From the NCBI GenBank assembly GCA_937951345.1, contig CALFCF010000036.1:1-64000 (forward strand): a stretch of DNA of 64,000 bases, given 5' to 3'. Below are positions 1 through 64,000 of this stretch, one piece after another. The notes below the pieces were generated by a model, which was not told the origin of the DNA, searched no databases, and worked only from the letters and a program-made list of their open reading frames with translations. The position numbers and the translations under genes were made by a program. The number at the start of each line of letters is the position of its first letter. The stretch's first letter is position 1. Source of the stretch: an uncultured Granulosicoccaceae bacterium. GTDB taxonomy: Bacteria > Pseudomonadota > Gammaproteobacteria > Granulosicoccales > Granulosicoccaceae.

Positions 1-219
1 ACCAGAGTCTGGCTACCTAAGCAGGTCGCTCGATTGAGCGAAATTCGTAGAAATCTACGGGTTGAGCTCAATCGAGTGAGCTGCGACGGCAGACGGGCAC
101 TGGTGGTGAATAGAAAACAGTGTGCGAATACCCGCAGCGACACTAAAACTGCTTATCTAACTGGAAATGGCTTAGTGTTCATTGTCACTGTTTTCGCCTT
201 CGTGAATAGAGCAGGCTAG
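1..219. repeat. Partial dispersed inverted-repeat element
   Basis: The window opens inside a palindrome-rich, apparently non-coding stretch. Bases 1-17 (ACCAGAGTCTGGCTACC) match in reverse complement bases 17047-17063 with one mismatch, and bases 203-219 (TGAATAGAGCAGGCTAG) match 17077-17093 exactly. Inside are an 11-bp inverted repeat (29-39 with 66-76) enclosing a 5-bp hairpin (46-50 with 55-59), and a 10-bp inverted repeat (113-122 with 186-195). A 61-codon frame at 34-219 is made of these repeats and is not called as a gene. The left end lies outside the window. Confidence 0.5.
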
Positions 220-466
220 GCAGTGCTTGCTTGCAGTCCTGTCGATCGGACTCCCGAGGCAATCGCTGTTGTGATGGGGTACTGCGTCACGGGAATCTTT
301 TGGAATACTTTACCCATCCTCACCCGTGGGCCACGTCCCTTTCATAATGAAAATCGATACGAGAATCGCAACTTTGAATAGTGGTTAACACCTTTTTCTT
401 GCTGTAGTCCCTAACATTAAGCCTCGTGAAAAAAATGCAGCCGCTTGTGCGGTTTGGGATTACGTT
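220..466. other. Gene-less spacer
   Basis: No gene is supported here. The only structure seen is a short hairpin, CCGC-TTGT-GCGG at 441-452, close to the TTG start proposed for the next gene. No convincing promoter hexamer pair was found. Confidence 0.4.
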
Positions 467-934
467 TTGTCTTTGTCAACTTTATTCAAAAATGCCTGGT
501 CGGATACTGACATCAGCCGAACTCTGGTACCGCTTGAAATTTTCGATCTACAGATAGAAGCACCTGTGGTTGACTGTGGCAGTACGCATTCGCAATTACG
601 GGTTTTGGGTAAAGATACAGATACTGTTATCAGAGGTCAGGAGTTGGACTACCAATGTCAAATTGGTAAGTGTTTTCTGTTACTGACGAATCTCAACAGT
701 GGTTACGATGCCAGTATTGAAATAACACTACTCGATAGTCGGTACACTTTGGTGTCTCATCGTACTCTCGATCAATTATCTTCATCGATTCGTTTGCTTG
801 AAGTTGAAGCTGTCGATCGGAACTGCTGCGATATACTATTGAGTGATGGCAGCATCTATCGAATATTCGTGCGACACAGGATCAGCACGATCTTGTTACC
901 GTTTCTTCCACGATTGCGTGTAATTCGTCGCTAA
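467..934 (+). CDS. Hypothetical protein
   Basis: A 155-residue frame opening with TTG; no ATG lies further upstream in this frame before the repeat-rich region. I do not recognise the family. The sequence is mixed alpha/beta in character, rich in Asp and Ser, with several Cys and a very basic C-terminal tail (LPRLRVIRR). There is no clear signal peptide or membrane segment, though the stretch before the tail (ISTILLPFLP) is hydrophobic. It ends about 110 bases before the RND exporter start and could be co-transcribed with it. The non-standard start and lack of a clear Shine-Dalgarno leave some doubt that the 5' end is right. Confidence 0.45.
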   Translation: MSLSTLFKNAWSDTDISRTLVPLEIFDLQIEAPVVDCGSTHSQLRVLGKDTDTVIRGQELDYQCQIGKCFLLLTNLNSGYDASIEITLLDSRYTLVSHRTLDQLSSSIRLLEVEAVDRNCCDILLSDGSIYRIFVRHRISTILLPFLPRLRVIRR

Positions 935-1044
935 CCTCTTATAATTAGATCAGCAGTTTACCTTTGTAGCGCTCTTAAAAGGCTTTGCGGCCAAAGAGTC
1001 AGTTGCAATGCCAGAGATTCACCCTTGAAATTGCATCTGATCTA

Positions 1045-3363
1045 ATGCGTGCTTTATCCGATACTCCTTCTACTCCAATAACTCGCCAGGCGTTCTATCG
1101 ATTTGGACAAGCAACGGTCCAATATCCTATTCTTTTCATCACGTTGTCGTTTGTGCTGGTACTGATTGCAACGGCTGGAATAGTTAATCTGGGTTCTACA
1201 CCTGATAGTCGAATCTTTTTTAGTGCCGATAATCCCCATCTGCAGTCGTTGCAGTATCTGGAGGAAACGTTTTCCCGAAGCGATAACGTTTATATAGCGA
1301 TACACAATCGCGATGGCACACTTTTTCAACCGGAAATTCTTAGCCTGATACTGGAGGTTACAGAGGCAAGCTGGCAGGTTCCATTCTCGAATCGGGTTTC
1401 GTCGTTAGCCAATTTTCAATATGTAAGTGCTGATGATGACACGATCATTGTTCGTGATCTTATAGAGTCAGACGTACTGCTGACCGATGCATATGCACAA
1501 AGGATTGAGCAGTATGTGATGAACAAGCCTTCGATTCTTGGGCAGATGGTATCGCGTGATGGGACTGTCACAGGGGTTAATATCACCTTACAGAAACCTG
1601 ATAACAATCCACATGCTGTGTTTGAAGTGATGGATTACATCAATGAGTTAATCGCTGAATTCTCTACCCGTTACCCGCAAACTGAGTTTTATGTGACTGG
1701 TGGTGCGGCGTTCGATGTCGCGTTTACCAATATCCCCGCACAGGAAAACCTCTTTCTTGGGCCTTTGATGGTCTTTTTTATACTAGTTATCCTCTATCTG
1801 ACGCTCCGCTCAGTCTGGTTTGTTTTCGGTACTGTTTTGCTAATCGGTATGTCCGTCGGTGTAATGCTTGGAGTAACTGGATGGGTCGGAGCGAAAATGA
1901 ATGCCGGAACGGCAGGCGCACCGGTGATCGTATTGACTTTGGCTGTCGCTTATTGCGTTCATGTTCTGGTGAGCGTTCGTCAGCAGTTATTGTCTGGCGT
2001 AGAGTTTCACAGCGCTCTTGTTGAATCAATACGAATTAATTTTGCACCCGTAGCGATCACAGGTATCACAACAGCAATTGGTTTTTTGACTCTTAATTTC
2101 TCGGACGCGCCACCGTTCAGACAGCTTGGCAATATGGTGGCAGTTGGTGTTCTAACAACTTTCATATTAAGTGTCACATTTCTACCTGCTTTTCTTTCAA
2201 TTAGAAAAATCAGACTTCAACCCGGTCCTTCGACGGTGTCAGATCTATTTCGAGCGCTGGCTAATGTAGTGACGCGATTTCACTACTACTTTTTAGTATT
2301 GGGAATACTGCTGATCACTGCGATTGGCTTTGGTGCTTTTCGTATTGTATTAGACGATAACTTTATTGAATATTTTGATAAGCGTTATGCGTTAAGAGAG
2401 GCGACCGATTTCGTCGAGGAGAATCTGACAGGCATTAATGCGCTTGAATATGCTGTCAAGGGTGGTGAATCAGGCAGTGTGATGGATCCGGCGTATTTAC
2501 AAACGGTCGAGCGCTTTGAGTCATGGTTGCTTGCTCAGCCTAAAGTCACTAGTACAGTTTCTATCGTAGAGGTGCTTCGTGATTTAAACAGAAGCATGCA
2601 CAATGACAATGCAGACTACTACCGAATTCCGGAAACGCGGGAACTGGCTGCGCAGCTAATATTGCTTTACGAAATGTCATTGCCTATCGGACAGGATATG
2701 ACACATCAAATGGATATTGATAAGTCAGTGAGTAAAGTCGTTGCATTGGTACGCGGAGCGTCCTCAGCTGATTTACGTCATTTAAACGCGAAAGCAGAAA
2801 AGTGGTTGGCGGAGAACACGGCTTTACCTGCTATTGAAGGTTCCGGTTTGTCATTGATATTTGCACATATATCCGGTCGCAATATTGAGGCAATGTTGTT
2901 TGGATCTCTGTTCGCCTTGGTACTGATTTCAATGATTCTGGTTATTGCTCTAAAAAGTATCCGATTCGGGCTGCTGAGTCTGGTGCCGAATCTCGTTCCT
3001 GCAGTGGTGGGTCTTGGAATATGGGGTTACTGGCAAGGTACTGCCGGCTTATCGGTCGCAGTGGTTGTCGCGATTACGTTAGGTATTGTAGTTGATGATA
3101 CTGTGCATTTTCTTAGCAAGTATCTGCGTGCAAGGCGAGAGCTTGCGCTGGATGCTCAGCAAGCTGTGCACTACGCATTTGGAACAGTGGGGGTGGCTGT
3201 ATGGATAACGTCAGTGACACTGGTGATTGGGTTTCTGGTGCTGTCCTTATCAGGTTTCAAAGTGACTGCCGAAATGGGTTTACTTAGCGCTGTCACAATT
3301 GCGTCAGCATTGATTGTTGATCTTCTTCTACTGCCACCACTATTACTGATATTTGACAGGTAG
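1045..3363 (+). CDS. RND/MMPL-family membrane exporter
   Basis: A 772-residue inner-membrane protein with the duplicated RND layout: one N-terminal helix (about residues 23-45), a large extracytoplasmic loop, a five-helix bundle, a second single helix (near FHYYFLVLGILLITAIGFGA), a second loop and a second helix bundle. Each bundle carries the sterol-sensing-like pattern of MMPL/HpnN transporters, and the second contains GIVVDDTVHF, the conserved acidic pair expected for proton coupling. The frame is open from TTG 985, but ATG 1045 gives the usual short N-terminus before the first helix and is preferred. Substrate unknown; relatives export lipids or hydrophobic molecules. No membrane-fusion or outer-membrane partner lies nearby. 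It is followed by a convergent gene. Confidence 0.8.
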   Translation: MRALSDTPSTPITRQAFYRFGQATVQYPILFITLSFVLVLIATAGIVNLGSTPDSRIFFSADNPHLQSLQYLEETFSRSDNVYIAIHNRDGTLFQPEILSLILEVTEASWQVPFSNRVSSLANFQYVSADDDTIIVRDLIESDVLLTDAYAQRIEQYVMNKPSILGQMVSRDGTVTGVNITLQKPDNNPHAVFEVMDYINELIAEFSTRYPQTEFYVTGGAAFDVAFTNIPAQENLFLGPLMVFFILVILYLTLRSVWFVFGTVLLIGMSVGVMLGVTGWVGAKMNAGTAGAPVIVLTLAVAYCVHVLVSVRQQLLSGVEFHSALVESIRINFAPVAITGITTAIGFLTLNFSDAPPFRQLGNMVAVGVLTTFILSVTFLPAFLSIRKIRLQPGPSTVSDLFRALANVVTRFHYYFLVLGILLITAIGFGAFRIVLDDNFIEYFDKRYALREATDFVEENLTGINALEYAVKGGESGSVMDPAYLQTVERFESWLLAQPKVTSTVSIVEVLRDLNRSMHNDNADYYRIPETRELAAQLILLYEMSLPIGQDMTHQMDIDKSVSKVVALVRGASSADLRHLNAKAEKWLAENTALPAIEGSGLSLIFAHISGRNIEAMLFGSLFALVLISMILVIALKSIRFGLLSLVPNLVPAVVGLGIWGYWQGTAGLSVAVVVAITLGIVVDDTVHFLSKYLRARRELALDAQQAVHYAFGTVGVAVWITSVTLVIGFLVLSLSGFKVTAEMGLLSAVTIASALIVDLLLLPPLLLIFDR

Positions 3364-3486
3364 TTGGACGGAGTATATTTTTTACTTTAACCCCGTTAAA
3401 CATATTCTGTTGGGAATGATTGACATGAATAGGATCACCTGCCGGGTTTTACATTCGAAATCCAACCAAGAAAAAGCCAACCTAGA

Positions 3487-4365
3487 CTATTTGTCGTCCG
3501 TTCGGTTTTCATCTTTCTGATCGGTGGCGATCATTTCGTCCAGCGTTAATCCTGTTAGCCGATTGGCTGTTCGCCAGATGTAGAAGAAAATACCAACCAT
3601 CATGATCATCGATGGTATTGCGATCATCGGGTAGCTAAGTAGCGTCATCTTGCCCAGTTCTTCATTGAAGGCAGGCGTGCCGCTGTCGCTTGTGACCAGC
3701 CATTTTGCCAATACGAAATTCATCACGGATGAGAATGCGAAGGTGCCGGCAAAAAAGTAGTTGGCCTTATCAAGTTTGTTTTCAAATTTATCTTCGTTAC
3801 CTGATGCTTTGAGGGCTTGCGAAATTTTCTCAGTATCCATAACTGCCGGATTAAAGAGCAGTTTCCTGACGATCGGAAAACCCATTTTGCTGGCGATCAG
3901 TATGCCGATACCTATAATCGCTGGTATGGCGGCTTCTTTGATCGCGAGCCACTTTGTATCGATTTGCAGAAGCCCGATACCACCAGTTAATAAAACGCTC
4001 ACCACACCCAACACCGCAATCCAGTTTGTCTTTTTGTTGGCTATCAGTTCCCACACGCCGTAAATAATCGGAAACGAAAGAGCAACGATCAAACCCCAGG
4101 TTGCACCGAGTTTGTCGGGATCTGAGAACTTCATCAATACAACGGAGGGTATGATGATGCTGACTAGTAAATCGATCAGCGGGCGTGATTGTGGCGACTT
4201 TTTTTCTTGCAAATCTGATTGGCTATTACTGTCTGTCACTGACTTAGAAGAAGCTCTAGGGGAAAATGGAAGTTTGAGTAAGATGCTAAAGCATCTTGGT
4301 AAATCGCTATCGTGTCCTGATACGTATGTTGCTTGGTAGTTAAATTCAGTTGTTAGGTTACTCAA
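3487..4365 (-). CDS. VC0807-family membrane protein
   Basis: An integral membrane protein of up to 292 residues. The core from about residue 62 (PLIDLLVSIIIPSVVLMKFS) through LGATWGLIVALSFPIIYG and VLLTGGIGLLQ to the last helix matches the VC0807-family pattern of five or six membrane helices; no biochemical function is established for the family. The reading frame starts with TTG at 4365, overlapping the stop of the upstream aminotransferase by 8 bases, which suggests translational coupling. The first 45 residues look unlike the family and a GTG near residue 43 is an alternative start. The charged tail (DQKDENRTDDK) is cytoplasmic by the positive-inside rule, tentatively. Confidence 0.65.
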   Translation of the reverse strand: MSNLTTEFNYQATYVSGHDSDLPRCFSILLKLPFSPRASSKSVTDSNSQSDLQEKKSPQSRPLIDLLVSIIIPSVVLMKFSDPDKLGATWGLIVALSFPIIYGVWELIANKKTNWIAVLGVVSVLLTGGIGLLQIDTKWLAIKEAAIPAIIGIGILIASKMGFPIVRKLLFNPAVMDTEKISQALKASGNEDKFENKLDKANYFFAGTFAFSSVMNFVLAKWLVTSDSGTPAFNEELGKMTLLSYPMIAIPSMIMMVGIFFYIWRTANRLTGLTLDEMIATDQKDENRTDDK

Positions 4366-5467
4366 CAGTGAGCGTAGACATTATTTGCTTGAATTTTGAT
4401 TCAAATTCAGCATGCTCTTGATCATTGCCTATGCCCACGCGCAGGTATCTGTCGAGTGGTGGTACGCCCGGCATACGAACAAAAACCCCTAGCTGACCGA
4501 GTTGCCCTAATACGCTACGAGTCCTTTCGCCATCACCCAGGTCGACGGCAACAAAATTTGTTGCAGAGGGTAAATAATTGAGTTGCATCTCATCCGCTAA
4601 TTGGTAAATGCGTTGACGACTACGCTCTGCTTGCTCCTGAACCAGACGCAGAAAAGTCTTATCCTTTAGAGATGCAACGGCTGCAATTTGAGCAAGTCGG
4701 TTGACACCGAAGTGATTGCGAATCTTATCGAACCCGGTAATTAATTCGCGGTGCGCTATCGCGTAGCCAATTCGCATTCCAGCCATGCCATAGGCTTTGG
4801 AGAATGTTCTGAAGCGCATGACCTGCTGGTTCTCGACATCAATATCCGGCTCGACAGTATCCGGGGCAAATTCACAGTACGCTTCGTCTAAAAGCAATAT
4901 GCAGTGTCCGGGTACTGTGTCGATCATTTTCTGGACCTTGTCTGCCGTATGACAGGTGCCCATCGGATTATCCGGGTTGGAGAAGTAGATCAGACGCGCG
5001 TTTGTGTCGTGTGCTTTCTGTATCAGGGCTTCAGGGTCTTCATGGAAATTTCTGTATGGCACTTTGTGCAATTTCCCGTCAAAGCCGGTGACATGGTAGT
5101 TGAACGTCGGATAGGCGCCGTCAGACGTCACTACAGAAGTACCTTTGTCGACAAACAGACGCACGGTAAGACCCAACAATGAATCAATCCCGGCATCGAC
5201 GCAGATGTTCTCGGGACTAACGCCATGTTTTTCGGCCAGTAAATCCCGCAACTCATAATTTGTCGGGTCGCAATACCAACTACAATCGCTATCCGTTACT
5301 GCCTGCTGCAAGGCTTGTGCTGCCAATGGTGATATGCCAAAAGCACTTTCGTTTGCACCTATACGAGCGCTGAACTTACGTCCATGCTGACGTTCGAGGG
5401 TTTCCGGCCCGACAAACGGTGTGCTGGATGGAAGATTTTTGATGAGTGATAAAAACGGAATCGACAT
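4358..5467 (-). CDS. HisC-like PLP-dependent aminotransferase
   Basis: A 369-residue fold-type I aminotransferase of the histidinol-phosphate aminotransferase branch. Visible motifs are the substrate/PLP loop IGANESAFG, YFSNPDNPMGT, the PLP-binding LLLDEAYCEF (Asp and Tyr) and the Schiff-base lysine in FRTFSKAYGMAGMRIGYA (Lys224), with the C-terminal Arg in DRYLRVGIG. Length is typical. No other histidine genes are near, and an aromatic or other amino-acid specificity is equally possible, so no hisC symbol is given. It is the first gene of a short minus-strand pair with the VC0807-family gene. ATG at 5467. Confidence 0.8.
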   Translation of the reverse strand: MSIPFLSLIKNLPSSTPFVGPETLERQHGRKFSARIGANESAFGISPLAAQALQQAVTDSDCSWYCDPTNYELRDLLAEKHGVSPENICVDAGIDSLLGLTVRLFVDKGTSVVTSDGAYPTFNYHVTGFDGKLHKVPYRNFHEDPEALIQKAHDTNARLIYFSNPDNPMGTCHTADKVQKMIDTVPGHCILLLDEAYCEFAPDTVEPDIDVENQQVMRFRTFSKAYGMAGMRIGYAIAHRELITGFDKIRNHFGVNRLAQIAAVASLKDKTFLRLVQEQAERSRQRIYQLADEMQLNYLPSATNFVAVDLGDGERTRSVLGQLGQLGVFVRMPGVPPLDRYLRVGIGNDQEHAEFESKFKQIMSTLTVE

Positions 5468-5591
5468 GGGTTAATGATAACCCAGCTGGTTGTGGTCAGA
5501 TGTACGTAAAGTGGGTTTCAACTTTGATCTGGGTCACACCAGGCTTTGCAAGATTGTAAAAATCATGTTCAGTCAGATGCAATCGATACAA

Positions 5592-5671
5592 TGAGCAGTG
5601 CAGAACAGCGCACAACGCAGAATCAGCGTGCAGGACTCGGCGTCCCCGGTCAATTTTGAGATGGCTTCTGG
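5592..5671 (-). repeat. Dispersed MITE-like repeat, copy A (partial)
   Basis: Reverse complement of much of the 11.04-kb repeat: both share GGACTCGGCGTCCCC flanked by CAATTTTGAGATGGCTTCT, and a GCGCA(C/G)AACG(C/A)AG-type block. The distal end is lost in this copy. It lies between the aminotransferase gene and the small secreted protein, in non-coding DNA. Confidence 0.7.
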
Positions 5672-5766
5672 TAATCCTCGGTGGGAACTTAATGAAGTTA
5701 CCAGGCCAACGGACTAGCGTCAGGTTGGTACAAAAGACGGCTTGGTAAACAGGGCGGGTTCGGAAA

Positions 5767-6018
5767 TTATTCCGATTTCAGAAACAGCTGGCAGCCGCTG
5801 TCGAATCTGGCAGAGCACTCGATTACAAAACCTTGCTCTAGCAGCTTCCAGGCATCCGTTGATCTATTGGGGTCATTGATCACGCTGTCTATGCCGACGC
5901 TTTGCCCCTGACGCGCGCTTTCATTCTGGTCGTTTTTCGTGTCCGCTGCTGTAACTCCGGTACCCAGAAGGCCGGCCAGCATCAGGACTGGTAAAACGTT
6001 TTTCAGCGACAGTGTCAT
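5767..6018 (-). CDS. Small secreted protein, unknown
   Basis: An 83-residue protein with a good Sec signal peptide (KNVLPVLMLAGLLGTGVTAA, cleavage after about residue 25) and a 58-residue mature part that is polar and contains two Cys (IECSARFDSGC) able to form one disulfide in the periplasm. I do not recognise the family. It stands alone: a dispersed repeat lies downstream and 340 gene-free bases upstream. Confidence 0.6.
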   Translation of the reverse strand: MTLSLKNVLPVLMLAGLLGTGVTAADTKNDQNESARQGQSVGIDSVINDPNRSTDAWKLLEQGFVIECSARFDSGCQLFLKSE

Positions 6019-6360
6019 GTGTTGTCAGACAGTGTGTATTTTTTAGTTGTTTCGTTAGTTTTGTTATGCAATCGAGGCAAGTTACTTACGATTGCGATGC
6101 AGGTATTACAGTTCAGAATACTGATTAATGATGAACCGGCCCTGAATCCCCTAACACTCTCGATCTATTGGGAATAATATACCAAAATGCCGGGCAATGT
6201 GTAGGAATTATGTGTTAATTTGTGACATCAGGTCAGGTGACAGGCGCTCAATAGACGATGAAGCGTGCCCCGTCAGTCGATCTCTTCCTAACAGATCGGT
6301 AATTATAGAGGTTTGTTATTGGTTTGTGGAAGAATCGTAACAAAAAACTACTGTACAATC
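6019..6360. other. Gene-less AT-rich spacer
   Basis: No coding frame or RNA gene is supported. The stretch is AT-rich, especially at 6020-6070 and 6170-6230, and must hold the promoter of the small secreted protein on the minus strand; no hexamer pair stood out clearly enough to call. Confidence 0.4.
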
Positions 6361-6714
6361 TTAGCCATCCAGAACTACGTCGAACCCACCGAAAATAATA
6401 CGTTTACTATCAAATGGTAGCGGGTGGATTGACGGGTCGACGCGCGGGTCCTGCATAGCAGCCTTGATGCCGGTGTCGCGGACTTCTCGTGATGGCCAGA
6501 CGATCCAAGAAAACACGATAGTTTCATCGGCACGGCATTTGACCGCCTTGGGCATGCTCGTAATTTCCCCGTCAGGCACATCGTCACCCCAGCACTCAAC
6601 CAGCTCGATAGCACCGTTTTCTTTAAGGACAGTCGCTGCTGTCCGGGCGTGCTCGATATAGGCCACCTTGTTTGCAGTGGGTACGGCTGCGACAAAGCCA
6701 TCAATGTATGTCAT
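6361..6714 (-). CDS. ybaA: DUF1428 family protein, YbaA-like
   Basis: A 117-residue protein from ATG 6714 (MTYIDGFVAAVP), matching Escherichia coli YbaA in length and in blocks such as the DGFV..VP start, VECWGDDVPDG, VFSWI.WPS.EVRD and the MPFD-like, R.I.GGF end. The family has a dimeric alpha/beta-barrel fold like antibiotic monooxygenases/EthD; its function is unproven. The frame extends upstream to 6807, but that extension overlaps the preceding gene and does not resemble the family. It follows the carboxymuconolactone-decarboxylase-like gene by 44 bases and is probably co-transcribed with it. Confidence 0.85.
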   Translation of the reverse strand: MTYIDGFVAAVPTANKVAYIEHARTAATVLKENGAIELVECWGDDVPDGEITSMPKAVKCRADETIVFSWIVWPSREVRDTGIKAAMQDPRVDPSIHPLPFDSKRIIFGGFDVVLDG

Positions 6715-6758
6715 GGCAATTCGCTGTGAGTTCGATTGCAGAGATAACGCGAAGGCAA

Positions 6759-7139
6759 CTATAGCTTGCCGGCTTCTGACAGAACTTTGCGGGCTGCTCG
6801 CATGCATTCAAGTGATTGTGGTACACCGCAGTAAATTGCAATAACGTGGATGATCGCGCGTATTTCTTCGACACTGACGCCGTTGGTCAGCGCACCTCGA
6901 CAATGAATTTCCCATTCGTTCATTTTACCCAGCGCCCCGATCATGGTGAGGTTCATCATTGAGCGTGTCTTGGCATCAATTGCATCGTCGCCCCAGCCGA
7001 AACCCCAGCACCACGCAGTCATGGCTTCCTGAAACGGTCGCGAGAATTCATCTGCATTATCAAGTGCTGCCGTAACGTATTCATCACCCAATGTTGCCTT
7101 TCGTTGTTGCAGGCCTTTTTCAAATAAATCGTTGTCCAT
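6759..7139 (-). CDS. Carboxymuconolactone decarboxylase-like protein
   Basis: A 126-residue all-helical protein of the CMD/AhpD superfamily, closest to the PcaC branch: N-terminal FEKGLQQRKATLGDEYV, central AKTRSMMNLTMIGALGKMNEWEIHCRGALTNG and IHVIAIYCGVPQSLECMRAA. It lacks the CxxC of peroxidase-type AhpD, so a decarboxylase- or lactonase-like role is more likely than thiol peroxidase. No other beta-ketoadipate genes are present, so the substrate cannot be named. ATG 7139 is preceded by AGGA at a good distance. Neighbours on the same strand are the EamA transporter upstream and the YbaA gene downstream, spaced like an operon. Confidence 0.75.
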   Translation of the reverse strand: MDNDLFEKGLQQRKATLGDEYVTAALDNADEFSRPFQEAMTAWCWGFGWGDDAIDAKTRSMMNLTMIGALGKMNEWEIHCRGALTNGVSVEEIRAIIHVIAIYCGVPQSLECMRAARKVLSEAGKL

Positions 7140-7151
7140 ATCTTTTCCTGT

Positions 7152-8111
7152 TTAGATTTTATGAGTTAGACGATGCCATAGCCGACCATCGGTAACGAGT
7201 AGTCCGACAGCGATAATAGCCATGCCTGTGTACTCGATCGCACCGATGCGCTCATCCAGAAACAATCGGCCCAGTATTACAGCAGTGACGGGTATCAGCA
7301 GCGTCACAAGGGACAAGTTGACCGCTCCGGCAGATGACAGAATCCGAAAATATAGCAAATAGGCGAATGCAGTAGAAAAAATTGCAAGGACAAGTATCGA
7401 CAGGATGGTGGCTGAGGAGATTGACGCCGAGCTGCCTGCTCCCCAAAAGGGTGTATCGATCAACAGCGCAAGAGGAATCATAATCAGTGTTGATACGGTC
7501 AGCTGCCCCGTGACGACATGCGTAGTCGGTAGCTCCAGAGTTTTGAACCGCCTTCCCCATACGGTGGCAAATGCATAACAGATAGCCGCCCCCGCGATTG
7601 CCAGACGTGCCAACCAGTTATTGTCGTTGTTACCTGCTGTAGCTTCGACAATTTCCGGTGCATTACTTGTTGAAAATACCATCATCACTGCGACGCCTGT
7701 TAAGCCTGTTAAAGCGCCGCATAAACGTGAACCTGTCAGTCGTTCATCTCTAAGCAGCATGCCGGCAACAAGTACTGTAAACAGTGGGGTGGAAGCATTG
7801 ATGATTGCTGCCAGTCCACCTGTGATTGTCTGTTGCCCCCAGACGATCAATGAAAACGGAATAACATTGTTGAGAACACTCATAACCGCACAACAAAACC
7901 AGCCCTCTTTGCCGAGTGATTGGATCTGACCGGAAATAGCAAGGTAGACCCACAATACCAGCGCCGCTATCGATACGCGCAGTGCGACTATGCTCAATGG
8001 CTGCAGTTCGGTGATGGCAATTTCAACAACGAAAAACGACAAACCCCATAGAAGCGCAAGCGACAGCAGGTCACGCCACTCGATAAAGCCCATTCGGGTA
8101 TTTATTGTCAT
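7152..8111 (-). CDS. EamA/DMT-family transporter
   Basis: A 319-residue inner-membrane protein with ten predicted helices in two EamA repeats (about residues 15-145 and 165-305), including the typical first-repeat end VAGMLLRDERLTGSRLCGALTGLTGVAVM and second-repeat end LFLDERIGAIEYTGMAIIAVGLLV. The family exports or imports small metabolites such as amino acids or purines; substrate unknown. The start ATG at 8111 lies 16 bases after the stop of the GNAT gene and the stop lies 12 bases before the next gene, so this is a likely four- or five-gene operon on minus. Confidence 0.85.
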   Translation of the reverse strand: MTINTRMGFIEWRDLLSLALLWGLSFFVVEIAITELQPLSIVALRVSIAALVLWVYLAISGQIQSLGKEGWFCCAVMSVLNNVIPFSLIVWGQQTITGGLAAIINASTPLFTVLVAGMLLRDERLTGSRLCGALTGLTGVAVMMVFSTSNAPEIVEATAGNNDNNWLARLAIAGAAICYAFATVWGRRFKTLELPTTHVVTGQLTVSTLIMIPLALLIDTPFWGAGSSASISSATILSILVLAIFSTAFAYLLYFRILSSAGAVNLSLVTLLIPVTAVILGRLFLDERIGAIEYTGMAIIAVGLLVTDGRLWHRLTHKI

Positions 8112-8127
8112 GGGCTACTCTTTTGGA

Positions 8128-8613
8128 CTATCTGGCTAACGGTTTACTGTAGCGAATCAGTTCGCTATCAAAGCCTGTTTTCTCATAGAGTCTGCGAGCT
8201 TTCTCATTTAGGCTGAACACATGCAATGTCATAGTCTTTGCGTTATTGTCGATTGCATATTGCTCCGCTGAGCGTAACAGGCGTGTACCTAAGCCGGTGC
8301 CTTCAGCTGATTTCGCGACTGCCAGTACTTCAAGATGCGAGGATGGTTGACCGGACAACATTTCCGGTTTTAGTGACACGATTGCGACGCCGGTAATCTG
8401 CCCGGTACTGACAGTCGCCACATAAACACCGACATCCGGACGTTCTTGGCGTGACCAGGCCAGAACCAGATCGCGATCACCTGACCACAATTCGTCAGAA
8501 GTTCGGCCAACGGGTAAATCAAAATCTGCCAGGCGGGGTAGCAATACTACTATTGCATCCAGATCATCGGGTGTTGCTACCCTGATAGTGGTGTCGCCGG
8601 GTTCGGTGTGCAT
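8128..8613 (-). CDS. GNAT-family N-acetyltransferase
   Basis: A 161-residue cytoplasmic acetyltransferase. The acetyl-CoA binding motif A is seen as LEVLAVAKSAEGTGLGTRLL, and the C-terminal NEKARRLYEKTGFDSELI is the usual motif B. ATG 8613 is preferred over an upstream in-frame start at 8688 because GAGG lies 8 bases before it and the family begins near TIRVATPDD. Acceptor substrate unknown. It begins a minus-strand operon with the EamA transporter and is divergent from the DUF938 gene, with 62 bases between the starts for both promoters. Confidence 0.8.
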   Translation of the reverse strand: MHTEPGDTTIRVATPDDLDAIVVLLPRLADFDLPVGRTSDELWSGDRDLVLAWSRQERPDVGVYVATVSTGQITGVAIVSLKPEMLSGQPSSHLEVLAVAKSAEGTGLGTRLLRSAEQYAIDNNAKTMTLHVFSLNEKARRLYEKTGFDSELIRYSKPLAR

Positions 8614-8675
8614 GTAATATCCTCGGTGGTCAAACAGATTCTCGACAACGATATCTCCAGACGAAAATCCTAACA

Positions 8676-9356
8676 GTGAACTCCACAAACAAAAATGCCA
8701 AAAGCGGTATAAAAAGCGACGCCGGTACTAACAATGGTGCAACACGTTTCTCGGCAGCCGCCGAACGCAATCGTGAAGCGATTCTCGCCGGACTTGTACA
8801 ACTCTTGCCCCGCGGACGTGTTGATGGTGAGAAGATAGAGGTGCTTGAAGTGGGTTCGGGTACAGGGCAGCATGCCTGTTTTTTCGCAGCTCAGCTGCCC
8901 GACGTTGTTTGGCAGCCCAGTGAAGTCGAATCATTGCAATCCAGCTTGATGGCGCGCATTCAGGACGAGGGATCAGAGAATCTAAGAGCTCCATTGGTGA
9001 TAGACGTATTTTCATCACCCTGGCCGGTCGTCACGGCTGATGTTGTCTACACTGCCAACACCTTTCACATTGTATCTGAGCCCGGGGTTGAATGTATTTT
9101 CGAGGGTGCTTCGCGTGTGCTGGTGCCACAAGGTAGTTTAATAGTCTACGGGCCGTTCTCCCGGGATGGCAGACATAATTCCGAAGGCAATACCGAATTC
9201 GATAAATTCCTCAGACTGGAAAACCCGGAGCAGGGTATACGTGATATCAACTGGTTGAACCAGCTGGCGGCTAAACACGGATTTCGTCAAGCGGAATTAA
9301 CACCAATGCCTGCTAATAATTTTATTGCTCAGTGGGGTCTGTCGAGCCAACGCTAA
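8676..9356 (+). CDS. DUF938 family SAM-dependent methyltransferase
   Basis: A 226-residue class I methyltransferase-like protein. The family block [21 protein letters not shown] is followed by the SAM-binding glycine loop [27 protein letters not shown], and the C-terminal half has [15 protein letters not shown] and the conserved [16 protein letters not shown]. The role of DUF938 proteins is not established. The start is GTG 8676; an ATG alternative would cut the conserved N-terminal block. The stop overlaps that of glpK, transcribed convergently, by 4 bases. Confidence 0.8.
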
Positions 9357-10858
9357 CAGGCGTCGTTTCCCGGTGCTTTACTAAGTGTCCGTTGAACAGC
9401 TTGCTGCCAACCAGCTAGCAGTTGTTGTCGATCACTATCGGCAAGTGCAGGGTTAAATTCGTTTTCGATCTGCCAATTACCAACAACATCATCAAGCGAG
9501 GTGTAAATTCCACACTTTAGTCCGGCCAGATAAGCGGCACCGAGCGCAGTTGTTTCCGTTTGTACCGGGCGTTGAACTGTTATGTTCAATGTGTCTGCCA
9601 GAAACTGCGCCATCCAGTTGTTTTTAACCATGCCTCCATCGACCCGTATCTGTGATAGGGCAGCGCCATCGTCCTGCATCGCACGGAACAGATCAGCTGT
9701 CTGATAACAGACGGATTCCAGCGCTGCACGTACAAATGTTGCGGCACTGGAGTCACGAGTAAGACCGAAAATGGCTCCTCTTGCATCCGGGTCCCAATAA
9801 GGTGCACCCATGCCGGTAAAAGACGGTACCAGATAGACGCCTTGATTATTTTCAAGGCCAGCGGCGAGTTTTTCAGTTTCTTCGGCTGTAGCAATAATAC
9901 CCAAACCATCACGCAGCCATTGCACTGCTGCGCCTGCAACAAAAATTGAGCCCTCGATTGCGTAAGTTGGTTTGCCGTCCAGTTGATAGGCGATGGTTGA
10001 CAGTAACTTGTTGCCGGAATCAATAATCTTGTCGCCGGTATTTAGCACCACAAAACAACCGGTGCCGTACGTGCTCTTCACCATCCCCGGTTCAAAGCAT
10101 GCCTGTCCAATTGTTGCGGCATGCTGATCCCCGGCCATTCCACAAACGGGTATTGCGGCACCGATTATTTCTTTATCTGTGACACCGAAACTGCTGGCGC
10201 TGTCATGCACTGTTGGTAGCACAGACTGCGGAATTTCAAACAGGTCCAGCAACGAATCATCCCAGCTGCTTTTTCTAATGTTGTAGAGTAGCGTACGGCT
10301 GGCATTTGTTGCGTCAGTCGCGTGAGATTTACCGCCGGTTAAGCGCCAGAGTAGAAAACTATCTATCGTGCCAAATGCCAACTCGCCGCGCTCAGCTCGC
10401 TCACGTGTTCCAGTGTGGTTGAGTATCCAACGTAGCTTGGTACCGGAAAAGTAGGGGTCGAGTAGCAAACCGGTCTTTTGCGTTAGCTCCGCTTCGTGTC
10501 CCGCTTCTTTGAGTTCTCTGCAATAGTCTGCGGTACGTCTGTCTTGCCAGACAATGGCGTTGTATACAGGCTTTCCTGTGCTCCGCTCCCAGACGACGGT
10601 CGTTTCCCGTTGATTGGTGATACCGATACCGGCGATTTGTCGTTTTGTGTTTGATGCGTGATCGATCGCTTCCCGGGTTACCTTGAGGACTGTCTCCCAT
10701 ATAATCTCAGGATCATGCTCGACCCAACCGGAATCCGGGTAGATCTGTGCAAACTCGTATTGCGATGTAAACAGTGATTTTCCGTCCTTCTCGAACAACA
10801 TCGCGCGTGAACTGGTTGTGCCCTGATCAATACTCAGTAGTACAGGTTTGTCAGTCAT
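9353..10858 (-). CDS. glpK: Glycerol kinase GlpK
   Basis: A 501-residue FGGY-family kinase that phosphorylates glycerol with ATP to sn-glycerol 3-phosphate. It shows the ATP-binding start [14 protein letters not shown], the glycerol-binding [20 protein letters not shown] and [14 protein letters not shown], the catalytic Asp region [10 protein letters not shown] and the C-terminal FGGY signature region [15 protein letters not shown]. Length matches the family. It sits alone here, 42 kb from glpD and the glycerol ABC transporter genes, so it must be expressed from its own promoter. No GlpF facilitator lies next to it, consistent with uptake by the ABC system. Confidence 0.95.
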
Positions 10859-11040
10859 AAGTACCCCATGCGCAAACGGTCATAATCGAAAGTTACATCT
10901 GTAAGATAGCAGTGTGTTGAGCAGACCGATTGATTTCGTTGATTGTACTCTGCGCTCAGCTTGTTTTGTGTCAATCGTACCGCCTGTCTCAATATGATTC
11001 CTACTGTGTTGTATGGATGGCTGGCTTGAAAATCAGTATA

Positions 11041-11174
11041 TTAGAAGCTATCTCAAAATTGATCGGGGACGCCGAGTCCTGCCGCTGATGCTTCGTTGTG
11101 TACCGCTCTGCGCTGCTCGAGCGACACACGCCTTGCCTAAGCGCACATCTCAATTTTGAGATGGCTTCTAGTTA
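11041..11174. repeat. Dispersed MITE-like repeat, copy B (complete)
   Basis: A non-coding element of about 130 bases with nearly perfect terminal inverted repeats: AGAAGCTATCTCAAAATTGA at the left and, read in reverse complement, AGAAGCCATCTCAAAATTGA at the right (one difference in 20). Copies of its interior occur at 5592-5671 (inverted) and 63119-63239. The right flank CTAGTTAACAAG is shared with the 63-kb copy. It ends about 70 bases before the protease start and may influence its transcription. No transposase is encoded. Confidence 0.75.
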
Positions 11175-11243
11175 ACAAGCTCTGTACGTCGTGTTAGCAA
11201 TTACTGCTTTATCGTATATCAACTACTGCTCTATCAAGTGCCA

Positions 11244-12563
11244 ATGCATTGCGTAAAACCTGTTGTTCTTTGTTTGCTCCTGTCATGCTCATTAATAGTG
11301 GGCGCCAAGCTGCCAGCTGATGTCAATGGACAGCCATTGCCGAGCCTCGCGCCCATGCTGGAGACGGTCACGCCGGCCGTGGTTAATATATCCACGCGTT
11401 CACGCGTCGCCCGTGACAGCTCACTGGAAGAATTCTATCGCTATTTCTATGGTACCGAACCGCCGCGTCAGCAACGTTCTGAACCGCAAAGTCTCGGATC
11501 GGGCGTCATCGTTGATGCAAACGAAGGCCTTGTCGTCACCAACAACCATGTTATCGACGGTGCAGATGAGGTTATCGTTACATTGCGTGATAGTCGCGAA
11601 TTGAAAGCCGAAATTATAGGCACTGACCCGCGTGCGGACATTGCTTTGTTACGGGTCGAAGCCGCCGGTTTAACGGCGATTAACTGGGCTGATTCAGATA
11701 GTCTCAGAGTGGGTGATTTTTGTGTAGCGATCGGGAATCCATTCGGTCTCGGGCAAACCGTTACTTCCGGTATCGTCAGTGCGCTCCGCCGAAGTGGTCT
11801 GGGTATTGAGGATTTCGAAGATTTCATTCAGACCGATGCGTCGATTAATCCCGGTAACTCGGGGGGTGCACTGGTTAATCTTCGTGGTGAACTGATCGGA
11901 ATAAATACAGCCATCGTGGGTCCGTCCGGTGGCAATGTCGGGATTGGATTTGCCATTCCATCGAATATGGCGCAGGACATCATCGATCAATTGCTGCAAT
12001 TTGGTGAAGTGCGCCGGGGCAAGCTCGGTATCTCTGCTGCAGCTATCACGCCCGAGTTGGTTGATGAGTTCGGGCTGACAAGAAGTCGCGGTGTTTTAAT
12101 CATCGACGTGGAAGAGAATTCACCGGCACAAGATGCGACTTTACTGGCTGGCGATATTATCACTGCTATTGACGGTGTTCGTGTCAGAACCGTTGAGTCA
12201 GTTATCAATCGACTCGGGTTGGTGCGTCTGGGTGAGGCGATCGATTTGCAGGTTGTCAGAGGGAATCAGGAACTGGCATTAACTGCCAGCGTCGGCAGAC
12301 TTGCATCAGATAACATTCTGAATGGTGTTGTTTTAAATAACCGCGAAACCGGCCAGGGGCGCAAATACGTCGAGATTCTTTCTCTCGAACGCGATAGTTC
12401 TTTGGCAAGAAAAGGTCTGCGTGCCGGTGATATTATTTTGTCAGTCAATCGCGAAGCGATAGAGACAGACAAGGACGTAAGACGATTGATTCCTCCAGAC
12501 GGCAGCGAAGCACTGTTATATGTTCAACGTGGAAACGAAACAAGTTACATTCGGGTGCCCTGA
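11244..12563 (+). CDS. DegQ/DegP-type periplasmic serine protease
   Basis: A 439-residue HtrA protease that degrades misfolded periplasmic proteins. A Sec signal peptide (VVLCLLLSCSLIVGA) is followed by the trypsin-like domain with the full triad: His102 in NNHVIDGADE, Asp132 in ADIALL and Ser206 in GNSGGA. Two PDZ domains follow (about residues 235-330 and 345-437). Length and the two-PDZ layout fit DegQ or MucD rather than DegS. The frame also allows GTG at 11238, two codons earlier. A dispersed repeat lies just upstream and an intrinsic terminator just downstream, so it is probably transcribed alone. Confidence 0.9.
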   Translation: MHCVKPVVLCLLLSCSLIVGAKLPADVNGQPLPSLAPMLETVTPAVVNISTRSRVARDSSLEEFYRYFYGTEPPRQQRSEPQSLGSGVIVDANEGLVVTNNHVIDGADEVIVTLRDSRELKAEIIGTDPRADIALLRVEAAGLTAINWADSDSLRVGDFCVAIGNPFGLGQTVTSGIVSALRRSGLGIEDFEDFIQTDASINPGNSGGALVNLRGELIGINTAIVGPSGGNVGIGFAIPSNMAQDIIDQLLQFGEVRRGKLGISAAAITPELVDEFGLTRSRGVLIIDVEENSPAQDATLLAGDIITAIDGVRVRTVESVINRLGLVRLGEAIDLQVVRGNQELALTASVGRLASDNILNGVVLNNRETGQGRKYVEILSLERDSSLARKGLRAGDIILSVNREAIETDKDVRRLIPPDGSEALLYVQRGNETSYIRVP

Positions 12564-12589
12564 CAACGATCTTCGATAATATTTTTTAT

Positions 12590-12622
12590 CAGCTCTTCTC
12601 ATTTTAAGAGTTGTTTTTTCTT
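12590..12622 (+). terminator. Intrinsic terminator after the DegQ-type gene
   Basis: An 8-bp stem (CAGCTCTT at 12590-12597 with AAGAGTTG at 12606-12613, one G-U pair) with an 8-base loop is followed directly by TTTTTT at 12614-12619. It starts 27 bases after the protease stop codon and ends before the GTG start of the acetyltransferase gene. Confidence 0.75.
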
Positions 12623-12633
12623 AACAGTTACCA

Positions 12634-13092
12634 GTGACTCAATCCAAACGGCAGACAGCATTGAATATTCGATTGTTCAAGGCATCGGATCAGGAAGCAG
12701 TGTTGGCTTTGTGGCAACGTTGTGACTTGCTGCGTCCGTGGAACGATCCGGTCAAAGATGTATTACGCAAGGTAGCAGATAGCCCGGACGGTTTCTTTGT
12801 GGGGCAGCTCGACGACGCAACAGATGACAATATTATTGCTGTAGCAATGGCCGGGTACGATGGTCATCGAGGTTGGGTCAACTATCTTGCTGTGGATCCT
12901 GACCACAATAGGCGGGGCTACGGCAAGGAAATGATGGAACACGTAGAAGCCTATCTTGTGTCTTTACACTGTCCGAAAATCAATCTTCAAGTTAGAAGTT
13001 CAAACACGGGTGTTATCAGGTTTTACGAACGCCTCGGTTATTCTGAGGATGCAGCTGTAAGCCTTGGCAAACGCCTGATACCGGATGATTAG
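12634..13092 (+). CDS. ypeA: GNAT acetyltransferase, YpeA-like
   Basis: A 152-residue acetyltransferase whose sequence follows E. coli YpeA closely: LWQRCDLLRPWNDP, AVAMAGYDGHRGWVNYLAVDP, the acetyl-CoA loop NRRGYGKEMM, and FYERLGYSEDAAVSLGKRLI at the end. The natural acceptor substrate is not settled. The start is GTG 12634; the first ten residues precede the usual family start and are weakly supported. It begins right after the protease terminator, so it either has its own promoter overlapping that terminator or relies on read-through. Confidence 0.85.
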   Translation: MTQSKRQTALNIRLFKASDQEAVLALWQRCDLLRPWNDPVKDVLRKVADSPDGFFVGQLDDATDDNIIAVAMAGYDGHRGWVNYLAVDPDHNRRGYGKEMMEHVEAYLVSLHCPKINLQVRSSNTGVIRFYERLGYSEDAAVSLGKRLIPDD

Positions 13093-13243
13093 ATTATCGT
13101 TTTCCACCGGTAGTGAAAAAACGGCAGCGAACGATAGTTCCTGAGCACTGCTTTATACAGCAGCTGCCAACCGGATTAATAAACAATTCGCATAATCCGC
13201 CGTTGACTACATATATCGATTTAGTCCGTAGATTGGTGCGTTT

Positions 13244-14296
13244 ATGCTTGAATTAATGGGACTGACGTTTACAGTCATCCTGTTCTGTGCATTGTTGGGT
13301 GGTGTATTCGGCGTTTTCTGGATGCGAGGGCAATTACACACCACTTCAGTAGTGGGTGTACTGCAGCGTACGCTTGAGAATGTTGATGCAGCTACCATCG
13401 AAGCCTCACCTGATTGCGAGTGGTATCACGCACAGGAGGCTGATCTTTTGTGCGCAGAATACCTTTCATTGGGTGCTGAACCGATTGGACGTTACAGTAT
13501 TGAGGACATTGACGGCATCTGTCTTCAGGCGTTCATTCACGGTGATGCCAGTGCTTACATCACTGTAAACGATCATCCGCAGTACGGGTGCTGGAGCGAT
13601 ATTGTCATGTTGCCGGAGGCAGGCGGCAGCCTGACGTTTACTACTGTTCGTTCGGCATCCAATAATACAAGTCGCCCGCTGCGCCACCGCATTGAACGGT
13701 GCCATGAATCGAGTCATCCTCAGACGTTGCTGGGTTTTGCGCGTAGCCGACTGCTTGATGAATCATTTCAACCTGTGACCGCTGAACATTTCGTTGCAAT
13801 TTTCAACGCCATCATGGCTGATTGTCAGCAAGCGCTTGAGGATCAGGACGTTGACCAATCCATGCTCGAGACGCTGGTTAAAGACAGCGGGATTGTACTC
13901 AATGGTGACGAGGCCGAAACAATTAATGCTGAGCGCCAACTCAAAAGGCATGACGATACGCTGCGTCAGTGTATGCAAAACTATGCGCTGACCAGTGGCT
14001 TAACTGCCCAGGATTGGGAGTCACAGCGTGATTCTATCGTTGTAGTTTACGAAAATTATCCATTGTCGCTATTGCTCGAGACACTGTTCGAACGTTTTAC
14101 AATACCGGAATCACTTGAAGAGGAACTCGCTGCACTAGAGCTTGAGCAATCTTCCGCGCGCAACATTGCCAGTCGCATCATTGCTGCATTGCCTTCAGAA
14201 TACAGCGCTACGCGGGTGGCAACATTGTCTGAGCCGGTTCTTGCAGATGTCTATAAAGTAGTGGACTCGCAAGAGAGCTGGCAGGAAGCAGCCTGA
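13244..14296 (+). CDS. Membrane-anchored protein, unknown
   Basis: A 350-residue protein with one N-terminal membrane helix (LTFTVILFCALLGGVFGVFW, residues 7-26) and a large hydrophilic domain. I do not recognise a family. The domain holds several Cys (CEWY, LLCAEY, GICLQA, GCWSD, IERCHE, ADCQQA, LRQCMQ), is acidic (for example LEEELAALELEQSSA) and is mainly helical after residue 150. The 150 bases upstream hold no gene. It ends 171 bases before the convergent tatD stop; the space contains a stem-loop at 14309-14329. Confidence 0.6.
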   Translation: MLELMGLTFTVILFCALLGGVFGVFWMRGQLHTTSVVGVLQRTLENVDAATIEASPDCEWYHAQEADLLCAEYLSLGAEPIGRYSIEDIDGICLQAFIHGDASAYITVNDHPQYGCWSDIVMLPEAGGSLTFTTVRSASNNTSRPLRHRIERCHESSHPQTLLGFARSRLLDESFQPVTAEHFVAIFNAIMADCQQALEDQDVDQSMLETLVKDSGIVLNGDEAETINAERQLKRHDDTLRQCMQNYALTSGLTAQDWESQRDSIVVVYENYPLSLLLETLFERFTIPESLEEELAALELEQSSARNIASRIIAALPSEYSATRVATLSEPVLADVYKVVDSQESWQEAA

Positions 14297-14308
14297 ATCT
14301 TTCATTCC

Positions 14309-14329
14309 GCAGCACAATGTTTGTGTTGC
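14309..14329. terminator. Stem-loop in a convergent spacer, possible terminator
   Basis: A 9-bp stem (GCAGCACAA with TTGTGTTGC, one wobble pair) with a 3-base loop lies 13 bases after the stop of the membrane-anchored protein gene. No T-run follows on either strand, so it is only a weak terminator candidate between convergent genes. Confidence 0.3.
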
Positions 14330-14467
14330 AATAGTTCGCAGTGCCAGTTGCATTGATACTATCAGTCTCAACCGGTTCGCTGTAATGCATCGTCCAGCGC
14401 TTGTATATCTTCTACTACCGGGTTGTCGCTCGTTGCTTCTCTTATCGCTATTTCCTTGTACGACGTT

Positions 14468-15250
14468 TTATACAGCGTTGCGTTTGGACAAGCTGAACAG
14501 TTCGAAATAATTATCAGTGGTCGCCTGTGCCAGATCTGGCAACGGTATTCCGCGAAGTTCAGCGACATGCTCCGCTGTATGGCGCACGTAAGCTGGCTGA
14601 TTTTGTTTTCCGCGAAAAGGCACAGGGGCGAGAAATGGTGCATCGGTTTCCACCAGTATGCGATCCAGTGGCGCTTTGCTTGCGACTTCCTGGACTGCTT
14701 TGGCGCTTTTAAAGGTAACGATGCCGGAAAACGAAATATAAAAACCGATATCCAATGCACGCTTGGCGATTGCCCAATCTTCTGCAAAGCAATGCATTAC
14801 GCCACCGGCTTCCCCGGCATCCAGGGATTCGAGTTTTTGCATCGTATCTTCGGCCGCTGATCGCGTGTGAATGATCAGAGGTTTTTGAACAGTTTTCGCT
14901 GCAGTGATGTGACGCTCGAAACGTTCATGCTGCCATCTCAGGTCTCCCTCATTCCAATGGTAGTCAAGCCCTGTTTCACCGACGGCGACAATTTCCGCAT
15001 CGGATGCCTTCTCAACTATTTCCTCAAGATCAGGTTCGTGGCCATCTTTGGTGTTGGGGTGAATGCCAAACGAGGCGGATATCGCATCATGCTCGAGTGA
15101 CAACTGTCTGACTTCTGCGGCGTTCTCCCAACTGGTTGATATACAAAGCATGTGATGAACGTCATTATCACGTGCCTGCTGCAGCAACTCATCTAAACGG
15201 TTGTCGAAATCAGGGAAATTAATATGACAGTGTGAGTCGACGATAAACAT
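14468..15250 (-). CDS. TatD-family metal-dependent hydrolase
   Basis: A 260-residue TIM-barrel hydrolase of the TatD DNase family. Metal ligands are all visible: His-x-His in DSHCHINFPDF, Glu in VAVGETGLDYHW, His in LIIHTRSA, His in GGVMHCFAEDW and Asp in LVETDAPFLAP. The frame extends upstream to 15451, but ATG 15250 (MFIVDSHCHINF) gives the family start and the extension overlaps the divergent proA gene. Family members act as 3'-5' exonucleases or AP endonucleases; the exact paralogue (TatD, YcfH or YjjV) cannot be told here, though the length fits YcfH or YjjV. Confidence 0.9.
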   Translation of the reverse strand: MFIVDSHCHINFPDFDNRLDELLQQARDNDVHHMLCISTSWENAAEVRQLSLEHDAISASFGIHPNTKDGHEPDLEEIVEKASDAEIVAVGETGLDYHWNEGDLRWQHERFERHITAAKTVQKPLIIHTRSAAEDTMQKLESLDAGEAGGVMHCFAEDWAIAKRALDIGFYISFSGIVTFKSAKAVQEVASKAPLDRILVETDAPFLAPVPFRGKQNQPAYVRHTAEHVAELRGIPLPDLAQATTDNYFELFSLSKRNAV

Positions 15251-15428
15251 ATACAGGTCCGATGGTTTGGTAGCGCCAGGTGAAATGCTTTGATGAGAGC
15301 AGGTGGTAACACGAACACTACACAATTTCTGCTGATTTTTGGTCGTTGGTTTCGCCTTGAACGTCGATGCAGAGTACACTAGAGCGTGTGTTTTGCGAAA
15401 CCCGTTACAGGTAGTGTGAGTCTGAGAG

Positions 15429-16691
15429 ATGAAAGACGAAATCAAACACATTGTTGATCAGGCAGGTCAAAAGGCGCGCCGGGCTGCCAGAGTTATCGCA
15501 GCGGCTGACTCACGGCAAAAGAATGACGCGTTGCTTGCCATTGCTGAACGGATTGATGCCGCCGCTGATGCTATTCTCGCGGCCAACGCGGTTGATCTGC
15601 AACATGCGCGTGACAAGGGCATTGCCGATGCGTTGTACGACCGACTTGAACTAACGCCGGCGCGTATGCAGGGAATGACCGAGGGGTTGCGCCAAATCGT
15701 GAAACTGCCCGATCCGGTAGGCGCGTTAGGTGCGCAAACTATTCAGCCATCGGGATTGCGTATCGGTAAAATGCGCGTGCCCTTGGGTGTGATCGGTATC
15801 ATTTACGAATCGCGGCCGAATGTTACTGCAGATACTGCCGCGTTGTGTATCAAATCAGGGAACGCTGCGATTTTGCGTGGTGGCTCAGAAGCAATCGAGT
15901 CCAACAAGGCGATTGCGGATTGTATTGGTCAAGGATTAAAAGACGCGGGGCTTGATACTTCAGTAGTACAACTGATCCCTGTAACAGATCGTAACGTGGT
16001 CGGTTGTCTTATCCAGTCGACCGAGTATGTGGATGTGATTGTGCCGCGTGGGGGGAAAAGTCTGGTGGCACGCATTGCCGCTGAGGCACGCGTACCTGTG
16101 ATCAAACACCTCGAAGGTGTTTGTCATGTGTTTGTTGATGAAGCAGCGGATCTCAACAAAGCTGTGGCAGTTGCCGTTAATTCAAAAACGTTTCGCTACG
16201 GAATCTGTGGTGCTATGGAGACGCTGCTAGTTGCTGAACCGGTCGCTGTACGTTTTCTGCCCCTGGTAAAGTCGCAGCTTGATAAGCATGAGGTTGAGTT
16301 GCGTGGGTGTGAACAAACGTGTTCGATCCTGAACGGTATCGCAAAAGCTGATGAAGATGACTGGACAGCGGAATATCTGGCCCCGATTCTGTCTATACGT
16401 GTAGTCGATGGGCTGAACCAGGCGATCGATCACATAGCTGAATATGGTTCCGGCCATACGGACGCTATTGTGACTGAAAGTCTACAGGCTGCTGATAAAT
16501 TTCAACGCCTCGTGGATTCGAGTTCCGTTATGTTAAACGCGGCAACTTGTTTTGCCGATGGATTCCAGTATGGTTTGGGCGCGGAAATCGGAATAAGTAC
16601 CGATAAGCTGCACGTTCGAGGACCAGTTGGGCTGGAAGGACTGACGACCGAGAAATATCTGGTGACAGGCGACGGTACAATTCGCAACTAA
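15429..16691 (+). CDS. proA: Gamma-glutamyl phosphate reductase ProA
   Basis: A 420-residue NADPH-dependent enzyme of proline biosynthesis that reduces gamma-glutamyl phosphate to glutamate semialdehyde. It shows [31 protein letters not shown], the [12 protein letters not shown] block, and the catalytic cysteine in [11 protein letters not shown] (Cys260); the family usually has GVCNAMETLL here, a conservative change. The C-terminal [26 protein letters not shown] is typical. No proB lies in the window. It is divergent from tatD with 178 bases between starts. Confidence 0.95.
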
Positions 16692-16761
16692 TCACGTTTT
16701 CCACTATCTAAACTATTTGAAAGTAAAGGAAAAGTAAGCTGTAAAAAAACAGGAGCCTATT

Positions 16762-17079
16762 ATGAAATCAAAACAAACCGGCAAAACTCTGCACAAGCAG
16801 CGTAATCCGGTCGCACTGAATCCGTTGATGCAGCGTTCTTCAGCACATACTCATCCTAAAAATGAGCGGCGCAAAGAAAGAACACGTATCAAGCGCGATT
16901 TAAAGAAAGGTACGCATGAGTTTAATCATGCGCGCGGTGGTAGCGATGATAAATCGAGCCACTGGCAAAACACTGTGATGCAGCTTAAATCCATGCTGAC
17001 TCTGCAGAGTGTTTTGCCAGTGGCTCGGCTAACGATTGTTGTTCAAGGTAGCCAGACCCTGGTGGCGAACCCGTCATGA
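16762..17079 (+). CDS. Small basic protein with hairpin in its 3' end
   Basis: A frame of 105 codons behind a good Shine-Dalgarno (AGGAG, 5 bases before the ATG spacing). The first 64 residues are strongly basic (RNPVALNPLMQR, NERRKERTRIKRDLKKG) and look like a genuine small protein; the rest is encoded by a 20-bp inverted repeat and an adjoining dispersed repeat that supplies the stop codon. Two readings are possible. It may be an ArfA-like ribosome-rescue factor, whose mRNA is cut in a hairpin inside the gene so that a shortened protein is made. Or a mobile repeat may have landed at the 3' end and replaced the original tail. Sequence similarity to ArfA is weak, so the function is only a suggestion. 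Confidence 0.55.
   Translation: MKSKQTGKTLHKQRNPVALNPLMQRSSAHTHPKNERRKERTRIKRDLKKGTHEFNHARGGSDDKSSHWQNTVMQLKSMLTLQSVLPVARLTIVVQGSQTLVANPS
16955..17027. repeat. Perfect 20-bp inverted repeat (hairpin)
   Basis: CGAGCCACTGGCAAAACACT at 16955-16974 pairs without mismatch with 17008-17027, leaving a 33-base loop. It lies in the coding frame of the small basic protein. As RNA, a 20-bp duplex of this kind would be a good RNase III substrate; no T-run follows, so it is not an intrinsic terminator. Confidence 0.85.
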
Positions 17080-17093
17080 ATAGAGCAGGCTAG
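17047..17093. repeat. Dispersed repeat end, second family
   Basis: Contains GGTAGCCAGACCCTGGT (17047-17063), the inverse of the window's first 17 bases with one mismatch, and TGAATAGAGCAGGCTAG (17077-17093), identical to 203-219. The TGA stop of the small basic protein is inside the second block. It ends 9 bases before the nadD start. Confidence 0.65.
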
Positions 17094-17102
17094 AAGCACC
17101 GG

Positions 17103-17801
17103 ATGAGCGATTCTTCGCGCCTATCGAGCAAACTAGCTGATCTGCCAACATCCGGTTCTGACGTCCACCAATTCAGCAGCAGAATTGGCTTGATGGGCGG
17201 TACCTTCGATCCTGTACACATCGGTCATTTGCGTACCGCAGTAGAGTTATGTGATTCGCTATCACTTGATCACATTAAATTGATTCCCTGCCATGTGCCC
17301 TCGCATCGAGCAAGCCCGGGTGCGTCGACTACACACCGTATAAATATGCTGCGCGAAGCTATCGATGGCGTCGATCGTTTGTCACTGGATACGCGGGAAG
17401 CCGAGCATGACAGACCCTCCTACACCATCGACACGCTAACCTCTTTTCGTCAGGAACTCCCTCAAGCGACGTTATTGTTTTGCATGGGAATGGATGCATT
17501 CAACCTGTTTACCACCTGGCACAGATGGGAAGACATTTTGAACCTGGCGCATCTGGTTGTGGTGGAGCGCCCGGGGGCAGTGCTGGAGGGCATTGAAGCC
17601 GATCTATTTGCGAAATACCGATGCGAAACACCGGAAGCTCTTGATGACGGGGCGGGTAGTATTTTGTTGCAGTCAGTCACACAATTTGATGTTTCGGCTA
17701 CCCGAATACGTGAACTTGTCGGGCTGAACAGGGATATCAGCTACTTGGTGTCGCCGGCTGTCAGTCGCTATATTAAGGGTCACAACCTGTATCAGGATTA
17801 A
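17103..17801 (+). CDS. nadD: Nicotinate-nucleotide adenylyltransferase NadD
   Basis: A 232-residue enzyme of NAD synthesis that joins ATP and nicotinate mononucleotide to give nicotinate adenine dinucleotide. The nucleotidyltransferase start GLMGGTFDPVHIGHLRTAVE carries the HxGH motif, and the C-terminal FDVSATRIREL is the ISSTxxR-type ATP-binding motif. The 28 residues before the first strand exceed the usual family start; a later start near LMGGTF is possible, but no ATG precedes it closely. The gene leads the nadD-rsfS-rlmH-maf-rng-yhdP cluster and begins right behind a dispersed repeat. Confidence 0.93.
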   Translation: MSDSSRLSSKLADLPTSGSDVHQFSSRIGLMGGTFDPVHIGHLRTAVELCDSLSLDHIKLIPCHVPSHRASPGASTTHRINMLREAIDGVDRLSLDTREAEHDRPSYTIDTLTSFRQELPQATLLFCMGMDAFNLFTTWHRWEDILNLAHLVVVERPGAVLEGIEADLFAKYRCETPEALDDGAGSILLQSVTQFDVSATRIRELVGLNRDISYLVSPAVSRYIKGHNLYQD

Positions 17802-17973
17802 TCTGATCGACTCGAACTGCAAAACCCCGACAGAGCGAGCCTGCTCGTGTCTCAACATTTGCCATCCTGCGCAACCACCGCTGTCTTTTGTCTCGTATAT
17901 AATGGCTGCCTGAATTGCGCTCCCGAAATCTATCCAGTCAGTGAGGGGAAACCCTGGAGAAAACAACCGTTAT

Positions 17974-18330
17974 ATGAAGAGTCATGAACTTGCGTCGCTG
18001 GCTACAGCGGCACTTGAAGATCTCAAGGGGCATGATATCGTCGAAATCGATATCACCTCGAAATCCAATATAGCTGATGCCATGTTACTGGCGACAGGCA
18101 CGTCGAGGCGACATGTTAAATCGCTTGCAGATGAAGTTAAAACCAAAGCAAAAAAAGCCGGTGAGGCACCACTCGGTGTTGAAGGCGAAGATTCCGGTGA
18201 ATGGGTGCTTGTGGATTTGGGCGACGTAATCGTTCACGTTATGACACAAGAGATGCGTGAATTTTACGAGCTGGAAAAGCTTTGGGCTGTTGGCGCTATC
18301 GAAAACGAAACAGCAACTGTCAGTTTGTAA
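17974..18330 (+). CDS. rsfS: Ribosomal silencing factor RsfS
   Basis: A 118-residue protein of the Iojap/RsfS family that binds ribosomal protein uL14 and blocks subunit joining when nutrients are scarce. Family blocks seen are DIVEIDITSKSNIADAMLLATGTSRRHVKSLADEV, GVEGEDSGEWVLVDLGDVIVHVM and REFYELEKLW. ATG 17974 is preferred over GTG 17941, which would add 11 residues unlike the family. It follows nadD by 172 bases, so it may have its own promoter; TATAAT at 17898-17903 lies in the gap but lacks a fitting upstream hexamer. Confidence 0.93.
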   Translation: MKSHELASLATAALEDLKGHDIVEIDITSKSNIADAMLLATGTSRRHVKSLADEVKTKAKKAGEAPLGVEGEDSGEWVLVDLGDVIVHVMTQEMREFYELEKLWAVGAIENETATVSL

Positions 18331-18445
18331 TTCATACATATTTGTGTTTAAAGCGTCGTTTGATTGCACAACCGCTTTTCAATAGTTGTATGGTTCCCAT
18401 CTGTCGCGCATCTGTCGCGATTAAACAGTAGCCGGATTCATCAGA

Positions 18446-18961
18446 TTGCACATTACTCTTCGAGCAATCGGCCGGAATATGCCAGCCTGGGTAAAGGAAG
18501 CCTGTGCTGATTACCGTAAACGCCTGCCGCCACAATACCGCTTCGAGTTGCGTGAACACGCGCAGTCAAAGAATACGCGTGACAAACGCTGTACCCCGTC
18601 TGATAAAAATCGCACCACTGACAACATTGCTACTCAATCAGTAGCTGTGGAAAACGAGGGCGAGTCACTGCTCGCGGGCCTTGGCACAAACGACTTTGTG
18701 GTGGTCCTCGATAGTCGAGGTCGCTCGTTGAGTACCCGTCAGCTGGCGGATCGACTGGAACGCTGGCAACTGGATGGTCGCGATGTCGTGCTGTTAGTGG
18801 GTGGCCCGGATGGGCTCTCGCAAGCCGTCAAAGCGCGGGCAGATTTTATCTGGTCGCTGTCAGAATTAACGTTGCCGCACCCGTTGGTCCGAGTCATTTT
18901 GCTCGAGCAGATCTACCGGGCGCATTCGATATTGGTTAATCATCCTTATCACAGGGAATAG
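18446..18961 (+). CDS. rlmH: 23S rRNA pseudouridine-1915 N3-methyltransferase RlmH
   Basis: A 171-residue SPOUT methyltransferase that modifies pseudouridine 1915 of 23S rRNA in assembled ribosomes. The SAM-binding knot is seen in VVLLVGGPDGLS and WSLSELTLPHPLVRVILLEQIYRAHSI, and the conserved end NHPYHRE is intact. The TTG start at 18446 is right: MHITLRAIGRNMPAWV aligns with the E. coli N-terminus, and the next ATG would remove the first strand. About 15 extra residues sit around 45-70 (CTPSDKNRTTDNIATQ), a length variation in a surface loop relative to E. coli. Confidence 0.93.
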   Translation: MHITLRAIGRNMPAWVKEACADYRKRLPPQYRFELREHAQSKNTRDKRCTPSDKNRTTDNIATQSVAVENEGESLLAGLGTNDFVVVLDSRGRSLSTRQLADRLERWQLDGRDVVLLVGGPDGLSQAVKARADFIWSLSELTLPHPLVRVILLEQIYRAHSILVNHPYHRE

Positions 18962-18982
18962 ATTCCTGCGATAATCACCGGG

Positions 18983-19597
18983 ATGATCCCGACGTCAACG
19001 GATACAGCCCAGGTCACTCTCGCATCGTCTTCCCCGCGGCGTGCTCAACTCCTCGATCAGCTGTGTATTTCCTATAGCGTTTGCCCTGCTGATATCGATG
19101 AATCATCACTTCAACAGGAGTCACCCGAAGCTTATGTCGAACGTTTGGCACGATGCAAAGCCATACATGTCCGGAAGCATGCATCGCCTAGTCAAAATGT
19201 TAACGTCGAGAACCATCCGGTTCTGGCAGCCGACACTTGTGTGGCGCTGCAAGGTCGGATTTACGGTAAACCGCAAGATCGTGATGATGCTGTTGAATTT
19301 CTTCTCGAACTATCTGATCGTACACACTCGGTTTACACTGGAACTGCTATAGTCTCGGGCGCAAGTTGCGTCTCGTGCACGGCGAAAACAGATGTCACCT
19401 TCAGAGCGATATCTGAGGATGAAGCTGCTCGTTACTGGGCAACACGAGAACCTGAAGGCAAGGCTGGCGGTTACGCAATTCAGGGTATGGGAGCTGTATT
19501 CGTGCAACACCTGGACGGCAGTTACAGCAATGTAATGGGCTTGCCGTTGCTTGAGACTACTCGACTATTGAAGCTCTCAGGCATTCACATTTTTTGA
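18983..19597 (+). CDS. Maf-family nucleotide pyrophosphatase
   Basis: A 204-residue house-cleaning enzyme that hydrolyses non-canonical or pyrimidine nucleoside triphosphates to monophosphates. It shows the N-terminal LASSSPRRAQLL, the catalytic VLAADTCVAL, GKPQDRDDAVEFLLELSDRTHSVYTG and EGKAGGYAIQGMGAVFV. The position between rlmH and rng is that of the YhdE-type (dTTP/UTP) paralogue. The ATG at 18983 is 21 bases after the rlmH stop, so the two are very likely co-transcribed. Confidence 0.9.
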   Translation: MIPTSTDTAQVTLASSSPRRAQLLDQLCISYSVCPADIDESSLQQESPEAYVERLARCKAIHVRKHASPSQNVNVENHPVLAADTCVALQGRIYGKPQDRDDAVEFLLELSDRTHSVYTGTAIVSGASCVSCTAKTDVTFRAISEDEAARYWATREPEGKAGGYAIQGMGAVFVQHLDGSYSNVMGLPLLETTRLLKLSGIHIF

Positions 19598-19777
19598 CAG
19601 TTCAAGCACATTTGCCAGTATTGGCAGTGTCAAAGTCATCACAGGCTACGGATAGGCTGTGTTGTAAAGTATGGTGCCTATCCAGTTACTGTTCAGCGAG
19701 TGGTTTATACAATAGAGGCGATAGTTATGGGTTCGCCGGATATCTGCTGTGCAGTCAGCCTAATCTAGATTTGTCTA

Positions 19778-21241
19778 ATGAGTGAAGAATTACTGATCAA
19801 TGTCACGCCGCAAGAGACCCGAGTAGCCCGGGTTGAGAACGGAGTATTGACAGAAATCTTCATTGAACGAATTCAGAAGTCAGGCATGATCGGCAATATC
19901 TACAAAGGCGTAGTACAGCGCGTGTTGCCGGGAATGGAAGCAGCTTTTGTTGAAATTGGTCTGGCGCGCGCCGCGTTCCTCCATGCGTCTGATATTGCCG
20001 GTGCTATTGTTTCCGATGAATCCGGAGAGCGCTCACAGAAGTCTATCCGTCAGTTGGTATCAGAAAACGAAGAGGTTGCTGTTCAAATTGTTAAAGATCC
20101 GCTCGGATCTAAAGGCGCGAGGATCACGTCCAACCTGACCGCCCCCGCCAGACTGCTGGTATTGATGCCTTACGATCCTAGTATCGGTGTGTCAACTCGT
20201 ATTGAATGCGAGCAAGAACGGGAGAGGTTACGCGCTATGGTTGAGGAATTGCGCGTTGACAAATCTCATGGATTTATCGTGCGCACTGCTGCTGAGGGTT
20301 GTTCACTTGAGCAGCTTAAGCGGGATCATGATTTTCTGTTGAAAGTATGGCAATCCATTCAAGATCGCCTGAAATCTGCATCTTCCGGTGACTTGATTTT
20401 TACCGATCTCAATCTGGTGCTACGTACAATCCGTGACCTTGACAGAACAGTAGTTGAACGCATCCGTATTGATTCGCGCGAAACCTACCAATTGTGTATG
20501 GAATTTTCAGAAAAATATTTGCCTGAAGTAAAACCGCTGTTAGAGCACTATCCGGGGGAGCGCCCAATATTTGATCTATATGGCGTAGAGGATGAAATCG
20601 ATCGTGCTCTCGGTAAAAAAGTAATGCTTAAATCCGGTGGACATCTTGTCATCGATCAAACCGAATCGATGACTACTATTGATGTCAATACCGGTGCATA
20701 TGTAGGGCATCGGAATTTGGAAGAGACTGTCTTTAAAACCAATCTTGAGGCAGCTCAGGCAATCGCCAGGCAATTAAGGTTGCGCAACCTTGGCGGTATT
20801 GTGATCCTTGATTTTATTGATATGACTGTTGACGAACATAAAAGACAGGTCATGCGCATGTTGGAAAAATCCCTGGAGCGTGATGCTGCGAAAACGCAGG
20901 TTTGTGATGTTTCACCGCTCGGGTTGGTTGAAATGACACGTAAGCGGACGCGTGAGAGTCTCGAACAATTGTTGTGTTCACCTTGTACGACTTGTGATGG
21001 GCGCGGGACGACCAAAACGGCTGAGACTGTTTGTTTTGAAATCACCAGAGAAATTATCCGGCAGGTACGTCAGTTTGAGATCAACTCGCTGACTGTCTTG
21101 GCGTCTCCCGAAGTGGTTGAATTATTCAACGAAGACCGCTCGGCAGATCTTGCTGAACTTGAAGAGTTTGTGGGTTTACCCATTCGCCTACAGGGTGAGC
21201 AGGTATACACACGGGAGCAGTTCGATGTTGTACTGCTCTAG
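19778..21241 (+). CDS. rng: Ribonuclease G
   Basis: A 487-residue endoribonuclease of the RNase E/G family that matures the 5' end of 16S rRNA and cuts mRNAs. Visible parts are the S1 RNA-binding region (about residues 36-125, GNIYKGVVQRVLPGMEAAFVEIG), the catalytic site with the metal-binding aspartates in TTIDVNTGAYVG and LDFIDMTVDEHKRQ, and the zinc-link cysteines in LCSPCTTCDGRG. The length is that of RNase G; there is no RNase E-type scaffold tail. It is followed 33 bases later by yhdP, as in many gammaproteobacteria. Confidence 0.95.
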   Translation: MSEELLINVTPQETRVARVENGVLTEIFIERIQKSGMIGNIYKGVVQRVLPGMEAAFVEIGLARAAFLHASDIAGAIVSDESGERSQKSIRQLVSENEEVAVQIVKDPLGSKGARITSNLTAPARLLVLMPYDPSIGVSTRIECEQERERLRAMVEELRVDKSHGFIVRTAAEGCSLEQLKRDHDFLLKVWQSIQDRLKSASSGDLIFTDLNLVLRTIRDLDRTVVERIRIDSRETYQLCMEFSEKYLPEVKPLLEHYPGERPIFDLYGVEDEIDRALGKKVMLKSGGHLVIDQTESMTTIDVNTGAYVGHRNLEETVFKTNLEAAQAIARQLRLRNLGGIVILDFIDMTVDEHKRQVMRMLEKSLERDAAKTQVCDVSPLGLVEMTRKRTRESLEQLLCSPCTTCDGRGTTKTAETVCFEITREIIRQVRQFEINSLTVLASPEVVELFNEDRSADLAELEEFVGLPIRLQGEQVYTREQFDVVLL

Positions 21242-21274
21242 TGGTGTGATTAAGGTCTGTAGGGATGCTGATCT

Positions 21275-24200
21275 ATGATAAGTGTCCAGCCTGCTGCCAA
21301 CAAGGAAAGATCGATTCAAACGGATTCATCAAGGGCGAACACGTCAGCACCTGCAAAGGTTGCACGCGGACGCTATCGATGGCTGCGTTTGCTTCTAAGA
21401 TTTCTCCTCGTTGTTGTAGTTTTCATATTTCTTCTGATTGCGTTGGTATCTGCGTTGTTGGCGTTTGGTTCACCATACATCGGACGCTATCACGCTGAGA
21501 TTCAAGCCAGAGTCAGCGATTACCTTGGTGTACCGGTTGCGTTTAACAATATGCAGTTGGATTGGAATGTCACTGGTCCTCGTCTCGAAATTGATGACGT
21601 ATCGGTTCTTGCTGCCAATAACGCTGATCAATCCATAGTTCAGTTTGATCAGATTTGGATCGATCTGAGTTTGGTTAAAACTTTTTTTACGGGCGGTTTG
21701 TATTTTAATCAGTTGGCGGTAGTTGGTGCAGATTTAGAAATTGAATATCACGGTAATCGAGACATACAAATTAAAGGTTCTAATGGATTTGCACGTACAA
21801 AGCGGCAAAACAGTAGTTCCGGAAACAACACTCGGCTTGCAGGTCAGACATCTCTTGATTGGCTCCTTCGGTTAGATAACGCAGCATTGCTCGATTCTGC
21901 TGTGACCATTATTGATACAACGAAAGGACAAAGCTATCGTTTCGAATCTATTGATGTAGAAGCAGAAAATAATGGTAACAGCCATGTTCTGGTTGCCAAT
22001 ATCTCATTGCCTGACTCGTTGGGCGAGTCGCTCGAGTTGACTGCCAATATTGAAGAAGCGTTGGACGGGCGACGTGTGAATATGGAGCATGCTTCAGGTA
22101 GTGTTGTGCTTGAAGGTAAACGCGTTGTCCTTGAAAACTGGTTGGATCTGTTGCCTCAACAGCGGCTGACCTTGTCTGGTGATGCAGATATTCGTTTGGC
22201 AGGACAGTGGAGTGGAGACAAGGTCAACAAAGTAGATCTTGAGCTAAGTTCCTCCAGTATAAATGCCCAGTCTGTTGATACCTCAGCTGACCCGATTCAG
22301 CTTGACCGCTTGTCCTCCCGTTTAAGTTGGTCGCGTACAGATGTTGGATGGGTAAGCGATCTTGATAGTCTTTTATTCACCTATCAAGGCACCACAACTG
22401 ATATGCGGGATGGTGAGTTTCGCGTTGATAAGTTGGATCGCGGTGTAAAGAAAGACCTGCGTTCGCGAACGTGGCAGGCAAAACTCTCAGGCGGTCAGGT
22501 AGATATATCCGCCTTATCGTTAATTAGCGTGCATGTGGCATCGCTTCTGCCAATGGGTGAATTCCCTTCCGTATTAATCGATGCGCAGCCAGGTGGATTG
22601 CTAACCGACTGGCAGCTTGATGTTGATCGCAGCTCGCCTGCTAGCGACAAACTGTCAAACGTATTTGCTAATGTAACTGTTGTCGGCGAGCTGAATGATT
22701 TCTCGATGAAGCAAAGTGGATCATTGCCGGAAATTTCTGGGCTGGATGCCGGACTCAAGATACGCGATAACTTCGGTAAGGTGGAAGTACGCGGTAGTGA
22801 CTTTAGTTTTAGTCACATCGCAAGTTTCTCTCAACCACTTCAGCTTGAATCATTGCAAGCAACCCTTGATGTCGACTTTCGGGGTGATGCACGCAGAATG
22901 GCAACTGATGATCTGAATATAAAAGACGACGGCTTGTCAGCACGCCTTACTGTCGAGCTCGATGCGGCAAACCCCTCAGAGCCGCTATTGGATATTAATG
23001 CCAGTTACTCGCTCGATGATGTAACTAAAGTTTCAAAATATTTACCACGAGGCAAGCTGCGTCCTCGATTAACCAGTTGGCTCGACAGATCAATAAAGGG
23101 TGGTAGTGCGACGGATGGTTTTCTGAAACTGAAAGGTAACCCGCGCAATTTTCCCTTTCACCGTAACCCGGGTGTTTTTGCGGCCACACTTAAGCTCAAA
23201 AATGCTGAATTGGAATTCCTGAATAATTGGCCTAGGATGAACCGGGTTGATGGTGGTCTGACTTTTTCAAAAAAGGCATTGGTATTTGAGCTTGAAAAAG
23301 GCCGATTTGGATCGCTACCGTTGCAATCTGGTACAGGTACTATTGAAACGTTGTTTCGCCCCGTCGTTCGTGTATCAGCTGCTGCTCGCGAAGAGGTAGA
23401 CGATTTGCTGAATGTGGTGCAGCAGTCACCGTTGCAGCAAGTAAAGAATGCAATTGCCGATACGGTAGGAACGGGTCAAGCCGATGCACATATCGAATTG
23501 CAGATTCCTCTGCGAGGAAAAGCTTTCAGAGAGCCAGACGAAGTTTTTGATGTTTCAGGGTATGTGCAATTCGATGATAACGTACTGTCATCTGAAAACT
23601 ACCGCACACAGTTTGATCAGGTAAACGGACGTCTTGGTTTTACCCATAAAGGTCTGAAACGAAGTACCTTAAGAGGGCGCTATGAGGGACAACCAGTAGT
23701 CGTTGCAACAGAGAGTGTGGGTGTTGGTCAGGCCAGGCGCACAGAAATGGTTGTAACCGGCAGCGTGGAAAGCGTGAACCTTGCCCGGCAGAATAATATT
23801 CCGCTTATGGCTGGACTCAGTGGCAGCAGCCCCTGGAAAGTGGAAGTTGGTGTGCCCCATGATCCTGAACAACTACGTCGCTCGGGGGTGTCGCTGGATA
23901 TCTCATCTGATCTTGTCGGTACAACATTGAACTGGCCCGCCCCGCTGGGTAAAGCATCGTCTTCCAGATTGCCCTTACGCGTCGCGACACGTTTTGGCAG
24001 TAGTCGACCGGGGGATTGGTCAATACAACTCGGTGACAGACTGCAGGGTTTACTGCGATTGAATAAGGACACGGGTGGTCTTGATGGTCTGACACTGAAG
24101 CTCGGCAGTGAATCTGTGCTGGCTAGCGACCTTCAAAAGGGCATTCATTTATCCGGTCGTGTGGAATCACTGGCTTTTGATCGTTGGTTCCGTGCTGTCA

Positions 24201-25387
24201 GTGATCTGATCGCTGATATTGATGAGCTCTCGGATGATTCATCTGACGGCCTTCTACCCAGAGTGAGTGCTCAGCTGGCCACTGACCGTCTTACCACAGG
24301 CAGTTCATCAAATGGTCGCGCGTCGCTGCGTATCAACAGCGATGGCAAGTTCATCAATGCTGCGTTATCTAATCAGCGCATCCGTGGCAGCGTACGCATA
24401 CCGCGTCAGAAAGGAACGGTTCTACTTCGAGTAGACGAAGCGGATATTGATTTATTGCGTGAGTTGCAAACAAATGACGGCACAACACAAAGCGCAGCGA
24501 TCGATCCACGCAACATTCCACCGCTAGAGGTTCGTCTCGGAAGTTTTAAATGGGGTGAAGTGACGTTGAGCAACCTGGTGGTGCGGACCGAACCTGATAG
24601 TGCAGGTATGAAAATTAAAACGTTTGGGTTCGCAGAAGAGACTGCACAGCTTACCGGCGATGGGTTTTGGCGCTGGCAGGATCCGCAAAATGTTAATCCG
24701 GCACTTGCCGGACAGCAAGTCACAGGTCTGGACTTGCAGGTTCGATCGAACAACGTCGGCTCGGCGTTGGACAGCCTGGGGTTCAGTCAGGCAATGGCTG
24801 AGGGTAGAGGGTCTATAGAATTGTTGATCGGCTGGTCCGGTCCGTTGTATCAACCACAATTGGATAAGCTCAACGGTTCGATTGATCTGGACTTGCGTGA
24901 CGGACGCATCCTGCGTGTTGATCCGGGGATCGGACGCGTACTTGGTTTGTTTGCATTGCAGTCGATACCTCGTCGACTTTCGCTCGACTTTAAAGATTTT
25001 CTGTTGGAAGGCCTGGAATACACGACGATTGATGGCCGTGTGTCATTTAACAATGGAATTGCGAACTCTGATCTGGTGCAGTTACGTGGACCGGTGGGCG
25101 TAATTGATGTCACAGGTTCATCCAATCTGATTGACCGTAGTTATGATCAGACAATCACTGTGTTACCGCATCTTTCCGGTGCGCTGCCGCTGATCGGGAT
25201 TGTTACAGGCGGTGCAACGGCAGGTATAGGTGCTTTGCTGGCAGGGCCAGTGCTAAAAGCATTAGGTATTGATGTTGATCAGATTGGATTATCCGTATTC
25301 ACGTTGAAAGGGAGCTGGGACAGTCCAAACATACAACGAGCAGATATATCTTCAATACCCGAGTTGCCGGAATTTGATCGCCGATAG
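21275..25387 (+). CDS. yhdP: YhdP-family envelope phospholipid-transport protein
   Basis: A 1370-residue AsmA-superfamily protein: a cytoplasmic N-terminus, one membrane helix (about residues 38-62, LLLRFLLVVVVFIFLLIALV) and a very long periplasmic region rich in beta strands, with the DUF3971-like middle and AsmA-like C-terminus ending in a hydrophobic glycine-rich stretch (GIVTGGATAGIGALLAGPVLKAL). YhdP, with TamB and YdbH, is thought to bridge the periplasm and move phospholipids to the outer membrane. Length and position after rng match the family. No tldD or nitrilase gene follows, unlike the usual gene order. Confidence 0.9.
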   Translation: MISVQPAANKERSIQTDSSRANTSAPAKVARGRYRWLRLLLRFLLVVVVFIFLLIALVSALLAFGSPYIGRYHAEIQARVSDYLGVPVAFNNMQLDWNVTGPRLEIDDVSVLAANNADQSIVQFDQIWIDLSLVKTFFTGGLYFNQLAVVGADLEIEYHGNRDIQIKGSNGFARTKRQNSSSGNNTRLAGQTSLDWLLRLDNAALLDSAVTIIDTTKGQSYRFESIDVEAENNGNSHVLVANISLPDSLGESLELTANIEEALDGRRVNMEHASGSVVLEGKRVVLENWLDLLPQQRLTLSGDADIRLAGQWSGDKVNKVDLELSSSSINAQSVDTSADPIQLDRLSSRLSWSRTDVGWVSDLDSLLFTYQGTTTDMRDGEFRVDKLDRGVKKDLRSRTWQAKLSGGQVDISALSLISVHVASLLPMGEFPSVLIDAQPGGLLTDWQLDVDRSSPASDKLSNVFANVTVVGELNDFSMKQSGSLPEISGLDAGLKIRDNFGKVEVRGSDFSFSHIASFSQPLQLESLQATLDVDFRGDARRMATDDLNIKDDGLSARLTVELDAANPSEPLLDINASYSLDDVTKVSKYLPRGKLRPRLTSWLDRSIKGGSATDGFLKLKGNPRNFPFHRNPGVFAATLKLKNAELEFLNNWPRMNRVDGGLTFSKKALVFELEKGRFGSLPLQSGTGTIETLFRPVVRVSAAAREEVDDLLNVVQQSPLQQVKNAIADTVGTGQADAHIELQIPLRGKAFREPDEVFDVSGYVQFDDNVLSSENYRTQFDQVNGRLGFTHKGLKRSTLRGRYEGQPVVVATESVGVGQARRTEMVVTGSVESVNLARQNNIPLMAGLSGSSPWKVEVGVPHDPEQLRRSGVSLDISSDLVGTTLNWPAPLGKASSSRLPLRVATRFGSSRPGDWSIQLGDRLQGLLRLNKDTGGLDGLTLKLGSESVLASDLQKGIHLSGRVESLAFDRWFRAVSDLIADIDELSDDSSDGLLPRVSAQLATDRLTTGSSSNGRASLRINSDGKFINAALSNQRIRGSVRIPRQKGTVLLRVDEADIDLLRELQTNDGTTQSAAIDPRNIPPLEVRLGSFKWGEVTLSNLVVRTEPDSAGMKIKTFGFAEETAQLTGDGFWRWQDPQNVNPALAGQQVTGLDLQVRSNNVGSALDSLGFSQAMAEGRGSIELLIGWSGPLYQPQLDKLNGSIDLDLRDGRILRVDPGIGRVLGLFALQSIPRRLSLDFKDFLLEGLEYTTIDGRVSFNNGIANSDLVQLRGPVGVIDVTGSSNLIDRSYDQTITVLPHLSGALPLIGIVTGGATAGIGALLAGPVLKALGIDVDQIGLSVFTLKGSWDSPNIQRADISSIPELPEFDRR

Positions 25388-25573
25388 GTGCACAAGCGTA
25401 AAGTTTGTTGGATTAGAGTAATTTAGTTTGGATTTGGCATCCAACGACGGGTTCAGAAAGAGCTTGTAGATTTGCTTTGGACCAATTTTAGGTTATCCAA
25501 TGTTTATTCAATCCTGGCGCCATCTTTAAGTCAATTCCAGGTTCCGACATTTAAGCGCAGCCTGTTTTTTTGG

Positions 25574-26665
25574 TCACTCTATTTTCAACAAAGGCGGACG
25601 TGAGCCTTCGCTAGTGATGTAAACCGTTCGCTCGTTTGGCGAGAACGCCATCGCTTCGGCCTGACCCAAATTATGCCCGACAATGCGCTGCGGTATTCCT
25701 GTTAAAACATCCTGCCATTTTCCTGATTCTGTTGATGGCAACTTGTAGATACTCCGGTAGGTTAATATCCACGCTTCTCCCGTATCGTTGTCTACATCAA
25801 AAGCGGTTACTGATCCGAGATCAACGCCAGTGAGAGTTTCAATTAAGGCAAATGCGGAAGGAAGTGCTGGTCTGCGATATTCGCCTGTAAATTCGGCTTG
25901 CAGTGGCCGTGTCGTTGCTGGTGCGTTAGCACTCGTTGTTGTTTGTGTGTTGAGCCATTGACTAAAAATCTGAAACAGTGGCGCACGATAGACGTGTGGC
26001 TCTTTTGCTTTAGTAATGAGGTATAGATAACCGTCGTTGGCAACTGCTGCAGCCTCGATATTGTGTGATCCATCGGGTAATGTCAGGTTAAACGACACCA
26101 GAGGCGTTAGTGGCTCTGACAAGTTTGCGTCAGTGCGTGTACCAAGCACCGGTTCGTTTAGAACGTGAAACTTGTATTCACTTTGATTGCGTTGATTATC
26201 ACCCGTATCTGCAATCAACAGAAAAGACTCACCATTGAAGTTGAATTGAGACAAATCTTCCCAGTCGCGATTACGTGTATTCACCGCTATTGTGGCCAGA
26301 GCTCTACCTTCTGTATCAATGGCGAACAATTCCGGTGCATTGCCGCTGTCATTGAGCAGCCAGATTACCCGGGGTTCATTGCCTGAGAAAGCCATTCCAC
26401 TGGCTTCCCGTAGACGCTTGGTTTGTATAACTCCGGCTCTGGTTAAAGCAAGCCCGGGTGTTGAATCAAGTGGCTCGCTCTCAGTGGGATTGTTGGGTTC
26501 ACGTGATGTTGTGTCGGTGCCGGTCTGCCCCGGTGTAATTGTTTCGTTGTCAGCGACTGGAACATGAGTCCTGCCCGCAGAAACGGCGCATCCTGCTGTT
26601 GTTAACAACGTTAATAGCAACGCCGGGTAGTGGAGTCGTAATTTGAAATCGCAGAACAGTTTCAT
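25574..26665 (-). CDS. Predicted lipoprotein, beta-propeller-like
   Basis: A 363-residue protein with a lipoprotein signal peptide ending in the lipobox LTTAGC, then a Thr/Pro/Ser-rich linker to about residue 75 and a beta-rich domain with short repeats (WLLNDSGNAPELFAID, LLIADTGDNQRNQ, AWILTYRSIYKLP, AMAFSPNERTVYITSEGSRPP). The repeats resemble a propeller of the SdiA-regulated or esterase-like phytase type; I cannot fix the family. The start ATG 26665 overlaps the darP stop as ATGA, so translation is coupled; an upstream in-frame start at 26692 is therefore rejected. It sits in the outer-membrane-facing periplasm, most likely. Confidence 0.75.
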   Translation of the reverse strand: MKLFCDFKLRLHYPALLLTLLTTAGCAVSAGRTHVPVADNETITPGQTGTDTTSREPNNPTESEPLDSTPGLALTRAGVIQTKRLREASGMAFSGNEPRVIWLLNDSGNAPELFAIDTEGRALATIAVNTRNRDWEDLSQFNFNGESFLLIADTGDNQRNQSEYKFHVLNEPVLGTRTDANLSEPLTPLVSFNLTLPDGSHNIEAAAVANDGYLYLITKAKEPHVYRAPLFQIFSQWLNTQTTTSANAPATTRPLQAEFTGEYRRPALPSAFALIETLTGVDLGSVTAFDVDNDTGEAWILTYRSIYKLPSTESGKWQDVLTGIPQRIVGHNLGQAEAMAFSPNERTVYITSEGSRPPLLKIE

Positions 26666-27225
26666 GTCTCCGCAATGTTCTGGCGTAGCCAAACGAACAG
26701 TAGTCGTGTCTGCTGGTTGCCAATGAACTGACCGCTCTTTTCATCGAATTCGGTATGCTTTCTACAGGCGCGTACCATTTGCCGAAGTGTCTGAATATCT
26801 GTGTCAGGGTGAAGCTCGGCAAATTCGGTTACAGCATTTCGAGCCACCTGATCCGACCTGTCGAGTAACCGGTCACGCCAAACCTCGATGGTGTGAAACT
26901 GACGGTTTTGTGTCTGGCTATTGGCAGATTGCAGATCTAGCGCCTGTAATATCGCACTTGTTGTCTCCGGCTCATGCCGGAGTAATTTCGCGAGATAGTG
27001 TCGTTGGCGCTTACGCGCTCCGTGGGACTTTATGCTGCGAAGGTCGTTGACGGCTTTGCGCAGGTTATCCGGGAGAGGCATTGCATCGATAACGCTTTCG
27101 CTGCTCGACCCGAGCCGTTCAGCGACATCCAGATGCGCCCTAGCATCGCGTTTACGCTGGGATTTACTCGGTTGATCGTCGTCCGACCACTCGCTCGCAT
27201 TATCGTCGGGCAGATCAGTAGGCAT
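26662..27225 (-). CDS. darP: Ribosome biogenesis factor DarP (DUF615)
   Basis: A 187-residue highly charged helical protein matching YjgA/DarP: the SKSQRKRDARAHLDVAERL start, MPLPDNLRKAVNDLRSIKSHGARKRQRHYLAKLLR and the C-terminal LRQMVRACRKH and LFVWLRQNI. DarP associates with precursor 50S subunits and helps their late assembly. In many relatives it lies beside pmbA or tldD; here its downstream partner is a lipoprotein gene coupled by ATGA. ATG 27225 is used. Confidence 0.9.
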   Translation of the reverse strand: MPTDLPDDNASEWSDDDQPSKSQRKRDARAHLDVAERLGSSSESVIDAMPLPDNLRKAVNDLRSIKSHGARKRQRHYLAKLLRHEPETTSAILQALDLQSANSQTQNRQFHTIEVWRDRLLDRSDQVARNAVTEFAELHPDTDIQTLRQMVRACRKHTEFDEKSGQFIGNQQTRLLFVWLRQNIAET

Positions 27226-27359
27226 TTTATGGCAGCCCTTTCAGGTAAGTTCTGGTACAGCTGGTAGCGATACAGGCTAGAAACCTTTTCAATAGAGGAC
27301 GCTAAAAGACTGTAAAAAATGAAAAAAATCACGAATTTAATCAAATTTTAATTGTGTTC

Positions 27360-27710
27360 CTGTCACAGGTGAAGTTAAATTGTGGGTCGGTCCAAGGTGT
27401 GGATAAGCCAAGGGCGGGTTGATGCACCGCGATTGTAAGGTGCTTAGACGGTGCTGAATAGCCGAAGCACCGGCGTAATATCAGATGTCGAACGGGATGC
27501 GGGTGATCGCCTCCAGTCACTTTATAGGTTTTAGGGGTTCTGGCGGAAAGAAAAAAGCCGAGAGATAACCCGGCAGTTGAAACGGGCTGTGACCGCGAAA
27601 GTGATAGGGAATAAAAGAGTATTATCTAATTAATACAAAGTAAACGATCTACGAGTACAAAAGTAAATAGCAAAAGTAAATAGCAAAAGTAAAACTGCTT
27701 TGATCAGGAA
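27360..27710 (+). promoter_or_regulatory. Long leader with possible RNA structure
   Basis: No gene is seen in the 485 bases between darP and the outer-membrane-like protein. The plus strand can form several nested hairpins: GGTGCTT 27439-27445 with AAGCACC 27465-27471; TCACTTT 27517-27523 with AAAGTGA 27598-27604, enclosing GCCG 27557-27560 with CGGC 27571-27574, or alternatively CCCG 27569-27572 with CGGG 27583-27586. The two inner pairings exclude each other, as in a switching leader. It does not match cobalamin or c-di-GMP riboswitch consensus by eye. Structure was judged by eye only. Confidence 0.3.
27658..27694. repeat. 13-bp tandem repeat, nearly three units
   Basis: CAAAAGTAAATAG is repeated in tandem (27658-27670, 27671-27683, then a partial unit to about 27694), ending 16 bases before the ATG of the following gene, inside its translation-initiation region. 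Copy-number changes here could alter expression. Confidence 0.7.
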
Positions 27711-28685
27711 ATGAGCTTACGGAACCTACAACCAGTCGAGTCGCTGCCATCATTCGAAAATGATGACAGCGTTTCTGGTGTGCGTTTCACCCGATTGCAT
27801 AGAGCCGCATTGATTTTTTCGGTGCTGGGTGTGATTACAACAGCATCGGTTTCTGCTCAAGCACAAGACGAGAGTAACGGGATCTTTTTGCCAAGTGCTA
27901 ACCAGCCGGCTGACGGCAAGAGCGGTGGCATCGGTGGTACCGGAACAGGCTCCGGTTCCAGTGGTCGGCAATCGCTGATCGACACTGATCAGGCAGTGTT
28001 TAGTCTCAATGCCGGAAAGTATCAACTACGAGAGAGCACAGCCGAACTTCATACCGAGGTTGAGTTTCGGCTACGCCCGGGTAAATTTGATTTTAGTGCT
28101 GCCGGTGGTTTTGGGTTGGGGGGTGTCTTCTCGAATCCTGAATTTGAGTTACGTAGTTTACGGACAGACAAGTACGAACTCGAATACACCATGCCGGAAT
28201 TACATGACGGCCTGTCGTACTCCGCCGGTTTTAATATTGAACATGAGAATGTACACATAACAGACACAGCCTATGTCAGCAGCGGTCAGTTGGGTGTTTC
28301 TTACGGGCGTATGGGGCGAGTCTGGTATTCGGGTGTTGATTTAAGTATCCAGCAAAGTTCTGTAGCGGCAGATGACTCTATAAAGAGTGAAAGTTTTTCT
28401 TTTGATCTAACAACTGGAAGACGTCTTGGCTGGACCGGGCTTGGTGCTGGTAACCCTTTATGGTTGCTGTCACTGCGTGGCGATTTCGATTTGCAAAATG
28501 AAGAATTTCTGGCCGACGGTCTAACAGCTGACAGTTCCGCTTGGTATCTCAACCCCAGTCTGTTCTGGGACAGTCATGATTTCCGTTTCGCGGCTCAGCT
28601 CGAGGTGCCATTGGATCGTGATGTCATTCGTGACTTTGACCCGCCAAGCTATAAGCTGCGCGCTGTAATTGAGAAGAGCTTCTAA
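27711..28685 (+). CDS. Predicted outer-membrane beta-barrel protein
   Basis: A 324-residue protein with a long charged n-region, a hydrophobic signal core (AALIFSVLGVITTASVSAQA, cleavage near residue 50), a Gly/Ser-rich low-complexity linker (GIGGTGTGSGSSG) and then alternating beta strands to a C-terminal phenylalanine (VIEKSF), the usual outer-membrane assembly signal. Strands such as VEFRLRPGKFDFSAAGGFG and LLSLRGDFDLQNEEFL fit a barrel of about 12-14 strands, roughly. No family recognised. AGGAA directly touches the ATG, so a later start cannot be excluded. It precedes the RHS locus on the same strand and could be its envelope partner; that is a guess. Confidence 0.6.
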   Translation: MSLRNLQPVESLPSFENDDSVSGVRFTRLHRAALIFSVLGVITTASVSAQAQDESNGIFLPSANQPADGKSGGIGGTGTGSGSSGRQSLIDTDQAVFSLNAGKYQLRESTAELHTEVEFRLRPGKFDFSAAGGFGLGGVFSNPEFELRSLRTDKYELEYTMPELHDGLSYSAGFNIEHENVHITDTAYVSSGQLGVSYGRMGRVWYSGVDLSIQQSSVAADDSIKSESFSFDLTTGRRLGWTGLGAGNPLWLLSLRGDFDLQNEEFLADGLTADSSAWYLNPSLFWDSHDFRFAAQLEVPLDRDVIRDFDPPSYKLRAVIEKSF

Positions 28686-28838
28686 ACTGTTTCGCTGCCC
28701 GCGGTTTTTGACTGCCGTTGCAATTCTGCCATCCACGTTTAATGATAGAAAACTCACGTGAGTTTTTTCTTATGTAAAACCAATGTCCGGAGTTTCATAG
28801 GCCGTTTTTTGTGACATCATCGGCAGTTAGCTGGTGAA

Positions 28839-29525
28839 TTGCTTTCAACTGCTTCCATTAACTTATCTCTAAGCACTACCTTGGTCACCATGCGTGACCG
28901 TGGTTACAGCTTTATCCGTCTACAAGGTTCCAGCCGTACTTCCAGCTGTACGGCTGTGCCTCCGCTCGGTAACAGGATTTGCTATCCACTGGCAGTGATG
29001 CTGATGTGTTTAGCACAATGGGTTTTATCTCCACCGGCACTTGCCAATACGGCCAGCTCCTGCGGCAGTGACGTCACTGTCAATCAATGCCCCGCGAATG
29101 GAGCGGGTGCTGAGGAATCAACACCCGACCCGGCTAGCTCCAATACAGTACGACAAGCTCCGGCGGGCGCCGGTAACCCGATTAACCTGATCACAGGTAA
29201 CAAGTATCAAAAACATACTGACTATCAAAGCCCGTCCAGCCGCCTGAGCTGGCAACGCCACTACAACAGCTCAAACTCTGCTTATGACTTTGGTATGGGA
29301 CGCGGTTGGGCAGCAACCTTTCTAGCAAGCCTGCAGTTCCGCAACCGTCAGGGTGCTGCACTGGTTCAAGGCAATGGCCGACGCATCAACTTCCGCGAAC
29401 CTTCTAAGGTCATTGATCCTGATGGCACTGAACGTTTGTTGTGGCAGGCATTCGCCCCGAGTGACGGTACCTTGCATTTTGAAGGTGACTACACCCTGTG
29501 GTCCCTGCCCACCGACAGACACCCG
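28839..29525 (+). pseudogene. RHS protein, N-terminal fragment (frameshifted)
   Basis: The start of an RHS-family toxin gene. The frame is open from TTG 28839, and ATG 28890 is a better start. There is a signal-like stretch (LAVMLMCLAQWVLSPPALA) and then the DUF6531-type block GNPINLITGNKYQKHTDY...RLSWQRHYNSS that opens RHS proteins. The frame is lost near 29510-29525: the expected YxD-repeat continuation (RYTYNDQFQLT) is found one base out of frame from 29521. A single-base insertion in about GACAGACACCCGTTAT explains it. Either a true mutation or a sequencing error. Confidence 0.7.
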
Positions 29526-29968
29526 TTATACCTACAACGATCAATTCCAGTTAACCAATGCGACGCGTGATGATGGCAGTGGTTTACGTTGGGAATACGA
29601 TGCACAGGGGCGAACCACTGCTAGTTACCGTATCGGTAACGATGGCTCAGAGCGTTTAATCAAAGAACAAGTCTACGAACCAGATACAACACAGGCCAGC
29701 ACATACAACGCGCAACCCCTAATCGTGCGATATCCAAGCGTAAATAATACCGGCTGGCAACACCATGAGGTGCTCATCGACTACAACGATGACGGGTTGC
29801 CCACTCAAATCACCGAACGTAGTTTTGCACCAACAACACAAACGACTGCTGCTACGGGTAATTCTCAACAAGCGCAGGGACCACCACCAATCATCGGTTA
29901 CGAACCGATTGAACGTAGTACCTCACTTACCTACGAGAACGGACGCATCACCCAAATCGATGGCCACG
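29505..29968 (+). pseudogene. RHS protein, middle fragment (frameshifted)
   Basis: Continuation of the RHS repeat region in another frame, with repeats such as YTYNDQFQLTNAT, LRWEYDAQGRTTASY and SLTYENGRITQIDG. The usual RHS sequence IDGPRTDV is broken at about 29962-29964: the G of IDG is in this frame and PRTDVADTVSFRYA is in the next, so one base is missing. Together with the first break this gives two opposite single-base changes 450 bases apart. Confidence 0.7.
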
Positions 29969-29975
29969 CACTGAT

Positions 29976-32825
29976 GTGGCAGATACTGTGTCTTTTCGTT
30001 ATGCAACACCCGATGAAGAAAAAGATTCAACAAATCAGTCACACCAAGCTGATAAGAGCAACGAGATTGGCCATTTAATCGAAGTAACTCTGCCAAGTAG
30101 TGAACAGCTTCATCTAACGAACTACAACGCCGATGGTCAACCAACAGAAATAAGACACAACACCAGCAGCCCTTATCAGTTGACCTACGATGACAATCGA
30201 CGACTGATCGCCGTAACACACAGAGGCAATACCCAGCAATTTCACTACAATGCCGAAGGCCACACCATAGGTATCACTGATGCTGATGGAAGACACACAC
30301 GAATAGACTATGACGCCGCCGGGCGCATGAACCGTATAACCGATGATATCGGCCGGGAACTGCACTGGGTTCATAACAGTGAAAGCCGCCGTACCGAAGA
30401 ACGAACCTTAGGGTTTAATGGCGAAGAGATCCAGAACCTGAAACTCTTCTATGATGCTTTCGGTCATCTCGCCAGCCGTACCGAAGAACGTACCAACTAT
30501 TCCACCGGATCGTCGGTGTCGCAAACCACCGAGTTCACCCATGATGCCGCAGGCAGGCTCACTGGCGCTGCCGATAGCGACACCTCTCGACAAGTTGACT
30601 ACAGCTGGAACCCCTTTGGTGAACTGCTGGCCGTGGCCACACCGTTTACCGAAGTGATTGACTCTGGTTACAACGAAATACAAAGTAACACCGGCTTTAC
30701 CTATGACATCAAAGGACGGTTAACCTCCGTCACCGATGCCAGAGACAACACGACCACCTATGTGCTTGATGACTTCGGCAGACGCGTTGCCGAGCACAAC
30801 CCCGACACCGGTACTACGCGTTTAAAGCACGATGCCAGTGGCAACATCATCGGGAAAACAACGGCAACGGGTGATACCACAACCTACACCTATGATGCCG
30901 CCAACCGGTTACTGACCCAATCAAGCCGTGACGGCACTACGACATTCACCTATCACCCGACTAACGGACGATTGATTGCAACAACCAACCCAGCCACCAC
31001 AGAGACGTTTGACTACAACACCGAAGGTCAGTTAACCGTGCACACAAGAGTGATCGAAGGCAACACGTTTACCACGACGTATGACTACGACGAGCGTGGA
31101 CGCCTAAGTGACAAAGGCTTGCCAGATGGTACCCAGCTAAACTACCACTATCATGCAAGTTCTAGCGTCAATGCAGGTCAACTAAGAGCAATCACACGCA
31201 GCTCCTGGTTAGGGTTTGTACAGGAAACACTCATTGGCGAGATCGATCAAGACGCACGCGACGGCGTGACCCGCCACATCAATCACAACGGCAGTGTCAC
31301 TGAAAAACGTTTTCATCCCGATGGTAGTTTGCAAAGCATCATCATCAGTGACGGCTTGCAACTCGCTTATGAGTTTGATGATAATGGCCAGATCATACAA
31401 ATTGATAAAAACGGCACGCTGTCTAACTTCAACTACCTGAACGGATACCTGACAGGAGCGATTACAGCACAGGGTAAGTACAGCTATCGCTACGATACTC
31501 TGGGAAACCGCACACACGAGATAAGCAAAGAGACAAACGGCGAACGCGAACAACAGGATTACACCTATCCTAACCTCGGTAATGGTAATCGCCTACTAGC
31601 AAAAAACGAATCTACCTACACCTACAACGCAAGTGGCGCACCGGAACAGACTGATCGCTACCGGTACGACTACAACGCTGACCAGCGCCCCATCAGCGTT
31701 TATGAAGGTGACACACTCCTCGCCACCTACGATTACAACAGCTTTGGTGAACGCATAAAAAAAGTGGTTTATGCCGGTAGCGGCAATCGCGTTACCTATT
31801 TTCTGTATGAAGGTCACCAGCTGGTTGCTGAAATAAACGCAACTGAAGGCACACCCAACCGTGAGAACTACCGACAAACAATCTACCTAGGTCACGCACC
31901 TGTTGTTTACCTACACGGTAGAAAAACCTTCGCTGTACAGAGCGATCACCTGGGTACGCCGCATCGGGTAACAAATAGCAGTCAAGAAACCGTCTGGGCT
32001 GCAGATTACACACCGTTTGGTGAAGCGACCATGTCTACTGAGCGCATTGCGTTCAAACATCGTTTTCCTGGGCAATACTATGACGCCGAGACTGAGACGC
32101 ATTACAACTACTTTCGGGATTATGATCCTGTCACTGGACGCTATCAAACAAGTGATCCTATAGGTTTGTACGGTGGGCAAAATACGTACGCTTACGTATT
32201 TGCATCTCCGTTACAGGCAATTGATCCGCTAGGCTTAGACGTAGAAGTACTAATCGGCGGACCATACGGTGATACTCCTTATGGTCACGTTGCATTGAGG
32301 GTTACAGGGCCTGGCTACGACTACGTGTATGACTATGGGCGATATGGCAGAACGTGGGGTATTGGCGGTAGCGAAGGAGAGGGCCAATTAAGGGTTTGGA
32401 CAGATTTCTCACGTTACATAGCTGGACAAAATGCCACAGGTAGGACAACGTACGCGTATAGCTATGAAACTACACCAGAACAGGATCAGCAGGCTATAGC
32501 GCACTTTAACGCAGCAATACTTGGCATAGAGTCAAATCTTAGTCGAGGCGACTACATGAATCAGTATCTAATCGACAACTATCATGCAGCAAACAACAAT
32601 TGCACGACGGTGACTCTCAGTGGCTTGCAACAGGCGTTACCAGCAGAGCTATACACAGCAATTAATGATGTTTCCCAGGCTGAAGGGCGGGGTTTATCTG
32701 GCTTTCAATGGATCGCATTTCAAGTAGCACACGATGGAAGCGACGTTTCGTTACCACTTGATCTGCGAGCTACAATTCTGAACAACGGTGGCTTTCAGTC
32801 ATCTCGTGAGTATCAACGTGACTAA
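29976..32825 (+). CDS. RHS repeat protein C-terminal part with papain-like toxin domain
   Basis: An open frame of 949 codons; the GTG at 29976 is only its first possible start, and the frame is really the continuation of the RHS gene above. YD-repeats run to about residue 680, followed by the RHS core end YDAETETHYNYFRDYDPVTGRY and SDPIGLYGGQNTYAYV...DPLGL, after which toxin domains are attached. The C-terminal 200 residues have His771 in PYGHVALRV and Cys876 in NNNCTTVTLSGL, in the His-then-Cys order of permuted papain-like (NlpC/P60, DUF4105-like) enzymes. This suggests a cysteine peptidase, amidase or acyltransferase toxin. The next gene is a candidate immunity protein. The frame of this part is intact. 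Confidence 0.8.
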   Translation: MADTVSFRYATPDEEKDSTNQSHQADKSNEIGHLIEVTLPSSEQLHLTNYNADGQPTEIRHNTSSPYQLTYDDNRRLIAVTHRGNTQQFHYNAEGHTIGITDADGRHTRIDYDAAGRMNRITDDIGRELHWVHNSESRRTEERTLGFNGEEIQNLKLFYDAFGHLASRTEERTNYSTGSSVSQTTEFTHDAAGRLTGAADSDTSRQVDYSWNPFGELLAVATPFTEVIDSGYNEIQSNTGFTYDIKGRLTSVTDARDNTTTYVLDDFGRRVAEHNPDTGTTRLKHDASGNIIGKTTATGDTTTYTYDAANRLLTQSSRDGTTTFTYHPTNGRLIATTNPATTETFDYNTEGQLTVHTRVIEGNTFTTTYDYDERGRLSDKGLPDGTQLNYHYHASSSVNAGQLRAITRSSWLGFVQETLIGEIDQDARDGVTRHINHNGSVTEKRFHPDGSLQSIIISDGLQLAYEFDDNGQIIQIDKNGTLSNFNYLNGYLTGAITAQGKYSYRYDTLGNRTHEISKETNGEREQQDYTYPNLGNGNRLLAKNESTYTYNASGAPEQTDRYRYDYNADQRPISVYEGDTLLATYDYNSFGERIKKVVYAGSGNRVTYFLYEGHQLVAEINATEGTPNRENYRQTIYLGHAPVVYLHGRKTFAVQSDHLGTPHRVTNSSQETVWAADYTPFGEATMSTERIAFKHRFPGQYYDAETETHYNYFRDYDPVTGRYQTSDPIGLYGGQNTYAYVFASPLQAIDPLGLDVEVLIGGPYGDTPYGHVALRVTGPGYDYVYDYGRYGRTWGIGGSEGEGQLRVWTDFSRYIAGQNATGRTTYAYSYETTPEQDQQAIAHFNAAILGIESNLSRGDYMNQYLIDNYHAANNNCTTVTLSGLQQALPAELYTAINDVSQAEGRGLSGFQWIAFQVAHDGSDVSLPLDLRATILNNGGFQSSREYQRD

Positions 32826-32829
32826 TGCA

Positions 32830-33159
32830 ATGATCAATAAACGGAAAAATACATTGTCCCTAACTCTGTTATTAGTAATTTTTGTCTCATTTCTTGTAGG
32901 TTTTCTGACTGGTTTTGGGGTTTTCTTAGTCGGCAACGGCAAAAAGGCCAACTACCAAGTAGTGTCGGAATTAACAATCCAAGCCGGTTTTGAAAGAGGG
33001 TTTCTACCAATAGGTACGATACTAGTGCTGGACGAGGAACTCCCTGAGTTAACGCGTTATAAAACATACGTTAATATTACCGGCACAGAAGGCATAGAAA
33101 AAATTGAAGCCGACAAATCATTCCTAATATCGCCGTTAGATGGCTATGTTTCGGAATAA
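32830..33159 (+). CDS. Candidate immunity protein, single membrane helix
   Basis: A 109-residue protein starting at ATG 32830, 4 bases after the RHS stop. It has one strong membrane helix (LSLTLLLVIFVSFLVGFLTGFGVFLV) and a small, mainly beta C-terminal domain of about 75 residues that would face the periplasm. No family recognised. The position directly behind a toxin C-terminus, the small size and the membrane anchor are what one expects of an immunity protein against a periplasm-acting toxin; this is inference from context. The upstream in-frame start at 32788 lies inside the toxin gene and is rejected. Confidence 0.6.
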   Translation: MINKRKNTLSLTLLLVIFVSFLVGFLTGFGVFLVGNGKKANYQVVSELTIQAGFERGFLPIGTILVLDEELPELTRYKTYVNITGTEGIEKIEADKSFLISPLDGYVSE

Positions 33160-33498
33160 ATTTGCTGCGTTGAACTAAAAAACTAGGGTGGGTTCTTCCC
33201 CGACTTTACGGGCGTATCTGAAAAGACAAAGAATTCCGATTTGACACAATCGTTTATCGGAATAGGGCAGATTTAGCTTTCCAAGATTACCTTCCGATAA
33301 ACCCACTTTAATCCAATATTAAAGCAGATATATTCAACCGGCTTACTGTCCTGCGATACCGGGGGACTATCAGCTAAATATTCCGGGTAAGCACCATGGT
33401 GGATTGGAGATGTCGTACTTTGGGTGGTGTGATATGTATGAGTTGGTTTGATAGCGTGTGGAACCGACTCAGTTGTATTTGGTGAGTCACCGATTGCG
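33160..33498. other. Gene-less spacer with repeated TTCCGAT boxes
   Basis: No gene is supported. GTTTATCGGAA (33252-33262) and TTCCGATAAAC (33292-33302) form a perfect 11-bp inverted repeat with a 29-base loop, and ATTCCGAT (33233-33240) pairs alternatively with ATCGGAAT (33256-33263). The pair lies between convergent genes and may work as a terminator or processing site. AACCGGCTTACTGTCCTGC at 33336-33354 recurs near the IS66 element at 52.3 kb. Confidence 0.5.
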
Positions 33499-34269
33499 TC
33501 AAGTAGGACTGCGAATACCTTTGCACGTCGGGTAGCGTTCGCAGCCCCAAAACGTATTTCCGGCATGCTTTCCGCGTTTGGCGGTTCGTTGGACCATATC
33601 ACTTCCGCACAGTGGGCATTTGACAGCGTCAACAATTGGGTTGTCGATTAGTTGGCTTTCCTGCACCTCACCAATCAGTTGGGCGAGCTCATTGCCCGTA
33701 ACTAACTCAATACCGTTTTCCTGAGCAAACGTCTTTGCCGGCGGGGTGAATTTTCCTGAGCAGATCACAATGCCATAGTCGGCCTTTTTAGCAGTGATGG
33801 CACCTAAGAATTCTCTAACAACCGGTGCACCGACTTTTGATGACTTCCAGTTCTTGCACTGAACCAGTGTCGTAAGTCCATTCTTTTTTAGCACAAGATC
33901 AACGCCATCGTCTGCGCCCGCGCCAACGTTCTCGGTAACAGAAAATCCCTGTCGTGCGTAGGCTTCAGCAACAAGGCGCTCAAACTGATGCCATTTCAGG
34001 TTTTGAATAGAATTAATATCACGCTGCTTCTCCAGTAATCGCTTGCGTGAAAATGATCGTAAGGCGGAGACGACTGCGAGAAACACCAACAGAAGTGAGG
34101 CAGGTAAAGCTAATGTTGTTGAGAGGCTTTGGAAAACGGGCTGAAGATAGATGTTGGAGAATTTAATTGTTGCGAGAAATTTAAGTGCAATATAGGTAAC
34201 GACTGCAAGGCATAACAGTACCCACCAAGGTAGTGCGATCAAATCATCGGCAGTATTTCGGCGCGGCAT
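33499..34269 (-). CDS. Membrane-anchored Mrr-like nuclease with topoisomerase-type zinc ribbon
   Basis: A 256-residue protein with two N-terminal membrane helices (about residues 13-33 and 50-72), a coiled linker, an Mrr-type PD-(D/E)xK nuclease domain (residues 90-200: WHQFERLVAEAYARQGFSVTENVGAGADDGVDLVL, then LVQCKNWK with the catalytic QxK) and a C-terminal zinc ribbon of DNA topoisomerase I type (CPLCGSDMVQR..GNTFWGCERYPTCKG). Proteins of this build are usually named restriction endonucleases; a role in cutting foreign or damaged DNA at the membrane is likely but unproven. It lies next to the UDG-like gene on minus, at the left of the Druantia locus. Confidence 0.8.
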   Translation of the reverse strand: MPRRNTADDLIALPWWVLLCLAVVTYIALKFLATIKFSNIYLQPVFQSLSTTLALPASLLLVFLAVVSALRSFSRKRLLEKQRDINSIQNLKWHQFERLVAEAYARQGFSVTENVGAGADDGVDLVLKKNGLTTLVQCKNWKSSKVGAPVVREFLGAITAKKADYGIVICSGKFTPPAKTFAQENGIELVTGNELAQLIGEVQESQLIDNPIVDAVKCPLCGSDMVQRTAKRGKHAGNTFWGCERYPTCKGIRSPT

Positions 34270-34362
34270 ATCAATCCCTATAACAAAACATCTCCAAGTA
34301 TTAGTATACCAGCGTCGATGGATGCTGGGCGCTTGTTATTATTCGAATACATGTTAATGAAA

Positions 34363-35232
34363 CTAGGCGGCTTTTCCCATCTGATTACTAAACTCACGGG
34401 CCGTTTGTCCAAGGTTACGCCAGTAGTCGTTGGTGATGCCCCATCCGCCACCGGGGTGATAGCCGGTGAAAACTGTGGTGTTGCCGATTCTTGCGAAGCA
34501 TGATTCTGATTTTTTGGCGTTTCCCCAATCAATGGATTGTGGTGTTACATCAATGCTTTGACTCCCATTCAATAAACTACTGAATTCTGTCTGACTGGCG
34601 AGATACACATAGTCGGGTTGATGGGCTGCGATCAGATCGACCAGCTTTGGCCATTGGATTTGTTTTTGTGTCTGCCGGTAAGTCTTTGCAGAACTCAAGT
34701 ATTCCAGACCACCGATACGGGGTAGGACAGAGTAGGGCCACGTGTTGCGGTGTCTTTTACAAGGAAGGGGATAAAGCTCGAGCAACGCAGATTGCTTTTC
34801 TATTGGCGTATTATCAGTATCGGCGAGATGGAATTTCTGATACCGCTTGACCTGATTTAATGTGTAATCACCGTCTGTAATGGACAACAGAATTTTGATG
34901 TACCCTTCCCAAGTACTCTGACAGAGTGCATCGTAGTCATTGCCTGATAGGAGACACGGTGTGTAGCCGCTCGCTGCTTCTCCGACAGTGTATTCGCAAT
35001 TCTCTGGACACTTGCTCTCGTGACACGGGTGATGTCGAAGTGGTCTGGCACCGTTTTGAAGAAAGTCTTGCAGTGAGCCGTGAAGGCTGTTGATCAGGCC
35101 TTCAGCCTCGTCTTCTGTATCACCAAGTGCTTCTTCAAGGCCGACAAACCAGAAGGGTGCGTCGGGGGAGCCATACATCAGTTTGTTGTCGTGTAGGGCG
35201 ACAACAGCCTTGCGTAGTTTCTTATCGTCCAC
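34363..35232 (-). CDS. Uracil-DNA-glycosylase-like protein
   Basis: A 289-residue cytoplasmic protein without a name that I recognise. The start APFWFVGLEEALGD resembles motif 1 of the UDG superfamily, and VFTGYHPGGGWGITNDYW near the C-terminus resembles the HPS-type motif 2, at the right distance. A Cys/His cluster (HPCHESKCPENCEYTV..GYTPC) between residues 66 and 95 could bind zinc or an Fe-S cluster, as in family 4/5 UDGs. The gene lies 93 bases upstream of the Mrr-like nuclease gene on the same strand, so the pair may act together on modified or foreign DNA. UDG assignment is inference from two motifs. Confidence 0.55.
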   Translation of the reverse strand: MDDKKLRKAVVALHDNKLMYGSPDAPFWFVGLEEALGDTEDEAEGLINSLHGSLQDFLQNGARPLRHHPCHESKCPENCEYTVGEAASGYTPCLLSGNDYDALCQSTWEGYIKILLSITDGDYTLNQVKRYQKFHLADTDNTPIEKQSALLELYPLPCKRHRNTWPYSVLPRIGGLEYLSSAKTYRQTQKQIQWPKLVDLIAAHQPDYVYLASQTEFSSLLNGSQSIDVTPQSIDWGNAKKSESCFARIGNTTVFTGYHPGGGWGITNDYWRNLGQTAREFSNQMGKAA

Positions 35233-35706
35233 TTTTTTACCTCTATACCACTCGTGAATCTAATTGAGCTATCGACGGGCTAAAGCGCGGCTAAAGGCGA
35301 GACGCGACACATTGTGGGAAAAACCACAATGGAGTGTCCGGGTGACTAAGCGAAGGGTTAGTTTGTCTCGGAAAAACTATAACTTTCGATTATTTATTCG
35401 ACGAAAGCTTAGATGTTATGAATCATCTACACCCGAAAAGCGTGAAAAAAAAGCGTGGTCTGTAACCAGAAATGTATTGCCTGTTAAAATAGTCCTGCGG
35501 TTTGGAGCTTGTTGAGAGTCGGGAGGTTTGATTAGATAGCCGATAGGCACACACTGCAATGCAAAATAGTACTTTTCCCTGTCGGGCGAGTAATCATCTC
35601 TCGCAGTGACCTGGTCGTAACCTCTTTATACGATTCTTTCGTTACACCTCATGGTTTTCAATCGCGTTCCGTTTATACCCATAGATCGAATTTGCAGGTG
35701 TGGCCT
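35233..35706. other. Gene-less region with a stable hairpin
   Basis: About 470 bases with no supported gene; an 83-codon frame at 35264-35515 is basic and low in complexity and not accepted. A strong hairpin lies at 35306-35338: GACACATTGTGG, loop GAAAAA, then CCACAAT, a 3-base bulge and GTGTC. The region forms the left border of the duplicated nuclease/Druantia block. Confidence 0.45.
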
Positions 35707-36018
35707 GTGTCGATTAAAACCGATCTGTGGAAAGTGGGCGAATCGCCGTTACGGCTGAGTGAATCTGTTCTGGATTCGGAGCTTCAGCTGGAGGAAATGA
35801 TTGTTGAGGATCCGAGGATTTTATCCAGCGAGTGGTTATTGATTGGGGACAGGTTAAGACTGAATCGGGTGGGTTTATTGATCTGCTCGCACTCGCACCT
35901 GACGGGTCGGTTGTTCTGATTGAGTTAAAGCGTTACAGAACACCGAGCGCATTGTGAAGTATTGAAATGACCGAGATATCTGGATCAATGTGTTCTGTTT
36001 TCAGGTGTTCAGTGATGC
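35707..36018 (+). pseudogene. Decayed copy of the NucS-like nuclease gene
   Basis: From GTG 35707 the sequence closely follows the intact gene at 45971 (IKTDLWKVGESPLRL.ESVLDSELQLEE), then loses frame through a one-base deletion near 35850 (GATTGGGGACAGG against GATTGGGCGACAAG) and lacks about 208 bases between CAGAAC (35936-35941) and ACCGAGCGCATTGTGAA (35942-35958), matching a jump from 46206 to 46415 in the intact copy. Homology ends near 36018. It is a dead partial duplicate standing directly before druH, so the two-gene system is bracketed by direct repeats about 10.3 kb apart. Confidence 0.85.
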
Positions 36019-36075
36019 TAATTGGACTGGGTTTTTGGCGGCCATGATACAGAGAGTTCAACCGGGAGCAGAAGT

Positions 36076-39000
36076 ATGAGCTCAAGAGTTCCGATGTCCA
36101 ATGTGCTCAAATCATGGTTGGCTGAGTTCCTGTTCATCCGCGGGTTGTTTAGTGGACCTGAAGGTAAGCCCCTTTATAGTTACCAGGTAACCGCTGAAGA
36201 ATTCAGCAGTCTCAAGGATCTGCTCAAAATCCACAAAGGTTTAGCTTCTCACCCAGTCTTCAGAAATTGGTGGGCTGCCGGTTATTGTCTTTATGTTGCC
36301 GAACGGTTCAGGCGCTATTACGACGCTGGAGCGGGAGGCTGGTCTTGGTCTGAATTCGATGAAGAATTGGGCCTTGTTGTCTCTCACCAGGATAAAAGCA
36401 AACTGGTCGAACTAGGTCTTGTTAACTACTGGCGAAGAAGTCTTCGAATGTCGAGTACGGGTCGAGATCTCCTTGGGTCGCTATTTCTGGAGGGAGGTCT
36501 GCCCTGGCCGCTTGTACAAAGCGAACATCACGGTTTTGGACGCGCTGTAAGACGAGGGCTGAAACACGCTTACAGTGTGCACAACAGTCAACACACAGTG
36601 GCTGACATCATGGCGCTCCATGAAGCCGAGTTACCACAGGCGTTCCAGAATTTGAACACCCAGCGGCTGTTAGCTGGCATCGTCGAGCAACTGGTGGAAC
36701 TAGTGAAACATCCGGGCCTGGAGTCATGCAAGGATCCTGCGGCTTACCTTGATGAAACCGATTCTGACTGGCGCAAGGAATTTCCAATTCCGCTAGATGA
36801 AGCGAATGCTAGAACACTCATCAACGATTGGTTGCTACTTGCTGGGAATCAACGAAAAGAGCAGAAACGCGAAATCGAGCGAGCGTTGTGGTTTACATGT
36901 GAACATATTCTCGAAGGATCCTGCAACGAGTGGTCACTACGTGTTGACATCACGTTGCCAAAGTCACATCACTTTTCCATTCATCGCGAGCTCTTGAGTA
37001 CGACCCGCTTACAGTTGGGCTTTTATGAAGGCGATACGCTGCTGGTGCTAAGTGGATTTGTTTACGGAAAGATGGACAAAGAGGGCATCACTGTTCGATT
37101 TCCTCGAACGAAAATAGCCATAGTCAGAAAAGAGCTGGATGCCCAGATCATACTCAAATTGATGGCCAACGGCCAAAGCGTGATCTCTCGACCGATCATA
37201 GATAGTGAAGTTGATATAACTGCGCCTCTAACTTTTGTTGATATCGATGATGCGCACACTTTAGTCGCTAATGAGAGTTGTGTGCTCACGCAATCCGTCG
37301 CTCGAATACGGCTCCCCAGAGAGGCCACCTACGAAGGCGAAAAGGTGACGACCTTGTCGCAGGACACGACGGGCGCTCAGTGGGTGGAAACGCAAGATGA
37401 TGTAAATGTGGCGATCGCATCTGAGCAATTTCTCATCGAACTAGGGGGAACACAAGCGTCTGGCCGCAAGCCGTTCCTGAACGGAGTCTTCAGTGGCATC
37501 GAACATTGCCTGCCCAAAACCGTCTATCTGGGCTGGCCACGTCTGCAGAACCCGGATAAAGCGCCTTATAGCGTAGCCGAGCTGAAACAATATTTTAATG
37601 ACAAGTTGCATTCCGAGTTCGATAGCAACGCCATGGTCGGAAAGATCCAATTTCGAGCGCGAGACAAACGAGGGAGTGTCGTTTTAAAACGCACCTTTGG
37701 TGTTCTGCCACACGATTTTTCAATGGTGCTCATCGCTGGTTATCTGGACAAACCGGCACGACTGATAGTGCGCACTCAAACACCCCTAAACATCACGGTC
37801 ACCAGTGAAGAACTGACTTCAGAGCAGTTACCGCACCGAGATGGGACAGAAGTAAATCTGAATATTTCTGGGCAGGTGATTCCGAAATCGTTTGGACTTG
37901 AATTGTCTGGCGTTGACAACCTGGATCCAATTCGATTCAAAATTCCGTTCCCGACGTTGAGCGCCAGGCTGATTGATGAGAAAGACGATCAGATCGTATC
38001 CCGTGATCTACTTATCGACGAAATGCTTGGGAAACGTATCGTGTTGTGCGCGGGCCGACCAGGTCGGCAACGGTTTAACCTGCGGCTTCGCCTGCAGGGT
38101 TCGGTCAACCCACAGCCGATCAAGGATTTTACAATCGTCATAGGCGAAATGCCTGTCGAGCTCAATCTTTACAATTACCGTCAGGAGGTTGAGCAGATGT
38201 TAGCGGCCACGACAGATCATGATGCGGTGATACACGTGGCGATCTCTTCGGTCTCACAGCTTCTTGATTTTAATATCAGTCGATATAAGGGTGTTTTGAA
38301 AAAAACCAATAATCGGTTTACCGTCACCACAGAATCTTTCGCAAAAGATACAGGGCATGTAGTGGCGGAAGCGATGTTGTTATCCGATCCTCGAAAAACT
38401 CCTGTCACATTGCCAGCACTTAAATCAGAAGGTGTGTTCACAGGACAGTTTGAAGTCCCGTCGAGTATGGAGAAATACAGTCCGTGGATTATCTATCCTG
38501 CAGAGACGTCATCGGTTAAATTCAGGCCTCGCTTGTTCTTTGGCTCAGAAGCCGCTCCGGTAACGGATACAACCCCCCATTCACTACATCTCGCCTGTCA
38601 AACCTATCACCCAGAACACTCTCCGGATGCAATAGACCAACAGATTCGAACCATGGCTGATGAACTGGATCATAGCGGATGGCAATACCTGGCGGATCTG
38701 AAACTCAGGTACTCCCATTTGCCAATGTCTACCTTTGAAGCTTGGATTGCATTGGCAAAAGAACCCAGCGCGCTGGCGGTAGCGATTTATCGACTCGAGC
38801 TCGATGAGCTCTTTTGTGACCGAGTCAGAGACGAACTCTCGACGCTGTGGGAATGTATCACTCTGGATACTTGGCGTCTCGCCCACAAACGGTTCGAAGC
38901 ATGGATTAGGCAACAAGCGCTCCCGCAGTCCTACGCGGCAAGCGTGGTGAGCAATCGGATGATGGTTTTGTCGGAGGTTGTGCCTGGATTTAGAGAATTT

Positions 39001-39399
39001 CGAAATTACATAGAGACCGGTGATCGCGAAGAATTACCCCGCATTCCTCCCCTTGGTTCTTTACTTCCGGGTTGGTACCAGTCGTTGCGCAGAAATCACG
39101 AATCGGATAACCAATGGCCGACCGATTTGGGGCAAGAACTTCTCAGATGGGTGAAAGTACAGCCGTTACCCAGAGAAGTTCAGATGCTCTCATCAATCGG
39201 GTTTTCCAACGCCGTCACTTACCTGCCGATTTTCATGGCACATGTCACTGTCGGTCTTGTCAAGCTCGAAGAGCTACACGCCTCTGAACCCTATCTAAAA
39301 CATGCTATTCGCCAACTGTCTGAGTTCGAAAGACTGGATTGGTACAACCCCGTGCACGGGGTCATGGTTACATACCTGTTAAAACAAAAGAGTAAATAG
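36076..39399 (+). CDS. druH: DruH-like protein (STY4851/ECs_5259 family), Druantia type III
   Basis: An 1107-residue protein with no obvious enzymatic motif, resembling the family annotated as STY4851/ECs_5259, the large partner found upstream of DruE helicases in type III Druantia. ATG 36076 is chosen because GGGAG (36064-36068) precedes it at 7 bases; the frame opens earlier at TTG 36022, inside the decayed nuclease copy. The N-terminal part is helical with winged-helix-like stretches (LSSLKDLLKIHKGL, VELGLVNYWRRSLRMSSTGRDLL), the middle is beta-rich (residues 330-850) and the C-terminal 250 residues are helical. It is followed 13 bases later by druE and surely co-translated. Family naming rests on length, context and sequence character, not on a search. 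Confidence 0.7.
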   Translation: MSSRVPMSNVLKSWLAEFLFIRGLFSGPEGKPLYSYQVTAEEFSSLKDLLKIHKGLASHPVFRNWWAAGYCLYVAERFRRYYDAGAGGWSWSEFDEELGLVVSHQDKSKLVELGLVNYWRRSLRMSSTGRDLLGSLFLEGGLPWPLVQSEHHGFGRAVRRGLKHAYSVHNSQHTVADIMALHEAELPQAFQNLNTQRLLAGIVEQLVELVKHPGLESCKDPAAYLDETDSDWRKEFPIPLDEANARTLINDWLLLAGNQRKEQKREIERALWFTCEHILEGSCNEWSLRVDITLPKSHHFSIHRELLSTTRLQLGFYEGDTLLVLSGFVYGKMDKEGITVRFPRTKIAIVRKELDAQIILKLMANGQSVISRPIIDSEVDITAPLTFVDIDDAHTLVANESCVLTQSVARIRLPREATYEGEKVTTLSQDTTGAQWVETQDDVNVAIASEQFLIELGGTQASGRKPFLNGVFSGIEHCLPKTVYLGWPRLQNPDKAPYSVAELKQYFNDKLHSEFDSNAMVGKIQFRARDKRGSVVLKRTFGVLPHDFSMVLIAGYLDKPARLIVRTQTPLNITVTSEELTSEQLPHRDGTEVNLNISGQVIPKSFGLELSGVDNLDPIRFKIPFPTLSARLIDEKDDQIVSRDLLIDEMLGKRIVLCAGRPGRQRFNLRLRLQGSVNPQPIKDFTIVIGEMPVELNLYNYRQEVEQMLAATTDHDAVIHVAISSVSQLLDFNISRYKGVLKKTNNRFTVTTESFAKDTGHVVAEAMLLSDPRKTPVTLPALKSEGVFTGQFEVPSSMEKYSPWIIYPAETSSVKFRPRLFFGSEAAPVTDTTPHSLHLACQTYHPEHSPDAIDQQIRTMADELDHSGWQYLADLKLRYSHLPMSTFEAWIALAKEPSALAVAIYRLELDELFCDRVRDELSTLWECITLDTWRLAHKRFEAWIRQQALPQSYAASVVSNRMMVLSEVVPGFREFRNYIETGDREELPRIPPLGSLLPGWYQSLRRNHESDNQWPTDLGQELLRWVKVQPLPREVQMLSSIGFSNAVTYLPIFMAHVTVGLVKLEELHASEPYLKHAIRQLSEFERLDWYNPVHGVMVTYLLKQKSK

Positions 39400-39412
39400 A
39401 TTAAGAACAGTG

Positions 39413-42400
39413 ATGAATTTTTTTAACGAATTGGTCGATCAAAGCCTCAGTCGAACACGAGAGTCAACACTAAGCGTTCTGAGCCTTACGGATAGAGGTC
39501 TTCGAGAGCACCTGTCTGAACAGTTTCAGGACGAGCTTGGCGCTGATGGGTGTTTTCTCGCGCCCCCGGTTTTCGAACATACCTTCGGATGGGAGGCTAG
39601 CGATAAAACACTTGGAGATCTTGAGGGTACTGTTCTTTGTCGAGAGCTTCTGGCAGTACTGGAAAAAGCACCGGCCTATCAATTCAGTCGTGACCTGCAA
39701 CCCTATGCCCATCAATTACGGGCTTGGGAAGCGCTCTCGCAGCCTCAACCCCAATCAGCCGTCATTACCAGTGGCACCGGTTCTGGTAAGACGGAGTGTT
39801 TCATGTTACCGATTCTGGATGACTTGATCCGTGAGGCCGAGAGTACCAATACCTCCTTGATCGGTGTTCGAGCACTCTTTCTGTACCCGCTTAACGCCCT
39901 GATCAATTCGCAGCAAGAACGACTTGATGCGTGGACACAGTCTTATGATGACCGCGTTAGGTTCTGTCTCTATAACGGTATGACAGAGGAATCAGCTAGC
40001 CGTGTTCGTAAGGAGCAGCGTCTCAAGCCGAATCAGATCATGTCACGTGAACTGTTGCGCAGTGAACCCGCACCCATACTGATGACAAATTCGACCATGC
40101 TCGAATACATGCTGGTTCGTCAGGTGGATCGCCCCATCCTGGATATCTCCCGTGAATATCAGTCACTGCGCTGGATCGTACTCGATGAAGCGCACACGTA
40201 CATTGGTTCCAACGCCGCTGAAATGTCACTCCTACTTAGACGTGTTGTTCAGGCGTTTGGTAAAAGGGCTTCGGAAATTCGCTTTGTGGCTACCTCTGCC
40301 ACTATTTCAGGTGAGGACTCTCAGGCCCGTTTGGCGCGGTACCTTGCTGATCTTGCCGGAGTCTCGATTGAGCAGATTAGTGTTATTGGTGGTAATCGCG
40401 TGTGGCCGACGATGGAGCAACCTGTTACACCGACGTCACTCTCTGTCGAGGAGATCGCCACGATAGACTCAGGTACGGATATCTCCGAGAAGCGTCATGC
40501 GGCTCTAGCCACGGCACTTGTGCCGATGACATTACGTGACGCCATAGTGACCAACCGGTTTCCGCTTAATCTCAATGAACTCGTCGACAGTGTGAGTTCT
40601 CATTTGTCCACAATAAAAAAAGCCGATCAGCAACGTGAAGTGCTGGAATGGATAAACCTCATGACTGGCACATGGCCAAACGATACTGAACAGCCATTTC
40701 TGAAAGTTCGATGTCATCTATTTCAACGGATGTTGCATGGCCTATGGGCCTGTGTCGACCCCGCTTGCTCTGCAAAAACGGAGCACCTGATTTCATGGCC
40801 GTTTGGAGCTGTATATGTCGATCAGCGAACACGCTGCGATTGTGGAGCGCCGGTGTATGAGCTGTCTTTCTGTCGAGATTGCTCGAGTCCGCACCTGCTT
40901 GCAGAGGACAGGGCAGGGGAGCTCTGCCAGTTGAGCCCGTATGCCGGTGACGAATTCTCGTTGATATACGACAATCCAGAGGAAGACGAAGAAGCGATCG
41001 AAGGACGGGAGATCGTCGCTCAGGGACAAAAGTTAATCATCGCTCCGTCGCGAACCGAATCGGAACCCTACTTCGAGCAAAATGTAAACATCAAAACAAG
41101 CCAGTTTGGTGCACTTGCAAGTGCCGACACGATACAGGTTGTTGCAGCTAGTACAGAGGGAGCTTGCTGTGCAAACTGCAAGATGAACAAACCGTCTTTT
41201 GCTGAATTTTATCGTCGTGCCCATCTGGGTGCACCGTTCTATGTGGCCAACGCCGTGCCGACGGTCCTCGAATTCTGTCCGGATCCGACCAAGGACAGCA
41301 CGGATAACAAATCACCCGAAGAACTACCGGGGCGGGGCCGTAAGCTCATCACCTTTACGGACAGTCGTCAGGGCACTGCTCGCATGGCCGTGCGTATGCA
41401 GCAGGAAGCCGAGCGCTCTCGTTTACGGGGGTTGGTATTTGAAGCGTTGCGGAATGAGCAATCCGTGAGTGATCAAAAACCCGTTGACATTCCAACCGTG
41501 AGTGCGGAGGAGTTGTTGCAACAGGCACAGAAGATGGAGCAAATGGGGATGTCTGCGATTGCAGAGGACCTGCGTTCACAAGCTAAGCAGCTGGACAGTG
41601 GTCAAAAAGTGACTTCGCCGGTGATTGAACTCGACTGGGAATCCGTAGTTGAAAACATCGGCTCCACGTTCGATATTTCTCAGTCAATTCTCGATTACAA
41701 CCGATACGCTAACCCAGCCCTGTTCGGTGGGTCTCAAAGCAGCAAAACAATGGCACGTATGCTTCTGGCTCGCGAATTCTCCAGACGCCCGAAAACACAA
41801 AACAGTCTGGAAACGCTAGGGCTGATAAAGGTGGGTTATCAGGGCATCGATACAATAAGCAAGACGCCACCTCTTTGGGCAGAGAGTAGGGCACTACCGA
41901 GCGGGAGAGGAAATCAGGATGACGGAGGGTGTTTAACGCTGGACGACTGGAAACACTTCCTTACGGTCGCGCTCGATTTCCACGTTCGTGAGAACACGAT
42001 ACTAAGACTCGACAGAGACATGCAGCTGTGGATGGGCGGACGTTTTGTCCCCAAAGTCCTGTTTCCACCACAATCAGATATCCAGGAGAGTTCAACGCAA
42101 AAGAGATGGCCATATCTGCGTAAGAGCGTCGCAAGCCGGCTACCCAAATTACTTCAACTCGCAAGTATCGCCGACCTTTCCAATACGGCAGATCGGGACA
42201 AGATCAATGGCTGGTTGGAGTCCGCCTGGCAGGCCCTGGTCAAAGCATCTATTCTGGAACCCGCCGAGAACGGCCACCGTTTGAATTTAAGAACACTTAC
42301 GTTCTCGCTGCCTACGTCGAGCTGGGTGTGTCCTGTGACGCAAAAGCTTATCCCGACCACGTTCAGAAGCCTCACGCCATATTTGCCTCGGACACTCCAT

Positions 42401-45400
42401 AAAGTGGACTATCGGTGCGAGCACCGCGCTCTGCCACCATTGGCGAGCCTAAAACCCGACGGGGGCGTTGAATCAAAGATCCGGCAAATCCGCAAGCTCG
42501 TGGCTAGCGATTCAGTCATCGCATCGTTACGCGCTGAAAACCTGTGGACCGATTTATCAGACAGAACGGTTGAGGGCGGATTCTATTACCGGACAGCCGA
42601 GCACTCTGCACAACAGTCCTCTAAAAAACTGGAACACTATGAGGAGCTGTTCAAAAAAGGAAAGATAAACGTTCTCAATTGTTCAACTACGATGGAGATG
42701 GGGGTTGATATCGGTGGTATTTCTGCGGTGGTGATGAACAACCTTCCACCTCATCCGGCGAACTACCTGCAGCGCTCAGGTCGAGCTGGACGGCGCAACG
42801 AATCGCGCTCCATCAGCTACACACTCTGCAAAGCTGACCCTCACAACCAGCGGGCGTTCCGTCAACCACAATGGCCTTTTAAAACAGCGATTCCAGCGCC
42901 TCACATAACCCTCAGTTCAGATCGAATCGTACAACGTCATGTCAATTCTTTTCTGTTGTCAACGCACTTGTGTTCCCTGACTACCGACGATGGGGATCGT
43001 ACCAAACTCTCGGTGCAATGGTTCTTTGCCGGTGAGCACTCGCCCTGTCATCAGTTTATCGATTGGTTAAGAACCGGCGCTGATGATATGCGGCCTGCAC
43101 TCGATGAGCTGGTTCGCGGAACAGCGCTAGAGAGCATGCCCCTTAGTGACATCTTTTTACGCTGTATTGAGACGATGTCAGACATCGAACAGCGCTGGAC
43201 TTTGGAACACCAGCAAATAGAGTCAAAACTTGAGCACGCCAGCGATGAGGCATATAAAAAAGCGCTACACCTTGAGCTGAAACGGCATGAATCAGAGTAC
43301 CTGTTACGTGATCTTTCAGCCAAAACCTTCTTGCCGGGTCACGGCTTTCCGACAGACGTTGTCAGTCTGAATACCTACAACATTGAAGACTTCATACAGG
43401 CATCGAACGTAAAATACGACGAATCCCGTGAAGACAATATTTTCAATCTCAAAGAGCAGCCTACGCGCGAATTGAGCGTGGCCATACGGGAGTATGCACC
43501 CGGAGCGCAGGTGGTCATCGATGGCCGCGTGTTTATCTGCGCCGGCGTCAGTCTGCAGTGGCAACCGAGCGGATTTGGCAACGAGGCCCAGAAATTTGAT
43601 ATTGCTTGGCGCTGTCACAAGTGTGGATCGACGGGTCTGGTAGGGAATGCCTACGCCAACAGTGACGATGTGAGCTGTCATCAGTGTCAGGAACCCATTT
43701 CACTGGCGCATCAGCGCACGATACTAAAACCCAAAGGGTTTTTGACTGACTTTTATGACCCAACCAGTAATGACATCACTTCCCAAAAATTCATTCGTAT
43801 TGAAAAACCACGGGTTCAGCTAGCATCAAGTGAGATCCTGTCTCTTCCCACGCCCGACTGCGGACATGTGAGTTATGGTCATCAAGGTAGCGTTTTTTAC
43901 CATTCATCCGGTGATAACGAGAAGGGCTATGCTGTCTGTTTAACCTGTGGTAAGGCCGTTTCCATGACGAAAACGGGTGAAATACCAGCCAATACGGGCA
44001 TGCTCCCTGATGAGGGCCACCGGCCTGTCGGGGGGCTGATGGGTAGCCACAAGGCCAGAGACTGCTCAGGCTCTGCGGTCAAGAAAGATCTCTATTTGGG
44101 GTATCAAGTACAAACTGATGTTATTGAAGTGTTTCTTCGAAATCCCATCACCGGACAATGGTTGAGTGATTCCGAACACGACCGCATCATTGCCAACACC
44201 CTGGCTGTGGCAATTCGGGATGTGATTGCTGATCGACTGGGCATCGTCAGTACGGAGATGGGTTTTAGTACTCGGCCCGATAAGGACATTGAGACCGGTG
44301 CTGGCCGCTCAGTGATTCAGCTCTATGATCAAGTTAGTGGTGGTGCTGGATTTGTGTTATCAGAACTGTCAAGTATTGTCGCCATAATAGAAACCGTTGC
44401 AGACAAACTAATCTGTCCCCGACAGTGTGAGAATGTCTGTTCGCACTGTCTGGCCAGTCAGGATAGTCGAGTTGAGAGAGAGCCTCTTGATCGCCATAAG
44501 GCACGGGAGTGGCTCACGGAGGCTAAGTACCTTGAACACCTGATCGTTCCCGATACTTTGTCATCGATTCCCGGTGCTCAATACAACTCCCTCGGAGCAC
44601 TGCAGTCTCTAGAGCGCGCTTTACGCAAATATAATAACTCAGGTGCAACAACGCTCATGTTTGCACTCAACAATGACCCAGCAGAATGGGATCTGGATGA
44701 CGCACAATTCCGATCGCGGATTCTCAACTGGATACTGACCAATCAATACGACGTTTGGTTAGGCGTTCCAAACCTTTCGACGCTAGCGGAAGATCTTCAG
44801 CGAAGTCTGGCTATTCTGGTGTCGATGGGTGTCAAACTGTTTATCGCAGACGCTGCCTGGAACAATCCGAATGGCCTGGCGCATTGCGTCGTTCAGGTGA
44901 AAATCGGCGATTACTGTCAAACTCTTTTTAGCACTGGACAACAGTCAAGCACTCCGGGCCGACATTGGCTTCGAGCTGAACCGAGGGAGACATGGGTGAG
45001 CTCAGAAGAGGTTGCCTGCTCAAGCCCACTAGCTGTTGAGATATCCAGTGTTGATGCAACCCGATCAGGCGACAGTTTGGTTGAAATTACTGGTGAGTTT
45101 GACGGCCGAGTCGATGATCTCCATTCACGCATTCGCGCCCATCTGGCGATTCACACACCGCAGTTGATATCTATTCTGAATGAGGAATCCCCCGTGGCTA
45201 TTCGCTACAGTGATCGCTACCTTAAATCGCCATGGACAGCTCTGATCTTGGGCGAATTCTTTAAAGTGTTTAGCTCACCGGCATTAAAGGAAATATCCAT
45301 TGAAACAATGGCGCCTTCAAAACACGGTCAGTATAGAGTCAGCACGAATATCGACCATGATTGGGCTATCGCGAGAGTACAAAAGGAAGTTTTATCTCAA

Positions 45401-45715
45401 TGGATCGTTGATTCAACAGGCGTGACTCCCAGGATTAATCTCCACACTCACACTGGAAAAATTCAACACGGTAGAACAATGACACTCGAGTTTCCTTCCG
45501 GAAAAGAGTGCAGGCTTTTTTTGGATCAAGGAATGGGCTATTGGGCGCCTCGTGCAACCCACAGAGATCATTTAGCATTTAATTTCGGAACGAAAGTAGA
45601 GCATCAACCAGCGAAAATGGCTAAATTCAAAAAAACAGCAATCTGCCAGGCACGAAATAAATGGCCAACCTATCTGGCTGTACGCGTCGATGAGTCAATT
45701 CGTACTCGATCGTAA
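39413..45715 (+). CDS. druE: DruE-like giant DEAD/DEAH helicase with DUF1998, Druantia type III
   Basis: A 2100-residue superfamily 2 helicase. Counting from GTG 39410: Walker A SGTGSGKTE (121-129), DEAH box (259-262), motif III SAT (in FVATSATISG), a Cys-rich zinc region (about 447-500, CVDPACS, RCDCGAP, FCRDC), the second helicase lobe with TTMEMGVDIGG and motif VI QRSGRAGRRN (about 1121-1130), zinc-ribbon pairs (CHKCG, CHQCQ, CLTCG at about 1400-1530), and the MrfA-type zinc domain DUF1998 with LYDQVSGGAGF and the four-Cys cluster C1669-x3-C-x3-C-x2-C. The last 400 residues are of unknown fold. Size and architecture fit DruE, the helicase common to all Druantia types, which protects against phages. 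ATG 39413 or GTG 39410 both fit. Confidence 0.85.
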   Translation: MNFFNELVDQSLSRTRESTLSVLSLTDRGLREHLSEQFQDELGADGCFLAPPVFEHTFGWEASDKTLGDLEGTVLCRELLAVLEKAPAYQFSRDLQPYAHQLRAWEALSQPQPQSAVITSGTGSGKTECFMLPILDDLIREAESTNTSLIGVRALFLYPLNALINSQQERLDAWTQSYDDRVRFCLYNGMTEESASRVRKEQRLKPNQIMSRELLRSEPAPILMTNSTMLEYMLVRQVDRPILDISREYQSLRWIVLDEAHTYIGSNAAEMSLLLRRVVQAFGKRASEIRFVATSATISGEDSQARLARYLADLAGVSIEQISVIGGNRVWPTMEQPVTPTSLSVEEIATIDSGTDISEKRHAALATALVPMTLRDAIVTNRFPLNLNELVDSVSSHLSTIKKADQQREVLEWINLMTGTWPNDTEQPFLKVRCHLFQRMLHGLWACVDPACSAKTEHLISWPFGAVYVDQRTRCDCGAPVYELSFCRDCSSPHLLAEDRAGELCQLSPYAGDEFSLIYDNPEEDEEAIEGREIVAQGQKLIIAPSRTESEPYFEQNVNIKTSQFGALASADTIQVVAASTEGACCANCKMNKPSFAEFYRRAHLGAPFYVANAVPTVLEFCPDPTKDSTDNKSPEELPGRGRKLITFTDSRQGTARMAVRMQQEAERSRLRGLVFEALRNEQSVSDQKPVDIPTVSAEELLQQAQKMEQMGMSAIAEDLRSQAKQLDSGQKVTSPVIELDWESVVENIGSTFDISQSILDYNRYANPALFGGSQSSKTMARMLLAREFSRRPKTQNSLETLGLIKVGYQGIDTISKTPPLWAESRALPSGRGNQDDGGCLTLDDWKHFLTVALDFHVRENTILRLDRDMQLWMGGRFVPKVLFPPQSDIQESSTQKRWPYLRKSVASRLPKLLQLASIADLSNTADRDKINGWLESAWQALVKASILEPAENGHRLNLRTLTFSLPTSSWVCPVTQKLIPTTFRSLTPYLPRTLHKVDYRCEHRALPPLASLKPDGGVESKIRQIRKLVASDSVIASLRAENLWTDLSDRTVEGGFYYRTAEHSAQQSSKKLEHYEELFKKGKINVLNCSTTMEMGVDIGGISAVVMNNLPPHPANYLQRSGRAGRRNESRSISYTLCKADPHNQRAFRQPQWPFKTAIPAPHITLSSDRIVQRHVNSFLLSTHLCSLTTDDGDRTKLSVQWFFAGEHSPCHQFIDWLRTGADDMRPALDELVRGTALESMPLSDIFLRCIETMSDIEQRWTLEHQQIESKLEHASDEAYKKALHLELKRHESEYLLRDLSAKTFLPGHGFPTDVVSLNTYNIEDFIQASNVKYDESREDNIFNLKEQPTRELSVAIREYAPGAQVVIDGRVFICAGVSLQWQPSGFGNEAQKFDIAWRCHKCGSTGLVGNAYANSDDVSCHQCQEPISLAHQRTILKPKGFLTDFYDPTSNDITSQKFIRIEKPRVQLASSEILSLPTPDCGHVSYGHQGSVFYHSSGDNEKGYAVCLTCGKAVSMTKTGEIPANTGMLPDEGHRPVGGLMGSHKARDCSGSAVKKDLYLGYQVQTDVIEVFLRNPITGQWLSDSEHDRIIANTLAVAIRDVIADRLGIVSTEMGFSTRPDKDIETGAGRSVIQLYDQVSGGAGFVLSELSSIVAIIETVADKLICPRQCENVCSHCLASQDSRVEREPLDRHKAREWLTEAKYLEHLIVPDTLSSIPGAQYNSLGALQSLERALRKYNNSGATTLMFALNNDPAEWDLDDAQFRSRILNWILTNQYDVWLGVPNLSTLAEDLQRSLAILVSMGVKLFIADAAWNNPNGLAHCVVQVKIGDYCQTLFSTGQQSSTPGRHWLRAEPRETWVSSEEVACSSPLAVEISSVDATRSGDSLVEITGEFDGRVDDLHSRIRAHLAIHTPQLISILNEESPVAIRYSDRYLKSPWTALILGEFFKVFSSPALKEISIETMAPSKHGQYRVSTNIDHDWAIARVQKEVLSQWIVDSTGVTPRINLHTHTGKIQHGRTMTLEFPSGKECRLFLDQGMGYWAPRATHRDHLAFNFGTKVEHQPAKMAKFKKTAICQARNKWPTYLAVRVDESIRTRS

Positions 45716-45862
45716 TATCAAAATGTAAAGACAAATGCTCGCAAAAATCGGCAACTAGCAGAATTTTTTCATAAAGCCTAGATCAAAATACTAGCGTGAG
45801 GATGGTCCTATCTCCTTCAGTGGCAAATGCCATCGTAGGAATAAATGGCAGTATATAAAATA

Positions 45863-45946
45863 ATGTGCAAAAACCTCGTTGTCTTACAGTCACCCGCCAA
45901 GAGCAAGACCATTGATGAGGCAGTTACTCTGGGGTTCGAGACATAG
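45863..45946 (+). pseudogene. Relic of the topA (DNA topoisomerase I) N-terminus
   Basis: A 27-codon frame reading MCKNLVVLQSPAKSKTIDEA and then a stop after GFET. KxLVxxxSPAKxKTI is the invariant start of the Toprim domain of type IA topoisomerase I (family consensus LVIVESPAKAKTI). The catalytic Glu of VESPAK is changed to Gln here (LQSPAK). Nothing of topA follows. It lies in the 255-base gap between druE and the intact nuclease gene and is too short to be functional; it marks an old recombination joint. Confidence 0.7.
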
Positions 45947-45970
45947 TTTATATGATTCGTAAATAGCACA

Positions 45971-47107
45971 ATGCCAATAAAAACTGATCTGTGGAAAGTG
46001 GGTGAATCGCCGTTACGGCTGAATGAATCGGTTCTTGATTCGGAGCTTCAGCTAGAGGAAATGGTTGTTGAGGATCCGCGGATTTTATCCAGCGAGTGGT
46101 TATTGATTGGGCGACAAGTTAAGACTGAATCGGGTGGGTTTATTGATCTGCTCGCACTCGCGCCTGACGGGTCGGTTGTTCTGATTGAGTTAAAGCGTGA
46201 CAGAACTCCACGCGAAGTCGTAGCGCAGGCGCTTGATTATGCGTCCTGGGTAGAAGGACTCTCCGCTGAGAACCTTGTTTCCATTTATGCTCGCTTTGCA
46301 CCTGATCAGGAATTATCTGATTCGTTTGTCGAGAAATTTAATCAACCGCTCGATGAAGACCAACTGAATCAAAGCCATCAGATTATTATCGTCGCATCGG
46401 CTTTGGATGCGAGTACCGAGCGCATTGTGAACTACTTGAATGACCGAGATATCTGGATCAATGTACTCTGTTTCCAAGTGTTCAGTGATGGCGACTCACA
46501 ATACTTGTCGCGCACGTGGTTACTTGATCCAGTAGAAACACAATCCACGGGTCTTACACCACGAAAGAAAAAGTCAGAGCCTTGGAACGGGGAGTTCTAT
46601 TGCTCCTACGGCGACAGCTTAAACCGATCTTGGCACGAGGCGGTCACATATGGTTTTATTTGTGGTGGGGGAGGGGCCTGGTTCTCTCGAACACTTCAAT
46701 TACTCAGCCCCGGAGATCGTGTGTGGGTCAATATTCCGGGAACGGGGTATGTTGGTGTTGGTCGGGTGAGGGATCATGCTGCAGCGGCACAAGAATTTCA
46801 AATTACTGTTGACGGTAAAGCGGTGTTGGCGATGGATGTCTTAAGTGAAGCGGCCTACCATCGTGATCATATTGATGATGAAGAGAAGTGTGAGTACTTT
46901 GTGGCGATTGACTGGCTGGATACAAAAACGCTGGATGATGCCGTGCAGGAAGTAGGGCTATTTGGTAATCAGAATACTGTTTGTAAGCCCACTGCGCCGA
47001 AATGGAGGACGACGGTTGAGCGGTTGAAGGTGCGGTTTTCTGGGTTTGATGGGTGGTTGGGTGGGGCTGAGAACATCGGTCAGGATACAAGGAACGTGGC
47101 GTTATAA
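45971..47107 (+). CDS. NucS-like PD-(D/E)xK nuclease with C-terminal EVE-like domain
   Basis: A 378-residue protein. Residues 1-165 form a nuclease of the NucS C-terminal/DUF91 type: GGFIDLLALAPDGSVVLIELKRD gives Asp59, Glu73 and Lys75, the PD-(D/E)xK triad. After a linker (TPRKKKSEPW), residues about 205-330 contain WFSRTLQLLSPGDRVWVNIPGTGYVGVGRVRD, which resembles EVE/PUA-like domains that read modified bases. A nuclease joined to a modified-base reader suggests DNA restriction. A decayed copy of the first half lies at 35707-36018. It stands 255 bases downstream of druE on the same strand and may be an accessory to that system or a neighbouring defence gene. Confidence 0.75.
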   Translation: MPIKTDLWKVGESPLRLNESVLDSELQLEEMVVEDPRILSSEWLLIGRQVKTESGGFIDLLALAPDGSVVLIELKRDRTPREVVAQALDYASWVEGLSAENLVSIYARFAPDQELSDSFVEKFNQPLDEDQLNQSHQIIIVASALDASTERIVNYLNDRDIWINVLCFQVFSDGDSQYLSRTWLLDPVETQSTGLTPRKKKSEPWNGEFYCSYGDSLNRSWHEAVTYGFICGGGGAWFSRTLQLLSPGDRVWVNIPGTGYVGVGRVRDHAAAAQEFQITVDGKAVLAMDVLSEAAYHRDHIDDEEKCEYFVAIDWLDTKTLDDAVQEVGLFGNQNTVCKPTAPKWRTTVERLKVRFSGFDGWLGGAENIGQDTRNVAL

Positions 47108-47212
47108 TGATGTTATGGTGTGCAATCTATATATAGTAGGCGAAAACTGTAAGTGGCCCAATCCTGCACCCGCTTGGTCCAGGAATATATAGTTGAATAA
47201 GGTGATCTAATT

Positions 47213-47644
47213 ATGAACAACTCAGAAAAAGAAGAGATTAAAAATAGAGCGCTTAGAATCGTTTCTTTGGTTGAGCCGGAAGATTCGTTCGTGATCGAAG
47301 ATGGGTATGAATCAATAGTCGATAATTGGGACAGAGCAGTTGCACAAGACGAAGGAAGGTTTTCAGCTGGCGAACTGGCAGCAACGTTCTCTGGATTGAT
47401 CGTTCCTTTTTTGCTTGCTTTGTCAAACGAAGCAGTGAAAGCGGTCGTAAAAGACCAAGCAAAGAAACTCATTGGAAAGAGGATCGACGATTATTTAGAT
47501 AAGCCGAAATCATCAATCGATGAGAAAGAATTAAAATCTGAAATTGAATCCTCTATTGCAAGAAGCGATTTTAATTCGGCCCAAAAAGAAGTGTTAAAAA
47601 ACGGGTTTGAAACTCTGTTTCAGCGGGCGAAGAATGCGGGATAA
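47213..47644 (+). CDS. Unknown small protein coupled to a membrane protease
   Basis: A 143-residue, mostly helical, acidic protein with one moderately hydrophobic stretch (AATFSGLIVPFLLAL, residues 56-70) and a long amphipathic C-terminal half. AGGTGA precedes the ATG at 7 bases. I do not recognise a family. Its 3' end overlaps the ATG of the M48-like gene by 11 bases, so the two are translated together, and the small protein probably controls or is a target of the protease. AT content is higher than in the housekeeping genes, which fits acquired DNA. Confidence 0.65.
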   Translation: MNNSEKEEIKNRALRIVSLVEPEDSFVIEDGYESIVDNWDRAVAQDEGRFSAGELAATFSGLIVPFLLALSNEAVKAVVKDQAKKLIGKRIDDYLDKPKSSIDEKELKSEIESSIARSDFNSAQKEVLKNGFETLFQRAKNAG

Positions 47645-49694
47645 ATCAACATTTTTGCCGCACCCAGCTAAGCTACTAAATAAAATCGGAATTACAGATC
47701 GTCTATCTGGAATAGCTATAGTATGTATCGCGGTTCTACAGTATCTATTCTTAGCCAAGCTATGGGAAGGATATTTGATTCGCTATATGGGCGATTTTGT
47801 TCATCCATATGTCGTTTGGACTGGGATGATTGTCTCATGTATTGGCGTAGCCGTAATCGCTTACAGTTCGCTAACAAAGTGGAGTGTTGGAAATAAGTCA
47901 GCAATCAAACTTGAAAAACCTGCCACCCATGAGTCATTCCAAGCCATACAGAAAAAGGTCACAAAAATAGGGTTGCGGGCAGAACTAGAAGAGCTGCCAG
48001 TACTGTACTACACACCCAAAAATTCAGACGCTCTGCAAGTTCGCGATAGCATCAAACAGCCAAGTCGATTAATCGTGGGATTGAATCAACGAAGAGCAAA
48101 TGCAATTCATCCGGATGCTTTTGAAGCACAAATTGGTCACGAAATCTCACATCTGGAGCTGGGAGAAACAAAGAAGGAAGTTAGAACACGCCTTCTTCTC
48201 TCTTTACACATTAAATCTCTAAGCCTACTGGTAATTATCTATTTGGTGGCTCTAGGATTTATAGATACTTTGGGGGTTGACTATAACGGTAAATTGGGTG
48301 GACTGGCACCAACATTTACATATGAGGTGTACAGACCGTTTCAGATGCATGCGATTCCGCTAGCTCTTTCCACAATAGTTATTTATGTTTATACAGTATT
48401 CTTTCTTGTCAGACGCGAACATGCCCACGACATTCGTGGCTCTATGCTAGCTGGAAACAATGTGCTTGCAGATAGCGTTTTTGAACCAAATTCTCGAAAA
48501 GAAACGTTTTTTTCAAAAATAAATGACTTCTTTGGTTTACATCCTAGCTACTCGTCAAGGGCACAGATAGTTTTAAATAAGGATTACATTCTTTTGTCAA
48601 TTGTTTTATACCCGCTTATTGTTGCTGGTATACAGCCACTTGTCCTTCTTCTCACTGCAGGATGGGATAATATTTTTGATATAGAAACCAACTGGTGGAA
48701 TTTGAAGATTACGACAATTTCAGCATTATTTCTTTTTATGATACTTAGAGCCGATGTGGTCAGGATAGGCTTAGATTGGTTGATCAACAGGCCGTCACCC
48801 AATAAAATACTTTTCTATGTGTTTTCTGCCGGATTAGCTACTCAACTCCCAAGATTAATCATGCAAATAGTTCATGGTATGCGGCATGAAATTCCAGTTA
48901 GTGGTATAGCGTTTCGATTTGTTGATGGCTTGGTACATGGTGGTGGCAAGGTAATCCTACTCTTAGCGTGTGTTCTCGTACTCTGCAGCTACCTGTGCTC
49001 AGTCAGGCTGGCGGCATTTGGAGAGCAAACATCGTATTTTGTCCGATCGTTCGAAAGTATATTCGTGGCACTGATAATTGTTGTTGGGTATATGATCAGT
49101 AGTTTGACAAGCATCAGTTTCCTGGGGATGCTAATTTTTCTGTTGTGCCTCCTCTCTGTTGTTTATTTGGTGGTTCTGATAATTTTTTCAGACTGCAAGG
49201 GGTGCGGGAAAAAAAGAAAGAACAGCGTATTCTTACATAGTCGATGTAGTTGCGGATTATCTAGTCATGGCATCGAGTTCGCCGATCTTAACAACGATGG
49301 AAAGCTTGATTTGATCATCTCTCATCTCTGGCCGATATGCACAGGCGAGTATGAACTAACGCAAAGATATATTGAATGTGATTCTGATGAACTATCAACA
49401 CCTGGTGTCGAGTATCGACTGAATGAAGGAGTTGAAAACGGCGTTGTACGGTGGGGTTCACTACAGACAGTTCCCGGGGCTGGTTTACCCAACGTGATAA
49501 ATATTGAACCGTTCGATTTCGATAATGATGGTGATATAGATATTTATGCAGCGGTAAGTAGAGATCGCGATATCTTGCTTCGGAACAACCTCATCCCCGA
49601 TGGAGCGTCAGGCAGCAGCGTGCCCTTTGATTCCCCTAGTACAGCACAACCTGAAACAACGGCACGTCGTACGATGCCAAAGCGGCTGATTTAG
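47634..49694 (+). CDS. Membrane M48-like metalloprotease with foreign FG-GAP tail
   Basis: From ATG 47634 the protein has two membrane helices (about residues 20-80), a cytoplasmic protease region with the zinc motif HEISH (His169, Glu170, His173) and a third-ligand-like REHAHDIRGSML, and then six to eight further helices to about residue 525. A likely zinc ribbon (CKGCG...SRCSCG) marks its natural end. From about 49268 the frame continues into unrelated FG-GAP/VCBS sequence (EFADLNNDGKLDLII, FDFDNDGDIDIY), which is secreted-protein material and not plausible after a cytoplasmic zinc ribbon. The last 140 residues are therefore a fusion from a deletion or insertion. A TTG start at 47607 is open but less likely. 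Function: membrane-linked proteolysis, target unknown. Confidence 0.65.
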   Translation: MRDKSTFLPHPAKLLNKIGITDRLSGIAIVCIAVLQYLFLAKLWEGYLIRYMGDFVHPYVVWTGMIVSCIGVAVIAYSSLTKWSVGNKSAIKLEKPATHESFQAIQKKVTKIGLRAELEELPVLYYTPKNSDALQVRDSIKQPSRLIVGLNQRRANAIHPDAFEAQIGHEISHLELGETKKEVRTRLLLSLHIKSLSLLVIIYLVALGFIDTLGVDYNGKLGGLAPTFTYEVYRPFQMHAIPLALSTIVIYVYTVFFLVRREHAHDIRGSMLAGNNVLADSVFEPNSRKETFFSKINDFFGLHPSYSSRAQIVLNKDYILLSIVLYPLIVAGIQPLVLLLTAGWDNIFDIETNWWNLKITTISALFLFMILRADVVRIGLDWLINRPSPNKILFYVFSAGLATQLPRLIMQIVHGMRHEIPVSGIAFRFVDGLVHGGGKVILLLACVLVLCSYLCSVRLAAFGEQTSYFVRSFESIFVALIIVVGYMISSLTSISFLGMLIFLLCLLSVVYLVVLIIFSDCKGCGKKRKNSVFLHSRCSCGLSSHGIEFADLNNDGKLDLIISHLWPICTGEYELTQRYIECDSDELSTPGVEYRLNEGVENGVVRWGSLQTVPGAGLPNVINIEPFDFDNDGDIDIYAAVSRDRDILLRNNLIPDGASGSSVPFDSPSTAQPETTARRTMPKRLI

Positions 49695-50638
49695 ATGCCG
49701 ATGGGAATATTGATATAGTGGTTACCGATGCGGATGGAAATCCACCGAATTTCACAAACCGGATATTCAGGAACAATGACGGTATGGGATTTCAATCGAT
49801 CAATGTAGATCAAATTAACAACAACAATGTTGTTGACAATTATTTCTCGCTAACGACTGGTATAGCTGACTTCAACAATGACGGTCGGCTCGATATGGTT
49901 TTTGGCACTGACAAACAAGATTTTGACGGACGACGCGATCGAACAGTCGCAGCATTTCTTAATCAGACACAAGGTATTTCAGACGATATAGGACCACGAA
50001 TTGAAACGCCGGCAGCATTTTTACAATCAAAAGAAGGCGTGCCCACGATCGCGTTTCGCGTGCGAATTACTGATCGCGCAGCTGATCTCGATGAAATCAG
50101 AGGCACTAGCAATAGCTCTTTTCCTCGCTTCGAATGGCGATCTGAAAGCAGTGGTCTTATAGTAAATAGTGGCGGAGCGAATCTTAATTGGGTTGGCAAG
50201 CTCACTTATCAGGCAGACATTAGTTGTTCAGCCCTAACGCGTAATTTTGCTGACGGAGATGCCTTGGTGTCATTGGGTGGTCGAATTATAGCTCATGACG
50301 CTAGCGACAATGTCGGCGAAATAGTAGAAGAAATAGTAGGAGAAAGCGGCGATACGTTTTCTGACACAAGCGCTACCACGATTGCAACTAATTTAAACAG
50401 CGACATTAACAATGCTATTTCAATTGGGTCGATTACAATGGATGCAGGCCCGGTCAGCTCTACAGTTGGTAGTGGCGACAAACTTATCATCCGTATTTCT
50501 ATGTCGCCTGATGGCCTTGAACTCGACGAAAATTTGATCGAGGTTCGCATTGGCGGCGAAAATGCTGATGTCCTAGAGAGCTTAGCGGTAGGCAAGGAAA
50601 ATTGGCTGCTCGTCCATTGGGAACGCGTTGGATCATAG
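49660..50638 (+). pseudogene. FG-GAP/VCBS repeat protein fragment
   Basis: Continuation of the FG-GAP material of the fused gene in another frame: around 49660 the reading moves to YDAKAADLDADGNIDIVVTDADG, and an open frame from ATG 49718 runs through ADFNNDGRLDMVFGTD repeats. These Asp-rich loops bind calcium in secreted beta-propeller proteins. The last 10 codons (from about 50612) are antisense IS66 sequence. Both ends of the original gene are gone: the 5' part is fused to the protease gene and the 3' part was cut by the IS66 element. Not functional. Confidence 0.7.
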
Positions 50639-51486
50639 TCATACAGAATCACCGGCGAATCGGGTGGGCCACCGCGTTGAACCCAGATATAGGATTGGCT
50701 TTGTGGCGTTTTCCCGTCTTCTTTCAATACCTGATAGCGTGACTCATCCATCGCGATGATGTCGTAGTTCAATAACCTGTCTCGCATCAGGTTAATCAAA
50801 GGCTGTATCAGCTGACCACACTGGATCATCCAGCTTGCCTGCGTTGATCGGGTTAAGGGCATACCATAGCGCGTGAGCTTTCGCTCGATTCTGTATAACG
50901 GCATCCCGTCCAGATACTTTGCGATAATCAACCAGGCCAACAAACTCGGTGTGGCGTTACTCTTTGGTATCGGCTGTGGTGGTAGCGGTGCTGTTTTTAA
51001 ACGGTTTTTGCATCCCGGGCAGTGATACGTCGTACGGTGATGCCGAAGCACGCGCACTTTGGCCGGAATAATATCGAGCTGTTCTGTGATTTTCTCACTC
51101 AGTGGCACCATGCGCTCATTGCAGTGCTCGCACTGGCAACGCTCATCATCGAGCGTGTGATTAATCTCGATACGGGGTAAGTGTGCCGGTAGTGCACGGC
51201 GTCCACGCTTGGCTTTAGCAGTCGGGGCTTGTAGGGCTGGCGCAACAGGATGGTCTGCCTCATCATCAGCAATGGGTTCTGCAACTAGCTTCTCGTCGAG
51301 CAGCAGTCGTAGTTGATCGGGCGATATCGCCTCACTCTTGACACCGAACCGGTTGTGCTGCGCTAGCTTGATTTGTTCGAGCAGTTGTTCAATAAACAAC
51401 GATTGATGATCGAGCTTTTTCTGTTGTTCGATGACCAATGCCGTTAAGTCATCAACAGAAACCGGCAATGTCGTTGCGCTACTCAT
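50612..51486 (-). pseudogene. tnpC: IS66 transposase TnpC, truncated
   Basis: The first 290 or so residues of the IS66 DDE transposase: an N-terminal leucine-zipper-like region (ALVIEQQKKLDHQSLFIEQLLEQIKLAQ), the NRFGVKSE motif, a zinc-binding region (CQCEHCNERM, YHCPGCKNRL) and the start of the catalytic domain with the first Asp in IIAMDESRYQVLK. Homology stops after LYDYDPTRSQ; the rest of the core, including the other catalytic acids, is missing. The frame runs on to 50293 through antisense FG-GAP sequence. Full-length relatives have about 500 residues. Confidence 0.85.
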
Positions 51487-51522
51487 GGGCGATTATTATA
51501 GCGCGTAAACACCGTACACTCA

Positions 51523-51882
51523 CTATAAAACCGTGTGATGTGGCAACGATGCATGACCTTGCATCAACGTTAAATCATAACCGTCAAACAACCAGTTCAC
51601 TTGTTGTGCATTCAGGTCGATCACGTCCAGGTGTAACTGGTGAGGCCACTGGAAACGGCTTTTCTCCATGCGCTTCATCCACAGTGCAAAACCATTACCT
51701 TCCCAGTACACCATCTTGACCAGTGTGCGTTGACGATTACAAAACACGAACAACTGTGCACTGAACGGGTCGAGCTTCATCTCCGCTTCGACGATGGTGA
51801 CCAGACCGTTGATGGCCTTCCTCATGTCCACAGGCTTTCTGTACAAGTAGATCGTGCCGGAATCACTCTGGGGCCGAAGCAT
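51523..51882 (-). CDS. tnpB: IS66 accessory protein TnpB
   Basis: A 119-residue protein of the IS66 Orf2 family: IYLYRKPVDMRKAINGLVTIVEAEM, LFVFCNRQRTLVKMVYWEGNGFALWMKRME and the FQWP block. It is needed with TnpA and TnpC for efficient transposition; its exact role is unknown. It appears intact. The last residues (GHASLPHHTVL) continue slightly beyond the usual end. Confidence 0.9.
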   Translation of the reverse strand: MLRPQSDSGTIYLYRKPVDMRKAINGLVTIVEAEMKLDPFSAQLFVFCNRQRTLVKMVYWEGNGFALWMKRMEKSRFQWPHQLHLDVIDLNAQQVNWLFDGYDLTLMQGHASLPHHTVL

Positions 51883-51884
51883 AT

Positions 51885-52238
51885 TTAGGATCGAAGTCCA
51901 GCAAGCAACTGAGCGATGTATTCTGGATCAACTGGGTTAAAATACTCCAGGACCGAGCCGCAGGGTAGTGTCAGGCGACACTGCACGCAAGATTTAACGA
52001 CTATTGAACTCTGTGGCGGCGTGGCAGTAAGTTTAACCTCTGCAAAGTCAGTTGCCGGTTCGGCTTTTTCCAAAGGAAGAAACCCACGCTTGGTCAGCGC
52101 GGTTTTCCACTGATAAAGATCTTTGGTTTTAAGGTTGTTTTCGGCAGCGTACTCGACAATCGAGCCGTCATAAGCGGCTGCGGCTAATACATGATCACGC
52201 CAGTATTGTTGACGTTCAGTGATCAGGGCGTGGGGCAT
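51885..52238 (-). CDS. tnpA: IS66 accessory protein TnpA
   Basis: A 117-residue protein of the IS66 Orf1 type, with an N-terminal helix-turn-helix (SIVEYAAENNLKTKDLYQWKTALTKRGFL) and the C-terminal RLTLPCGSVLEYF block ending in LLAGLRS. It ends 2 bases before tnpB and is probably translationally coupled to it. It appears intact. Confidence 0.85.
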   Translation of the reverse strand: MPHALITERQQYWRDHVLAAAAYDGSIVEYAAENNLKTKDLYQWKTALTKRGFLPLEKAEPATDFAEVKLTATPPQSSIVVKSCVQCRLTLPCGSVLEYFNPVDPEYIAQLLAGLRS

Positions 52239-52309
52239 GAGCTCTCTCCGTTGCGACTGGAGACAAGCATGATGAATTGACGGGCAATGCGCTAGATGCC
52301 GTTAAAAAG

Positions 52310-52378
52310 CCGGTTACTGTCCTGCAGCGAAGCCCCCAGAGAAGGATTCACGGCGTCCGCTGCAGGGCAGTAAGCCGG
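52310..52378. repeat. Imperfect inverted repeat beside the IS66 element
   Basis: CCGGTTACTGTCCTGCAG (52310-52327) and CTGCAGGGCAGTAAGCCGG (52360-52378) are imperfect inverse copies about 32 bases apart. The same core, CCGGCTTACTGTCCTGC, occurs at 33338-33354. It could be the remnant of an element end or a hairpin regulating the IS genes. Confidence 0.5.
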
Positions 52379-52545
52379 TTTAAGACACCGACATCTAGAC
52401 GCACTGGTGCAGGGAAAATATTAAAAAAGAAAAATGAACGGTTAAATCAGAGGAAGAAATAACGTCAGTACGTCTCAACGTGAAAACGACCGTCTGCGTT
52501 CGCAGCCCTAAATACACCTGGTTGTTTGGGTGTAGATTTGTAAAA

Positions 52546-52779
52546 TCAAGTGTAGTAAGAGATCACGCATATCGCTGCAATAACGACAACAAGCATCCAG
52601 ATACCTAACGAACCACTAATTGGTCTTGGTTTGTTTTCTACGGTAGCTGGTTCATTTTTATCATCTGCTTCGACGAACGCAGTGCCGCCACAGTTAAGGC
52701 AACGAGCGAAGCCGTCTCCGCGACCATGGCCAATACGGCCTAATCCCAAACAAACTGGGCATTTTATTTTGTTAACCAT
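52546..52779 (-). CDS. Small zinc-finger protein with C-terminal membrane anchor
   Basis: A 77-residue protein with two CxxC pairs spaced as in a DnaJ-type zinc finger half (CPVCLGLGRIGHGRGDGFARCLNCGG) and a C-terminal membrane helix (LGIWMLVVVIAAICVISYY). Tail-anchored zinc-ribbon proteins of this size are common but uncharacterised. It stands alone between the IS66 element and 590 gene-free bases. Confidence 0.6.
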   Translation of the reverse strand: MVNKIKCPVCLGLGRIGHGRGDGFARCLNCGGTAFVEADDKNEPATVENKPRPISGSLGIWMLVVVIAAICVISYYT

Positions 52780-53369
52780 ATCGAGCCACTTTTACTTCAA
52801 CTCCCCTGTTGCGGTATTCGTGTTAAACAGAGTTGGTCATCAACATTCGTTTTAGGATCACCGGTATTTATGGACATTACTGTACGGTCGGTCAGTGCCT
52901 GTCAATAGTGTTTAGCCTACAGCCAGAAGGCGCCCAAAGTCGACGCTCGTCAGCTAGAGAAGAAGATCTTCTTTAGGCTCACGGCCAATATTTATTTGGT
53001 TCTATTTACAGAAGGAGAAGGAGTGACTCCACCGCACAAAGCATAATATGACAAACAGTTAAATGTTTTGGCCGTTGTTTGATTAGGATTACAAAAACGC
53101 GTAAAGGAAAATTGACTGTCGGCTCTTGGCCGCGCTTCCCCGTTCCCTCCTAGTGTGTTATCAGTCCGCTAAGTAGAAGCAGACTCTCAATAATTCGAAT
53201 CGTATGCTCGCACGATGCTTATTATTGCTGATGGTCGGCATAAAGGACGGAACTGTCCACTATGCATTGAACCGTTTCAAAAGTGGACGTTAAAACTTTT
53301 GCAGCTCTGAGTCGCACATGCTTTTTGAATTCGCCATTCTTTACCGAAAATGAATTAGATACTTTCAAT
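52780..53369. other. Gene-less region upstream of the zinc-finger gene
   Basis: About 590 bases with no supported gene. Structures seen are a perfect 14-bp palindrome AAGAAGATCTTCTT (52960-52973), a possible operator, and GTCCACT 53255-53261 with AGTGGAC 53282-53288, a hairpin 80-115 bases beyond the glpD stop. The region is the right border of the accessory block. Confidence 0.45.
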
Positions 53370-54887
53370 TCACTTTAGGTGAGCATTCAGCTCTGAAATG
53401 ACATTCTTCAGTGCATCAGTATCGAACACCAGCCCTTTTTTGGTTCTACGCCATAAAATATCATCTGCTTCGTTTGCCCATTCATACTGTTTTAGATAAT
53501 CAACTTCTACCTGATACAAATTGCCTCCGAAATCCTTTCCCAGATCTGATTGTCCGTTGCAGTTTGCAAGAATAGTGTCTATCCGGGTGCCGTAGTTTCG
53601 GCAATAGTCCCTGCACAGATCCGGGTTCAGCCATTCATACTGCTGGCGTTTCTCATTGTAGAAAGATTCAAAATCAGCATTGGTTATATCGCCACCGGGT
53701 AACGGGGTCGAAGCTGTCCAGTCACTTTTTTCAATGGGTAAATAATCCGACAACATGTCTACGGCTTGATCTGCCAGTTTTCGATAGGTTGTTATTTTTC
53801 CGCCGTAGACTGAAAGCACGGGTGCCTGCATACGGTTGTCGAGGTCAAGTTTGTAGTCGCGCGTCACCTTTGACGCATTCGATGAAGCGTCGTCATAGAG
53901 TGGGCGCACGCCGGAATATGTCCAAACGACGTGCTGAGGATTCACTTCCTGCTGGAAATACTCGCTGACGGCTTGGCATATGTATGCTGTTTCATCTGCG
54001 TCTATCGCAACTTTAGCGGGATCACATTCTATTTCTTTGTCGGTTGTGCCAAGCAGTGTGTAGTTGTTTTCGTAGGGAACAGCGAATAAAACGCGATTGT
54101 CAGTATGTTGAAAAATGTATGTGTATGGATGTTCAAACATTTTAGGCACAACGATATGACTACCCTTGACCAATCTTGTCGAATAACGAGCATCATGTGC
54201 CTCGTCGAGTGCGAGTGTGCGATCAACCCAGGGTCCTGATGCATTTACTATCGTCTTTGCAGTAATAGTTTTACGGTTATCAGTTGTTCTGTCGTGCAGA
54301 TGGACCTGCCAATAGCCATCGCATCGTGTCAGGTCAGTCACTTCAGTGCGTACACGTACATCGCATCCACGCTCTGCTGCGTCAATCAAATTTAACACTA
54401 CCAGTCGTGAATCCTGTACCCAGCAATCAGAGTACTCGAATCCGTGTTTGTACTCTGTTTTCAGTGCTTCACCAGCGGAGTGACGTTTAAGATCTATGCC
54501 GTGTGATCCCGGCAGCAGTTTACGACCCCCAATATGGTCATAAAGAAATAGTCCGAGTCGTATCAGCCAACGAGGTCTGAGGGATTTGTGGTGCGGTAAG
54601 ACAAAACGAAGCGGCCAGATAATATGTGGTGCCATTCGCAACAATACTTCGCGCTCCTGTAGCGCATGACGAACCAGCTTGAAGTCATAGTGTTCAAGAT
54701 AACGCAGACCGCCGTGAATCAATTTCGTACTGGAGGAGGAGGTGTGCTGTGCGATGTCATCTTGTTCGCACAACATGACTGACAAGCCGCGTCCTGCTGC
54801 GTCACGAGCGATGCCAGCTCCGTTTATACCGCCGCCGATGACAACGATATCAACGTCTTTACTGTTTGCTGATTCTTTCTTGCGCAT
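53370..54887 (-). CDS. glpD: Aerobic glycerol-3-phosphate dehydrogenase GlpD
   Basis: A 505-residue FAD enzyme on the inner membrane that oxidises sn-glycerol 3-phosphate to dihydroxyacetone phosphate and passes electrons to quinone. The FAD-binding start VVIGGGINGAGIARDAAGRGLSVMLCEQDDIAQHTSSSSTKLIHGGLRYLE is complete, as are KGSHIVVPKMF, YTLLGTTDKE and the C-terminal helical domain (DDILWRRTKKGLVFD). Length is typical. It is last in the glpSTPQUV-D series, 212 bases after glpV, with a hairpin in the gap that may lower its expression relative to the transporter. Confidence 0.95.
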   Translation of the reverse strand: MRKKESANSKDVDIVVIGGGINGAGIARDAAGRGLSVMLCEQDDIAQHTSSSSTKLIHGGLRYLEHYDFKLVRHALQEREVLLRMAPHIIWPLRFVLPHHKSLRPRWLIRLGLFLYDHIGGRKLLPGSHGIDLKRHSAGEALKTEYKHGFEYSDCWVQDSRLVVLNLIDAAERGCDVRVRTEVTDLTRCDGYWQVHLHDRTTDNRKTITAKTIVNASGPWVDRTLALDEAHDARYSTRLVKGSHIVVPKMFEHPYTYIFQHTDNRVLFAVPYENNYTLLGTTDKEIECDPAKVAIDADETAYICQAVSEYFQQEVNPQHVVWTYSGVRPLYDDASSNASKVTRDYKLDLDNRMQAPVLSVYGGKITTYRKLADQAVDMLSDYLPIEKSDWTASTPLPGGDITNADFESFYNEKRQQYEWLNPDLCRDYCRNYGTRIDTILANCNGQSDLGKDFGGNLYQVEVDYLKQYEWANEADDILWRRTKKGLVFDTDALKNVISELNAHLK

Positions 54888-54952
54888 TCTGTTGTGTCGA
54901 TAAGCGAATTAATGGAGAAAGCGGTTAATAACAATACGGCTTAAAATGAAAA

Positions 54953-54984
54953 CGCCGACAGGATGGTAAAACATCGTGCCGGCG
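54953..54984 (-). terminator. Hairpin between glpV and glpD, possible attenuator
   Basis: On the minus strand CGCCGGCACGATG (54984-54972) pairs with CATCCTGTCGGCG (54965-54953), 11 of 13 pairs, 6-base loop, followed by TTTTCATTTT. It lies in the 212-base gap after glpV. The interrupted T-run suggests partial termination or an mRNA-stabilising stem rather than a full stop. Confidence 0.45.
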
Positions 54985-55099
54985 CCTTGCTCTCTAACAG
55001 CTGGTTTTAACCCTTAGGCTTTAGTCCCGAGGTTTTAAGTGCTGACCACTCTCAGTTTTGGTCAAAACTCCAAAATACACAGCTGTATTTGTGCCTGTC

Positions 55100-56833
55100 T
55101 TACTGTGCCCACTGCTGTATTAGCTCGTCATACGCGATGGTTTCTCCCTGTGGCTTCTCGTTATCGAGTTTGGCCTTAGCGCCGCCTTTACCCAGCCATT
55201 CAGAAGGATCCTTTTTTTCGTTGAGGCGCGGGCCACAACCACCATAGACGTTTGCACCTTCATCGGCAGCCTGCATACGCGACATAACCAGATCCATTTC
55301 TTCAGCCAAACGATCCATTGCCTGCTGTGGCGAAAATGCACCTGAATTCACATCACCAATTTGCTGCCACCAGATTTGTGCCAGTTTTGGATAGTCAGGG
55401 ACATTGATACCTGTGGGCGACCAGCGAACACGATCGGGTGATCGGTAGAATTCGACAAGTCCACCCAGTTTAGCGGCTCGTTCGGTAAATGATTCGTGGC
55501 GAACCGACGAATCTCTGATAAACGTCAAACCAACATGGCTTTTACGCACATCGACTGTTTTGGATACTGCAAATTGTGCATACAACCAGGCAGCTTTCGC
55601 GCGATCTGTCGGTGTTGATTTGAGAATAGTCCATGAACCCACATCCTGATAGCCGACTTTCTGTCCTTTCTGCCAGTAGGGTCCGTGGGGTGATGGTGCC
55701 ATACGCCACAATGGGTTACCTTCGTCATCAACGGTGTTGTTGCCTTCCGATTTTGGTGCAACCATGGATGCCGTGAATGCCGTGTACCAGAAAATCTGTT
55801 GCGCTACATTGCCTTGACTTAGTGCAGGTAGTGACTGGTAAAAGTCATAGCTTGCTGCTCCCGGCGGAGCGTATTGACGCAACCACTCGTCCCACTTACG
55901 GATTGCATAAACAGCAGCGGGTCCATTTGCACCGCCGCCTCTGGCTACAGAAGCACCAGCAGGGTTGCATGAGCCAGCTTCCATTCGAATACCCCATTCA
56001 TCGATTGGGATTCCGTTAGGTTCCCCGGGACTGCCGGCGCCTGCCATGGATAACCAGGCATCGGTCATTCGCCATCCTAAGTCCGGTGCACGTTTGCCGT
56101 AATCCATGTGCCCGTAGATATCCACACCATCAATATTTTTGACATCTTCAGAAAAAAATTGCGCAATGTCTTCATAGGCTGACCAGTTAACAGGTACACC
56201 CAGTTCATATCCGTACTTTTCTTTGAAAGCAGTCTTCAGATCATCACGGTCAAACCAGTCTTTGCGAAACCAGTACAGATTGGCAAATTGCTGATCCGGT
56301 AGTTGATAAAGATCACCATCGGGTCCGGTAGTAAACTGCGTCCCCATAAAATCATCTAGATCAAGGGTTGGGAGTGTTACGTCCTTGCCTTCACCCGCCA
56401 TCCAGTCTGTAAGATTTACAGCTAACTGTAATCGAGAATGTGTACCGATCAGATCAGAGTCGTTAACGTAAGCATCGTAAAGATTTCGGCCTGTCTGCAT
56501 TTGAGTTTGCACAGCCTGAACCACTTCACCCTCGCCAAGTATCTGATGGTTAACCTTAATGCCTGTAATTTCCTCGAAAGCTTTACTTAGCGTTTTCGAC
56601 TCGTAATCGTGAGTGGGTATGCCTTCGGATAGCACGTTTATTTCCATGCCTTTAAACGGCTCAGCAGCTTTTATAAACCACTCCATTTCGGCCATTTGTT
56701 CATCTTTATTCAGCACCGATGGCTGAAACTCATCGTTTACCCATTTCTCTGCAGCCGCTGTATCAGCTAGAGCCTGGCCTGTTACAGTTGTTAGTCCGAT
56801 TGCGACTAACTGAACCAGTAGTTTTTTGTTCAT
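55100..56833 (-). CDS. glpV: Glycerol ABC transporter substrate-binding protein GlpV
   Basis: A 577-residue periplasmic binding protein of the family 1 (carbohydrate) type, with a Sec signal peptide (LLVQLVAIGLTTVTGQALA) cleaved near residue 23. It begins EKWVNDEFQPSVLNKDEQMAEMEWF like the Rhizobium GlpV and has the same unusual length; WLSMAGAGSPGEPNG and NVPDYPKLAQIWW are typical blocks. It should capture glycerol for the GlpPQ channel. GGAGG lies 9 bases before the ATG, the strongest ribosome site in the operon, as expected for a binding protein needed in excess. It is 134 bases after glpU. Confidence 0.88.
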   Translation of the reverse strand: MNKKLLVQLVAIGLTTVTGQALADTAAAEKWVNDEFQPSVLNKDEQMAEMEWFIKAAEPFKGMEINVLSEGIPTHDYESKTLSKAFEEITGIKVNHQILGEGEVVQAVQTQMQTGRNLYDAYVNDSDLIGTHSRLQLAVNLTDWMAGEGKDVTLPTLDLDDFMGTQFTTGPDGDLYQLPDQQFANLYWFRKDWFDRDDLKTAFKEKYGYELGVPVNWSAYEDIAQFFSEDVKNIDGVDIYGHMDYGKRAPDLGWRMTDAWLSMAGAGSPGEPNGIPIDEWGIRMEAGSCNPAGASVARGGGANGPAAVYAIRKWDEWLRQYAPPGAASYDFYQSLPALSQGNVAQQIFWYTAFTASMVAPKSEGNNTVDDEGNPLWRMAPSPHGPYWQKGQKVGYQDVGSWTILKSTPTDRAKAAWLYAQFAVSKTVDVRKSHVGLTFIRDSSVRHESFTERAAKLGGLVEFYRSPDRVRWSPTGINVPDYPKLAQIWWQQIGDVNSGAFSPQQAMDRLAEEMDLVMSRMQAADEGANVYGGCGPRLNEKKDPSEWLGKGGAKAKLDNEKPQGETIAYDELIQQWAQ

Positions 56834-56967
56834 TCGTGTAGTCCTCCGATTAATTGTACTTCGTCATCTAAAAAGTGTTAGCTGTTAATTCACCAATTGA
56901 TAAATCAATCGAATATGCGCACTATGTGGTACACGTCGAATCTCAGACTAAAACACTTTTATTGCAC

Positions 56968-57252
56968 TCAAACCCATGTAAAAACTGAAAGTGCAAATAC
57001 TGCAGCTAACACAGATCCCCACCATAACGGGAGATTTGTTAAGCCAAGCCAGGCGATGTGAATATATGCACTGCCTAGCAAAGAAATAAAAAGACGGTCT
57101 CCGCGGGTAGTATCCAGACGCAATATCCCTGAGCGTGGTCCACCGCCGGGTTTTATGATTTCCCAGAAAAACATGGTTATCAAACACAAAGCTATAAATA
57201 TGAAAAATGCCCCTGTTTGCCACGTCCATGCCATCCACGCTAACGGTTTCAT
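56968..57252 (-). CDS. glpU: GlpU-like small membrane protein (DUF2160)
   Basis: A 94-residue membrane protein with three helices (QTGAFFIFIALCLITMFF, LFISLLGSAYIHIAWLGL, GSVLAAVFALSVFTWV) and the conserved central WEIIKPGGGPRSGILRLDTTRGDRLF that defines DUF2160. It is always found with the glycerol ABC transporter genes, as GlpU in Rhizobium; its role is unknown. The start is 4 bases after the glpQ stop. A second open frame in the same place (56948-57238) is antisense-free but lacks the conserved block and is rejected. Confidence 0.85.
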   Translation of the reverse strand: MKPLAWMAWTWQTGAFFIFIALCLITMFFWEIIKPGGGPRSGILRLDTTRGDRLFISLLGSAYIHIAWLGLTNLPLWWGSVLAAVFALSVFTWV

Positions 57253-57256
57253 TTAC

Positions 57257-58057
57257 TTATACTCTCCCCAGCGCAAAGCCTTTGGCTATGTATTTACGCA
57301 CGAACCAGATAACAATCGCCCCGGGGATAATGGTTAGTACTCCGGCGGCTGCCAACAACCCTAGCTCATAACCCGATGTCGAAGCGGTTCGCGTCATAAC
57401 AGCGACTATAGGTTTTGCAGAAACAGACGTCAGATTCTTAGCCAGTAACATCTCTACCCAACTGAACATAAAGCAGAAAAACGCGGTAACTCCGATTCCT
57501 GCTGCTATTAATGGCATAAATATACGTACAAAAAAGTGTGGAAAGGAGTAACCATCTATATAGGCAGTTTCGTCGATTTCTCTGGGCACGTTAGACATGA
57601 ATCCTTCCAGGATCCATACAGCGAGAGGAACGTTAAACAGGCAATGTGCTAGCGCGACTGCTAACGGTGTGTCAAACAACTGCATCGCTGAATACAATTC
57701 AACAAAGGGCAGAACAAACACCGCTGGAGGTGCCATGCGATTCGACAGTAACCAAAAAAACAAATGTTTATCACCCATAAAGCGATAACGGGAAAAGGCA
57801 TAGGCCGCAGGGAGTGCAAATGAGACAGAGATGATGGTATTGAGAACAACGTAGGTGAGGGAGTTGATATAACCGTTGTACCATGTTGGATCCGTGAAAA
57901 TTGTTATATAACTTTCCAATGTAAAATTCTTTGGATACCAGCTGAAACCTCCGAGTATTTCATTGGTTGTTTTGAAGCTCATATTGAGCAACCAATAAAT
58001 AGGGAGCATTAAAAAAAGGATGTATACAAAAACTACACTTAGTTTTACGCCTTTCAT
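57257..58057 (-). CDS. glpQ: Glycerol ABC transporter permease GlpQ
   Basis: A 266-residue inner-membrane permease of the MalG class, with six helices and the EAA loop EIDETAYIDGYSFPHFFVRIFMPLIAAGI that touches the ATPases. The start overlaps the glpP stop by 4 bases (ATGA). Named after Rhizobium GlpQ; it is not the E. coli glycerophosphodiester phosphodiesterase of the same symbol. With GlpP it forms the transport channel for glycerol. Confidence 0.9.
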   Translation of the reverse strand: MKGVKLSVVFVYILFLMLPIYWLLNMSFKTTNEILGGFSWYPKNFTLESYITIFTDPTWYNGYINSLTYVVLNTIISVSFALPAAYAFSRYRFMGDKHLFFWLLSNRMAPPAVFVLPFVELYSAMQLFDTPLAVALAHCLFNVPLAVWILEGFMSNVPREIDETAYIDGYSFPHFFVRIFMPLIAAGIGVTAFFCFMFSWVEMLLAKNLTSVSAKPIVAVMTRTASTSGYELGLLAAAGVLTIIPGAIVIWFVRKYIAKGFALGRV

Positions 58058-58920
58058 GTTTCTTCCTCACGCATCATTACTGTGTAGAACACCCAGCAAA
58101 TCAATAATGTCATCAGGAAATACAGAATACTCATTGCGGCAGCGAGGCCTAAATTAAATTCACCTATTGCTGCTTTGACTAAATCAATGGAAAGGAATGT
58201 TGTCGTGCTTCCCGGACCGCCACCGGTCAGCACAAAAGGCTCCGTATAAATCATGAAAGAATCCATGAAACGCAATAGCAAGGCAATGATCAAAACATGT
58301 TTCATTTTGGGAAGTTGTATATGGCGGAACACCGCCCAACGATTAGCGCCATCGATCCGTGCAGCCTGATAGTAAGCATCCGGAATTGAAGATAATCCGG
58401 CATAGGCGAGCAAGACAACCAATGATGTCCAATGCCAAACATCCATTAATACAACAGTGAACCAGGCAGCAAGTGGCTGTTGTGTGTAGTTGTAATCAAA
58501 ACCGATGTAATTCAGGCCAAATCCAAGCAGGCCGATATCCGGTAGTGCGAAGATATTCCACATTGCACCCACAACGTTCCATGGTATAAGTAAAGGTATT
58601 GCCATCAATACCAGGCAGACAGAGACCCATGGGCCTGAACGTGGCATTGCCAGTGCGATCATCACGCCTAGGGGGATTTCAATTGCCAGAATGATCGCTG
58701 TGAATGTCAGTTGTCGTCCCAAAGCACCATGAAAGCGTGGCGATGTTAATACTTCCTTGTACCATTTTGTACCTTCATAGAAAAACACGCCGGGACTGAA
58801 AGTGTCCTGCACCGAATAATTCACGACAGTCATCAGTGGGATGACTGCATTCATTGCTACGATCAGCAGCACGGGTAGAACGAGAAACCATGCGCGTTGA
58901 TTGACGGTTTTTGCAATCAT
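58054..58920 (-). CDS. glpP: Glycerol ABC transporter permease GlpP
   Basis: A 288-residue inner-membrane permease of the MalF class with six helices and the EAA-type loop SIPDAYYQAARIDGANRWAVFRHIQLPKMKHVL. ATG 58920 overlaps the glpT stop by 4 bases and its own stop overlaps glpQ by 4, so both permeases are translationally coupled, fitting equal amounts in the complex. Confidence 0.9.
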   Translation of the reverse strand: MIAKTVNQRAWFLVLPVLLIVAMNAVIPLMTVVNYSVQDTFSPGVFFYEGTKWYKEVLTSPRFHGALGRQLTFTAIILAIEIPLGVMIALAMPRSGPWVSVCLVLMAIPLLIPWNVVGAMWNIFALPDIGLLGFGLNYIGFDYNYTQQPLAAWFTVVLMDVWHWTSLVVLLAYAGLSSIPDAYYQAARIDGANRWAVFRHIQLPKMKHVLIIALLLRFMDSFMIYTEPFVLTGGGPGSTTTFLSIDLVKAAIGEFNLGLAAAMSILYFLMTLLICWVFYTVMMREEET

Positions 58921-60023
58921 GAAGAAGACGCTACAGATAGTCGACGATCGTTAGCAAATATACTGATACGTTCCGTATCGAAAGTTATAAATGCGTGCTT
59001 TTCCGGTACGGAAGTTCCCTCTGGTACTATCAGATTGATGGTGTGATTGCCCAGCGTTACCGCAATGACTATTTGACGACCTATATCACTTACCCGTTTA
59101 ACACGTACCGGTAGTTCATTGTAATCAGGGGAACGTGTTCCATTGGTTGCTTTTATCGATATATGTTCAGGACGAATTCCAAGCTCAGTCCGCGCGTCCT
59201 TTGATGGTGTGTAAAATCCGTTGATTGATACGGGAAAGCCGTCGATTGTTGCGTGGCTTCCGTCTACTGTAACAGGAAGGATATTCATCCCGGGAGAGCC
59301 GATGAAATATCCAACAAAAGTATGCTCAGGTTCGTTAAATAATTCTTCGGGTGTGCCTACCTGCACCACTGAACCTTCATGCATCACCACAACTTTTTCA
59401 GCAAATGTGAGTGCCTCAGTCTGATCGTGTGTTACGTAGATCATTGTGTGCCGCAACTGTTGATGAATTTCTTTTAACTGTGTCCGTAGTTCCCATTTCA
59501 TAAGCGGATCGATGACTGTTAAGGGCTCATCGAACAAAATAGCGTTGACATCATGCCTGACAAGGCCGCGGCCTAAAGATATTTTTTGTTTTTCATCTGC
59601 AGTGAGTTTGTTTGCCCGTTTACCTGCTTTCGTTGAAAGATCGAGTGTCTCCAGCATTTGACTGACACGAGTTGTAATTTCAGTTTTATCGAGACCTCGA
59701 TTCGCCAAAGGAAAAGCAAGATTTTCCGCAACCGTCATCGTGTCGTAAATGACAGGGAACTGGAATACTTGTGCAATGTTGCGCTCTTCTGGAGGCAGTG
59801 AGGTCACATTCCTGTTATTAAATTGGATGGTGCCTTGGCTGGGCGTTAATAGGCCCGAGATGACATTAAGCAGAGTGGTTTTACCACAACCTGAGGGGCC
59901 CAGAAGTGCATATGCTCCGCCGTCAGTCCATTCGTAATTAATCGACTTTAACGCATAGTCTGCGTCACGAACCGGGTTTTCAATATAGGAATGAGCCAGA
60001 TTCTCTATAGCTATCGAGGCCAC
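58917..60023 (-). CDS. glpT: Glycerol ABC transporter ATPase GlpT, degenerate signature
   Basis: A 368-residue ATPase of the MalK/UgpC type with a C-terminal regulatory beta domain (from about residue 240). Walker A is GPSGCGKTT (42-50), Walker B ILFDEP with catalytic Glu166 and the H-loop His199 in YVTHDQTEA. The ABC signature is LTADE (140-144) instead of LSGGQ. That change looks fixed in this family rather than a defect here, and it pairs with a missing H-loop in GlpS. Not the E. coli glycerol-3-phosphate antiporter of the same symbol. Its start is 1 base after the glpS stop. Confidence 0.9.
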   Translation of the reverse strand: MASIAIENLAHSYIENPVRDADYALKSINYEWTDGGAYALLGPSGCGKTTLLNVISGLLTPSQGTIQFNNRNVTSLPPEERNIAQVFQFPVIYDTMTVAENLAFPLANRGLDKTEITTRVSQMLETLDLSTKAGKRANKLTADEKQKISLGRGLVRHDVNAILFDEPLTVIDPLMKWELRTQLKEIHQQLRHTMIYVTHDQTEALTFAEKVVVMHEGSVVQVGTPEELFNEPEHTFVGYFIGSPGMNILPVTVDGSHATIDGFPVSINGFYTPSKDARTELGIRPEHISIKATNGTRSPDYNELPVRVKRVSDIGRQIVIAVTLGNHTINLIVPEGTSVPEKHAFITFDTERISIFANDRRLSVASSS

Positions 60024-60024
60024 G

Positions 60025-61122
60025 TTATGCTCCAGCGGCTATCTTTGCTGGTTCATGTGCCAGCTTTTGTTGTTTGTCAAACAGGTACAGGCGATCAGGA
60101 TCTATAAAAAGATCGATATTGTCGCCGTTTGCAACTCGACAAACTCCCGGTGCCAGAACTACCCATCGATGTTCACCGGATTGCACATGTATAAATGTTT
60201 CGGATCCTGTAATCTCAGAGCCACTTACAATGGCATTGAAGCTAAGTTTGGACTGGTTGTCGGGTGAAAGTAAGACATGGTGGGCTCTCACAGCAAGAAT
60301 GTATTTGTCATCGGGTAGTTCGCTGGCGCGGTCATTTAAACTAACCGACTTGATGCGGCCATTTGATTTGATCTGAAGTTCACGGCCGCGTTTTATAACG
60401 TTCATCGTGTTCAGCGGTGGATCTGCAAAAGTTCGGGCAGTTACCAGATCAGCCGGTTTGTTATAAATTTCTATTGTGCTGTTAAATTGGGTGACACGTC
60501 CTTCAGATAAAGTCGCGGTGTTTCCTCCAAGCAATAATGCCTCCTGTGGTTCTGTAGTTGCGTAGACAAAAACAGCGCCAGATTCAGCAAATATTTTGGG
60601 TAATTCAAGGCGCAATTCTTCGCGAAGTTTGTAGTCGAGATTTGCCAGAGGTTCATCGAGCAACACTAATTCGGCATCTTTGACTAATGCGCGTGCTATC
60701 GCAGTGCGTTGTTGTTGTCCACCGGACAGATTCAACGGTGTTCGGTCGAGATAAGGCTCTAGCCGTAGAAGTGACGCTGCTTCGCGTACTCTCCTGTCGA
60801 TATCCGACTTGGTATTACCGGCAAGTCGCATCGGCGATGCAATGTTTTCATACACAGTCAGGCCGGGGTAGTTGATGAATTGTTGATAGACCATTGCGAC
60901 GTTGCGCTTACGCACAGGTACATCAAGCACACTTTTTCCATTGATCAAAATATCGCCACTGGTCGGCTTATCGAGGCCAGCCATCAGGCGCATTAACGTA
61001 GTTTTACCAGAGAGAGTGGGGCCTAGCAGAACGTTAAGCGAAGATCGTTCAAGTAATAACGAAACATTCGATATATGAGAATCGCGTCGAACTACCTTGT
61101 TAACCAACTTGAGTTCCAGCAT
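60025..61122 (-). CDS. glpS: Glycerol ABC transporter ATPase GlpS, H-loop lost
   Basis: A 365-residue ATPase, first gene of the glycerol transporter operon. Walker A is GPTLSGKTT (34-42), the signature LSGGQ (132-136) is perfect and Walker B LVLLDEP has Glu157, but the H-loop reads YATTEPQEA, with Thr190 where the catalytic switch His is expected. A C-terminal TOBE-like domain follows from about residue 235. In a GlpS-GlpT heterodimer the site using GlpS Walker motifs would lack both the H-loop His and a normal signature. The 210 bases upstream hold the operon promoter, AT-rich; no GlpR regulator gene is in the window. Confidence 0.9.
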   Translation of the reverse strand: MLELKLVNKVVRRDSHISNVSLLLERSSLNVLLGPTLSGKTTLMRLMAGLDKPTSGDILINGKSVLDVPVRKRNVAMVYQQFINYPGLTVYENIASPMRLAGNTKSDIDRRVREAASLLRLEPYLDRTPLNLSGGQQQRTAIARALVKDAELVLLDEPLANLDYKLREELRLELPKIFAESGAVFVYATTEPQEALLLGGNTATLSEGRVTQFNSTIEIYNKPADLVTARTFADPPLNTMNVIKRGRELQIKSNGRIKSVSLNDRASELPDDKYILAVRAHHVLLSPDNQSKLSFNAIVSGSEITGSETFIHVQSGEHRWVVLAPGVCRVANGDNIDLFIDPDRLYLFDKQQKLAHEPAKIAAGA

Positions 61123-61332
61123 TTTTAACGTCTACTGGTTAAAGTTGTACTTCAGTAATTTAGTGGTTTTCATTATCTGAAACAGTAACATCCATCTATT
61201 TGAGTAATATAGAAACTATTCGTTAGACAATAATTATGTTGAACGCGAGCCAAGTTGGCTGTTGATAGAAGATTTTAGGTAGGTCTTCCTGGTGCTAATT
61301 ATCTCGGGTTACTGGCTATGCTTATAGTGAGC

Positions 61333-61731
61333 TTAACTTTTAATCTTTGCAATAGCAGGTGCTGACACAGTTTTCAGTTGACGCTTGTCGTGTGTGTTGT
61401 GACGTGAGATTTTTGGCGATGGTTGGCGGCCGCAACCAGTAGGGTCTGCACCTTCGCCTTTATCGCTGTCAGAGCCTTCGGCCTGTGTGTCTTTTTCCTG
61501 ACCTCTGTATTGATCGCAGTCGTCAGCAAAACTTTCTTTGCTACTTGCGAGTGTGCTGCCAACAACGAGCATTGCTGCGCCCTGGCGAATAAATTGACGT
61601 CGACCGGTTCGATCGTGAATGGTGAGCGTAGGGCTACATTGAGTGTTTGCAGATGATTCCTGAGTTGATTCAGGCTTGCTTTCTCCGCGTATTAGCTTGT
61701 TCGCTACTTCGCGTTTACCTGTTTCGCTCAT
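61333..61731 (-). CDS. Small Tat-exported protein, unknown
   Basis: A 132-residue protein with a twin-arginine signal: GRRQFIRQG followed by the hydrophobic AAMLVVGSTLAS and a likely cleavage after ESFA (near residue 69). The arginine pair (Arg44-Arg45) follows an unusually long polar n-region of 43 residues. The mature part, about 63 residues, is acidic first (AEGSDSDKGEGADP) and basic at the end, with two Cys (DDCDQY, TGCGRQ). No family recognised. GGAGG precedes the ATG at 8 bases. It is on the same strand as the JmjC gene upstream, 139 bases apart. Confidence 0.6.
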   Translation of the reverse strand: MSETGKREVANKLIRGESKPESTQESSANTQCSPTLTIHDRTGRRQFIRQGAAMLVVGSTLASSKESFADDCDQYRGQEKDTQAEGSDSDKGEGADPTGCGRQPSPKISRHNTHDKRQLKTVSAPAIAKIKS

Positions 61732-61870
61732 GATTTGCTCCTCCGTCCGTTGCGTTCACGCTAGCAACTGAATCGGTCAAAGTCAATTGTGAGTAGCATT
61801 TCTGCAGTTTCTAATACTACTGCCGTAGCATTTGTGCCGACGTGACTGCGTCTATATTAAAGGTCCGGTA

Positions 61871-63031
61871 TCAGAGAACAAATTCAACTACCCCATACTG
61901 CCTCAGTTGGGACAGTACGGATAGAACAGCCTCTTGCTGGTTCGGTTGAATGTCAGTCTTGTTGAATTCATTTTGCGATAACACCCATTTAATTTCGGCC
62001 GACAGAGCGGGTTCGAATTCGATAACAGCGCCAAACAAGCGCATTTTTGTTGTTGAGTCATCATTCTCAACATGCATTATACGATCGTGTCGAACCTGAA
62101 AATGAGTGGCAAGCTCGATGCCCTGTCCGTCAAACATTTTGGATATGTTGGGCAAGGTGTCCAGCGCTATTCTGTCACGGATTTTATCGAGCGCATGGTG
62201 TAAGTGGTCGGCATTGAAGCAACGACCAAATAATGTGTGAATCGACTCATACCTATCAGGGCTTTGATCATGTCCCGTCCACAGCAACTGCGGTATCGCC
62301 TGTCGCAGTTGGTGGTCGTTTTCACTCGCGATATCGATCAATTCATGCAGTAGATCCCGATTTAGGATCGGGTATACACCAAGTGTTATATGTAACGATG
62401 GGTGATTGGAATCTGCTACTGCGTCGTGAACGATGCCTCTGGGTATATAAAGCAGGTCGCCGGGTGATAGGCTGATAGTTTCTGTCTCGCGTCCTACTGC
62501 GTGAACCTCTTTATTAAACTGATGATGCGTCGTAGGAAAAAGAGTGCGCTCCGAGTAGAAACGAAAACATTTCTTCCCACTAACTTGTAGTATGAATACA
62601 TCGTGAGTGTCGTAGTGAGGGTTGAATCCTTGCTTGCCGGCGGGCGAATAATAGATATTTGTTTGGCACGGCATAAACAGAAGCTTTTGCATGCGACGGC
62701 ATAAATCCAGCAATGGCGGGTGTAGGTGCTGGGCGTGAGATAAGATTATCGTAGCGCCGTCGTTGTAGTAGTCTGCGATACGCGCCGGGGCAATTACACC
62801 GTTTTCATCGGTATAGAGGTTTGATGGCAGTGACGATCCGGTTTTGCTGAGTTGTACCTGTGGATATTGAAGTGGGTGTGTGGATAGTATGTTTTGTAGT
62901 GCCTCCGCACTTATGCAGTGTACGTATGGGTTTGTGGTTTTTCGATTAATATGAAGTGGGCTTTTCTCCCAGTACTCAGAGAAAAATTCGTCCAGGCTTA
63001 AAGGGCTAAGTTCATGTTCTGTGGAGTCCAT
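61871..63031 (-). CDS. JmjC/cupin-type oxygenase, ribosomal-oxygenase-like
   Basis: A 386-residue 2-oxoglutarate/Fe(II) oxygenase of the cupin-4 (JmjC) family, which includes ribosomal protein and histone-like hydroxylases such as YcfD/RoxA. The iron ligands are His and Asp in FNPHYDTHDVFILQVSGKKCF and the distal His in LLYIPRGIVHDAVADSNHPSLHITLGV. The N-terminal block SLDEFFSEYWEKSPLHI is the usual start and the C-terminal 150 residues are a helical/winged-helix dimer domain. The natural substrate is unknown; arginine hydroxylation of a ribosomal protein would be typical of close relatives. Confidence 0.8.
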   Translation of the reverse strand: MDSTEHELSPLSLDEFFSEYWEKSPLHINRKTTNPYVHCISAEALQNILSTHPLQYPQVQLSKTGSSLPSNLYTDENGVIAPARIADYYNDGATIILSHAQHLHPPLLDLCRRMQKLLFMPCQTNIYYSPAGKQGFNPHYDTHDVFILQVSGKKCFRFYSERTLFPTTHHQFNKEVHAVGRETETISLSPGDLLYIPRGIVHDAVADSNHPSLHITLGVYPILNRDLLHELIDIASENDHQLRQAIPQLLWTGHDQSPDRYESIHTLFGRCFNADHLHHALDKIRDRIALDTLPNISKMFDGQGIELATHFQVRHDRIMHVENDDSTTKMRLFGAVIEFEPALSAEIKWVLSQNEFNKTDIQPNQQEAVLSVLSQLRQYGVVEFVL

Positions 63032-63118
63032 ACCCTGTTCGATATTGTATTTTAACGGATAATGTTCAGGCGGTTATTTTAACGGTGAATTTAAGGCTGG
63101 TTTTTAATGCTGACTACT

Positions 63119-63239
63119 TGGAAGCCAATCTTAAAATCGGTCCTGCCCGCTGATCCTGCGTTGTGTGCCGTTCTGCGCTGCTCGAGCGCCAGAGGCCCTG
63201 CCTGAGCGCACAATCTCAATCTTGAGCAGGCTAGTTAAC
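63119..63239. repeat. Dispersed MITE-like repeat, copy C (diverged)
   Basis: Follows the 11.04-kb copy through its length: GAAGCCAATCTTAAAATCGG at the left, the interior GTTGTGTGCCGTTCTGCGCT and CTCGAGCG, GCCTGAGCGCA, and CTAGTTAACAAG at the right. The inner right end reads GAGCAGGCTAG in place of GAGATGGCTTCTAG. The CTA of that end gives the stop codon of the DUF3108 gene on minus. Confidence 0.7.
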
Positions 63240-63941
63240 AAGGCGTGTAATTGTCAGGCGTGCTACCAGTGTGCCATCTTTATGTTGTTCTATTTTAACG
63301 GGTATGTAGTCGAGATCAGGGGCAAACCAGGTTGTTGTTGCGCGACGTTTCGAGCCACCTTCATGCAGACTTTTTATTCGGATGGTTTCTGTCTCGCCCA
63401 GTTTGGTAGATAAGGTTTCAGCACCTTCATTATTGAATACCATGGACTTAATGCGACCGGTATCAAACACGGCCATCGCTAGTTGATCGAATCCTAAGCG
63501 CAGTTGTTCCCGTACCGCCAGCGTAACAGACAAGCGATCGAGTATGGGGCTGGTTAAGTCTTCTACTCCATCAGTGCCACGGCTGGTGTACTTGAGTTGT
63601 TTTTCTTCCCAGTCAAACCATGCATCTACGTTGCGACTGGTTTCTGCGTCCTGCCGATAGCTGTAGCGCTGTGGCTTCAGATTATCGTCGTCCATTAGCA
63701 GCACGCTGATTTCTTCTATCTTGCCTTTACCTGCCAATTTGAAAATGCCGGTAGGCAGAGTCGTCAGGCGATAAATCCATACCGCACCTTCTTTTTTTAG
63801 TGAGAGGTTCGCGTTGCCTGCGGTCACATAGTTGTTTCCAACGCTGTATTCAACCTCGAACGTGGAATACGGACTATCAGATTGTACATAACCGATGCCT
63901 GTCAACAAGTTGCATAGTGCAATTAGCATCAATGCAGTCAA
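63231..63941 (-). CDS. DUF3108 domain periplasmic protein
   Basis: A protein of at least 236 residues with a signal-like N-terminus (ALMLIALCNLLTGIGYV) and the DUF3108 pattern: YSTFEVEYSVGNNYVTAGNANLSLKK, YSYRQDAETSRNVDAWFDWEEKQLKYT and a C-terminal WFAPDLDYIPVKIEQHKDGTLVARLTI. The family is beta-rich and periplasmic, function unknown. TTG 63941 is the only listed start, but the frame stays open to the window edge and codes for a basic stretch (KRFRNNR) just before the hydrophobic core, so the true start may lie outside the window; ATG 63929 is also possible. The stop codon is inside a dispersed repeat. Confidence 0.7.
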   Translation of the reverse strand: MTALMLIALCNLLTGIGYVQSDSPYSTFEVEYSVGNNYVTAGNANLSLKKEGAVWIYRLTTLPTGIFKLAGKGKIEEISVLLMDDDNLKPQRYSYRQDAETSRNVDAWFDWEEKQLKYTSRGTDGVEDLTSPILDRLSVTLAVREQLRLGFDQLAMAVFDTGRIKSMVFNNEGAETLSTKLGETETIRIKSLHEGGSKRRATTTWFAPDLDYIPVKIEQHKDGTLVARLTITRLVN

Positions 63942-64000
63942 ACGATTGTTGCGAAAACGTTTTGTGTCATCAACCGAATATCGATGTAATTGTTTTATAC

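Follow-up and report, generated by a model that had tools for sequence, protein, structure and literature searches.

ORF X, located between proA and nadD in an uncultured Granulosicoccaceae bacterium, encodes a small basic protein, and a long hairpin lies inside the 3' end of its frame, ahead of the stop codon. The locus raises two questions: whether this hairpin belongs to the expression of the protein, and what such a protein would do. The DNA analyzed here, hereafter the window, is a stretch of 64,000 nucleotides.

Ribosome-rescue factors offer precedents for this arrangement. The ArfA class (PF03889) is characterized by release-factor-2-dependent rescue and by synthetic lethality with the loss of tmRNA. 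In E. coli arfA, a hairpin inside the ORF is cut by RNase III, and the truncated product is tagged by tmRNA (PMC3989581). Uncut full-length ArfA is unstable, and a C-terminal DD stabilizes it (PMC3989581). In brfA, the non-stop end is generated by a terminator inside the ORF (PMC6881298). The BrfA and ArfT papers predicted that more rescue factors exist, and described sequence similarity alone as a poor means of finding them.

The hairpin and the protein of ORF X

The features of ORF X and its surroundings are listed in Table 1.

Table 1. Positions of ORF X, its parts and its neighbors in the window.
Feature	Position	Strand	Description
proA, upstream neighbor of X	15429..16691	+	gamma-glutamyl phosphate reductase, aldehyde dehydrogenase family; name from sequence and context
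AGGAG ribosome-binding site	16751..16755	+	6 nt before the ATG of X; from sequence
ORF X	16762..17079	+	105 aa, ATG start; product small and basic; flanked by proA and nadD
Conserved basic core of X, codons 1-49	16762..16908	+	R-N-x-V-A-x-N-P-L-x-x-K-x-x-x-H ... K/R-rich to LKK; alignments A1 and A2
In-ORF hairpin of X, codons 65-89	16955..17027	+	arms 16955-16977 and 17005-17027; proposed RNase III substrate
X tail after the hairpin	17028..17079	+	sequence and length unconserved (alignment); stop TGA 17077-17079
Repeat-like short segment	17046..17093	+	contains the final codons and the stop of X; remnant of a repeat that also occurs near window 1-219
nadD, downstream neighbor of X	17103..17801	+	nucleotidyltransferase; start 23 nt past the X stop; name from sequence and context

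The 20-bp hairpin that the first-pass annotation had placed in the 3' end of a small basic gene is real, and its position at codons 65-89 agrees with that annotation. Its 20 Watson-Crick pairs are followed by one G-U pair and two more pairs (22 of 23 arm bases complementary), and the loop is 27 nt long. The minimum free energy (MFE) of positions 16940-17045 is -52.4 kcal/mol, compared with -26.6 +/- 3.3 kcal/mol for shuffled sequences (z = -7.9), and was reached by 0 of 200 shuffles. No other inverted repeat in the window is as strong: the hairpin scores 20, and the runner-up 13. Nowhere in the window did an Rfam match reach the gathering score of its family. Fifteen further codons separate the end of the conserved core from the hairpin.

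The core is rich in Lys and Arg, conserved across the alignment, and may occupy the mRNA channel of the ribosome. The AlphaFold model of X is mostly of low confidence (pLDDT 62, pTM 0.27), with a helix at residues 33-59.

The repeat-like segment lies 3' of the hairpin and is separate from it. It matches pieces near window positions 1-18 and 202-219. The two pieces, GGTAGCCAGAC(C/T)CTGGT and (A/G)TGAATAGAGCAGGCTAG, stand together directly after the X hairpin. At the start of the window they stand apart, at both ends of a stretch of ~220 bp, and the first of them is inverted. They are possibly fragments of a small mobile element.

Homologues between proA and nadD

Residues 1-63 of X, used as the initial query and followed by a profile search, yielded 14 clear members including that of the window. 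All 14 come from the same taxonomic family, and all are placed in the order proA-X-nadD; no member was detected in 25 of the 48 genomes of this taxonomic family. Their common core is R-N-x-V/I-A-x-N-P-L-L/M-x-K-[SG]-x-x-H-x-K-S-x-K-A-x-R-x-x-x-K-x-x-L-K.

Directly after this basic core, a hairpin of 20-33 bp is found in all 14 homologues, and its sequence differs among them. The interval between core and hairpin contains no stop codon in any of the 14. In 11, the frame is open through the whole hairpin and the stop codon lies past it; in the other three (L004, L008, and L011), the stop codon lies in the loop. Hairpin scores do not overlap with those of 33 control gene ends taken from these loci (p = 8e-8). 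The weakest hairpin of the family scores 11 and the best control 10, and the corresponding MFE values are -32.0 and -29.9.

Eight members can be aligned through the stem. In these, 94% of the stem cells are paired, compared with 36-46% when the partner is slid, and eight stem pairs are changed on both sides. Comparison of the window with its congener L012 shows double changes in five stem pairs and a loss of pairing in one. The conservation of the hairpin together with these compensatory changes indicates, at the level of sequence comparison, that the RNA structure is under selection, not the peptide alone.

The full-length ORFs frequently end in two alanines. Such an end (VAA, IAA, LAA, or AAA) is present in 7 of the 14 homologues and in 12 of 599 control long ORFs (p = 2.5e-8), in a test conceived after the sequences had been seen and on related sequences that represent, by eye, about five independent origins. 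Full-length X itself ends in -NPS, not -AA. A tmRNA is encoded in the genome of the window (G000:C83:22216-22587) with the tag ANDDNYALAA, and the -AA ends of the X homologues resemble the end of this tag.

A wider unnamed family and its rtcB neighborhood

The profile of the own-family core (A1) matches that of a wider unnamed family (A3) with an E value of 1e-12. The wider family is distributed in Gammaproteobacteria and some other proteobacteria, and none of the members tested falls under a Pfam or NCBIfam model. It is present in 31 of 370 genomes drawn evenly from the class. ArfA is present in 6 of the same 370, and the overlap is zero where ~0.5 is expected by chance, which is not significant. 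In one genus (g54), L077, L134, and L135 carry ArfA, and L063 carries the X family and has no ArfA match. This is suggestive only of the X family and ArfA replacing one another within the genus.

Control elements vary in the wider family. A sister group from other taxonomic families and other genomic places (L052, L054, L056, and L057) has the long hairpin with the same spacing from the core; L053 is without it. Intrinsic terminators inside the ORF, consisting of a perfect GC-rich stem and a T-tract, are seen in 7 of 74 wider-family genes (L069, L071, L073, L098, L121, L123, and L124) and at 0 of 468 control ORF ends, the controls being long open frames and not curated genes (p = 7e-7). In many other members, the ORF closes with an ordinary stop and neither structure is present. 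The function of the core, whatever it is, thus does not require the hairpin. The first-pass annotation had named hairpin-free homologues with a normal stop as the case against its arfA-like reading; such homologues do occur, but only as more distant relatives in the wider family, often located near rtcB, and not among the 14 members between proA and nadD. In L076, a perfect 28-bp inverted repeat (1342-1401) lies 3' of the stop of the small gene, outside the ORF.

An rtcB gene is located within ~4 kb in 35 of 56 named wider-family loci, assigned by Pfam in one locus and by motif in the others. This link is a feature of the wider family, and no rtcB stands beside the window gene. Elsewhere, rtcB, an RNA ligase gene, is paired with the gene of a release-factor homologue, PrfH (PMC1586002, PMC9223846). 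A Band_7/slipin gene is also near the small gene at some rtcB loci. In purple sulfur bacteria, a Band_7/SPFH (slipin-like) gene precedes the small gene and rtcB (L125:2618-3832 and L132:2675-3892), an arrangement that suggests an RNA-repair operon. Several wider-family loci encode a protein of ~300 aa between rtcB and the small gene (for example, L080:3052-3948, L110:2994-3962, and L121:3069-4004). It carries a motif like CLPxxRTLFxY near its start and has no Pfam match.

A candidate backup rescue factor

X shows no similarity to ArfA in Pfam, NCBIfam, or profile-profile comparison (hhalign probability 0.1-0.2%), and PF03889 has no match in the genome. The identity of X as ArfA was rejected on the lack of similarity in the KGKGS region, the lack of a Pfam match, and an hhalign probability below 1%. 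Profile searches of PDB with A1-A3 matched no chain, with ArfA chains present in the library as a control. Matches at PADLOC/PHROGs to PtuB (E = 0.0045) and to a "nuclear shell protein" (E = 0.0036) are weak and were dismissed as a basic low-complexity stretch. The caution of the first-pass annotation that the protein is not clearly ArfA is therefore borne out. Its comparison with arfA holds in one part, since the homologues have a hairpin of different sequence at the equivalent position, a check that the annotation had itself proposed, and fails in the other, the protein not being ArfA.

The resemblance to known rescue systems is one of arrangement. Like ArfA (YhdL), X is small and basic, its hairpin inside the 3' end of the ORF is expected to give non-stop mRNA, its unprocessed product is apparently marked for degradation, and tmRNA is encoded in the same genome. 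Unlike ArfA, it has no detectable sequence similarity or KGKGS motif, its locus differs, and many members of its family end in -AA instead of a long hydrophobic tail. BrfA (YqkK), a small rescue factor of Bacillus subtilis, resembles the terminator-bearing relatives of X in having an intrinsic terminator inside the ORF. X differs in having a long stem of the RNase III type that no T-run follows, and BrfA occurs in Bacillus; the comparison of the two proteins is at the level of the PDB profile searches, which matched no chain. ArfT of Francisella tularensis is likewise very small and basic, and its reported KKGGSTNKK stretch recalls the wider-family (L)RKGGxHxKS, a comparison by motif only. Unlike X, ArfT has 40 aa, and its gene carries neither a terminator nor an RNase III site ahead of the stop (PMC6299226). 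The proximity of many wider-family members to rtcB is reminiscent of the RtcB-PrfH operons of RNA repair and rescue; X has no release-factor-like domain such as that of PrfH, and the window gene has no adjoining rtcB. At the level of gene layout, X is predicted to work like ArfA and BrfA, and by sequence it is not ArfA.

Judging from these sequence features, X is probably a backup factor for ribosome rescue that is translated from non-stop mRNA, similar to ArfA and BrfA in control and not detectably homologous to ArfA. RNase III would cleave the transcript of X within the hairpin; in some relatives, the transcript would instead end at the intrinsic terminator inside the ORF. Soon after translating the basic core, ribosomes would then arrive at a 3' end that lacks a stop codon. 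As long as tmRNA is working, the product would be tagged and then degraded. With tmRNA in short supply, the truncated basic peptide would be released, and it may insert into the vacant mRNA channel of a stalled ribosome and recruit a release factor there. An uncut message would give the full-length protein, whose -AA end in many species may make it a target of ClpXP. The only form of X to survive would be the cut, untagged one. Two devices, the hairpin and the in-ORF terminator, are found on one core together with -AA ends, and a tmRNA-sensing backup rescue factor is the simplest reading of this combination.

X could instead be another small basic RNA- or ribosome-binding protein, acting in hibernation, ribosome biogenesis, or RNA repair as a partner of RtcB, kept at a low level by RNase III cleavage and without a role in rescue. 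What is known of the core is that it is basic and conserved, the rtcB and Band_7/slipin neighbors of relatives point to RNA repair in general, and many members have normal stops. However, a non-stop layout reached by two devices and combined with the -AA end fits the sensing of tmRNA capacity, as in ArfA and BrfA, and a function outside rescue is considered unlikely. The hairpin could also be an ordinary terminator or an mRNA-stabilizing structure at the boundary of proA-X and nadD, its overlap with the ORF having no role of its own. It does lie at a gene boundary, and T-rich tracts follow the stem in L005, L008, L011, and L016. No T-run follows it in the window, L010, L012, L013, or L015, and the absence of stop codons between core and hairpin, with most frames open through it, speaks against this explanation. 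Such overlap is absent at the control gene ends, and the sister group has the same arrangement at other genomic places. Moreover, a terminator ahead of the stop codon would itself yield non-stop mRNA. This explanation is improbable to a similar degree. The mobile repeat that the first-pass annotation offered as a simpler alternative, that is, a palindromic copy (REP/MITE-like) landed in the gene, adjoins the hairpin as the repeat-like segment, but the stem is single-copy in the 4.49 Mb genome (its other match is its own reverse strand), dispersed copies were not found, and the hairpin covaries at the same place in all 14 homologues, so that this origin is very improbable.

The reading of X as a backup rescue factor extends to its relatives with less assurance. 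There is about an even chance that they constitute an unnamed, widespread proteobacterial family of rescue factors unrelated to ArfA, in which non-stop control was repeatedly acquired along with an ssrA-like -AA degron that is genome-encoded and carried by the unprocessed product, and another branch of which became tied to RtcB RNA repair.

The conserved RNA device inside the ORF points to a candidate rescue factor in species without a detected ArfA. If this is true, it would explain how tmRNA is backed up in these bacteria and would represent a further independent origin of tmRNA-sensing control. The combination of an in-ORF hairpin or terminator, a basic core, and an -AA end would provide a sequence-independent finder for rescue factors, and ribosome rescue would be linked to RtcB RNA repair.
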